From: Amaricoccus sp.
Lineage (GTDB): Bacteria; Pseudomonadota; Alphaproteobacteria; Rhodobacterales; Rhodobacteraceae
Direction: 5' to 3'
Assembly: GCF_017993425.1 (NCBI RefSeq)
Contig: NZ_JAGOMQ010000033.1
Span: 1-43,038 of the forward strand
DNA length: 43,038 nt
The position numbers and the translations under genes were made by a program. Shown here in pieces: positions 1 through 43,038 of the stretch. The notes below the pieces were generated by a model, which was not told the DNA's origin, did not search any database, and was given only the letters and a program-made list of their open reading frames with translations. The stretch's first letter is position 1; each line of letters begins with the position of its first letter.

Positions 1-2
1 AA

Positions 3-581
3 CCGCAGCTGCGCGCCCTCGCCGCCACCCTCCCCCCCGCCTCCCGCCCCGGCGACTACGCCCAGGCGGTGATGGACCTCGGCGCGACGATCTGCACGCC
101 CCGCAAGCCCGCCTGCGGCCTCTGCCCCTGGTCGCCCTCCTGCCGCGCCCGCGCCCTCGGCATCGCCGCCGGGCTGCCGCGCCGGACGGAGAAGGCCCCG
201 AAACCCCTCCGCCGCGGCGTCGCCTACCTCGCGCTCCGCCCCGACGGCGCGATCCTCGTGGAGACCCGACCGCCGAGCGGCCTCCTCGGCGGGATGCTCG
301 GCCTGCCCGGCGGCCCCTGGACCGAGACCGGCGAGACCGAAGCGCCGCCCTTCCCCGCCGAGTGGCGCCCCCTCGAAGGCGAGGTCCGCCACACCTTCAC
401 GCATTTCCACCTGGCGCTCCGCATCCTCGCCGCCCGCACCCCGCCCCGCGCCGGCGACTGGCGCCCATGGACCCCAGAGCTCGAGCGCGCCATGCCCACC
501 GTGATGCGCAAGGCCCTCCGCCTCGCCCGCGCCGCGCTCGCCCCCGGCAGGGCCTGTTCCCCGGAGCCGCCGTCGCGTTGA
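3..581 (+). CDS. mutY: A/G-specific adenine glycosylase MutY, 3' part
   Basis: C-terminal part of MutY, the base-excision repair glycosylase that removes adenine opposite 8-oxoguanine. The reading frame is open to the left edge, so the N-terminus lies outside the window. Visible are the GDYAQAVMDLGA segment and the iron-sulphur cluster cysteines in the order C-x6-C-x2-C-x5-C (ICTPRKPACGLCPWSPSC), followed by the Nudix-like C-terminal domain that recognises 8-oxoG, with RRGVAYLALRPDGAILVETR and the family-typical HTFTHFHLAL strand. It converges on ccrM, 60 bp away. The mutY/ccrM/rnhB neighbourhood recurs in alphaproteobacteria. The first ATG at 72 is internal, not a start. Confidence 0.95.
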   Translation, partial: PQLRALAATLPPASRPGDYAQAVMDLGATICTPRKPACGLCPWSPSCRARALGIAAGLPRRTEKAPKPLRRGVAYLALRPDGAILVETRPPSGLLGGMLGLPGGPWTETGETEAPPFPAEWRPLEGEVRHTFTHFHLALRILAARTPPRAGDWRPWTPELERAMPTVMRKALRLARAALAPGRACSPEPPSR

Positions 582-641
582 TGCCGGAAAGGGGCGCGGG
601 GCGGGCCGAGGGGGCTCGATGCCCCCGAGGACCGTCGTCCG

Positions 642-1813
<1,172 letters not shown>

Positions 1814-1830
<17 letters not shown>

Positions 1831-2443
1831 GCTTAACTGTTAGCTCTTCACACAATATCTTGTGGACCGGCGCAAAGCTGCGCCGATGATGTGGGGTCAC
1901 GCCCAGCCGGGCGAGCGCCTCGGCATGCGCGCGCACCCCGTATCCGACGTTCGTCTCCCACCCATATCCCGGAAACTGTTGCGCCAGCGCCACCATCATC
2001 CGGTCGCGCACCACCTTGGCGACCACCGAGGCCGCCGCGATCGACAGGCAGAGCGCGTCGCCGCCGATCACCGCGCGGGCCTCGCCGCCGAGCCCCTGCG
2101 GCAGGAGCTTGCCATCGACGAGCACCGTCCCCGGCGTCGTCCCCAGCGCCACGAGTGCGCGCCGCATGGCGATGAAGCTCGCCTGCAGCACGTTCACCCG
2201 GTCGACCTCGGCGACGCTCGCCACGCCGACCCCCACCCGCGCGCAGCCGAGGAGCGCCTCGTAGAGCGCCTCCCGCCGCGCCGCGGTCAGCTTCTTGCTG
2301 TCGTCGATACCCTCCGGCACGCAGTCCGGATCGAGCACCACCGCCGCCGCGACCACGGGCCCGGCCCAGGGCCCGCGCCCGACCTCGTCGACGCCGCAGA
2401 CCGGCCCGCGCCCCTCGCGCTCGCGACTGAAATCCGGCGGCAT
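1814..2443 (-). CDS. rnhB: Ribonuclease HII
   Basis: RNase HII, which nicks RNA-DNA hybrids and starts removal of misincorporated ribonucleotides. The signature CGVDEVGRG appears at about residues 16-24 with catalytic Asp19 and Glu20, followed by DDSKKLT and the SIAAASVVAKVVRD segment that supplies further acidic residues. I chose the ATG at 2443 (209 residues) because GAGGGAGCGAGG precedes it; the open frame continues to 2500 without homology-like sequence. The C-terminal tail ELTVKPLIQI is encoded by the A+T-rich patch that also seems to hold the ccrM promoter. Same strand and order as ccrM. Confidence 0.94.
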
Positions 2444-2525
2444 CCTCGCTCCCTCGACCTCGGGGCGGGCAGAATGCCGCCCCGCGACGCCGCCGTCCAT
2501 GCCTCGCGTGGCGCGAGGCGCGTCC

Positions 2526-3686
2526 CTACCCGGCCGCCGGGCGCGCCGGCTGGCCCTCGACGCGGGCGCTGCCCTCGGCCTGCTTCAGCGCGTTCGGCAC
2601 CAGCACCTCGCTGAACCCGGCGAGGAAGCCGAAGAGGTAGACCGCCCAGTTGCGATACGTCGGGTCGAGCGACCCGAGGATCCAGCCGCCCTCGATCAGC
2701 AGGATCACCACCGCGGCGGCGATCACCCCGATCATCACCCGCACCACGCCGGCATAGAGCATCTCCCAGATCGAGATCGCGTGGCTGACCTTCAGCTTGT
2801 CGATGCCGATCGACACCGAGAAGAACGCGCCGAGCGCCCCGAACAGCAGCACGTCGAGATAGCTGAGCGGCGGCGGCTCCGCAGCCGCGAGCGCGCCGGA
2901 GAAGAAGCTGACGATCACCCCGGCCGGCGCATGGGCGAAGGTCCGGATCAGGAGCCACCCGACCGCAATGGCGAGGAGCGCGGTGGCGTTCGCCAAGATG
3001 TAGCGCATCCGGTTGCCGCTGTCGCGCCGCGCCTCGATATCGACGCGCACGCCGTCGAGCAGCGTCACCGCCCGGTCCGGCTTGCCCTCGAGCGCCAGTT
3101 GCATCGCCTTCGACAGGATGACGAGGCAGCGCTCGGCCAGCGACTCGTACTCCTCCTTGCGGTTCGCCGAGACGAGGCCGGTCGGCCGCATGCTGCACAC
3201 CACGTCGGTGATCACCGCCACCGGCCCGATCACCGACGCCAGCCCCTCGCGCAGCTGGCGACACCGGGCGTTATCGGACAGCAGCACGATCCGCAGCCGG
3301 CCGAAGTCCCGCGCCGCCGCGTCCGCCGTGTAGATGATGAACTCGTCGGTGCGGATATAGACCTTGCCGACATTGTCGCCGAGCGGATCGGGCTTCCCCC
3401 GTTCCACCCTCGGCTTGTCGCCGGCCCCCGCCGCCACGACGGCAGCCGTCGACCCGGCGGCCTCCGCCGGCGCCGTGCCGGGGCCGTTCTCGCCGACGCC
3501 GGCCACATCCGGCACGACCGCCTCGGTCGTGACCTCCGGCTCCGTCGGCTCGGTCCCGTCGGGCCCGACGGGGGTGTTGGCCGCCGGATCGCCCGTCCCG
3601 GCATTCCCGGCCGCCGTGGCGTCGGCGGCAGGCTCCTCCGTCGTCGCGGGTTTCCGCTCGTCTATGGCGAGGGCGTCGTCAGGCAT
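2526..3686 (-). CDS. Multi-pass membrane protein of unknown function
   Basis: A 386-residue protein not assigned to a named family. Residues 1-100 are low-complexity, rich in Ala, Pro, Thr, Gly and acidic residues, and are probably disordered. Residues 105-225 look like a soluble domain (KVYIRTDEFIIYT at 108-120). Four or five hydrophobic segments follow at about 229-248, 254-270 (weak), 276-294, 312-333 and 346-365, ending in the motif FGFLAGFSEVLVPNAL. I chose the ATG at 3686 because CGGAG lies about 10 bases before it; the open frame runs on to 3791 with arginine- and serine-rich filler. It follows gcvP on the same strand after 165 bp and precedes rnhB. No catalytic motif was recognised. 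Confidence 0.72.
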   Translation of the reverse strand: MPDDALAIDERKPATTEEPAADATAAGNAGTGDPAANTPVGPDGTEPTEPEVTTEAVVPDVAGVGENGPGTAPAEAAGSTAAVVAAGAGDKPRVERGKPDPLGDNVGKVYIRTDEFIIYTADAAARDFGRLRIVLLSDNARCRQLREGLASVIGPVAVITDVVCSMRPTGLVSANRKEEYESLAERCLVILSKAMQLALEGKPDRAVTLLDGVRVDIEARRDSGNRMRYILANATALLAIAVGWLLIRTFAHAPAGVIVSFFSGALAAAEPPPLSYLDVLLFGALGAFFSVSIGIDKLKVSHAISIWEMLYAGVVRVMIGVIAAAVVILLIEGGWILGSLDPTYRNWAVYLFGFLAGFSEVLVPNALKQAEGSARVEGQPARPAAG

Positions 3687-3851
3687 GGGCGCGCTCCGTG
3701 AAACGGGCGCTCGCGGCGGATGCGTCGGGAAATCGCCCGAAAGGCCGCGGCGCGGCGAGATCAAAGGTCGGCTCGTCGAATGGTTGCGCATTCTAGCACG
3801 ACCGTCGCCTTGCGCCTAGCGCCGCCTCTCCGCCGCCTCGGGGCGCCGGCT

Positions 3852-6692
<2,841 letters not shown>

Positions 6693-6770
6693 CGCACGTC
6701 CGCCGATGGGGATGGCGCGGAATATGGGACGGGAGGCCGGACAAGGGCAAGCCGCCTCCGCACGCCCGGC

Positions 6771-6838
6771 AAAAGCGAAGGGGCGCGCAACGCGCGCCCC
6801 TTCAGGCAGGTCGGGCGCGCCCCGGTCAGGGGCGCGCC
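6771..6838 (-). terminator. Tandem hairpin terminator after the dctA-like gene
   Basis: Two perfect inverted repeats follow the symporter stop. Going down the minus strand, the first is a 10-bp stem with a 5-base loop (6838-6814); the second is a 12-bp stem with a 3-base loop (6803-6777, arms GAAGGGGCGCGC and its complement), followed by GCTTTT. The second fits an intrinsic terminator; the first may aid termination or protect the 3' end. Confidence 0.8.
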
Positions 6839-6846
6839 GTCGCAGA

Positions 6847-8145
6847 TCAGACGCCCTCCGGCTCGAAGAGCGACGCCTCGGTCGGGTCCTCGGACCGGCC
6901 GTCGAGGACGGCATGGGCGCGGGCCCGGTCGATGTCGCCCTCCCAGGCGGCGATGACCACCGTCGCGACGCAGTTGCCGATCAGGTTGCCGAGCGCGCGG
7001 GCCATCCCCATGAACCAGTCGACCGAGAGCACGAGCACGAGCCCGATCGCCGGGATGACCGGCACCGCGGAGAGCGTCGCCGCCAGCACCACGATCGCCG
7101 AGCCCGGGATGCCGTGCGCGCCCTTCGAGGTCAGCAGCGCGACGCCGAGGATCAGGATCAGGTCGCCAAAGGCGAGCGGCGTGTTCGTCGCCTGGGCGAT
7201 GAAGACCGTCGCGAGCGTCAGGTAGATCGAGAAGGCGTCGAGGTTGAACGAGTACCCGGTCGGGACGACGAGGCCGACGGTCGAGTCCTTGATCCCCATG
7301 TGCTCGAGCTTGCGCATGATCTGCGGCAGCACGCTGTCCGACGAGGCGGTGCCGAGCACGATCATCAGCTCCTCGCGCAGGTAGCGCAGGAACTTGAAGA
7401 TCGAGAAGCCGGCCAGCCGCAGGATGCCGCCGAGGATGATGAAGACGAAGAAGATCACCGTCAGGTAGTAGAGGACCACGAGCGTCCCGAGCTGCTGGAG
7501 CGAGCCGACCCCGTACTTGCCGACGGTGTAGGCGATCGCGCCGAAGACGCCGAGCGGGGCGAGCCGCACGATGAACCCGATGATCTTGAACAGCACCTCG
7601 GTCGTCAGCTCGATCAGGTGGGTGACGGGCGCCGCGCGCTCGCCGATCAGGCTCAGCGCCGCCCCGAAGAGCACCGCGAGGACGAGCACCTGCAGGATGT
7701 CGCCGTTGGCGAAGGCGCCGACGAAGGTCGAGGGAATGATCCCGAGCAGGAAATCGATCGGCCCGTGCATCTCCTTCGTCCGCTCGACGTAGGAGGAGAG
7801 CGCGCTCGAATCGAGCGCCGAGGTGTCGACGTTCATCCCGTGCCCGGGCCCGAAGGCGTAGGCGACGACGATGCCGAGGATGAGCGCGATGGTAGTGACG
7901 ACCTCGAAGTAGACGATCGACTTCACCCCGACGCGCCCGACCTTCTTCAGGTCGCCGGCGCTGGCGATGCCGTGGACCACGACGCCGAACACCAGCGGCG
8001 CGATGACCATCTTGATGAGCTTGATGAAGCCGTCTCCGAAAGGCTTCATCGCGGCCGCGAAACCGGGCCAGAAGACGCCCACGACGATGCCGAGGACAAG
8101 GGCGATCATCACCTGGCCGAACAGTGATTTTGTGAATGCGGGCAT
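6847..8145 (-). CDS. dctA: DctA-type dicarboxylate/cation symporter
   Basis: Sodium- or proton-coupled C4-dicarboxylate transporter of the DAACS (glutamate/DctA) family in the inner membrane, importing substrates such as succinate, fumarate and malate. The 432 residues carry the family hallmarks: [22 protein letters not shown] early, the serine-rich turn [21 protein letters not shown], then [26 protein letters not shown], and [20 protein letters not shown] near the C-terminus. The ATG at 8145 has an AAGGAG box seven bases upstream; frame continuing to 8577 is unsupported. It follows the NCS1 permease gene on the same strand, separated by a hairpin, so may be transcribed separately. Exact substrate cannot be read from sequence; the gene symbol reflects family resemblance. 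Confidence 0.9.
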
Positions 8146-8185
8146 GGGATCTCCTTGGGCGCACGCGGGGCGCGGACGGTGGCTG

Positions 8186-8217
8186 GGGAAAGGGCGGGCG
8201 GCGCGCGGCCGCCCGCC
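8186..8217 (-). terminator. Hairpin after the NCS1 permease gene
   Basis: A perfect 10-bp inverted repeat (GGCGGGCGGC and complement, 5-base loop, 8193-8217) lies just after the permease stop. On the minus strand it is followed by CCCTTTCCCC, only a weak U-tract. It may be a terminator or mark the boundary before the symporter gene. Confidence 0.5.
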
Positions 8218-8225
8218 GGAAGGCG

Positions 8226-9710
8226 TCAGGTGCGGTTGGCGCGCCGCATGAGGATCGTGTAGGCGACGGCGCCCGAGACGGCGCCGATCACCCAGCCGAG
8301 CGCATTCTCGGGCAGGACGTGGAAGAGCTGGGTGCAGAGCTCCCACCCGATCGCGATCGCGCCGGAGATGGCGAGGGCGCGGAGGCCGACCCGGTTCCAG
8401 CCGCCGTCGTAGTGGTACCGGCCGGACGCATCCATCGTGTAGAGCTCGGGCGTCACGATCTTCTCGCGCTTCACCAGGTAGTAGTCCGCGACCATCACCC
8501 CGTAGAGCGGCGCGAGGATCGCCCCGAACACCGACACGAAGATGGTGATCGCGTGCGGGCTGTCGACGAAGATCCACGGGCAGACCAGCACCGCGAGGAT
8601 CGAGGTGATGAGCCCCCCGCGCTTGAAGTCGACATGCCGCGGGAACAGGTTGGCGATGTCGTAGGCCGGCGAGACGAAGTTCGCGACGATGTTGATGCCC
8701 ATCGTGGCGATGATGAAGGTGATCGAGCCGATGAAGACCGCGACCTTGTTGTCGATGCGGGCGACGATCTCGACCGGGTCCATGATCATCTCGCCGAAGA
8801 CCGAGATCGAGCCTGCGGTGACGATGACGACGATGATCGAGAACAGGAGGAAGTTCACCGGCAGGCCGAGGAAGTTGCCGACCTTCATCTGCTTCTCGGA
8901 TTTACCGAACCGCGAAAAGTCGCCGAAGTTGAGGAGCAGCGCGGCGAAGTAGCTGATCACCAAGAGCATGGCGTTGATCATGCCGCCGATCGTCGCCGAG
9001 CCGCTCAGCTGCGTGTCGCCGAGCCGCATGTTCAGCGATCCGAGGCCGGCATGGTAGAGGATCCACGCCATCAGCGCGAACATGACGAGGTAGACGGCGG
9101 GACCACAGAAGTCGATGAACTTGCGGATCGTCTCCATGCCGCGCTGGAAGATCAGCAGCTGCCCGAGCCACATGATGAAGAAGGAGATCCAGCCGAGCGT
9201 GCTCAGCCCCATGAAGCCCGAGCCCTGCCCGAGCGCCGCGGCGGAAGGGATGAAGAGCAGGATGATGATCGCCACCGCCTTCGAGGCGAAGTAGGTCTGC
9301 ACGCCGTACCAGACGATGCCGACGACGCCGCGGATCACCGCAGCGAGGTTCGCGCCCATCACGCCCATCGACACCCGCGCCATCACCGGGAAGGGGATGC
9401 CCTCGCGCAGCGACGGCCGCCCGATCATGTTCATCAGCACGTAGACGACGAGGATGCCGGCGGTCATGGCGAGCAGCACCTGCCAGCCGGTCAGCCCGAA
9501 CAGGAACAGCGAGGCGGCGAAGGTGTAGCCGCCGACCGAGTGGACGTCCGACATCCACATCGCGAAGATCGAATACCCGGTCCAGGTGCGCTTCTCCATC
9601 GGCACCGGGGCGAGATCCTCGTTGTAGAGGTCGGGATGGGCGGGCACGCCGCCGACATAGGGCGTCTCTCCGGGCGTCGCGCCGTGAGAGGGGGTCGCGA
9701 TGTTGGCCAA
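8226..9710 (-). CDS. NCS1-family nucleobase/allantoin-type permease
   Basis: Inner-membrane cation symporter of the NCS1 family, whose members import nucleobases, allantoin or hydantoins. The 494 residues show about twelve hydrophobic segments and family features such as FAMWMSDVHSVGGYTFAASL near the first helix, VIRGVVGIVWYGVQTYFASKAV, and NIVANFVSPAYDIANLFP late in the protein. The start is best placed at the TTG at 9710: GGAGG lies eight bases upstream, and the product begins MANIATPSHGATPGETPYVGG, giving a normal length. The open frame runs to 9914, but that part is arginine-rich and lacks an ATG near the right place. Divergent from a GntR regulator that probably controls it. Substrate is not determinable here. 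Confidence 0.9.
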   Translation of the reverse strand: MANIATPSHGATPGETPYVGGVPAHPDLYNEDLAPVPMEKRTWTGYSIFAMWMSDVHSVGGYTFAASLFLFGLTGWQVLLAMTAGILVVYVLMNMIGRPSLREGIPFPVMARVSMGVMGANLAAVIRGVVGIVWYGVQTYFASKAVAIIILLFIPSAAALGQGSGFMGLSTLGWISFFIMWLGQLLIFQRGMETIRKFIDFCGPAVYLVMFALMAWILYHAGLGSLNMRLGDTQLSGSATIGGMINAMLLVISYFAALLLNFGDFSRFGKSEKQMKVGNFLGLPVNFLLFSIIVVIVTAGSISVFGEMIMDPVEIVARIDNKVAVFIGSITFIIATMGINIVANFVSPAYDIANLFPRHVDFKRGGLITSILAVLVCPWIFVDSPHAITIFVSVFGAILAPLYGVMVADYYLVKREKIVTPELYTMDASGRYHYDGGWNRVGLRALAISGAIAIGWELCTQLFHVLPENALGWVIGAVSGAVAYTILMRRANRT

Positions 9711-9881
9711 GGCTCTAACCTCCGTTCTGTGGACGGTCGTCTTCTCCCGGCGGCGCCGTTCAGACCTGACGGCTCGCGGGGCAGTATTCGCTGCTTGGGT
9801 CCGGCCGGCAACTCCTGGTCGCCGGGCGCCGTTTCCTCCGGGGAGCGGGCTCGCCGCTTGCGACCCGCCTCTTGATGTTCT

Positions 9882-9897
9882 ATCTGAGATGTTAGAT
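9882..9897. promoter_or_regulatory. Candidate operator between permease and GntR genes
   Basis: The 16-base sequence ATCTGAGATGTTAGAT is an imperfect palindrome (12 of 16 positions symmetric). It lies in the A+T-richer part of the divergent gap between the NCS1 permease and the GntR/FCD regulator. GntR regulators usually bind short palindromes in their own divergent promoters; assignment is by position only. Confidence 0.35.
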
Positions 9898-9970
9898 GGA
9901 ACCTCATCAGGCACACAACCGCGGCAATCCCTGAAGCTCTTTCAGGACTTGTTTGAAAATGGGAGCGCGC

Positions 9971-10636
9971 ATGGTCCGCGAGGCGAGCGAGGGCGAGACG
10001 CTGATGGCCGACCAGGCCTATGGCCGGCTGATCGGGCGGCTACGCGACGGAACGCTGCCGGCTGGACGCTTCGTCTCGATGCCGGGGCTCGTCGAGCTCC
10101 TCGATCTGCCGCTCGCCGCCACCCGCGAGGCGGTGAAGCGCGCCGGGGTCGAGGGGCTGGTGCAGGTGCTGCCGAAGCGCGGCGTGCTGGTGATGGAGGC
10201 GAGCGCCGAGGCGACGCGCGACTGCATCGACTTCCGCGCCACCCTCGACATGGCGGCGGCCCGCCGGCTCGTCGCCGCCCGCGCCGCGCTGCCGCTCGGC
10301 GACCTGCGGGCGAGCCACGAGGCGCTGGCCGAGGAGGCCGAGCGGGCGATGACGCCCGACCTGCCGCGCCGCGCCGTGCTGACCGATCTCAGCCTGCACG
10401 ACGCGCTGGCGACCGGCCTCGACAACCCGCTCGCCGCCGAGGCCTACCGGGTGAACCGCAACCGCGTCGCGGTCATCCAGAACACCCGCCCCTTCCTGCC
10501 CGACCGCATCGTCCCGGCGATGCGCGAGCATCTCCTCATCATCGACGCCCTCGAACGCCGCGACGCCGACGCCGCCGTCGCCGCCATCGCCGACCACTGC
10601 CGCACCACGCTCCGCTGGTGGGGCATCCTGCTCTGA
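9971..10636 (+). CDS. GntR-family (FCD/FadR-type) transcriptional regulator
   Basis: DNA-binding regulator with an N-terminal winged helix-turn-helix (about residues 10-75: AYGRLIGRLRDGTLPAGRFV, LPLAATREAVKRAGVEGLVQ, PKRGVLV) and a C-terminal all-helical FCD ligand domain. The FCD domain shows its metal/ligand positions in LSLHDALATG and in EHLLIIDALERRDADAAVAAIADHC. I chose the ATG at 9971 because GGGAG lies six bases upstream; an ATG at 9959 and TTG at 9953 are in frame. It diverges from the NCS1 permease, the arrangement of a local regulator sensing the imported compound or a breakdown product. Confidence 0.9.
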   Translation: MVREASEGETLMADQAYGRLIGRLRDGTLPAGRFVSMPGLVELLDLPLAATREAVKRAGVEGLVQVLPKRGVLVMEASAEATRDCIDFRATLDMAAARRLVAARAALPLGDLRASHEALAEEAERAMTPDLPRRAVLTDLSLHDALATGLDNPLAAEAYRVNRNRVAVIQNTRPFLPDRIVPAMREHLLIIDALERRDADAAVAAIADHCRTTLRWWGILL

Positions 10637-10825
10637 GCCTTCCGCCCCCTGCCCCGGCGACCTGATCTCCAGCATCGGCTCAGAAGCCGACCCGGCGCGG
10701 TCCCTCACCACGCGCGGCCGCTCTCTCCCTCCGCTTCATGACCGGCCAATCTCCCACGCAGCCGACAGGCCTTGCGCCGCCGCGCCGCGGCCGTAAGGCT
10801 CGCGGGAGGACAGGGAGGACCAAGG

Positions 10826-11605
10826 ATGGATCTGGGGATCAGAGGCCGCCGGGCGATCGTCTGCGCCGCGTCGAAGGGGCTGGGGCGCGGCTGCGCCGAG
10901 GCGCTGGCCGAGGCGGGCGTCGAGCTGGTGATCAACGCCCGCGGAGCCGAGGCGCTCGAGGCGACCGCCGCGGCGATCCGCGAGCGCCACGGCGTCGCCG
11001 TCGCCGCCGTGGCCGGCGACGTCACCACCGAGGCAGGCCGCGCCGCGCTTCTCGCCGCCTGCCCCGACCCCGACATCCTCGTCACCAACGCCGGCGGCCC
11101 GCCGCCGGGCCTTTGGTCGGACTGGAGCCGCGACGACTTCATCCGCGCGCTGGACGCCAACAAGCTGACCCCGATCGCCCTGATGCAGGCGACGCTTCCC
11201 GCCATGATGGAGCGCGGCTGGGGACGAGTGGTGAACATCACCTCGCAGGCCGTGCGCGCCCCGATCCCCGCCCTCGGCCTCTCCAACGCGGCCCGCACCG
11301 GCCTCACCGGCTTCGTCGCCGGCACCGCCCGCCAGGTGGCCGAGAAGGGGGTGACGATCAACAACCTCCTGCCCGGCATCCACGACACCGCCCGCGCCGA
11401 GGCCCTCGACGCCGGCGCCGCCAAGGCCGGCGGCATCGCCCCCGCCGACGCCCGCCGCGCCCGCGAAGCGACGATCCCCGCCCGCCGCTACGGCGCCCCC
11501 GCAGAGTTCGGCGCCGCCTGCGCGTTCCTCTGCTCCATCCATGCCGGCTTCATCATCGGCCAGAACCTCCTCATCGACGGCGGCGCGACCAACTTGACGA
11601 TGTGA
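10826..11605 (+). CDS. Atypical short-chain dehydrogenase/reductase
   Basis: A 260-residue Rossmann-fold SDR protein. The cofactor loop is AASKGLGRG (14-22), the NAG motif is at 88-90, and Ser140 (NITS) fits the catalytic serine. At the canonical spacing of 13 residues, where Tyr is expected, there is Ser153, and the Lys four residues later is Arg157 (SNAAR in place of Y-x3-K). The protein therefore lacks the standard proton-relay pair. SDR proteins with an LSN-x2-R segment form a recurring subgroup often labelled 3-oxoacyl reductase-like. The start has a strong GGAGG box at 10815-10819. Substrate unknown; it could still bind NAD(P) or use another mechanism. Downstream of the GntR gene, same strand, 189 bp gap. 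Confidence 0.88.
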   Translation: MDLGIRGRRAIVCAASKGLGRGCAEALAEAGVELVINARGAEALEATAAAIRERHGVAVAAVAGDVTTEAGRAALLAACPDPDILVTNAGGPPPGLWSDWSRDDFIRALDANKLTPIALMQATLPAMMERGWGRVVNITSQAVRAPIPALGLSNAARTGLTGFVAGTARQVAEKGVTINNLLPGIHDTARAEALDAGAAKAGGIAPADARRAREATIPARRYGAPAEFGAACAFLCSIHAGFIIGQNLLIDGGATNLTM

Positions 11606-11614
11606 ACCCCCGGC

Positions 11615-11634
11615 CTGCTCCCCACGGGGAGCAG
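11615..11634 (+). terminator. Hairpin after the SDR gene
   Basis: A perfect 9-bp inverted repeat (CTGCTCCCC, 2-base centre, complement) starts 10 bases after the SDR stop. There is no clear T-tract, so intrinsic termination is only possible. It also sits downstream of the convergent tRNA-Arg gene. Confidence 0.45.
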
Positions 11635-11718
11635 CGCCTGTGCAGAACGCGGAAGGGCGCGCGAGGGCTGCGGGACGCTCAGCGTAGGGGCTGGATCGTC
11701 AGCGCCGACAAGGGAAGG

Positions 11719-11795
11719 TGGCGGACTGGGCAGGATTCGAACCCGCGACCCCTTGATTCGTAGTCAAGTACTCTATCCAGCTGAGCTACCAGTCC
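11719..11795 (-). tRNA. tRNA-Arg (anticodon ACG)
   Basis: Minus-strand cloverleaf with acceptor stem GGACTGG/CCAGTCC, D-arm GTAGCTCAGCTGGATAGAG, anticodon stem CTTGA/TCAAG with loop CTACGAA (anticodon ACG, read as ICG, decoding CGU, CGC and CGA), and T-arm containing GGTTCGAATCC. The 3' CCA is encoded (11721-11719) after discriminator G. The 77-base length is normal. It diverges from the GNAT gene. No integrase lies beside it. Confidence 0.97.
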
Positions 11796-11874
11796 GTGCG
11801 GCGCGAGATACGCTCGGCGGTCGGGGTTTGCAAGGCCGAATCCGGAACGAAACGGCGGCGACGGAGGGTCCGGA

Positions 11875-12576
11875 ATGGACAGGGATCTGGCGGCGTGGAC
11901 GCCGCGGCAGGCGCCGGGGCCGATGACCCTCGACGGCCGCCACGTGCGGCTGGAGCCGCTGGCGGCAGCGCACGCCGCCGCGCTCCACGCCGCCAACGCG
12001 GCCGACGACGCGATCTGGGACTGGATGTCTTACGGGCCCTTCGCCGACGCGGCGGACTACGCCGCCTGGGTCGACGCCGTCGCCGGCAAGCCCGACCCGC
12101 GGTTCTTCGCGGCGATCGACCGCGCGGCCGGAAGGCCGGCCGGCGTCGCCAGCCTGATGCGGATCGACCAGGCGATGGGCGTGATCGAGGTCGGGCACAT
12201 CTGCTACGCGCCCTCCCTCCAGCGCACCCCCGCGGCGACCGAGGCGATCTCGCTGCTCGCCGGCTGGGCCTTCGCCGCCGGCTATCGCCGCTTCGAGTGG
12301 AAATGCGACGCCCGCAACCTCCCGAGCCGGCGCGCCGCGGCGCGCCGCGGCTTCGCCTGGGAGGGGGTGTTCCGCCAGGCGGCGATCGTGAAGGGCCGGA
12401 ACCGCGACACCGCCTGGTTCGCCCTCATCGACCGCGACTGGCCCGAGATCGCCGCCGCCCACGCCGCCTGGCTCGCGCCGGAGAACTTCGACGCGGAAGG
12501 CCGGCAGCGCCGCCGCCTCGGCGACCTGACCGCACCCGTGCGCCGGCGCGCGGAGGCCGAGCACCCGCGGCCCTGA
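11875..12576 (+). CDS. GNAT-family N-acetyltransferase
   Basis: A 233-residue acetyl-CoA-dependent acetyltransferase of the RimJ/RimL-like branch (Acetyltransf_3 type). Typical segments are the entry strand DGRHVRLEPLAAAHAAALHAA, the central IEVGHICYAPSLQRTPAATEAISLLAGWAF, where the acetyl-CoA pyrophosphate is normally bound, and the closing FEWKCDARNLPSRRAAARRGFAWEGVFRQ, with Asn and Ser before the last helix. Such proteins acetylate alpha-amino groups, small amines or antibiotics; the target cannot be read here. The ATG has GGAGG seven bases upstream. It heads a plus-strand group with the GST-like and ABM genes, although a 204-bp gap follows. Confidence 0.88.
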   Translation: MDRDLAAWTPRQAPGPMTLDGRHVRLEPLAAAHAAALHAANAADDAIWDWMSYGPFADAADYAAWVDAVAGKPDPRFFAAIDRAAGRPAGVASLMRIDQAMGVIEVGHICYAPSLQRTPAATEAISLLAGWAFAAGYRRFEWKCDARNLPSRRAAARRGFAWEGVFRQAAIVKGRNRDTAWFALIDRDWPEIAAAHAAWLAPENFDAEGRQRRRLGDLTAPVRRRAEAEHPRP

Positions 12577-12729
12577 CGACCGGGCGCCCGGCGACAGCCC
12601 GCCGCGCTCGGCGATGGACTCCGCCGGCGTTCAATCGGACGGAGGCTTGGCACGCGCGGCCGGGCATTCGTCCCCGCGAAGCCCGGGACATTCGCCGCCG
12701 TGATGGCCGGCCTCACGCGAAGTCGTTTG

Positions 12730-12750
12730 CGCCGGGGCGCCGCCCCGGCG
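12730..12750. repeat. G+C palindrome between GNAT and GST-like genes
   Basis: Perfect 10-bp arms (CGCCGGGGCG and complement) around a single base, about 30 bp before the GST-like start. It could be a terminator stem for the GNAT gene or chance in G+C-rich DNA; no T-tract follows. Confidence 0.3.
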
Positions 12751-12780
12751 AGGCTCCCTCGCGCACCAGGGAGAGCCCCC

Positions 12781-13467
12781 ATGCCCGATCTGCTCGTCAT
12801 CGGCGAGCGCGCCTATTCCAGCTGGTCGCTGCGCGGCTGGCTCGCCTTCGCCGCCTTCGGGCTCGAGGTCGAGACCGTGCTCGCGCCGATGGGCGACCCG
12901 CGCTTCGCCGCCACGCTCGCCGCCTTCCCGCCGGCGCGCACGGTCCCCGCGGCGCGGCTCGAGGGCGTCGGCGTCGTCTGGGACACGCTCGCCATCGCCG
13001 AGACGCTGGCCGGGCGCCGCCCCGACATCGCCTTCTGGCCCGCCGACCCGGCGCGGCGGGCGCTGGCCCGCGCCCTCGCCGCCGAGATGCACGCGGGCTT
13101 CGCCGCGCTGCGCGGCGCCTGCCCGATGGACCTCCGCTGCGCCTATGCCGGCTTCGAGCCCTCCCCCGCCGTCCACGCCGACCTCGTGCGCATCGAGGCG
13201 CTCTGGGCGACGGCGCGGGCGGCCGCGCCCGAGGGGCCGTGGCTCCTCGGGGCCTATTCGCTCGCGGACGTGTTCTACGCTCCCGTCGCCGCCCGGATCG
13301 CCGCCTACCGGCTGCCGGTCGGCCCCGACGCCCGCGCCTACGTCGCCGCGCACCTCGCCCATCCCGCCTTCCTCGCCTGGCGGGCCGCGGCGCTGCGCGA
13401 CCCGCGCCGCCTCCCCACCGCCGGGGACGGCCTGCCCGAGCTGCCCTGGCCCGGCCCGGAGGGTTGA
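12781..13467 (+). CDS. Glutathione S-transferase family protein
   Basis: A 228-residue cytosolic GST-like protein. The N-terminal thioredoxin-like domain begins MPDLLVIGERAYSSWSLRGWLAF, where the YSSWSLR segment contains the usual glutathione-activating Ser/Tyr region, and RTVPAARLEG corresponds to the cis-Pro loop. The second, helical domain has GPWLLGAYSLADVFYAPVAARI, the N-capping box and Asp conserved in GST C-terminal domains. The start at 12781 follows GGGAGA; the frame extends to 12700 without support. GSTs conjugate or reduce electrophiles; the specific substrate is unknown. Confidence 0.9.
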   Translation: MPDLLVIGERAYSSWSLRGWLAFAAFGLEVETVLAPMGDPRFAATLAAFPPARTVPAARLEGVGVVWDTLAIAETLAGRRPDIAFWPADPARRALARALAAEMHAGFAALRGACPMDLRCAYAGFEPSPAVHADLVRIEALWATARAAAPEGPWLLGAYSLADVFYAPVAARIAAYRLPVGPDARAYVAAHLAHPAFLAWRAAALRDPRRLPTAGDGLPELPWPGPEG

Positions 13468-13520
13468 GCCGGGCGCCGGCCCGGGCCATAGAGGGGCGAG
13501 CCGCTTCGGGAGGTGCGCCC

Positions 13521-13829
13521 TTGTTCTACGCGATGAACCGCTTCCGCGTCGTCCGCGGCATGGAGGACGACTTCGAGGAGATGTGGCGCAACCGCGACAG
13601 CCAGCTCGACAAGGTCGAGGGCTTCGTCTCCTTCCGGCTCCTGCGCGGCGACCCGGCGGAGGACCACACGCCCTACATCTCCCACTCGATCTGGCGCGAC
13701 CGCGCCGCCTTCGAGGGCTGGACCCGCTCCCCCTACTTCCGCCGCGCCCACGCCACCGCCGGCGAGGCGAAGCCGATGTACCTCGGCGGCCCCCGCTTCG
13801 AGGGTTTCGACACCGTCCTGGAAGGCTGA
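13521..13829 (+). CDS. ABM-domain protein (antibiotic biosynthesis monooxygenase / IsdG-like)
   Basis: A 102-residue dimeric alpha/beta-barrel protein of the ABM superfamily, which includes heme-degrading IsdG/HmoA-type and small quinone-forming monooxygenases. Typical parts are MNRFRVVRGMEDDFEEMWRN, VEGFVSFRLLRG and SHSIWRDRAAFEGWTRSPYF, followed by the YLGGPRFEGFD tail common in Rhodobacterales members. The start is taken as TTG at 13521 because GGGAGG lies seven bases before it; ATG at 13533 is the alternative. It lies 53 bp after the GST-like gene and may be cotranscribed. The actual substrate is unknown. Confidence 0.85.
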   Translation: MFYAMNRFRVVRGMEDDFEEMWRNRDSQLDKVEGFVSFRLLRGDPAEDHTPYISHSIWRDRAAFEGWTRSPYFRRAHATAGEAKPMYLGGPRFEGFDTVLEG

Positions 13830-14069
13830 CCCCGGGGCGCACGGCCCGAGATTTCCGCCCCCGCGAGACGCCAGCCTGAGACCGGATCGCCCCGGAGGAG
13901 CGCCCGGCCCGAGCCATGCGGCGGTAGCGGCGACATCTCCCCGCCTGGCGGATAGCGCGGCCAGTTCCCGCGCGGCGGTAACCATGCCACGCAAACGTCG
14001 ATCCTCGTCGTGGATTAGCAAGGAACTCCTCGCTATCGTCGCCGCGAAGCTCAGGTTTCAGGATTTACG

Positions 14070-15731
14070 ATGACGTCGCCGCGCCCGCAGCCGAAGCCCG
14101 ACAGCAGAAAATATCGGGATCTGATCACCGACATCGAGAAAGGCGTCATCAAGATCCCGAAATTCCAGCGCGATTTCGTGTGGCCGATCGAGAAGACCGC
14201 GGCGTTGCTCGACAGCATCGTCAAGGGCTACCCGATCGGCACGTTCATCCACTGGAAGACCAACCAGCGGATGGCGGACGTGAAGAACGTGGGCGACATC
14301 CCCCTGCCCGCAACGCCTGACGACCGGCAGGTCGAGTACGTCCTCGACGGCCAGCAGCGGATGACCTCGCTGTTCGCTGCCTACCGCGGCGCGAAGATAC
14401 GGCGCGCGGGGTCGAGAAAGCTCACCGACTTCGCCGGAATCTACGTGAACCTCGACCCCACGCTCCCGGACGACGCGCAGATCGTCGTCCACGAGTTGCC
14501 CGACAATCCGCACAGGTGCGTGTCGCTCAAGGACGTTCTGTCCCTGAACCGCGAGGTCGAGAAGCGGCTCGTCGCAACGCTGGGATTGACCGACGACGAT
14601 CTCGACGTCGCGGACAGGTTCAAGCAGGCCTTCGCGACCTACGACTTCAGCCTTGTCACCCTGACCCGCGAGGACATCGACAGCGCGATCGAGGTGTTCA
14701 CGCGCATCAACACCGGCGGCTCCGTTCTCACGGTCTTCGAGATCATGGTCGCCAAGACCTACGACGAGGAGAGACGATTCGACATGCAAGTCGAATGGTC
14801 AAAGCTCGAGGACGACCTGGAGGTCGGCTACGACGGCATCTCGCCCTCCACGATCCTGCAATTATTGGCGCTCGTGCTGGCGGGCGAGGCCAAGCGGGCG
14901 ACGATCCTCGGTCTCGACAAGGCCAGCGTCATCGAGACCTGGCCGAAGGCGGTAAGCGCCATCAAGAGCGCCGTGGACCATTTCCGCACGGCGTACAGAA
15001 TTCCCGTGTCCGCGCTTCTCCCATATGACTCTCTCATCGTTCCCTTCGCCTACTGGTTCTTCGTCAAGCGGCACGAGCCCGCGGGCGACGATCACCTGCG
15101 CATGCGACAGTTCTTCTGGCGCTCGGCGCTCGGCTATCGCTACTCGGCAGCCACGGAATCGAAGCTCGCCGCCGACAAGCGCGCGATCGACGACATCATC
15201 GCCGGCGGACCCGGAACCTGGGACATTCCCGTCAGCGTCACCGGCCCCGAGGGTCTGATCCGAACCAATTTCGCGACCGGCAACTGGCTCTGCAAGGGCA
15301 TCCTCTGCCTGCTCGCCTTCGAGCAGCCGCGCAACTTCCACAACGACGGAACGGTCCTGCTCGACAACAGCTATCTCAAGATCGCCTCATCGAAGAACTT
15401 CCATCATTTCTTCCCGAAGGATCACCTCCGCACAAACGGCGTGGGCGATGAGAACTCGGTCGTGAACATCACCCTGATCGGAGCCGACCTGAACAAGCGC
15501 CAGATCAACGCGAGGCCGCCCAAGGTCTACATCCGGAAATTCGAGGCCTCGAACAAGGCGATGCCGTCCAGCCTCGCCACCCACCTGATCGACCGGCAGG
15601 GGATGGGCATCGACGAGGACGATTACGCGACCTTCCTGCGCGCCCGCGCCGCGAAGCTCTGGGCAAGGATAGACGAACGAATCCATCCCGCGCTCTCGTC
15701 CCCGGCCGTGCCCCGCACACGCGCCGGCTGA
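14070..15731 (+). CDS. DUF262 / HNH-type protein, GmrSD-like putative defence nuclease
   Basis: A 553-residue protein with the two-part build of GmrSD-type type IV restriction proteins. The N-terminal DUF262 (ParB/sulfiredoxin-like) domain has PKFQRDFVW at 30-38, the nucleotide-binding DGQQR at 93-97 and INTGG at 213-217. The C-terminal part has the HNH-like FHHFFPK at 444-450, NSVVN at 462-466 and LNK at 474-476. Known relatives cut modified phage DNA using nucleotides, but many DUF262 proteins are uncharacterised. AGGA precedes the ATG. The start overlaps the stop of a 29-codon ORF (13984-14073). Codons such as TTA, ATA and AAA are commoner here than in neighbours, suggesting transfer. No methylase, helicase or integrase is adjacent; ParA follows convergently. 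Confidence 0.88.
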   Translation: MTSPRPQPKPDSRKYRDLITDIEKGVIKIPKFQRDFVWPIEKTAALLDSIVKGYPIGTFIHWKTNQRMADVKNVGDIPLPATPDDRQVEYVLDGQQRMTSLFAAYRGAKIRRAGSRKLTDFAGIYVNLDPTLPDDAQIVVHELPDNPHRCVSLKDVLSLNREVEKRLVATLGLTDDDLDVADRFKQAFATYDFSLVTLTREDIDSAIEVFTRINTGGSVLTVFEIMVAKTYDEERRFDMQVEWSKLEDDLEVGYDGISPSTILQLLALVLAGEAKRATILGLDKASVIETWPKAVSAIKSAVDHFRTAYRIPVSALLPYDSLIVPFAYWFFVKRHEPAGDDHLRMRQFFWRSALGYRYSAATESKLAADKRAIDDIIAGGPGTWDIPVSVTGPEGLIRTNFATGNWLCKGILCLLAFEQPRNFHNDGTVLLDNSYLKIASSKNFHHFFPKDHLRTNGVGDENSVVNITLIGADLNKRQINARPPKVYIRKFEASNKAMPSSLATHLIDRQGMGIDEDDYATFLRARAAKLWARIDERIHPALSSPAVPRTRAG

Positions 15732-15954
15732 TCGCCTCGCCTCAAGGCTGGCGCGCCCGGCGCCCGTTCCCCGCCGAGACACAAGGCGGGGCGCTCGTCC
15801 GAGCCGGCATCAGGCGGCGTGTCGGCACAACCCGCAACCCTCCCCGACAAGCGGGCCAGCCCAAATGGCTACAATTTCATGAATTCAAAATAAAATCAAA
15901 CATATAACCCCTTCGCCCCTTCGCACGTATGTCAAAGTCGGCCCCTGCACCCCC
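15732..15954. other. Intergenic A+T-rich patch between convergent genes
   Basis: Between the DUF262 gene and the convergent parA-like gene. About 15861-15912 is strikingly A+T-rich for this genome, including an EcoRI-like GAATTC palindrome. No gene, tRNA fragment or convincing hairpin terminator was found. It may be a scar of horizontal transfer. Confidence 0.5.
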
Positions 15955-16578
15955 TCAGCCCAGCGCCGCCAGCACCGGGTCCCACTGCGCCCGCACCGGC
16001 CGCGCGCCCCGGGCGGCGGCGTCGAAGACCGCGAGGCCCTCCTCGGCGAGGTCGGCATAGACCGCCCGCTCCGCAATCCACGCCAGCGGCGCCTGTCCCA
16101 GCGAGGCGAAGAAGGCCTGCAGCCGGTCGGTGGCGTGAACCCGCGGCCGGATGCGGTTGGCGACGAGGTGGACCGCCACCTTGCCCTTGCGGACCCGCTT
16201 CACCTCCTCGATCTCCTTCAGGAACCGCCGGGTGCTGTCCGCGTCGAAGGACGAGGGCAGCACCGGCGTCACCACCGCGTCCGCCTCGGCGATCAGCGCC
16301 GCCGCCCGCGCCCCGGCCAGCGCTCCCGGCGCGTCGATCACCAGCCAGTCGAGCTTCTTCGGCGCGTCGCCCACATCCCCGGAATGGCTCCAGTCGAGCG
16401 CCCGGATCGCCGCCGCGGTCGGCGGCCGGCTCTTCAGCCAGCGCAGCGCCGACTTCTGCGCGTCGGCGTCGGCCAGCGCCACCGCGCCGCCCCGCGCGGC
16501 GAGCGCCGAGGCCAGCGTGATCGCCACCAGCGTCTTGCCGCAGCCGCCCTTGCGGTTCGCCACCAGCACCGTCCGCAT
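15955..16578 (-). CDS. ParA-family ATPase, orphan
   Basis: A 207-residue Walker-type ATPase of the ParA/MinD family. The deviant Walker A motif KGGCGKT is at 10-16, right after MRTVLVANR. LVIDAPGALAG is the Walker B region, with Asp followed by Ala-Pro-Gly, and VVTPVLPSSFDADSTRRFL and VANRIRPR match the family. The start at 16578 has GGGAGG before it; the frame extends further but lacks homology. There is no ParB, parS-like array or cargo gene next to it, so plasmid or chromosome partition cannot be assigned. Such short ParA-like proteins can position other cargo. Diverges from a small hypothetical gene. Confidence 0.88.
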   Translation of the reverse strand: MRTVLVANRKGGCGKTLVAITLASALAARGGAVALADADAQKSALRWLKSRPPTAAAIRALDWSHSGDVGDAPKKLDWLVIDAPGALAGARAAALIAEADAVVTPVLPSSFDADSTRRFLKEIEEVKRVRKGKVAVHLVANRIRPRVHATDRLQAFFASLGQAPLAWIAERAVYADLAEEGLAVFDAAARGARPVRAQWDPVLAALG

Positions 16579-16706
16579 CGCGCCCTCCCGCCGTTTCCCC
16601 CGACCGTGGGGCGCATCTTCGCCGCGCGCAAGCCTCCCCCTGCGCAAGCCCGGGGAACCGCCGCCCGCCGCCGGCGTTCACCGGAGCATCATGCCGGGAG
16701 AGACGG

Positions 16707-17003
16707 ATGACCGTGCGCACCGAGTTCCGGAGCTTCCGCGATCCGCTGGAGATCGTGGACCGGACGGACATCGACTACGCCGAGCGCCTCGAGATCCTGC
16801 AGGCCTGGAAGGCCGAGCTCGGCCGCGGCGACGCCCCCGAGGCGGAGCACGAGCGCATCGCCGGCGCCATCCACGCGCTGGAGATGGGCGCCGCCGTCCA
16901 GAACGACGAGCCGGCCGAGGCCCCGAAGGCCCATGGCTACGGCGTCCCCGACGAGACCGGCCCCGGCGACGTCGCCTCCGGCGGCCGCAGCGACGAACCC
17001 TAG
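16707..17003 (+). CDS. Small conserved-type hypothetical protein
   Basis: A 98-residue acidic protein. The N-terminal 45 residues (FRDPLEIVDRTDIDYAERLEILQAWKAEL) resemble a family of small alphaproteobacterial proteins in which a short 'reduce and process in loops' helix carries a Leu-x2-Trp pattern; the C-terminal half is low-complexity. GGGAGAGACGG precedes the ATG. The TAG stop overlaps, tail to tail, the TAG stop of the small cysteine-rich gene on the other strand in a CTAG palindrome. Function unknown. Confidence 0.7.
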   Translation: MTVRTEFRSFRDPLEIVDRTDIDYAERLEILQAWKAELGRGDAPEAEHERIAGAIHALEMGAAVQNDEPAEAPKAHGYGVPDETGPGDVASGGRSDEP

Positions 17004-17194
17004 CGCCGCGGCGGCGCCGCCTCCTCCGCCTCGTCGCAGCAGCCCCGCCTGAGCGCCGTGTCGAGATAGCGGCAGCACTCCTCGCTGCACGTCTCCATGG
17101 ACGGCATGATGTCGGGGTGAAGCTCCGGCGCCCCCCGGCGCGCAGGCTCCTTCGCCGCCTTGCGGGGCTCGCCGGCCGGCTCCCTTGCGGTCAT
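17000..17194 (-). CDS. Small cysteine-rich protein
   Basis: A 64-residue ORF with a strong GGAGG box five to six bases before the ATG at 17194. The first half is Ala, Arg and Pro-rich; the second half carries five cysteines in METCSEECCRYLDTALRRG followed by CCDEAEEA, a pattern that could bind a metal. No family was recognised. Its stop codon overlaps that of the convergent gene at 16707-17003. The longer frame to 17239 is less likely. Confidence 0.55.
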   Translation of the reverse strand: MTAREPAGEPRKAAKEPARRGAPELHPDIMPSMETCSEECCRYLDTALRRGCCDEAEEAAPPRR

Positions 17195-17343
17195 CGCCAC
17201 CTCCGCACGGCGCCGCCCACGGGGCGGCACGACCGCCACACTACAGGACCCCGCCGCATCCGCGAAGCGCGAACCGCGGATCTGGATGCGCGCCCCGCCT
17301 TCGCCGTATATAGGTCGGCGATGGACATCCGGCCCGGGCGAGC

Positions 17344-17562
17344 ATGACCGAACCCCCTCTCCTCTCGCGCGAAGAGGTGCTGCGCATCAAGCTGGAGCTG
17401 CTCCAGCGCGAGCACCGCGACCTCGACGACGCCATCGCGGCGCTCGACCAGGGCGGCCGCGCCGACCAGCTCACGCTGCGCCGGCTGAAGAAGCGCAAGC
17501 TGATGCTCAAGGACCAGATCACCCGCATCAGCGACGAGATCACCCCCGACATCATCGCCTGA
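17344..17562 (+). CDS. DUF465 (YdcH-like) protein
   Basis: A 72-residue, mostly helical, charged protein of the DUF465/YdcH family common in Proteobacteria. Typical segments are [17 protein letters not shown]-like helix one (here [20 protein letters not shown]) and the strongly basic [18 protein letters not shown] helix two, with a HRDLD core. Biochemical role unknown; members are small coiled-coil-like proteins. Nineteen bases separate it from purE, so it may belong to the purE-purK transcript. Confidence 0.9.
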
Positions 17563-17581
17563 GGCGGCCGGAGACCACGGA

Positions 17582-18094
17582 ATGAGCGAACCCTCCGCCG
17601 GCTCCCCTGCCGGCCCCCTCGTCGGCATCGTCATGGGCAGCCAGTCCGACTGGCCGACGATGCGCGCCGCCGCCGAGGCGCTCGACGCGCTCGGCGTGCC
17701 CTGGGAGGCGCGCATCGTCTCGGCGCACCGCACCCCGGACCGCATGTTCGCCTATGCCGAGGCGGCGGCGGGCCGCGGCCTCCGCGCCATCGTCGCCGGG
17801 GCGGGGGGCGCGGCGCACCTGCCCGGGATGCTCGCCGCCAAGACCCGCCTGCCGGTGCTCGGCGTGCCGGTGCAGAGCGCCGCGCTCTCCGGCCTCGACT
17901 CGCTCCTCTCCATCGTCCAGATGCCGAAGGGCGTGCCGGTCGCGACCTTCGCCATCGGCCCGGCCGGCGCCGCCAACGCCGGCCTCTTCGCCGCCGCGCT
18001 CCTCGCCACCACCGACGCCGCCCTCGCCGCCCGCCTCGACGCCTGGCGCGCCGCCCAGAGCGCCGCGATCGCCGAGACCCCCGCCGATGGCTGA
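17582..18094 (+). CDS. purE: N5-carboxyaminoimidazole ribonucleotide mutase
   Basis: Class I PurE, the purine-pathway enzyme that moves the carboxyl group of N5-CAIR to C4 to make CAIR. The 170 residues hold the family motifs [13 protein letters not shown] (15-27), the active-site SAHRTP (47-52), [17 protein letters not shown], and [32 protein letters not shown]. Its stop TGA lies inside an overlap with the ATG of the next small ORF (18087), and purK follows 160 bp later, so all three look translationally coupled. A short stretch near its 3' end is repeated just upstream of purK. Confidence 0.97.
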
Positions 18095-18233
18095 GCCCCT
18101 CGCCCGCGCCGTCACCTCCCCCGCCGCCCGGATCGCCGCGGTCGCCGGGACCGCTCCGACGGCCGACCCGCTCCCTCTTGGGCGGACAGCCATCCTCCGT
18201 GCCGGCGCCGGCCTCGCCGCCCGCCTCGACGCC
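18023..18233 (+). repeat. Direct repeat pair at the purE-purK junction
   Basis: An identical 21-base stretch encoding LAARLDA occurs at 18023-18043 (purE 3' end) and 18213-18233 (before purK). Downstream of each, the start-like sequences ATGGCTGAGCCCCTC (18087) and ATGCCTGAGCCCCTC (18247) differ at one base. Spacing differs by 30 bases, consistent with an old tandem duplication followed by a deletion. Confidence 0.6.
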
Positions 18234-18254
18234 GAGAGCCCCTCGCATGCCTGA
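18087..18254 (+). CDS. 55-codon linking ORF between purE and purK
   Basis: The ATG at 18087 overlaps the purE stop and the TGA at 18252-18254 overlaps the purK start; both junctions have the form ATGnCTGA. The product ([12 protein letters not shown]... [14 protein letters not shown]) is low-complexity, and its end resembles the PurE C-terminal segment ALAARLDA. It appears to come from partial duplication of the purE 3' end and purK 5' end. It may serve only to keep ribosomes moving from purE to purK; no function is claimed. Confidence 0.35.
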
Positions 18255-19311
18255 GCCCCTCCCCCTCGGATCGCGCATCGGCGTCCTCGGCGGCGGCCAA
18301 CTCGGGCGGATGCTCGCGCTCGCCGCGGCCCGGCTCGGCTTCGCGGTCCACGTCTTCGAGCCCGGCGACGCCTGCGCCGCGCCGGTGGTCGAGAAGGTCG
18401 TCCGCGCCGGCTACGACGACGCCGCGGCGCTGGCCGCCTTCGCCGCCGGCGTCGACGTCCTGACCTATGAGTTCGAGAACGTCCCCCTCGCCGCCATCGA
18501 CGCCGTCGCCGGCGGCGTCCCGGTCCGCCCGGGCCGCCGCGCGCTCGAGGTCGCGCAGGACCGCGTGGCCGAGAAGGACTTCCTCACCGGCATCGGCCTC
18601 GCCACTGCGCCCTACGCCGCCGTCGACGACGCCGCCTCCCTCGCCGCCGCGGCGGCGCGGATCGGCGCGCCCGCCATCCTCAAGACCCGCCGCCTCGGCT
18701 ACGACGGCAAGGGCCAGGCCCGCCTCGCCGCGCCCGCCGACGCGGAGACGGCTCTCGCCACGATCGGCGGCGGACCGGCGATCCTCGAAGGCTTCGTCGG
18801 CTTCGAGCGGGAGATCTCGGTGATCGCGGCCCGCGGGCTCGACGGGTCGGTCGTCGCCTACGATCCCGGCGAGAACGTCCACCGCGACGGCATCCTCGAC
18901 ACCACCACCGTCCCCGCCCGGATCCCGGCCGCCACGGCGCAGGACGCGGCGCTCGTCGCGGGGCGCATCCTCAACGCGCTGGACTACGTCGGCGTGATCG
19001 GCGTGGAGCTCTTCGTCACGCCGGGCGGGCTCCTCGTCAACGAGATCGCGCCCCGGGTGCATAATTCCGGGCACTGGACGCAGGACGCCTGCCTCATCGA
19101 CCAGTTCGAGCAGCATGTCCGCGCCATCGCCGGCTGGCCGCTCGGCGACGGGGCGCGGCATTCCGACGCGGAGATGCGGAACCTGATCGGCGCGGAGATC
19201 GACGCCGCGCCCGTGCTCGGCGGCGCGGCCGTCCACGTCTACGGCAAGGCCGAGGCGCGGCCGGGGCGCAAGATGGGCCACGTCACCCGCCTCTCGGCGC
19301 GCCGCCCATGA
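18247..19311 (+). CDS. purK: N5-carboxyaminoimidazole ribonucleotide synthase
   Basis: PurK, the ATP-grasp enzyme that carboxylates AIR with bicarbonate to N5-CAIR, the substrate of PurE. The 354 residues start [23 protein letters not shown], the typical GGGQLGRM nucleotide-fold loop, then TYEFENVP, the ATP-grasp core LKTRRLGYDGKGQ, GFVGFEREISVIAARG, and the metal-binding NEIAPRVHNSGHWT, followed by NLIG. The ATG at 18247 overlaps the upstream small ORF; the frame continues to 18178 without homology. The stop overlaps the Nudix ATG (ATGA). Confidence 0.97.
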   Translation: MPEPLPLGSRIGVLGGGQLGRMLALAAARLGFAVHVFEPGDACAAPVVEKVVRAGYDDAAALAAFAAGVDVLTYEFENVPLAAIDAVAGGVPVRPGRRALEVAQDRVAEKDFLTGIGLATAPYAAVDDAASLAAAAARIGAPAILKTRRLGYDGKGQARLAAPADAETALATIGGGPAILEGFVGFEREISVIAARGLDGSVVAYDPGENVHRDGILDTTTVPARIPAATAQDAALVAGRILNALDYVGVIGVELFVTPGGLLVNEIAPRVHNSGHWTQDACLIDQFEQHVRAIAGWPLGDGARHSDAEMRNLIGAEIDAAPVLGGAAVHVYGKAEARPGRKMGHVTRLSARRP

Positions 19312-19766
19312 CGCTGCGGCTCCGCGCGAAGGTCCGGCTGGCGGTGCGGGCCGTGGTGCTCGACGCGGGCCGCGTGCTCCTCGTCAACGCCTATCCCGGC
19401 GAGGAGAGCGACCTCTGGTGCGCGCCCGGCGGCGGGGTCGAGGCCGGGCGGAGCCTGCCCGACAACCTGGCGCGCGAGGTGATGGAGGAGACCGGGATCG
19501 CCATCGTCCCGGGCCGGCTCCTCGCGGTCTCGGAGTTCCACGACCCGCCGAGCGGCTTCCACCAGGTCGACCTCATCTATCGCGCCACCCTCGCCGGCTC
19601 GGCGGCGCACGTGCTCGCCGATCCCGAGGGCGTGGTGAACCGGCTGCGCTGGGTGGACGCGGCGGAGCTCTCCCGCCTGCGCTTCAAGCCGGGCTGCCTC
19701 GCCGACCTCGCCTTCGGCCCGGAAGACGCGGTGGTCTACGACCCGCTGGAGATCATCGTCCGTTGA
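19308..19766 (+). CDS. Nudix hydrolase
   Basis: A 152-residue Nudix-fold pyrophosphohydrolase. The Nudix box runs from about residue 42 to 64 (GGVEAGRSLPDNLAREVMEE then TGI). Arg56, Glu57, Glu60 and Glu61 of REVMEE are present, but the first glutamate of the G-x5-E-x7-REUxEE consensus is Arg48; this position is structural rather than metal-binding in studied members. The substrate (a nucleoside diphosphate-X compound) cannot be inferred. ATGA overlap with purK indicates coupled translation. Confidence 0.9.
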   Translation: MTLRLRAKVRLAVRAVVLDAGRVLLVNAYPGEESDLWCAPGGGVEAGRSLPDNLAREVMEETGIAIVPGRLLAVSEFHDPPSGFHQVDLIYRATLAGSAAHVLADPEGVVNRLRWVDAAELSRLRFKPGCLADLAFGPEDAVVYDPLEIIVR

Positions 19767-19840
19767 GCCGGGCCGCGGGTTGTTCACGCGTGAAAATTAC
19801 CTAAGCCATTGATTTTACGTGAGTGGAGTTTTTTGGATCA

Positions 19841-20196
19841 CGGATGTCGACGCTGCACGGCAGGAGCCGGTCGCCGCCCGAGGCTGCGGCGCTCGCCCCG
19901 ACCGAAGCGGGCTCTGCCCGCGAGGCTGCGGCGCGACAGGCGAAAGCACGGCTTTCGCCGCGCCGACGGCCGGAGCGCGTTGGCGCGGAGGCCGTGGGGG
20001 GTTCAGATTTCCCCGTTGTGCGCAATCCGGCCGTGATCGCCCCGGCGAGCGCGGCAACGCGCTCGCCCCCCGCAGGGGCGATCGCGGACGGATTTGCCAC
20101 GGGTCAAATCCGTCTGGCTTCACTGCCCCGCACCCTCCCGACCGATATTTCTCTCCACTGTCGTGTAGTGTGAACGGATGTCGACGCTGCACGGCA
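19841..20196 (+). repeat. Exact 22-base direct repeat bordering copy A
   Basis: The same 22 bases, beginning CGGATGTCGACGC and ending TGCACGGCA, occur at 19841-19862 and 20175-20196. One lies before copy A of the 221-bp repeat and one before the truncated copy C, so it looks like the leading module of a mosaic repeat. The first begins inside a short region with no other feature. Confidence 0.75.
19899..20166 (+). repeat. Structured dispersed repeat, copy A
   Basis: Core of 221 bp (19899-20119), matching copy B at 24575-24795 without gaps at 208 of 221 positions by eye. After a diverged 31-base segment of equal length in both, a shared CTCTCCAC-GTCGTG end follows to 20166. The core contains inverted repeats: 19907-19921 (6 bp, 3-base loop), 19939-19959 (9 bp, 3-base loop), 20044-20067 (10 bp, GCAA loop) and 20087-20114 (10 bp). 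An outer 19-bp imperfect stem (20025-20043 with 20075-20093) encloses the third. Could be a REP/MITE-like element or encode a structured RNA. Confidence 0.85.
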
Positions 20197-20234
20197 TCCG
20201 CCCTGCCGGATCCACGGGACGCGCGAGCGCCGAG

Positions 20235-20301
20235 CGACCGAAGCGGGCTTGCCCGCGAGGCCACGGCGCGACAGCTGGAGCGCGTTGGCGCGGAGGCCGT
20301 G
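20235..20301 (+). repeat. Structured dispersed repeat, truncated copy C
   Basis: Matches the first part of copies A and B (from CGACCGAAGCGGGC to GGCGCGGAGGCCGTG) but lacks about 30 bases that make the GCGAAAGC hairpin. It ends where the others go on into the GNRA-loop stem. It is preceded by the second copy of the 22-base repeat. Confidence 0.75.
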
Positions 20302-20346
20302 AGTAAGGGTCGACCAGCGGCGACATCCCGCCTCGCGACGGCTCCC

Positions 20347-20374
20347 GCAGGTTGACATGCGCATGTCAACCTGC
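20347..20374. repeat. Perfect 28-bp palindrome
   Basis: Each half is GCAGGTTGACATGC; the two halves are exact reverse complements with no spacer. It lies 320 bp before the endolysin ATG and 46 bp after repeat copy C. Possible roles are a dimeric regulator's operator or a cruciform-prone site; with no T-tract it is not an obvious terminator. Confidence 0.8.
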
Positions 20375-20460
20375 TCGACGCGGAGCGGTTCGGACGGGGA
20401 GCGCGCAAGCTTCAAGTGAGTCGAACGGCGCCGCGAAATGCGGCGCTGATGACTGTGCGA

Positions 20461-20530
20461 TGATTTTCACCGTTTATATTAAAAATATTTGCAAATATAT
20501 TTCGAATTATATTTGCGCACAAATAAGCAT
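20461..20530 (+). promoter_or_regulatory. A+T-rich probable promoter region of the endolysin-holin genes
   Basis: The most A+T-rich stretch in this part of the window. It contains a perfect 14-bp palindrome ATATTTGCAAATAT (20485-20498), a second ATATTTGC at 20509-20516, and the inverted pair TATTTG-CGCA-CAAATA (20510-20525). The repeated half-sites look like a binding site array. GANTC pentamers lie on either side (GAGTC at 20418-20422, GATTC at 20662-20666). A defined -35/-10 pair could not be fixed. Confidence 0.4.
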
Positions 20531-20693
20531 GATCGAGATGCCGTCCGTTCGCATCTGCCCGGACCTTCCGACAGCATCGCGATTGGCCGACCGTGGCAGG
20601 GACGAGCGTTCGGCGCTTGCGGGATCAATCCAATCTTATGGTTCCGGCGCCACGCTCCGGCGATTCCGATCACGATCATGCAAGGAGCACCGG

Positions 20694-21305
20694 ATGCACT
20701 CGGTAGAGAGCATCGCCGCCGAGATCGTGCGCCGCGAAGGGGGATATGTGAACGACCCCGACGATCCCGGCGGCGCGACCAACCACGGCGTCACCATCCA
20801 CACCATGCGCGCGCTGGGGCGCGACATCACCGGCGACGGGCGCATCGACGCGGCCGACGTCAAGGCGCTCGGCGCCGACGAGGCGACGGCGATCTACGTG
20901 CGCCACTACTTCGAGCAGCCGAAGCTGAACCTGCTGCCCGCCTGCCTGCAGGCGAGCGTCTTCGACATGCAGGTCAACGCCGGCGCCAACGCCGTGCGCA
21001 TCCTGCAGCGCCTCGTCACCGCCATGGGCTTTCCGGCGGGCGACGACGGCGTCGTCGGGCCGCAGACCGTCCGCGCCGTCGAGGCGGCGGCCGCGGCGGC
21101 GCCGGAGCACATCGCCGACGCCTACGGCATCGAGCGGCGCAACTACTACTACCGGCTCGCCGACCAGCGGCCCGCGAGCCGCAAATACGCGCGCCGGCGC
21201 GACGGCGGCAAGGGCGGCTGGATCGTCCGGGCCGAGGAGTTCATCGCGGAGCGGTTCCACTTCACGGCCGCGGATCATGCGGAGCGGGTGCGGGCATGGG
21301 GATGA
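20694..21305 (+). CDS. Holin-associated N-acetylmuramidase (GH108 endolysin, GTA-type)
   Basis: A 203-residue peptidoglycan hydrolase. The N-terminal glycoside hydrolase 108 domain has REGGYVNDPDDPGGATNHGVT (14-34), with catalytic Glu15, and HYFEQPKLNLLP. The C-terminal part (about 100-190) fits the predicted peptidoglycan-binding domain usually fused to it. The ATG has AAGGAG seven bases upstream. The stop overlaps the holin start. GH108 endolysin plus 3-TM holin is the lysis pair used by Rhodobacter capsulatus to release gene transfer agent particles, and the pair is commonly found as a chromosomal unit in Rhodobacterales. No phage or GTA structural genes are present in the window. Confidence 0.92.
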   Translation: MHSVESIAAEIVRREGGYVNDPDDPGGATNHGVTIHTMRALGRDITGDGRIDAADVKALGADEATAIYVRHYFEQPKLNLLPACLQASVFDMQVNAGANAVRILQRLVTAMGFPAGDDGVVGPQTVRAVEAAAAAAPEHIADAYGIERRNYYYRLADQRPASRKYARRRDGGKGGWIVRAEEFIAERFHFTAADHAERVRAWG

Positions 21306-21904
21306 TGGGACGGATCATCGGGCTGGGATCGGCCGCCGTGACCGTGGGCGAGGCGGTCAGCGACGTCGCCGAGGTCTTCGTCGGCAACCGCGCCGAGCGC
21401 GACGCCGCCAACGCCGAGGCGTTCTCGGCGGTGGTCGAGCAGGCGGGCGCCGAGTACGAGCGCGCGCCCGCCGGCCCGTTCGACGGCTGGGTCAACGGGC
21501 TGAACCGCCTGCCCCGCCCGCTGCTGGCGCTGAGCACGATCGGGCTCTTCGGCTACGCCATGGTGGAGCCTAACGGCTTCGGGGTGCGGATGCAGGGGCT
21601 GTCGCTGGTGCCGGACCCGCTCTGGTGGCTGCTCGGGGCGATCGTGTCGTTCTACTTCGGCGCGCGCGAGCTGCACTACATGCGCGACCGCGCGCCGGCG
21701 CGGACCTTCGCGGCGGCGACGACGAAGAAGCTCGCCGTCCCTGCCGCGGCGAAGGCCGCGCCGGCGGCGAGCGGCCAGCTGCGCCCGAAGCCCCGCCCCG
21801 CGGCGATGCGCCGGGCCACGCCGGCCGCCGCGTCGCACGCCGCGGATCCGGGCTACAACGCCGCCCTCGAGGAGTGGCGGAACCTCGGGCCGGCCGCCGG
21901 CTGA
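21296..21904 (+). CDS. Holin family protein (GTA_holin_3TM)
   Basis: A 202-residue holin-like membrane protein. An N-terminal weakly hydrophobic helix (about 6-28, IIGLGSAAVTVGEAVSDVAEVF) is followed by a charged stretch, GPFDGWVNGLNRLPRPLL, and two clear membrane segments at about 74-92 and 108-125 (PLWWLLGAIVSFYFGARELHY). That is the layout of the GTA 3-TM holins, which let the endolysin reach the wall. Residues 130-202 form an Ala/Pro-rich tail. The start at 21296 overlaps the endolysin gene by ten bases; ATGs at 21302 and 21305 are alternatives. Confidence 0.87.
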   Translation: MGMMGRIIGLGSAAVTVGEAVSDVAEVFVGNRAERDAANAEAFSAVVEQAGAEYERAPAGPFDGWVNGLNRLPRPLLALSTIGLFGYAMVEPNGFGVRMQGLSLVPDPLWWLLGAIVSFYFGARELHYMRDRAPARTFAAATTKKLAVPAAAKAAPAASGQLRPKPRPAAMRRATPAAASHAADPGYNAALEEWRNLGPAAG

Positions 21905-22025
21905 CCCGAGGCCGACCTGCCGGGACGCGGGGCGCTGCGCCCGCGTCCCGGTCCACGCCGGCGTGGTTTGCACGCCCCGCGGTTTCGGCGCATAACGGGG
22001 CCGACCCCGCGGAGCGCCAGGGAAA

Positions 22026-24008
22026 ATGATCACCGAGCTCGGGCATTTCGCCCTGATCCTCACCTTCCTCGTGGCGATCGTGCAGGCCGTCGTGCCGATG
22101 GTCGGGGCCCAGCGCGGCTGGACGGACTGGATGCGGGTCGCGGTTCCGGCCGCGGGCGTGCAGTTCGCGCTCGCCGCCTGCGCCTTCCTCGCGCTGGTCC
22201 ATGCCTTCGTCGTCTCGGACTTCTCGGTGCGGCTCGTCGCCGAGAACTCGCATTCGGCGAAGCCGCTCATCTACAAGATCAGCGGGACCTGGGGGAACCA
22301 CGAGGGCTCGATGCTGCTCTGGATCCTGATCCTGACGCTCTTCGGCGCGATGGTCGCCTGGTTCGGGACCAACCTGCCGCCGACGCTGAAGGCGCGGACG
22401 CTCGCCGTGCAGGGGCTGATCGCGGCGGCGTTCCTCGCCTTCATCCTGTGGACGTCGAACCCGTTCGCGCGGCTCGACTTTCCGCCGATCGACGGGGGCG
22501 ATCTCAATCCGCTGCTGCAGGACCCCGGGCTCGCCTTCCATCCGCCGTTCCTCTACCTCGGCTATGTCGGGCTCTCGATGGCCTATTCCTTCGCCATCGC
22601 CGCGCTGATCGAGGGGCGGGTCGACGCCGCCTGGGCGCGCTGGGTGCGGCCGTGGACGCTGCTCGCGTGGTCGTTCCTGACCATCGGCATCGCGATGGGG
22701 AGCTACTGGGCCTACTACGAGCTCGGCTGGGGCGGGTGGTGGTTCTGGGATCCGGTGGAGAACGTCTCGTTCATGCCGTGGCTGCTCAGCTGCGCCTTGC
22801 TGCATTCGGCGATCGTGGTGGAGAAGCGGGACGCGCTGAAGGCGTGGACGATCCTGCTCGCCATCCTCGCCTTCTCGTTCTCGCTGATCGGGGCCTTCGT
22901 GGTGCGCTCGGGGATCATCACCTCGGTCCATGCCTTCGCGACCGATCCGGGGCGGGGGGTGTTCCTGCTGCTGATCCTCGGGGCGTTCATCGGCGGGTCG
23001 CTGACGCTCTATGCGGCGCGGGCGCATGTGATGCGCTCGACGGCGGCGTTCTCGACGGTGAGCCGCGAGGCGGGGCTGCTGGTGAACAACCTGCTGCTCG
23101 TCACCGCGACGCTGGTGGTGTTCTTCGGGACGATCTGGCCGCTGGTGGCGGAGGTGCTGACCGGGCGGAAGGTGTCCGTGGGGGCGCCGTTCTTCGACAC
23201 GGCGTTCACGCCGTTCATGGTGGCGCTGGCGGCGATCCTGCCGGTCTTCGCGACTTTGCCGTGGAAGCGCGGCGATCTCGGGCGGGCGATGCGGCCGCTC
23301 CGGGGGGCGCTGGCGCTGTCGGTGGCGCTGGGGGCGCTGGCGTGGACGGTGCAGACCGGGGGGTCGATGCTCGCGCCGGTGGGGGTGACGCTGGCGGCGT
23401 GGCTGGTGCTCGGCTCGGCGGTCGAGGTGGCGGAGCGGGTGCGGCTGGGGCGGGCGCCTCTGGGCGAGAGCCTGCGGCGGGCGCGGAATTTGCCGCGGGC
23501 GGACTGGGGGAAGGCGATCGCCCATGCGGGGCTCGGGCTCAGCATCTTCGGGATCGCCTGCGTGACCGCCTGGGCGCGCGAGGACATCCGGGCGATGGCG
23601 GTGGGCGACAGCGTGGCGGTCGCCGGCTACGAGCTGCGGCTCGACGGGGTGGAGCGCCGGGAGGGGCCAAACTATTTCGCCGACACGGGCCGGGTGACGG
23701 TGACGCGGGGGGGCCGCGAGGTGGCGGTGATGACGCCGGAGCGGCGGGTCTATCCGGTGCAGGGGATGCCGACGACCGAGGCGGCGATCGACCGGGGACT
23801 GACGCGGGACCTCTATGTGACGCTCGGGGATCCGCAGCATGGCGGGGGATGGGCGGTGCGGACCTATGTGAAGCCGTTCGCCAACTGGATCTGGCTCGGG
23901 GCGCTGGTGATGGCGGCCGGGGGGGCCGTCAGCCTGAGCGACCGGCGGTATCGGGTGGGGGCGCCGGCGCGGCGGCGGCCGCCGGCGGGGTTGGCGCCGG
24001 CGGAATGA
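22026..24008 (+). CDS. ccmF: Cytochrome c maturation protein CcmF
   Basis: Inner-membrane heme lyase component of the System I cytochrome c maturation pathway, which with CcmH attaches heme from CcmE to apocytochrome c in the periplasm. The 660-residue multi-pass protein contains KISGTWGNHEGSMLLW and the tryptophan-rich WWD motif (GWGGWWFWDPVENVSFMPW, about 233-251), plus the late periplasmic domain with NYFADTGRVTV and MPTTEAAIDRGLTRDLYVTLG. AGGGAAA precedes the ATG. The ccmE gene usually upstream is not here; the holin gene takes that place after 121 bp. ATGA overlap with ccmH. Confidence 0.97.
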   Translation: MITELGHFALILTFLVAIVQAVVPMVGAQRGWTDWMRVAVPAAGVQFALAACAFLALVHAFVVSDFSVRLVAENSHSAKPLIYKISGTWGNHEGSMLLWILILTLFGAMVAWFGTNLPPTLKARTLAVQGLIAAAFLAFILWTSNPFARLDFPPIDGGDLNPLLQDPGLAFHPPFLYLGYVGLSMAYSFAIAALIEGRVDAAWARWVRPWTLLAWSFLTIGIAMGSYWAYYELGWGGWWFWDPVENVSFMPWLLSCALLHSAIVVEKRDALKAWTILLAILAFSFSLIGAFVVRSGIITSVHAFATDPGRGVFLLLILGAFIGGSLTLYAARAHVMRSTAAFSTVSREAGLLVNNLLLVTATLVVFFGTIWPLVAEVLTGRKVSVGAPFFDTAFTPFMVALAAILPVFATLPWKRGDLGRAMRPLRGALALSVALGALAWTVQTGGSMLAPVGVTLAAWLVLGSAVEVAERVRLGRAPLGESLRRARNLPRADWGKAIAHAGLGLSIFGIACVTAWAREDIRAMAVGDSVAVAGYELRLDGVERREGPNYFADTGRVTVTRGGREVAVMTPERRVYPVQGMPTTEAAIDRGLTRDLYVTLGDPQHGGGWAVRTYVKPFANWIWLGALVMAAGGAVSLSDRRYRVGAPARRRPPAGLAPAE

Positions 24009-24463
24009 TGCGGGGGATCTTCCTGGCGCTGGCGCTGGTCGCGCCGCTTGCGGCGGCGGCGATCGGGCCGGGCGAGGCGTTGCCGGACCCGGCGCTGGAG
24101 GCGCGGGCGCGGGGGATCACCAAAGAGCTGCGCTGCGTGGTGTGCCAGTCGGAGTCGATCGACGAGTCGAACGCCGACATCGCGCGGGATTTGCGGCTGC
24201 TGGTGCGGGAGCGGATCACGGCGGGGGACAGCGACGACGAGGTGCTGGCCTATGTGGTGGACCGCTACGGCGAGTTCGTGCTGTTCCGGCCGCCGATGAC
24301 CGCGGCGAACGCGCCGCTGTGGCTGGCGGGGCCGGTGATGCTGATCTTCGGGTCGGCCCTTGTCGCGGCGGTGCTGCGGCGGCGGGCGCGGGAGGCGCGG
24401 ATACCGCGGGACGGGTTGAGCGCCGAGGAGCAGGCGCGGCTCGATGCGCTGATGAAGGAGTGA
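24005..24463 (+). CDS. ccmH: Cytochrome c maturation protein CcmH
   Basis: Periplasmic thiol-redox subunit that reduces or holds the apocytochrome CxxCH cysteines for heme attachment by CcmF. The 152 residues have a signal peptide (MMRGIFLALALVAPLAAAAIG), the LRCVVC motif with Cys44 and Cys47, QSESIDESNADIARDLRLLV, YVVDRYGEFVLFRPP, and a single C-terminal membrane anchor near 104-122. The ATG overlaps the ccmF stop; a second ATG at 24008 is possible. After it comes a 386-bp repeat-containing gap. Confidence 0.96.
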   Translation: MMRGIFLALALVAPLAAAAIGPGEALPDPALEARARGITKELRCVVCQSESIDESNADIARDLRLLVRERITAGDSDDEVLAYVVDRYGEFVLFRPPMTAANAPLWLAGPVMLIFGSALVAAVLRRRAREARIPRDGLSAEEQARLDALMKE

Positions 24464-24849
24464 GGCGCGGGGGCGGCACACAGCGTGACAAAGGTCAACC
24501 AACTGTAAGATAACGATAATTGTCTCGAATTAATTTGTCGCACCACCTCGCGCGGGGGATCGAGGGCCGGTGAGCGACCGAAGCGGGCTTTGCCCGCGAG
24601 GCTGCGGCGCGACAGGCGAAAGCATGGCTTTCGCCGCGCCGACGGCTGGAGCGCGTTGGCGCGGAAGCCGTGGGGGGCGCCGATTTCCCGGTAGCGCGCA
24701 ATCCGTCCGTGAGCGCCCCGGCGAGCGCGGTAACGCGCTCGCCCCCCGCAGGGGCGATCGCGGACGGATTTGCCACGGGTCAAATCCGTCTGGCTCAGGC
24801 GTCGCGGCCAGCCTCGGGCCGGGCCTCTCTCCACCGTCGTGCGGCGGTT
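24464..24849. other. 386-bp non-coding stretch with repeat copy B
   Basis: Between ccmH and the convergent holC gene. The first 75 bases include an A+T-rich segment (24500-24540); the rest is the structured repeat. No separate gene or clean terminator was seen, although the repeat's hairpins could stop transcripts from both sides. Confidence 0.7.
24575..24842 (+). repeat. Structured dispersed repeat, copy B
   Basis: Full-length copy, same orientation as copy A, 4.7 kb away. The 221-bp core ends at 24795 and the shared CTCTCCACC-GTCGTG end at about 24842. Differences from copy A largely spare the stems: the loop of the 9-bp hairpin is ATG instead of ACG, and the 10-bp stem's tetraloop is GTAA instead of GCAA, both of the GNRA type. 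It ends a few bases before the holC stop codon. Confidence 0.85.
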
Positions 24850-25320
24850 CTATTGCGCGGCGCCGCCGCTCGCCTTGAGCACCCAGCGGCCGCCTTCCTC
24901 GGCCCAGTACTTCGCCGGGAGGCCGGCGGCGACGACGGCGCGCCAGTCGTCGCGGGCGGTCTCGACGGCGGCGGCGTCGCCGGCCTCGAAGAACAGGCAG
25001 GCGCGGTCGTAGCGGGCCATCTCGTCGACGCCGGCGCGGGCGCCCATGACGAGCATGAGCACGTTGGCGGCGTTGGCGTTGTCGGACCCCCGGGTAAGGA
25101 GGACGGGCTGGCTTGCGTCGTGGCGGCCGCCGGCGACGCCGTGGGGGAGGAAGGTGTCGTCGCGGAAGGTCCAGAGCCGCTCGTCGAGGAAGGCGAGGCC
25201 GGCGTCGGCGCCGATGCGCAGGAGCACGCGCCAGCCGCGCTCGAGGGAGCGCCCGAGCAGGCCCGGGAGCGCCGCCTCGACGGGCGACTCGCTCAGGCGG
25301 TAGAACAGGACCTCCGCCAC
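24850..25320 (-). CDS. holC: DNA polymerase III subunit chi
   Basis: HolC/chi, the clamp-loader accessory subunit that with psi links the complex to SSB. The 156 residues have the N-terminal EVLFYRLSESPVEAALPGLL strand-helix, RVLLRIG, LWTFRDDTFLPHG and the signature LTRGSDNANAANVLMLVMG, ending ARYDRACLFFEAGDAAAVETAR. A GTG start at 25320 lies four bases after the pepA stop; no strong Shine-Dalgarno, so coupling to pepA is likely. The pepA-holC pair is common in alphaproteobacteria. Confidence 0.93.
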   Translation of the reverse strand: MAEVLFYRLSESPVEAALPGLLGRSLERGWRVLLRIGADAGLAFLDERLWTFRDDTFLPHGVAGGRHDASQPVLLTRGSDNANAANVLMLVMGARAGVDEMARYDRACLFFEAGDAAAVETARDDWRAVVAAGLPAKYWAEEGGRWVLKASGGAAQ

Positions 25321-25324
25321 GGGC

Positions 25325-26800
25325 CTAGCGCTCGAAGCGGACCCGGATCAGCCGGTCGAGGCTGCGCACGCCCCAGCCGGTCGCGCCCTTGGGTCCGAGC
25401 TCGGTGTCGCGGGAGAGCGAGGCCACGCCGGCGATGTCGAGGTGGACCCAGGGCACGCCGTCCTTGATGAAGCGGCGGAGGAAGCGGGCCGCGGTGACCG
25501 AGCCGGCGGGGCGGCCGCCGGTGTTGGCGACGTCGGCGATGCGGCTGCGGATCTGGCGGTCGTAGGCGGCGGCGAGCGGCATCCGCCAGGCGCCCTCCTC
25601 CTCCTCGGCGGCGGCGGCGAGGAACTGGTTCGCCAGCACGTCGTCGGAGGCGAAGACGCCGGCCATCTCGTGGCCGAGGGCGATGATGCAGGCGCCGGTG
25701 AGCGTCGCGAGGTCGATGATCGCGCGGGGGGAGAAACGCTCCTGCGCATACCAGAGCACGTCGGCGAGGACGAGGCGGCCCTCGGCGTCGGTGTTGATGA
25801 CCTCGATCGTGTCGCCCTTCATCGAGCGGACCACGTCGCCGGGGCGCTGGGCCTTGCCGTCGGGCATGTTCTCGACCAGCCCGACGAGGCCGACGACGTT
25901 GGCGCGGGCGCCGCGCGCGGCGATGGCGTGCAGGACGCCGGCGACGACGCCGGCGCCGCCCATGTCCATCGTCATGTCCTCCATGCCGGCGGCCGGCTTG
26001 ATCGAGATGCCGCCGGTATCGAACACCACGCCCTTGCCGACCAGCGCCAGCGGCGCCTCGTCGCCGCCGCCGTTCCAGCGCATGACCACCACCCGGGGCG
26101 GGGTCTCGGAGCCCTGCGACACGCCGAGGAGCGCCCGCATCCCGAGCGCGCGGATCGCCGCCTCGTCGAGGGTCTCGACCTCGACGCCGAGCTCGCGCAG
26201 CGCCTCCAGCCGCTCGGCGAAGGCGATTGTGGTCAGCACGTTCGCCGGCAGGTTGACGAGGTCGCGGGTGAGCAGCACGCCCTCGGCCACCGCCTCGCGC
26301 GGGGCCCATTCGGCGGCGGCGGCCTCCGGGTCGCGGACGTGGAAGATCACCGCGTCGTTCGGGGCCTTCCAGTCCTTCTCCGGAGTGCGGAAGTCGCGGA
26401 AGTCGTAGGCGCGCAGCGTGAGCCCGAGCGCGACCTCGGAAAGCTGGGGCGCGCGGCCGGCGACGACCGAGAGCGGCGCCTGCGCGTTGAAGCTCGCGAT
26501 GGTGGCGCCGGCCTTGCGGGCCTGCGCCGGCCCGGACTTGCGCGGCAGCTTGACGACCAGCAGCGCCTCGGCCGCGAGCCCGGCGGGAAAGGCGAGCGTC
26601 AGCCCCTCGCCCGGCTTCAGCCGAGCGAAGGCGTCGCTGGCGCCGACCCGGCGCAGGAGCCCCTTGGCGCGGGCGTCGAGCCGGCGCGCCGCCGGGTCGA
26701 CCCGGCCTTCCTCGTCGAGAAAGAGCGCGACGCGGCCACCGAGACCGGCGATCGCCTGCGCGTCGGCCGCGACGAAGCTCGTTTGCACTGGCGCGGTCAA
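25325..26800 (-). CDS. pepA: Leucyl aminopeptidase (M17, PepA)
   Basis: Cytosolic hexameric dizinc aminopeptidase that removes N-terminal residues from peptides; some relatives also bind DNA. It has the conserved LVGKGVVFDTGGISIKP, the signature NTDAEGRL at about 336-343, and DLATLTGACIIALG, all within a C-terminal catalytic domain of normal length. I chose TTG at 26800 (491 residues, MTAPVQTSFVAADAQAI) because GGAG lies six bases upstream and the N-terminus fits; GTG at 26812 is the alternative. It diverges from lptF and is followed four bases later by holC. Confidence 0.95.
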   Translation of the reverse strand: MTAPVQTSFVAADAQAIAGLGGRVALFLDEEGRVDPAARRLDARAKGLLRRVGASDAFARLKPGEGLTLAFPAGLAAEALLVVKLPRKSGPAQARKAGATIASFNAQAPLSVVAGRAPQLSEVALGLTLRAYDFRDFRTPEKDWKAPNDAVIFHVRDPEAAAAEWAPREAVAEGVLLTRDLVNLPANVLTTIAFAERLEALRELGVEVETLDEAAIRALGMRALLGVSQGSETPPRVVVMRWNGGGDEAPLALVGKGVVFDTGGISIKPAAGMEDMTMDMGGAGVVAGVLHAIAARGARANVVGLVGLVENMPDGKAQRPGDVVRSMKGDTIEVINTDAEGRLVLADVLWYAQERFSPRAIIDLATLTGACIIALGHEMAGVFASDDVLANQFLAAAAEEEEGAWRMPLAAAYDRQIRSRIADVANTGGRPAGSVTAARFLRRFIKDGVPWVHLDIAGVASLSRDTELGPKGATGWGVRSLDRLIRVRFER

Positions 26801-26885
26801 GGGCGTCTCCACTAGGTTGCCGAACGTCCCGCCGGTCTATCGCGAGCCCCGAGGCTTGGCGAGTCCCGGGGGCGAGGGAGGGACC

Positions 26886-28010
26886 GTGACGCGCCTCGAC
26901 CGCTATCTGCTGCGCCAGCTGCTGATCGCGTTCGGCTTCTTCCTGCTCGTCTTCACCGGCGTGGTGTGGCTGACCCAGGCGGTGCGGCTGATCGACACCG
27001 TGGTGGCGAGCGGGCGCGGCGGGCGCATCCTGCTCGAGTTCTCGGCCTTCGTGCTGCCGGACGTGCTCGTCATCGTGCTGCCGCTGTCCGGGATGGGCGC
27101 GGCGCTCTACACGCTGAACCGCCTCTACTCGGAGAGCGAGCTGGTGGTGATGATGACGGCCGGGGTCGGCCCCTGGACGCTGCTCCGCCCGGTCGCCGCC
27201 TTCGGGGCGCTGATCGCGGCGATGATGGCGGTGACGCTGACCGTGCTGGTGCCGCTCGGCGGCGCGGCGCTCGCGACCCGCACCCAGGAGCTGCGCTCCG
27301 ACCTCGCCAGCGCGCTGATCGTCGAGCGGCAGTTCCTCCACCCCGTGAACGGGCTCACCCTGTTCATCGCCCACACCGACGCCGCCGGGTCGATGTCCGG
27401 GGTATTCCTGCACGACCAGCGCGACCCGGCGCGGCCGGTGACCTACGCGGCGCAGACCGCGCTCCTGCTGCGCGAGGGCGACGAGGCGCGGCTGGTCATG
27501 CGCGACGGCGTGGCGCTCGCCTTCGACGCGAAGGGCAAGCAGCTGAGCGCCGTGGAGTACGACCAGTTCGTCTTCGACCTCTCCGACCTCGTGAAGACGG
27601 ACGAAGACCGCGCGCCGCGCCCGGCGGAATACGGGTTGCGGCAGCTCCTGAGCCCGACGCCGGAGATGCTGGAGAAGGGCCGCTACGAGCTCGGCCACTA
27701 CATCGCCGAGGCGCACTACAAGATCACGTTGCCGCTCCTCGCGTGGCTCTATCCGCCGGTGGCGCTGGTGACGCTGCTCGCCGGCGGCTATCGCCGCTCG
27801 GGCTTCGGGCGGCGGGTGGTGGTCGCGGTGGGGGTGGCGGTGCTGATGCAGTCGCTCTCCATCGTGACCCGGGCGCGGGTGCAGGACGACGCCGCGCTGT
27901 GGCCGGCGATGTACCTGCCGATCCTCGTCGGGCTCGCCTATGTGGGCGCGCTCCTGTGGCGGCTCAGCCGGCCGACGGGGCCGGCGCGGCTGCGGGGGGC
28001 GCCGGCGTGA
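26886..28010 (+). CDS. lptF: LPS export permease LptF
   Basis: Inner-membrane permease subunit of the LptB2FG ABC transporter that extracts lipopolysaccharide and drives it across the periplasm. The 374 residues show the six-helix layout with a large periplasmic domain between helices three and four. Typical are RYLLRQLLIAFGFFLLVFTGVVWL, LPLSGMGAALYTLNRLYSESELVVM and the late RRSGFGRRVVVAV. GTG start with a strong GGGAGGGA box; the longer open frame from 26418 is antisense to pepA. GTGA overlap with lptG. Confidence 0.95.
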   Translation: MTRLDRYLLRQLLIAFGFFLLVFTGVVWLTQAVRLIDTVVASGRGGRILLEFSAFVLPDVLVIVLPLSGMGAALYTLNRLYSESELVVMMTAGVGPWTLLRPVAAFGALIAAMMAVTLTVLVPLGGAALATRTQELRSDLASALIVERQFLHPVNGLTLFIAHTDAAGSMSGVFLHDQRDPARPVTYAAQTALLLREGDEARLVMRDGVALAFDAKGKQLSAVEYDQFVFDLSDLVKTDEDRAPRPAEYGLRQLLSPTPEMLEKGRYELGHYIAEAHYKITLPLLAWLYPPVALVTLLAGGYRRSGFGRRVVVAVGVAVLMQSLSIVTRARVQDDAALWPAMYLPILVGLAYVGALLWRLSRPTGPARLRGAPA

Positions 28011-29098
28011 CGCTCGCGCGGTATCTGCTGGTGTGCTTCCTGAAGGCGCTGATCGCCGTGCAGGCGGTGATCGCGCTGATCGTGGTGCTCGCGGCCGGGG
28101 TGGAGAACCTGCGTCGCTTCTCGGATTCGCCGGCGGGCTCGGTGCTGCGGGTGACGGCGTTGCAGGCGCCGGAGGTGCTCTACCAGGCGTCGCCGCTGGT
28201 GTTGATGCTGGCGAGCCTCGTCACCTTCCTGCGGCTGGCGCGGACGAGCGAGCTGGTGGTGATGCGGGCGTCGGGGGTCTCGGCGCTGCGGCTGATCGCG
28301 GTGCCGGCGGTCGCGGCGGTCGTGCTCGCCTGCCTGATGGTGGCGGCGGTCAATCCGATCGTCGCCGCCTCGATCCAGCGCGGGGCCGACATGCAGGATG
28401 CGCTGCGCGGGCGCGATCCGAGCCGGCTGTCGGTCTCGAAGGACGGGCTGTGGCTGCGGCAGGCCGACCCGGACGGGCAGACGGTGATCCAGGCGGCGCG
28501 GACGAACGCGGACGGGACGGCGCTGACGGAGGCGCGGTTCACCCGGTTCGACGCGGACGGGCGGCTCTATGCGCGGGTGGAGGCGGGATCCGCGCGGCTG
28601 GAGGCGGGCGACTGGGCGCTGGAGGACGCGCTCCTGTGGCAGCGGACGCCGGACGGGCGCTTCGATCCGGCGCCGCTCGAAGGGGGCAGGCTCGCGCTGC
28701 CGACGACGCTGACGCGCGAGCAGATCGTCGAGAGCTTCTCGCCGCCGGAGACGGTGTCGTTCTGGGAGCTGGGGCGGTTCATCGGGCAGGTGGAGGAGGC
28801 GGGGTTCTCCGGGCGGCGGCACCGGCTGTTCCTGCAGAGCGAGCTGGCGAAGCCGGCGCTCTACTTCGCGATGGTGCTGATCGGGGCGGCCTTCGCGCTC
28901 CGGCCGGCGCGGTTCGGGCAGGTGGGGGTGATGATGCTGCTCGCCGTGCTGGCGGGGTTCTCGCTCTATTTCCTCAAGGATTTCGCCGAGTCGCTCGGGG
29001 CGAGCGGGGCGTTGCCGCTGATGGTGGCGGCCTGGACGCCGCCGGTCGCCGCCATCCTCCTCGCCCTCGGGCTCCTCCTGCATCTCGAAGATGGCTGA
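28007..29098 (+). CDS. lptG: LPS export permease LptG
   Basis: Partner permease of LptF in the LPS exporter. The 363 residues have six membrane helices around a periplasmic beta-jellyroll (about residues 135-265). Family features are LARYLLVCFLKALIAVQAVIAL, TSELVVMRASGVSALRLI and the C-terminal ELAKPALYFAMVLIGAAFALRP. The GTG start overlaps the lptF stop (GTGA), and its stop overlaps the lptD start by eight bases, so the three are translated together. Confidence 0.95.
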   Translation: MTLARYLLVCFLKALIAVQAVIALIVVLAAGVENLRRFSDSPAGSVLRVTALQAPEVLYQASPLVLMLASLVTFLRLARTSELVVMRASGVSALRLIAVPAVAAVVLACLMVAAVNPIVAASIQRGADMQDALRGRDPSRLSVSKDGLWLRQADPDGQTVIQAARTNADGTALTEARFTRFDADGRLYARVEAGSARLEAGDWALEDALLWQRTPDGRFDPAPLEGGRLALPTTLTREQIVESFSPPETVSFWELGRFIGQVEEAGFSGRRHRLFLQSELAKPALYFAMVLIGAAFALRPARFGQVGVMMLLAVLAGFSLYFLKDFAESLGASGALPLMVAAWTPPVAAILLALGLLLHLEDG

Positions 29099-31283
29099 GC
29101 CGCGCCCGCTCCTCGCCGCCGCGCTGGCGCTGGCGCTGGTCGCCGGGGCGGCCGCGGCGCAGCAGGCGGCGCCGGCGCCGGAGCAGCCGGTGGCGCTCGC
29201 GGCGGACAGCGTGAGCTATGACGACGCGACGGGGCTGCTGGTCGCCGAGGGGAACGTCGAGGTGCTCTATCAGGGGCGCATCCTGCGGGCGCCGCGGATC
29301 GTCTATGACCGCAATGCCGACCGGGTGAGGGCGGAGGGGCCGATCGTGCTGGTCGATCCCGACAGCGGGGTGCTGCTCGCGGAGCGGGCGGAGCTGACGC
29401 CGGACCTCGCGGACGGGCTGGTCGAGGGGGCGCGGGTGCTGATCGCCGACCAGCTCCAGATCGCCGCGGTGGAGGCGCAGCGGCGCGAGGGCCGTTTCGT
29501 GACGCTCGACCGGGTGATCGCGTCGAGCTGCACGGTCTGCCCGGGCAACCCGACGCCGACCTGGGCGATCCGCGCCGGGCGGGTGACCGAGGACGAGGTC
29601 GCCCAGCGCATCTACTTCGACAACGCCCGTCTGGAGGTGTTCGGCCTGGCGGTGGCGTGGCTGCCGTGGATGTCGATCCCCGACCCGCGCGCCAAGCGGG
29701 CGAGCGGCTTCCTCGCGCCGATCTTCCTCAACTCGGAGATCTACGGGGCGGCGATGAAGACGCCCTATTACTACGTGATCGGCCCGTCGGCGGACATGAC
29801 GGTGACGCCGTTCGCCACCACCAAGGGCGGGCTCCTGACCGAGGGGGAGTACCGGCGGCGGTTTGCGCACGGGAGCCTCGACGTGGGGGGCGTGCTGGCG
29901 CTCGACGACGGGCTCGACGACGACATCGGCGGGGACAGCACGCGGTGGTTCCTCTACGGGAACGGCGATTACCAGCTCGGGCGGGGCTTCGTCTTCGACT
30001 TCGACGCCAGCATCGTGTCGGACGACGTATTCCTGAAGCAGTTCGACTATTCCGACGCGGACCTGCTGACCAGCACGGCTAGGATCGCGCGGACGCGGGC
30101 GAAGGACTACCTGCGGCTGGAGGGGATCGCGTTCCAGTCGCTGCTCGAGGACGAGGACAAGCGCACCGTGCCGGCGGTGCTGCCGGATCTCGTCTATCGG
30201 CGGATGCTGGAGGCGGACGTGGCGGGGGGGCGGCTCGCCTATGACGTGGCGCTGCTCGGGATGACGCGCGAGCTCGGGCAGAGCATGGTGCGGGGGACCG
30301 GAGCCTTCGACTGGCGGGGGGACTGGACGCTGGCGATGGGGCTGCGCGCGCACGCCACCGCCAGCGCGGCGCTCGACGCCTATCGGGTCTGGTCGGACGC
30401 CGACGACGCGAACGAGACGACCTACGACGGCGACCCGCTCGGCCGGGCCACGCCGCTCGCCGCGGTGGAGCTGCGCTGGCCCTGGGTGCGGCGGGGGGCG
30501 ACGGGGGCGGACCAGGTGATCGAGCCGATCGCGCAGGTGGTCTGGTCGGACAGCCTCGGCGACACCGACGTGCCGAACGAGGACAGCGAGCTGCCGGAGT
30601 TCTCGTATGCGAACCTCTTCGCGCTCAACCGCTTCCCCGGCCGCGACCGGCTGGAGACCGGGCTGCGCGCCAATCTCGGGGTGCAGTACACCCGCACCGA
30701 CCCGAAGGGCTGGAGCCTCGGGGCGACGCTCGGGCGGGTGCTGCGGGCGAGCGACCTCGACCAGTTCCCCGAGGGGACCGGCCTCGACGGGCGCTGGTCG
30801 GACTGGGTGGGGCTGCTGACGGTCGGCTTCGACTGGGGGCTGACGCTCTCGAACCGGATGCTGGTGCAGAGCGACATGGACTTCACCCGCAACGAGTTCG
30901 CCGTGCAGTACGACGGCGAGCGGGGAAGGCTCGGAGCGAGCTACATCTATCTGGCCGAGGACGACAGCAACCCCTATCTCGGGCCGCAGCCGGAGACGTC
31001 GGAATTCGGGCTGGGGGCGCGCTACCGGGTGCATCCGAACTGGGAGATCCGCGGCAACTGGCGCTTCGACGCGGCCAGCGGCTCGAACGTGCGCGCCGGG
31101 GCGGGGATCACCTATGGCAACGACTGCGCCGAGATCGACCTTTCCGTCTCGCGCCGCTATACGTCATCGGCTAACCTGCCGCCCGCGACGACGATCGGGT
31201 TCGGGGTGCGCCTCGCCGGGCTCGGCGCGTCGGGTTCGGCCGAATGGCCGCCGCGGGCCTGCGTCGGCGTGGCGCTGCGCTGA
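29091..31283 (+). CDS. lptD: LPS-assembly outer-membrane protein LptD
   Basis: Outer-membrane beta-barrel that, with LptE, inserts LPS into the outer leaflet. The 730 residues start with a signal peptide cleaved near AAAQQ, then the OstA/LptA-like jellyroll (VALAADSVSYDDATGLLVAEGNVEVLYQG), the SSCTVCPGNPTPTWAIRA and DNARLEVFGLAVAWLPW segments, and a long aromatic-rich barrel ending SANLPPATTIGFGVRL. Cysteine pairs at the SCTVC site and near the C-terminus (DCAEID, RACVG) may form interdomain disulphides, as in E. coli LptD. No lptE is visible here. Confidence 0.95.
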   Translation: MAEPRPLLAAALALALVAGAAAAQQAAPAPEQPVALAADSVSYDDATGLLVAEGNVEVLYQGRILRAPRIVYDRNADRVRAEGPIVLVDPDSGVLLAERAELTPDLADGLVEGARVLIADQLQIAAVEAQRREGRFVTLDRVIASSCTVCPGNPTPTWAIRAGRVTEDEVAQRIYFDNARLEVFGLAVAWLPWMSIPDPRAKRASGFLAPIFLNSEIYGAAMKTPYYYVIGPSADMTVTPFATTKGGLLTEGEYRRRFAHGSLDVGGVLALDDGLDDDIGGDSTRWFLYGNGDYQLGRGFVFDFDASIVSDDVFLKQFDYSDADLLTSTARIARTRAKDYLRLEGIAFQSLLEDEDKRTVPAVLPDLVYRRMLEADVAGGRLAYDVALLGMTRELGQSMVRGTGAFDWRGDWTLAMGLRAHATASAALDAYRVWSDADDANETTYDGDPLGRATPLAAVELRWPWVRRGATGADQVIEPIAQVVWSDSLGDTDVPNEDSELPEFSYANLFALNRFPGRDRLETGLRANLGVQYTRTDPKGWSLGATLGRVLRASDLDQFPEGTGLDGRWSDWVGLLTVGFDWGLTLSNRMLVQSDMDFTRNEFAVQYDGERGRLGASYIYLAEDDSNPYLGPQPETSEFGLGARYRVHPNWEIRGNWRFDAASGSNVRAGAGITYGNDCAEIDLSVSRRYTSSANLPPATTIGFGVRLAGLGASGSAEWPPRACVGVALR

Positions 31284-31295
31284 CGGCAGGAGACG

Positions 31296-32651
31296 ATGAA
31301 AGGGCGCGCGAGGTTGAGCGGCATGGCTTGGCGGGGAACTCTTCTGGCGCTCGCGCTGATCGCGGGCGAGGCGGCCGTGGCCCAGGTCGTGACGCTGCCG
31401 CCCTCGGCGCTGCCCGGCGCGGCGCCCGAGGCGCCGCCGGCGGCGATGGACCCCGGCGCCGTGGCGCCGCCCGGGCTGCCGATCCGCACCCTGGGCGACG
31501 CCGCGCCGGCGGGCCAGGCGGCCGCGCCCGGCCTGCCCGGCCCGACGGAGCTGCCGCCCGCCCAGCTCGAGAGCTTCTCCGACGAGGCGGCCGCGCCGCC
31601 CGGGGCCGTCGAGCCGCCGGCCGAGGCGGTCGCCCCGGGCGCGGTCGCCGGCAGCGTCGCGGTGCCCGGCGCCGTCGGCCCCGAGGGCATACCGCTGCGC
31701 ACCCTGCCGCAGATCCAGCCGCAGGCGCCGGCGCAGCCGCAGGCCCCGCCGCCGCCCTCGCGCGTCGCCTCGACCGCGCCGGCCGGCGTGACCCCGTTCT
31801 CGCCGGCGATCACCGTCAACAACGGCGCGATCACCTGGTACGACATCGACCAGCGCGCCGCGCTCCTGGCCGCGCTCGGGGCGCGGGGCGACGTGCGCAA
31901 GATCGCCGTCGACCAGCTGACCGAGGACGCGGTCAAGATCCAGGCCGCGAAGGCGCTCCAGATCGAGCTGCCCGAGGGCGCGGTGATGGCCGGCGTCGAC
32001 GAGTTCGCCGCGCAGCGCGGGATCAGCGTCGACGACGTCTATCGCGTGCTCTCCGCCCGCGGTATCGACAACCAGACGATGCAGGACTTCGTCGAGGCCG
32101 GGCTCTACTGGCGCGAGGTGGTGCAGAGCCGCTTCCGGCAGAAGTCGATGCCGAGCGAGGACGACCTCGACATCGCGCTGACCTCGTCCGAGAACGCGCC
32201 GGTGGAGATCGTGCAGCTGAGCGAGATCGCGCTGCCCTTCGAGGAGCGCGGCGAGCAGGAGACCACCGCGCTCGCCGAGCGGCTGTCGCGGCAGAGCGCC
32301 AGCGCCGGGGCCTTCGCCGCCGCGGCGCGCCAGTACAGCCGCTCCTCGACCGCGGGGAACGGCGGCCGCATGGACCCGATGCCGGCGGCGCAGCTGCCGC
32401 CCGCCATCCGCTCGCAGGTGCTGCTGCTCGGGGCCGGCGGGGTCACTCGGCCGATCCCGATCTCCGGCGGCCTCGCCATCCTGCGCGTCGATTCGCTGCG
32501 GCTGGAGGCGCCGGGCGCCCGCCCGGCCGACGTCACCGACGAGGAGGTGCGCAACCAGATACGCCAGCAGATCTTCCAGCAGCGCATCAACACCTTCGGC
32601 CAGGGCTACCTCCAGGAGCTCCTGCGCGACGCGGTGATCGTCCAGCGATGA
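31296..32651 (+). CDS. surA: SurA-like periplasmic peptidyl-prolyl isomerase/chaperone
   Basis: Outer-membrane-protein chaperone with parvulin-like domain. A signal peptide (about 1-30, ending AAVAQ) is followed by an unusual Pro/Ala-rich linker of about 135 residues containing two similar pieces, GLPIRTL (60-66) and GIPLRTL (131-137). The SurA N-domain starts near 165 ([25 protein letters not shown]), and the parvulin-like part has [34 protein letters not shown] and [15 protein letters not shown] precedes the ATG. It follows lptD by 12 bases and overlaps pdxA (ATGA), the usual order in this class. Confidence 0.88.
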
Positions 32652-33661
32652 GCGCGCCGCCGGTGGCGCTGACCCCCGGCGATCCGGCCGGGGTGGGCGG
32701 CGAGATCGCGCTCCGCGCCTGGGCGGCGCTGCGGGAGAGCGGCCCCGCCTTCGTGGCCATCGGCGACGCGCGCCACCTCGCCGGGCTCGGCGAGCGGCTG
32801 GGGGTTCCGGTGCGCGTGGTCGCGGAGCCGGCCGCGGCGGCCGCGGCGATGCCGCACGGGCTGCCGGTGCTCGACCATCCCTGGCCGGCGCCGCCGGTCC
32901 TCGGCCGTCCGGACCGGGCCAACGCCCCGGCCGTGGTCGCGGCGATCGACCTCGGGGTGGCGCTGGCGCGGTCCGGGGCGGCGGCGGCGCTCTGCACCAA
33001 CCCGATCAGCAAGCTCGAGCTGATGGAGGGGGCGGGGTTCGGCTTTCCGGGGCATACCGAGTATCTCGCGCATCTCGCCGGCGCGCCGCTCGCGGTGATG
33101 ATGCTCGCCTCGCCGCTGCTCAGGGTGGCGCCGGTGACGGTGCATGTCCCTCTGGCGGAGGCGGCGGCGCGGCTGACGCCGGGGCTGCTGGAGGCGACGC
33201 TGCGGGTGACGCGCGACGCGCTGGTCGGCGATTTCGGGGTGGCGGCGCCGCGGATCGCCGTGGCGGGGCTCAACCCCCATGCCGGCGAGGGCGGCAAGCT
33301 CGGACGCGAGGAGATCGAGGTGATCGCGCCGGTGCTGGAGCGGCTGCGCGGCGAGGGCTTCCGCCTCGACGGGCCGCGCTCGGCAGACACGCTGTTCCAT
33401 CCGGCGGCGCGGGCGGGTTACGACGCGGCGGTCTGCATGTACCACGACCAGGCGCTGATCCCGATCAAGACGCTGGATTTCGCCGGCGGGGTGAACGTCA
33501 CGCTGGGGCTCGACTTCGTGCGCACCTCGCCGGACCACGGCACCGCGCACGACATCGCCGCCGGTCTCGTCGCCGATCCGTCGAGCCTGATCGCGGCGCT
33601 GCGGCTCGCGGCCGAGCTCGGCGCCCGCCGGGCCGCGGCGCGGCCGGCCGTTCGCGCGTGA
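32648..33661 (+). CDS. pdxA: 4-hydroxythreonine-4-phosphate dehydrogenase
   Basis: PdxA of the DXP-dependent pyridoxal-phosphate pathway: oxidises 4-phosphohydroxy-L-threonine with NAD. The 337 residues contain the entry [56 protein letters not shown], and the metal site [16 protein letters not shown] with [12 protein letters not shown]. The ATG overlaps the surA stop and the gene's own stop overlaps the rsmA GTG. Its product ultimately supplies the cofactor used by GcvP and LysA encoded in the same window, a biochemical rather than regulatory link. Confidence 0.97.
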
Positions 33662-34527
33662 GCCTCGCGCCGGACGGACTGCCGCCGCTGCGAGAGGTGA
33701 TCGCGGCGCACGGGCTGAGCGCGCGCAAGGGACTCGGGCAGAACTTCCTCCTCGATCTCAACCTGACGGCGAAGATCGCCCGGCGGGCCGGCGACCTGAC
33801 CGGGGCGGACGTGCTGGAGGTGGGGCCGGGGCCGGGCGGGCTGACGCGGGCGCTCCTCGCCGCGGGGGCGCGGCGGGTGGTGGCGATCGAGCGCGATGCG
33901 CGCTGCCTGCCGGCGCTGGCGGAGATCGCCGCCGCCTGGCCGGGGCGGCTCGAGGTGATCGAGGGCGACGCGCTCGCCGTCGACGCGGCGGCGCTGCTGC
34001 GGCCGCCGGTGCGGATCGTGGCGAATCTCCCCTACAACGTCGGGACGGAGCTGCTGGTGCGCTGGCTGACGCCGCCGGCGTGGCCGCCGTTCTGGACCAG
34101 CCTGACGCTGATGTTCCAGAAGGAGGTGGCGGAGCGGATCGTCGCGGCGCCGGGGTCGAAGGCCTACGGGCGGCTCGCGATCCTCGCGCAGTGGCGCTCG
34201 GCGGCGCGGATCGCCTTCGAGCTGCCGCCCCGGGCCTTCACGCCGCCGCCGAAGGTGTCGAGCGCGGTGGCGCATCTCGACGCGCTGCCGGCGCCGCGGT
34301 TTCCGGCCAACCCGGCCGTGCTGTCGCGGGTGGTCGCGGCCGCCTTCGGGCAGCGGCGGAAGATGCTGCGGGCGAGCCTGCGCGGGCTCGGACCGGACGT
34401 GGAGGCCTGGCTGGAGGCGGCGGGGATCGCGCCGACCGACCGGGCGGAGACGGTCGACCTGGAGCGGTTCTGCCGGCTGGCGCGCATCGTCGCGGAGGCG
34501 ACGGGCCGGACGTTGCCGCCCGGATGA
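33658..34527 (+). CDS. rsmA: 16S rRNA dimethyladenosine transferase (KsgA)
   Basis: RsmA/KsgA, which dimethylates two adenines (A1518 and A1519 in E. coli numbering) in helix 45 of 16S rRNA late in 30S assembly. The 289 residues show [21 protein letters not shown]-binding [15 protein letters not shown], and catalytic [15 protein letters not shown], with [21 protein letters not shown] and a C-terminal helical domain with [15 protein letters not shown] start overlapping the pdxA stop. Its last 8 codons lie in a 24-base stretch repeated just downstream, where it forms a hairpin. Confidence 0.97.
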
Positions 34528-34531
34528 CGCG

Positions 34532-34559
34532 ACGGGCCGGACGTCGCCGCCCGGCCCGT
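34532..34559. terminator. Hairpin between convergent rsmA and DUF4167 genes
   Basis: A 9-bp perfect stem (ACGGGCCGG and complement, 10-base loop) between converging genes, followed on the plus strand by GGTCCCTTGTCTCTC, a weak pyrimidine tract. It may terminate from both sides. The left arm belongs to a 24-base near-exact tandem copy (one mismatch) of the rsmA 3' end (34500-34523 and 34531-34554). Confidence 0.5.
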
Positions 34560-34582
34560 GGTCCCTTGTCTCTCGCGCCGCG

Positions 34583-35401
34583 TCAGGAGGCGGCGGGCTC
34601 TCCCGAGGGGGCGGGCTCGCCTTCCGGGCGCGGGGCCGGGGCGCGGCGGCGGGGGCGGCCGCGCTTCGGGGCGGCCGGGGCCTCGGCGGCCGGCTCGGCC
34701 TCCGCGGCGGGCGCGGGCGCCTCGGGGGCCGGCGCGGGGGCGGGCTCGACGGCCTCGGCCACGAAGACCGGCTGGGGCTCGGGCGCGGGCGCGCTCGCCG
34801 GCTCCGGGGCCAGCGGCTGCGGGGCGGAGCGGCTCTCGGGGGTCTCGATCAGGCCGCTGTCGTAGGGGTCGTCGTCGCCGATGGTGACGAGCCCGGTGGC
34901 GATCGCCGGCTGCGGCTGCGGCTGGCGCGGCTCGTGGCGCGGCCGGTCGCCGCCCCCGAAGCCGCCCTCGTCGCGGCGGTCCTCGCGGCGCGGCTCGTCG
35001 CGGCGCGGACCGTCGAGGCGCTGCCCGTCGCGCGGGCCGTCGAAGCGCGGCTCGCCGCCGTCGCGGCGTTCCTCGCGGCGCTCCTCGTCGCGCTCGAAGG
35101 CCTGGCGCTGGGCCTGCTGCTCGGCCTGCGCCTCGCCGAGGAGGCGGCTGTAGTGCTCGGCGTGCTGCAGGAAGCTCTGCTCGGCGACGCGGTCGCCGGC
35201 GAGCTGGGCGTCGCGGGCGAGGAGCTGGTACTTGTCGATGATCTGCTGCGGCGTGCCGCGGACCTTGCCGTCCGGCCCGGCGCTCTCGAAGACGCGGTTG
35301 ATGATGTTCCCGAGCGGTCGGCGGTTGTTGTTGTTGTTCGGGTTGGCGCCGCCGAGGTTTCCAGACTTGTTTCTGGACCGTTGCTTGTTCGAAGGTCTCA
35401 T
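34583..35401 (-). CDS. DUF4167 protein
   Basis: A 272-residue protein whose first 95 residues match the alphaproteobacterial DUF4167 domain (basic MRPSNKQRSRNKSG, an Asn-rich run, then RVFESAGPDGKVRGTPQQIIDKYQLLARDAQLAGDRVAEQ, LQHAEHYSRLL). The rest is low-complexity: a charged Arg/Asp/Glu stretch (about 100-160), then a Pro/Ala/Glu-rich tail ending in an Arg/Lys-rich patch. Its basic and flexible composition suggests nucleic-acid binding, but this is inference. Gene order DUF4167 after prmC-prfA is common in the class. Confidence 0.9.
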   Translation of the reverse strand: MRPSNKQRSRNKSGNLGGANPNNNNNRRPLGNIINRVFESAGPDGKVRGTPQQIIDKYQLLARDAQLAGDRVAEQSFLQHAEHYSRLLGEAQAEQQAQRQAFERDEERREERRDGGEPRFDGPRDGQRLDGPRRDEPRREDRRDEGGFGGGDRPRHEPRQPQPQPAIATGLVTIGDDDPYDSGLIETPESRSAPQPLAPEPASAPAPEPQPVFVAEAVEPAPAPAPEAPAPAAEAEPAAEAPAAPKRGRPRRRAPAPRPEGEPAPSGEPAAS

Positions 35402-35604
35402 GCCGTGTTGATTTCCGCCACTTGCCTGGCCCGATCGGCGTCGCCCCGGCCCCGCGCGCGGCGGCGATCCGGTCGTCTGTCCGATGCTGCGTCGTATCCG
35501 GTCCGCCCGCGATTGGCGTCAAAAGGAGGCGTTCAGGTCCGGATATGACCGAGATATAAGCGGGCGGAGGGAAAACACAAGCGGAAAAGCCGCAATCCGC
35601 GGGC

Positions 35605-36432
35605 TCACCGCACCTCCGCCACGCGGTCGCGCCCGTCGAGATCGGGGCGCAGCGCGACGGCGAACCCAGCGGCGCGGAACACCGCCGCCACGGCGACGCC
35701 CTGCGTCGCGCCGATCTCGAGGAGCGCCCGTCCGCCGGGGGCGAGGACGGCGCCGAGGCGCGCGGCGATCGCCTCGTAGGCCTCGATGCCGCGCGGCCCC
35801 GGCGTCAGCGCGAGCTGCGGCTCCCAGTCGCGCACCTCCGGCGCGAGCCCGGCCATCTCGGCGCCGGCGATGTAGGGGGGGTTGGCGACCACCAGCTCGA
35901 AGGGGCCGGCGATCCCGGCGAGCCAGTCGCCGCGGACGAAGCCGGCGCGCGAGGCCACCCCGAGCTGGGCGGCGTTCGTCGCCGCCACCGCCAGCGCCGC
36001 GGGGCTGAGGTCGACGCCGACGCCGTAGGCGTCCGGCCATTCGGCCAGCAGGGTGGCGAGGATCGCGCCGCTGCCGACGCCGAGGTCGAGGAGCCGCGCG
36101 GGCGCCGGGCCGGCGAGCGCCAGCTCGACCAGCGCCTCGGTCTCCGGGCGGGGGTCGAGGACGTCGGCGGTCACCGTGAAGTCGCGTCCCCAGAAGGCGC
36201 GGCGCCCGAGGATCTGCGCCACGGGGCGCCGCGCCGCCCGGGCCGCGACGAGGCCGGCGAAGCGGGCCGCGGCCTCGGGCGCCAGCGGGTCGCGCAGGGC
36301 CGGCGTCAGGCCGGAGGCGCCGAGGCCGAGCGCGGCGGCCATCAGCGCGCGCGCGTCGCGCAGCGGCTCGGCGACCCCCGCCGCCGCCAGCTCGGCCGCC
36401 GCCGCGGCCACGGCCGCCTGGACCGTGCTCAC
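35605..36432 (-). CDS. prmC: Release factor glutamine methyltransferase PrmC
   Basis: N5-glutamine methyltransferase that modifies the GGQ glutamine of release factors, including the RF1 encoded just upstream. The 275 residues have the helical N-domain, [23 protein letters not shown]-binding [16 protein letters not shown], and the catalytic NPPYI motif ([12 protein letters not shown]), followed by [22 protein letters not shown] start overlapping the prfA stop (GTGA). The usual prfA-prmC pair is preserved. Confidence 0.96.
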
Positions 36433-37484
36433 CCGTCGAGGTCGGCGAGCCGCCGCGCCTGGTCGTCGGCGGCGAGGGCCGCCACCACCTCGTCGAGATC
36501 GCCCTGCATCACCTGGTCCAGCCGGTAGAGCGTCAGCCCGATGCGGTGGTCGGTCAGCCGGCCCTGGGGGAAGTTGTAGGTGCGGATGCGCTCGGAGCGG
36601 TCGCCGCTGCCGACCTGGCCCTTGCGCTCCGCCGCCCGCGCCCGGGCGAGGCGACTGCGCTCGAGGTCGTAGAGCCGGGCGCGGAGCACCGCCATCGCCT
36701 TGGCGCGGTTGGCGTGCTGGCTCTTCTCGCTGCTCGTCACCACGATGCCGGTGGGGAGATGGGTGATGCGCACCGCGCTGTCGGTGGTGTTGACGTGCTG
36801 GCCCCCCGCCCCGGACGAGCGCATCGTGTCGATGCGGATGTCGCCGGCGGGGATGTCGACGTCGACCTCCTCGGCCTCCGGCAGCACCGCCACCGTCGCG
36901 GCCGAGGTATGGATGCGGCCCGAGCTCTCGGTCGCCGGCACCCGCTGAACCCGGTGGACGCCGCTCTCGAACTTCAGCGCCGCGAAGACGCCGCGGCCCG
37001 AGACCTCGGCCACCAACTCGCGGAAGCCGCCGAGCTCGGTCGCGGCCTCCTCGACCACCTCCCAGCGCCAGCCGCGCGCCTCGGCGAAGCGCTGGTACAT
37101 CCGGGCGAGATCCGCGGCGAAGAGCGCCGCCTCCTCGCCGCCGGTCCCGGCGCGGACCTCGAGGATCGCCGAGCGCTCGTCGGCGGCGTCCTTCGGCAGC
37201 AGCGCCAGCCGCAGCGCCTGCTCGGCCTCCGGCATCGCCGCCTTGAGCCGCGCCAGCTCCTCCTCGGCGAGGCCGCGCATCTCCGGGTCGGCGAGAAGGC
37301 GCTCGGCCTCGTCGCGCTCGGCCGCCAGCCGCCGCCAGGCGGCGATGCCCTCCACCACGGGGCGCAGCTCGGCGTATTCCCGCGACAGCGCCGCCAGTTC
37401 CGAGGGCGGCGGCCCGGCGTTCAGCCGCGCCTCGACGAACCCGGCGCGCGCGACGATCTGGTCGAGCTTCTCCTCCGGCAGCAT
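36429..37484 (-). CDS. prfA: Peptide chain release factor 1
   Basis: RF1, decoding UAA and UAG at the ribosome. The 351 residues contain [24 protein letters not shown] loop [17 protein letters not shown], and the later [19 protein letters not shown] and [15 protein letters not shown]. The anticodon-like PxT recognition loop is present as [16 protein letters not shown] at 37484 overlaps the stop of the upstream MFS gene by one base (TGATG), while its stop overlaps prmC. Coupling to a drug-efflux-type gene is unusual. Confidence 0.97.
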
Positions 37485-38674
37485 CAGCGCAGCGCGCCCG
37501 CCTCGCGGCGGCGCGGCCCCATCGTCGTGGCGACGACGGCCAGCGCCAGCACGCCGCAGAGCGCGATCGTCGCCACCATCGGCAGCGCGGAGCCGTCGAA
37601 GAACGGCCCGGCGAGCGCGATCATCGCGCCGCCGACCATCATCTGGATCGCGCCGCCGAGCGAGGAGGCGAGGCCGGCGACGTCCGGGTGCGGGTCGAGC
37701 GCCAGCACCATCGTCGTCGGCATCACCGGCCCGAGGAAGGCGTTGGCGAGCACCAGCATCCCGACGATCACCGGCAGCGTGCCGAGCCCCGCCGCCACCA
37801 GCGCGAGGAGCGCCAGCGTCGTCGCCGCGAAGCCCGCGGTGGCCCAGGCCACCACCCGGCGCATCCCGAACCGCGTCCCGAGCGCGCCCGCGGTCTGCGA
37901 GGCGGCGAAGAACCCGGCCGCGTTGATCGCGAAGGCGAGCGAGAACTGCGTCGGCGACAGCCCGAAGCTCTCGACATAGACGAAGGCCGCCGAGGCGATG
38001 AAGACGAAGAAGCTCGCCATGGCGAAGCCGCCGGTCAGCGTCAGGCCCATGAAGTCGCGGTCGCGCAGCAGCCGCACCGCGCTGCGGGCGAGCGAGCCCG
38101 GCCGCATCGGCACGCGGTCGGCCGGCGCCAGCGTCTCCGGTAGCGCAAACACCGTCAGCGCGATGCTTACCGCCGCCGCGATGGCGAGGACGCCGAAGAT
38201 CCAGCGCCAGCCGGCCACCGCCAGGATGCCGCTGCCGGCGAGCGGCGCGAGCATCGGCGAGATCGAGATGACGAGCATGACGAGCGCCATCAGCCGCGTC
38301 GCCTGCGGCCCGGTATAGAGGTCGCGGATCACCGCGCGCGGCACCACCATCACGGTCGCCGCCCCGAGCCCCTGGACGAAGCGCCCCGCGGCCAGCGCCG
38401 CGACGCTCGGCGCCAGCGCGCAGGCGAGCGTGCCGAGGAGGAAGATCGCGAGCCCGATCAGCATCGGCGGCCGCCGTCCCATCTGGTCCGACAGCGGGCC
38501 ATAGACCAGCTGGCTCACCCCGAAGGCGAGGAAGTAGGCGGTCAGCGTCATCTGCAGCGCCTGCGCCGTCGTCGCGAAGTCGGCGGCGATCGTCGGCATC
38601 GCCGGCAGGTACATGTCGATCGCGAACGGCCCGACGGCCCCGAGGAGCCCGATCACGAGGGCGATCCGTAGCAT
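37484..38674 (-). CDS. Bcr/CflA-type multidrug MFS transporter
   Basis: A 396-residue twelve-helix drug:proton antiporter of the Bcr/CflA group. Family features: [53 protein letters not shown], with the MFS loop motif [11 protein letters not shown] after helix two, [24 protein letters not shown], and the mid-chain [18 protein letters not shown] lies about nine bases upstream of the ATG. Substrate unpredictable from sequence. Its stop overlaps the prfA start, so both probably share a transcript. Confidence 0.92.
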
Positions 38675-38920
38675 GGCTGGCTTCCCCTGATCTCGCCGCG
38701 GGGCACGAGGCGGCCCGGCGCGGCGGGCGTGCTATGCCCGATCCGGCCCGGATTGTCCACCACGGGCGGCCCGCCGCGGGCGGCGGGGGTCCGTTTCGTT
38801 GGGGGGATCGGGCGGTTGGCCATGGCCCGACGGGGCCGACCCGAAGGCTGGGAGCGGCGCAGGCGGGCGGGGGCGACCGGTCGCCCGAGCGGCGGCGGCG
38901 GGACGGGATCGGGCGGCCGG

Positions 38921-41461
38921 CTACGGGCCGAGGGGGCCGGCGCCGAAGCGGTCGAGCAGCCGGCGCAGGTAGTCGAGCTCGAGCGGCGGGCGCGACTGGT
39001 CGCCGGAGCGGCGGCGGATCTCGTCGAGGAGGCCGCGGGCGCGCGCGCCGACGTCGGCCTCGGGCACCATCTGCTCGTTCGACCCGGTCGCGCCGTCGGC
39101 GCCGAGCGGCCGGCCGAGCGGGTCGTTGCGGCCGTTGGCCTGCGCCTCGCCCTCGGCCCCGGGCTCGCCGTTCTGCGAGCCGGCCTCGGCCTGGCGCATG
39201 TCCTGCGCCATCTTGCGCATCCCGTCGCGCAGGTTGTCGATCGCCTCGGCCTGCTGGTCGAGCGCCTCGGCGGCGTCGCCGTCGCGCAGCGCGCCCTCGG
39301 CCTCGCCCATGTCGCGCTCGGCCCGGCGCAGCGCGTCGCGCGCGCCGTCGCCCGCCTCGCCGGGCAAGCCGCGCTGGAGCTGCTCCATCAGCTCGCGGAG
39401 CGCCTGCTGGCGATCGGCGAGCGATTGGGCGCCGCCCTCGCCCTGCTGGCCCTGCCCCTGCCCCTCGCCCTGCTGCGCACCGCGGCCCTCGCGGAACTGC
39501 CGCTGCAGCTCCTCGAAGCTGTCGTCGGCGAGGCCCTGCTGCTCGCGGAGCGCGTCGCCCAGGTCCTGCATCGACTGCTGGCCCTGACCCTCGCCGCCCT
39601 GCCCGCCCTGGGCCATCTGCATCTGCATGTTCTCGAGGAGCTGCTGGAGCATCTCGAGCAGCGCCTCCGCCTCGGCGCGCCGGCCCTGCTCGGAGAGCTC
39701 CTGGATGCGGTCCATCAGCTGCTGGATCTGGTCCTGCGTCATCGTCTGGCCCGGGGGCGGGCCCTCGGCCTGCTGGCGCTCGCCGTCGCGCAGCGCCTCC
39801 TCGGCGAGCTGCCGCATGTACTCGCGCGTCGCCTGGCGGAGCTCGTCCATCAGCTGGGCGATCTCGTCGTCGGAGGCGTCGTTCCTGAGCGCCTCGCGCA
39901 GCCGCTCCTGCGCGCGGGCCAGCCGCTCGGCGGCGTCGCCGAGGCTCCCCTCCTCGAGGAGGAGCGCCACCTTCCACAGCATCTCGGCGACCTCGTCGAT
40001 CTGCGCGGCGTTGTCGTCCTCGCCGATCGCGGCGTCGAGGCGGCGGATGGCGATGCGGGTGGCGAGGTAGGCCTTCTCGCTCTGGAACAGGCCCTCGGGC
40101 CGCCAGGTGACGGCGCGCAGCACCTGCGCGACGCGGCGGGCGTTCTCCGGGGTCCAGAGCAGGTCGCGACGCTGCTCGACCAGCGCGGCGGCGACCGGGT
40201 TGTAGAAGCGCCGGCCGGGGAGCACGGCGGCGACGCCGTCGCGCGTGCCCACCTGGCCGATCGCGTCCTCGGCCGTCAGCCGGATCGTCACCGGCAGGCC
40301 GGACCACGGGTGCCTGGAGAAGTCCTCGACCAGCGTCTCCGCCACCTCCTGCGCCGAGCCCCTGGACATCGAGAGCGGCAGGTCGACGACCAGCGGCTCG
40401 CGCGGGGCGGGCTCGGCGGCGAGGCCGTAGAGGCGGTCGGTCGCGGCGAGGTCGAGGGTGATCTCGGCCCGCGCGGCGACGACGCCGTGGTCGTCGCGGG
40501 CCACGTAGGAGAGCTGGGTCTCGCCGGTGGGGGCGCGGCTCACCGGGGCGGCGAGGTCGATCTCCGGCGCGGCGTCGGGCTGCATGACGAAGGACCACGC
40601 CCCGAGGGCCCGGCTTCCTTCGGCGAGCGCCACCTCGCCGCTCCGGTCGATGACGAAGCGCGCCATGGCGATCCCCGGCGCGGCCTCGGCGAGCGCCGCG
40701 GGGGTGCCGGCGACCGACTGGGTCAGCGCGAAGTCGGCGGCGTCGCCATAGGCGCGGACGGTGACCTCGGTGCCCTGCGGCGCCACCAGCGGCCGGTCGG
40801 GCGGGGCCTCGGGCAGGTAGAGCGTCGGGCGCCCGGTATAGGCCGGCGGCTCGGCCCAGGCCTCGAAGCTCGGGCCCGCCGCGGCGTCGCCGCCGGCGCT
40901 GGCGATCGCCGCGCCGAGCCCGGCGATCGGATCGGCCCGGGCGAAGAGCAGCGCCGCGCCGAGCGCGACCAGCGCCATCAGCCGCAGGCCCCACCTGTCG
41001 AAGCGCGCCAGCCGCAGGTCGGGGCGCACCCACGCGGCGCGCGAGGCGATGCGGCGCATCCGGGCGACATGCGCGGCCCAGACCGCCTGCGCGCCGGCGT
41101 CGTCGCGCCCGAGCGCCGGCCGGTCGGCGAGCGCCGCCAGCGGCCGCCCGGGCAGGCCGGCGTCGAGCCGCGCCTCGGCGTCGGCGCGCGTGGGCAGGCG
41201 GAAGCGGCGGAGGCCGCGCAGGAGCAGGAACAGCGCCGCGAGCCCGGCCGCGACGGTCGCGACGAGCAGCGGCCCGCGCGGCGCCGCCTCGGCGAGGCCG
41301 AAGGCGAGCGCAGCCCAGGCGGCGGCGAGCAGGCTGGCGAGCGGCCAGAAGGCGCGAAGGGCGCGCTCGAGCGCGAGGCCGGCCCGGGTGCGGCGGATTG
41401 CGGCGGCGATGCGGGCGGCGGCGGGATCGTGGTTGCTGGCCGTCCTGCGCCCTGCCGCCAT
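38921..41461 (-). CDS. DUF4175 (TIGR02302-type) membrane protein
   Basis: An 846-residue alphaproteobacterial envelope protein of unknown function. Three hydrophobic segments lie in the first 175 residues (about 38-56, 64-82 and 157-174). A large central part follows (with [25 protein letters not shown], and a region resembling Ig-like folds). The C-terminal third is a long Gln, Glu, Gly and Met-rich helical region with many short repeats (EGQGQ-type) and probable coiled coil. The ATG at 41461 is preferred although its Shine-Dalgarno is weak; ATG at 41515 in the lysA 3' end is an alternative. It follows lysA by 11 bases. Confidence 0.88.
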
Positions 41462-41472
41462 GCGTTCCGAGC

Positions 41473-42771
41473 CTACCTCCTTCGCGCCGGCGGAGACGGG
41501 TCCCGGCCGATCCATGCGGGGATGGTATCGCGCGCGAGGATGTCTTCATAGCTCGGACGCGCACGAACCACATCGAAGTGATCGTCATGCACCAGCACCT
41601 CGGCGGCGAGCGGCCGGGTGTTGTATTCCGACGCCATCGTCGCGCCGTAGGCCCCCGCCGAGCGGAAGGCGACGAGGTCGCCCGCGGCGAGCGGCGGCAG
41701 CATCCGCCCGCGGGCGAAGGTGTCGCCGGTCTCGCAGACCGGCCCCACCACGTCCACCGGCGCGACCGGGGCGTCTGGCTCCGGCGCGCGCACCGGCACG
41801 ATGTCGTGCCAGGCGTCGTAGAGCGTCGGGCGCACCAGGTCGTTCATCGCGGCGTCGAGGATCAGGAAATCCCGCCCCTCGCCGCGCTTGAGGTAGATCA
41901 CCCGCGCCAGCAGGATCCCGGCGTTGCCGGCGATCACCCGCCCCGGCTCGATCTGGATCTCGCAGCCGAGGGCGCCGACGGTGCGGCGGATGACGCCGCC
42001 GTAGTCGAAGGGGAGCGGCGGCGCGTCGTTGGTGCTGGCGTAGGGGATGCCGAGCCCGCCGCCGAGGTCGAGCCGGGCGATGTCGTGGCCGTCGGCGCGC
42101 AGCGCATGGGCGAGCTCGGCGACCTTGGCGAAGGCCGCCTCGAACGGCGCGAGCTCGGTCAGCTGGCTGCCGATATGGACGTCGATGCCGACGACCGCGA
42201 TCCCGGGCAGCGCCGCCGCCTCGGCGTAGACCTCGCGGGCGCGGGCGATCGGGATGCCGAACTTGTTCTCCGACTTGCCGGTGGCGATCTTGGCGTGGGT
42301 GCGCGCGTCGACGTCGGGGTTGACCCGCACCGCCACCGGCGCGGTCCGCCCCATCGCCGCGGCGACCTCGGAGAGCGCGCGCAGCTCCGGCTCGCTCTCG
42401 ACGTTGAACTGGCGCACGCCCCCCTCGAGCGCCAGCGCCATCTCCTCGCGGGTCTTGCCGACGCCGGAGAACACGATCCGCTCGCCGGGAACCCCCGCCG
42501 CGCGCGCGCGCCGCCATTCGCCGCCCGAGACGACGTCCATGCCCGCCCCGAGCGCCGCCATGTGGGCGAGCACGGCGAGGTTGGAGTTCGCCTTGACCGA
42601 GTAGCAGACGAGATGCGGCAGCCCGGCCAGCGCCTCGGCGAAGAGCCCGAGATGCCGGGCCAGCGTCGCCGCCGAATAGACATAGGTCGGCGTGCCCGCC
42701 GCGGCGGCGATCTCCGGCAGCGGCACGTCCTCGGCGTGGAGCACGCCGTCACGGTAGAGGAAATGGTCCAT
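41473..42771 (-). CDS. lysA: Diaminopimelate decarboxylase
   Basis: PLP enzyme that decarboxylates meso-diaminopimelate to lysine. The 432 residues show the alanine-racemase-like barrel with Schiff-base lysine in [45 protein letters not shown], the phosphate-binding [11 protein letters not shown], and the C-terminal [14 protein letters not shown] and [15 protein letters not shown]. The ATG at 42771 starts [16 protein letters not shown], normal for the family; further frame to 42852 is filler. Likely transcribed with the DUF4175 gene. Confidence 0.97.
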
Positions 42772-42865
42772 GTGCGTCCGCGCGCGGGAGTGGCCTGCGG
42801 CGCCGCGCCGCGCCGCGCCGCTGGCCCTAGAGGCAGGCCTCCGGCCGGTCAAGCCGGAGAGTGAC

Positions 42866-42890
42866 CGGAGGGCGGCGGGGCCGCCCTCCG
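42866..42890 (-). terminator. Hairpin after the ABC solute-binding gene
   Basis: Perfect 11-bp stem with 3-base loop (arms CGGAGGGCGGC and complement), 23 bp after the stop of the partial gene at the window edge. No U-tract follows, so intrinsic termination is uncertain. Confidence 0.5.
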
Positions 42891-42912
42891 TGCTTGCGCT
42901 ACCGGGCTTGCG

Positions 42913-43038
42913 CTACTGGGTGAGCTCGACGGCGGAGACGAGCTCCTGCACCGCCGTGGCGCTGTCGTACTCGCCGTTGAATTGCGCGGTCACCACGTCG
43001 TAGATCGCGTTCTTCACCGCCGCCGGGTTGGCGTGGCC
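42913..43038 (-). CDS. C-terminus of a probable ABC transporter solute-binding protein
   Basis: An incomplete frame running off the right edge. The last 41 residues ([41 protein letters not shown], then TAG) resemble the C-terminal helices of periplasmic sugar-binding proteins of ABC importers, where a final amphipathic helix follows A-Q-x-x-x-G. The assignment rests on this short stretch; a different solute or even another protein class is possible. Confidence 0.5.

Follow-up and report, generated by a model that had tools for sequence, protein, structure and literature searches.

Correia/NEMIS elements are prokaryotic MITEs, and Tn7 inserts at a fixed distance past a recognised site, attTn7, at the 3′ end of a gene. 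Insertion sequences that target REP palindromes are also known: Tobes & Pareja 2006 (PMC1525189) describe ISRm22, which belongs to the IS4 family, ISPpu9, and IS1397. In their account, ISRm22 inserts at the axis of the palindrome with 6-bp repeats, and the REP is broken. ERIC, QMITE, RUP, and BOX are listed as prokaryotic MITEs in PMC10969869, which gives 30–711 copies per genome for ERIC.

The window analysed here is a stretch of 43,038 nucleotides of Amaricoccus sp. (contig NZ_JAGOMQ010000033.1). Two copies of a 221-bp repeat lie in it, and this repeat forms the core of a non-autonomous transposon, a MITE of 324 bp (Table 1). Sequence comparisons indicate that this MITE very probably owes its mobility to an IS4-family transposase acting in trans and inserts preferentially past a gene-end palindrome.

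Table 1. Features of the repeat region in the window.
Feature	Position	Strand	Basis or remark
X site: palindrome TTCACGCGTGAA and tail CTAAGCCATTGATTT	19783..19815	+	downstream of NUDIX gene
Left target-site duplication ACGGATGTC	19840..19848	.	recurs at 20174-20182
MITE copy 1, 324 bp	19849..20172	+	inverted repeats: left 19849-19863, imperfect; right 20158-20172
Conserved hairpin-rich core, 221 bp	19899..20119	+	window match and genome copies
3′ module: long two-part hairpin, then CGGATTTGCCACGGGTCAAATCCG	20024..20112	+	has related sequences in contigs of Rhodobacter sp.
Right target-site duplication ACGGATGTC, one additional A at 20173	20174..20182	.	sequence
Truncated second MITE of other end type, left end ...TGCACGGCATCCGCCCTGCCGGATCC..., without core hairpin	20183..20303	+	
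Copy of second repeat family	20305..20589	.	87% over 290-293 columns in L012, L026
Core of MITE copy 2 (left end lost)	24575..24795	+	match to copy 1
Right arm of MITE copy 2, in which the inverted repeat CCACCGTCGTGCGGCG (24831-24846) is decayed	24796..24846	+	sequence

Copies, ends, and target-site duplications

The two window copies of the core are identical at 208 of 221 positions (94.118%) without gaps, exactly as a preliminary description of the window had reported, and the match is far above chance level. The partial third copy claimed there was located at ~20235–20301, where two segments of it align at 92.7% and 93.9% identity; it is the truncated second MITE of Table 1. In the neighboring copy of a second repeat family, the 28-bp palindrome GCAGGTTGACATGCGCATGTCAACCTGC lies at ~20347–20374; other copies of this family carry a similar inverted repeat, with the end CACGCTACACGACGGAGGCGGC in L012.

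The preliminary description also proposed a genome-wide copy count and a search for target-site duplications. With 40 of 432 candidates scored, the count gave at least 42 matches, of which 40 are near full length and 92–100% identical and two are partial. At least 105 distinct cores, each aligned over 200 columns or more, were present in the loci fetched from the 4.24-Mb genome, and a recount that left out L116–L125 gave 106 separate genome places. The terminal hairpin of the core (≤2 mismatches) has 148 forward and 145 reverse matches, largely identical sites read on either strand, and none in the reversed control.

The element is short, non-coding, and without a transposase. It is delimited by terminal inverted repeats of ~15 bp, CACACTRCACGACAG, which have 142 matches in the genome at ≤1 mismatch versus none in the reversed control. 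Of 76 elements with a core, 50 have both ends (≤3 mismatches), nine have one, and 17 have neither. The 50 two-ended copies, picked by their core only, have a modal length of 324 bp and range from 311 to 374 bp. Scored as the best match with an offset of ±1 allowed, the target-site duplications agree at nine of nine positions in 31 and at eight of nine in 12 of these elements, so that 43 of 50 reach at least 8/9. The duplications show that the staggered cut made on insertion spans 9 bp.

IS4-family partner and relatives of the core

An IS4-family insertion sequence (IS), found in the Amaricoccus genome and in relatives, is bordered by the same ends as the MITE. The MITE inverted repeat is present on five IS left ends and on two of three right-end transposase fragments of the Amaricoccus genome. 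A 368-aa relative in genome G009 matches the IS4-family model NF033591 with 193 bits (cut-off 152) and Pfam DDE_Tnp_1 with 51 bits (cut-off 23). The IS4-family element is the likely source of transposase for the MITE. The active transposase is one that we infer, because the Amaricoccus genome showed no full-length IS, and the IS ends found there sit at or near contig ends. The G009 transposase used as a query against this genome gave no match at E ≤ 1e-40.

Relatives of the core occur in the sister genome G001 at 72–81% identity. No clear inverted repeats were found at the ends of core relatives in G001 (14 loci), G008 (one locus), and G009 (one locus), which represent either a decayed MITE or an independent repeat. 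The 3′ module is similar to a repeat rich in hairpins that occurs in Rhodobacter sp. contigs and also lacks these inverted repeats; therefore, the core may have begun as an older structured repeat and later acquired IS4-type ends. Relatives without IS4-type ends, in G001 and the Rhodobacter sp. contigs, and the palindromic nature and more than 100 copies of the repeat, would also suit a repeat of the REP/REPIN type dispersed by a RAYT (Y1 tyrosine) transposase. We give this origin hardly any credence, as it leaves aside the IS4-type inverted repeats and 9-bp duplications, and it was disfavoured because Y1_Tnp (PF01797) has no match in the Amaricoccus genome, whereas five of 14 control genomes are positive.

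Spacing of insertions from palindromes

Insertion of the MITE is strikingly non-random. The palindrome of the X site at copy 1 is centred between positions 19788 and 19789, 60 bp from the inverted repeat (L124). A palindrome with at least 7 of 8 arm pairs is centred 58.5–62.5 bp outside an end in 30 of the 50 two-ended elements, against a background of 2.1% per flank, and the distances peak at 60–61 bp. The 20 elements with no scored palindrome at 58.5–62.5 bp include several tandem copies or weak palindromes. The 40 extra core loci were taken from 100 listed places of the terminal hairpin and some motif-adjacent places were left out, so that the core-only set understates the association, if anything. 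The palindrome is often followed by a tail, YTGAWW, which ends 35–38 bp from the element in 27 of 109 flanks. Only seven matches to the tail lie at any other distance, and 26 of the 34 are at 35–37 bp. The tail is missing at 35–38 bp from 82 flanks, as is expected of about half, with the signal on the other side.

The left ends of the IS are placed alike, with a palindrome at 58.5–62 bp in six of 12 distinct flanks, five of the six with a tail at 35–37 bp. The same spacing was found for IS copies in the Amaricoccus genome, in two sister genomes, and for one copy in another genus, which has a 24-bp palindrome 62 bp away and a 9-bp duplication read by eye. A strong palindrome is absent from seven of eight loci from other genera, and one IS copy in G005 (L070) abuts a palindrome instead of lying 60 bp off.

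The 33-bp motif of palindrome and tail (≤3 mismatches) has 105 copies in the Amaricoccus genome, none in the reversed control, and none in 10 sister genomes, which indicates that the unit spreads or converts fast. It could be imagined that the palindrome unit itself is mobile and lands beside MITEs, not the reverse. Such an order of events is highly improbable, since the 9-bp duplication sits between motif and element, and since quite different palindromes, and IS copies in other genomes, share one spacing. Furthermore, an inverted repeat (≤3 mismatches) starts 32–35 bp past the motif in 29 of 60 copies, whereas none could be recognised there in the other 31. The 60 loci derive from the first 63 of 100 listed places (105 counted); at the three left out (C8, C19, and C38), the end of an IS or a MITE is likewise found at this spacing.

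The palindromes tend to sit after stop codons. Of the 60 motif copies, 26 lie no more than 25 bp downstream of the stop codon that closes a same-strand long open frame, versus 9.4% of random positions, a loose control that did not match for intergenic location. An opposite-strand long open frame also ends within 25 bp, on the tail side, in 19 of the 60. Given that the motif marking the elements lies near gene ends, the place of least harm, the fixed spacing might be a by-product of survival, with insertion at random and persistence only beyond a 3′-end signal. However, purifying selection should yield neither the spread of 2–3 bp among the tails nor the peak of the palindrome distances, and we regard this explanation as very unlikely.

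Conserved hairpins of the core

The conservation of shape that the preliminary description had noted is borne out, as variation in paired columns of the core is three to six times lower than in unpaired columns. The mean minor-allele frequency is 1.7% in paired versus 10.0% in unpaired columns for all 65 predicted pairs, 1.0% versus 9.8% with six weak pairs left out (59 of 65 used), and 2.8% versus 8.9% for the structure of the window copy alone. The alignment contains 104 of the 105 copies, without the truncated L195. The supposed GNRA conservation of the loop did not hold: the exact stem is present in 93 of 105 copies, with the loops GAAT (57), GCAA (20), GCGA (10), GTAA (2), GCTT (2), GCAT (1), and GAAA (1), and just 33 of the 93 are GNRA. 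Frequent indels of 1–2 nt between copies in the core alignment speak against a coding role, in agreement with the earlier non-protein claim, and a protein-coding origin was rejected on this ground.

Compensatory changes between homologous copies are present in core pairs and in the shared 3′ module. Double changes occur in three of the 65 predicted core pairs, two of these in several copies. The 3′ module was aligned in 44 sequences (42 of 47 modules, with five truncated ones left out, and the two window copies); 96.4% of cells are paired, and eight of 30 pairs have double changes. Shuffled alignments have a mean of 6.4 such pairs, with 12 of 500 as high as the observed eight. The 20 further pair types compare with 19.1 after shuffling (164 of 500 as high); these two of the five covariation measures are weak. 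In the pair tables, inspected by eye for signs of RNA versus DNA selection, G-U is commoner than A-C by sequences, and independent events are few.

The stem conservation and double changes, a DNA fold of the element with z = −5.2, and the alternative pairing of CGGATTT, upstream or downstream, are compatible with a riboregulator or a family of genes for a structured non-coding RNA, incidentally repeated and acting through the transcript. We consider this unlikely, because the inverted repeats and target duplications account for the dispersal and both orientations of the element occur relative to the upstream gene signal. A search of the window and five loci (four from Rhodobacter sp., one from the Amaricoccus genome) against Rfam gave no repeat match above the gathering score; the sole matches above it are two tRNAs, one in the window and one in L100, each lying outside the repeat. 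The preliminary description had left the choice between a structured RNA and a folded mobile element. The mobile element stands, by its inverted repeats, 9-bp duplications, and matching IS4-family IS, whereas a specific RNA gene found no support in the Rfam search. The repeat is a structured mobile element rather than an established RNA gene, and its hairpins may form in RNA or in DNA.

Proposed mechanism and comparison with known systems

We hypothesize that the IS4-family transposase would recognise the terminal inverted repeat CACACTRCACGAC. Insertion prefers one place, ~51–60 bp beyond the palindrome centre, and the distance is tightest when taken from the YTGAWW tail, with 36 bp between the last base of YTGA and the inverted repeat. 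Landing just past gene ends would spare genes, and the avoided damage may explain the high copy number. The core holds a series of hairpins with stems that are maintained, partly through compensatory changes.

We lean slightly towards a broader interpretation, in which the transposases of an IS4-family lineage, together with their MITEs, recognise a general gene-end signal, composed of a variable palindrome and the YTGAWW tail, and insertion follows a fixed distance beyond it. The signal would be an undescribed 3′-end element of these bacteria offering an attTn7-like safe haven at well over 100 sites per genome, and the cargo a captured older structured repeat. The dozens of independent insertions are a clean natural data set on the steering of a cut-and-paste transposase towards sites where insertion does no harm. 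They also point to a fast-evolving signal near gene 3′ ends, with candidate roles as a terminator, an mRNA end, or a protein-binding site. Our literature search found no paper for the exact motif or inverted-repeat sequences, and none on IS4-family MITEs in Rhodobacteraceae or on insertion at terminators.

The MITE resembles Tn7 only in how it works, by fixed-distance insertion, a comparison of spacing behaviour, and differs from it in using many sites, not one. It has terminal inverted repeats in common with IS4-family ISs of the NF033591 group, but lacks a transposase and is targeted to an offset past gene-end palindromes. Like the prokaryotic MITEs described in PMC10969869, it is short, hairpin-forming, and mostly intergenic, with inverted repeats and target duplications. 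Its ends and core are other than theirs, and it is set apart by ends that match an IS4-family element, duplications of 9 bp, and the fixed offset from a gene-end palindrome. Insertion steered to extragenic palindromes is shared with the REP-targeting ISs described in PMC1525189, of which ISRm22 is likewise of the IS4 family. Unlike ISRm22 as described there, the Amaricoccus element leaves the palindrome intact ~60 bp away and has repeats of 9 bp. Offset targeting past an unbroken palindrome is new relative to these known REP-targeting ISs.

The core repeat is the centre of a MITE

The two 221-bp core copies in the window, assigned in a preliminary description to one structured repeat family, are genuine and identical at 208 positions. 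A search of the window's own genome (4.24 Mb, 102 contigs), in which 40 of 432 first-look candidates were scored, placed the core at no fewer than 40 near-full-length sites with 92–100% identity and at least two partial ones. Among the fetched loci, 105 distinct core sequences spanning at least 200 aligned columns are 81–100% identical to the window copy; core sequences occupy 106 places on contigs of this genome (loci L116–L125 left out). The terminal hairpin of the core has 148 forward and 145 reverse matches in the genome at up to two mismatches, mostly identical sites read on both strands, and its reversed pattern has none.

From its flanks, the core is seen to form the middle of a longer element, which is bounded by inverted repeats, CACACTRCACGACAG (142 matches at up to one mismatch; none for the reversed control), with left ends of two main types, CAGGAGCCGG... 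and CACCTGTCTGCCC.... The modal full length of 324 bp is exactly that of the window element. In a set selected by core alone (L001–L030 and L186–L225), 76 core-bearing elements retain both ends in 50 cases, one end in nine and none in 17. The 9-bp flanks of the two-ended elements are identical at all nine positions in 31 and at eight in 12, and agree at three to six in the remaining seven. These ends and flank matches are features of a MITE. The cores in L014, L017, L027 and L030 are bounded by a different end pair, variants of CACACTTCTCC... and ...CCGGGATGTGTG, and may be carried by another transposon end set. Tandem elements with a common target duplication suggest repeated insertion at one junction, or unequal exchange.

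Features of the window (forward-strand coordinates)
Feature	Position	Remark
33-bp motif	19783–19815	located after a NUDIX gene
MITE, copy 1	19849–20172	
Core, copy 1	19899–20119	
3' module of core	20024–20112	
Tandem arrangement	19840–20190	element–9 bp–element; also L054, L056, L156 with L006
Second repeat family	20305–20589	similar inverted repeat, 28-bp perfect palindrome; also L012, L026, L159
Glycosyl hydrolase 108 gene adjoining GTA_holin_3TM gene	20694–21904	likely a lysis pair
Core, copy 2	24575–24795	

Insertions often lie at a set distance from a gene-end signal

A 33-bp motif composed of a palindrome and a tail (YTGAWW), TTCACGCGTGAANATTNNCTAAGNCATTGATTT, recurs in the element flanks. 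It is itself a high-copy repeat with 105 copies in the window's genome, and has none in ten sister genomes at up to three mismatches and none in the control. Genomes G005, G006 and G008 carry their own versions, that of G005 being CACGCGTGATAG...GTAACTACCTGA. The looser pattern CACGCGTG...YAA...YTGA matches 138 times in the window's genome, 98 times in G005, 77 in G006 and 33 in G008. The remaining seven genomes of the genus sample have no more than one match each, and the control has none.

The signal is located near gene ends. Of 60 fetched motif copies, 26 lie within 25 bp past the stop of a long same-strand open frame (80 codons or more, or cut off by the edge of the fetched stretch), compared with 9.4% of random positions, a loose baseline since it is not corrected for intergenic location. 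On the tail side, 19 copies also have a long opposite-strand frame whose end is no more than 25 bp away. The second repeat family also occurs near the motif.

The inverted repeat begins 32–35 bp past the tail side in 29 of the 60 copies; on the opposite side, the sole match within 500 bp is 487 bp away (L134). To avoid selecting for the motif, the spacing was retested on the 50 two-ended elements picked by core alone. A palindrome of any sequence, with at least seven of eight arm pairs, is centred 58.5–62.5 bp from an element end in 30 of them, against a background of 2.1% per random flank. Equal spacing is seen with other palindromes, such as TATCACGCGTGATA, CGGCTAACACGCGTGTTAGCCG, GATGTCCCACAGTGGGACATC and GGTTGCGCACGCGCAACC. 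Measured from the end of YTGA to the inverted repeat, YTGAWW lies at 35–38 bp in 27 of 109 flanks (exactly 36 bp in 16) and has only seven matches at any other distance. The tail is a tighter anchor for the spacing than the palindrome.

A probable partner insertion sequence often has the same placement

Several contigs of the window's genome start with the inverted repeat of the MITE followed by different DNA, and are ends of an insertion sequence. The genome contains five left ends and three right-end transposase fragments, two of them with a reading frame that stops within the inverted repeat; no complete copy was seen. A 368-aa relative from sister genome G009 falls within the IS4 family. 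Relatives were found in four of 149 genomes of a family sample (E ≤ 1e-40) and three of 390 of an order sample (E ≤ 1e-50), and at neither threshold in the window's genome.

The insertion sequence is likewise positioned relative to the signal. Within the genus, six of 12 distinct left-end flanks have a palindrome at 58.5–62 bp, five of them also with the tail at 35–37 bp. Three of the six belong to G009, two to the window's genome (L049 and L050) and the last to G008. The single copy in G044, from another genus, is 62 bp from the palindrome GGGGCGTCCGAGCTCGGACGCCCC and has a 9-bp duplication, CTTGGACTT, with palindrome length and duplication judged by eye. Loci L228 and L233 have, by eye, tail-like sequences at 35–36 bp without a strong palindrome. 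Counter-cases are L070 (G005), which adjoins a palindrome, and seven of eight other-genus loci, where a strong palindrome is absent.

The hairpins of the core are maintained

RNAalifold folds 104 core copies into a hairpin chain with 65 pairs. The mean minor-allele frequency is 1.7% in paired and 10.0% in unpaired columns, or 1.0% and 9.8% without six weak pairs. Because an alignment-derived structure is biased to constant columns, the comparison was repeated on a structure folded from the window copy by itself, giving 2.8% and 8.9%. Over the full 65 pairs and in this repeat, unpaired columns are three to six times as variable as paired ones. The proposed conservation of shape is thereby confirmed, and that of GNRA loops is not upheld by the loop sequences of the core copies.

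Double changes occur at core pairs 77–102 (GC 96, AU 7), 79–100 (UA 65, CG 22, UG 16) and, in a single sequence, 112–130. The 3' module has relatives in Rhodobacter sp. contigs, mostly at 71–79% over about 65–98 columns, with at least 22 distinct copies among the 26 stretches listed. There it terminates a different hairpin chain, and no CACACT-type ends were recognised around it. These MAG contigs (L090–L115) carry a ~200-bp hairpin-chain repeat with terminal CGGATTTGACSCGSGTCAAATCCG.

The 44 module sequences from both sources were compared with 500 shuffles, whose means are given in brackets. Pairing reaches 96.4% of cells (88.8), double changes affect 125 cells (52.2) and covariation scores 0.248 (0.117); no shuffle is as high in any of the three. 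Weaker measures are the eight pairs with double changes (6.4; 12 of 500 shuffles as high) and 20 further pair types (19.1; 164 of 500). Pairing falls to 31–45% when the partner is shifted by 1–3 columns. The changes mostly separate the two sources and therefore represent few independent events, with pair 7–66 variable among the Rhodobacter copies themselves. Stem conservation and covariation together indicate that the hairpins are maintained, either through selection on structure, of the DNA or of the RNA, or through copying between arms.

Comparison with known systems

Among the open-licence papers listed, none was found to report a MITE or IS4-family element at a set offset past an intact gene-end palindrome. 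Copy numbers of up to several hundred are already on record for MITEs (PMC10969869), and insertion sequences targeting REP, among them the IS4-family ISRm22, have also been described (PMC1525189). ISRm22 differs in that it enters the palindrome axis and has 6-bp repeats (PMC1525189).
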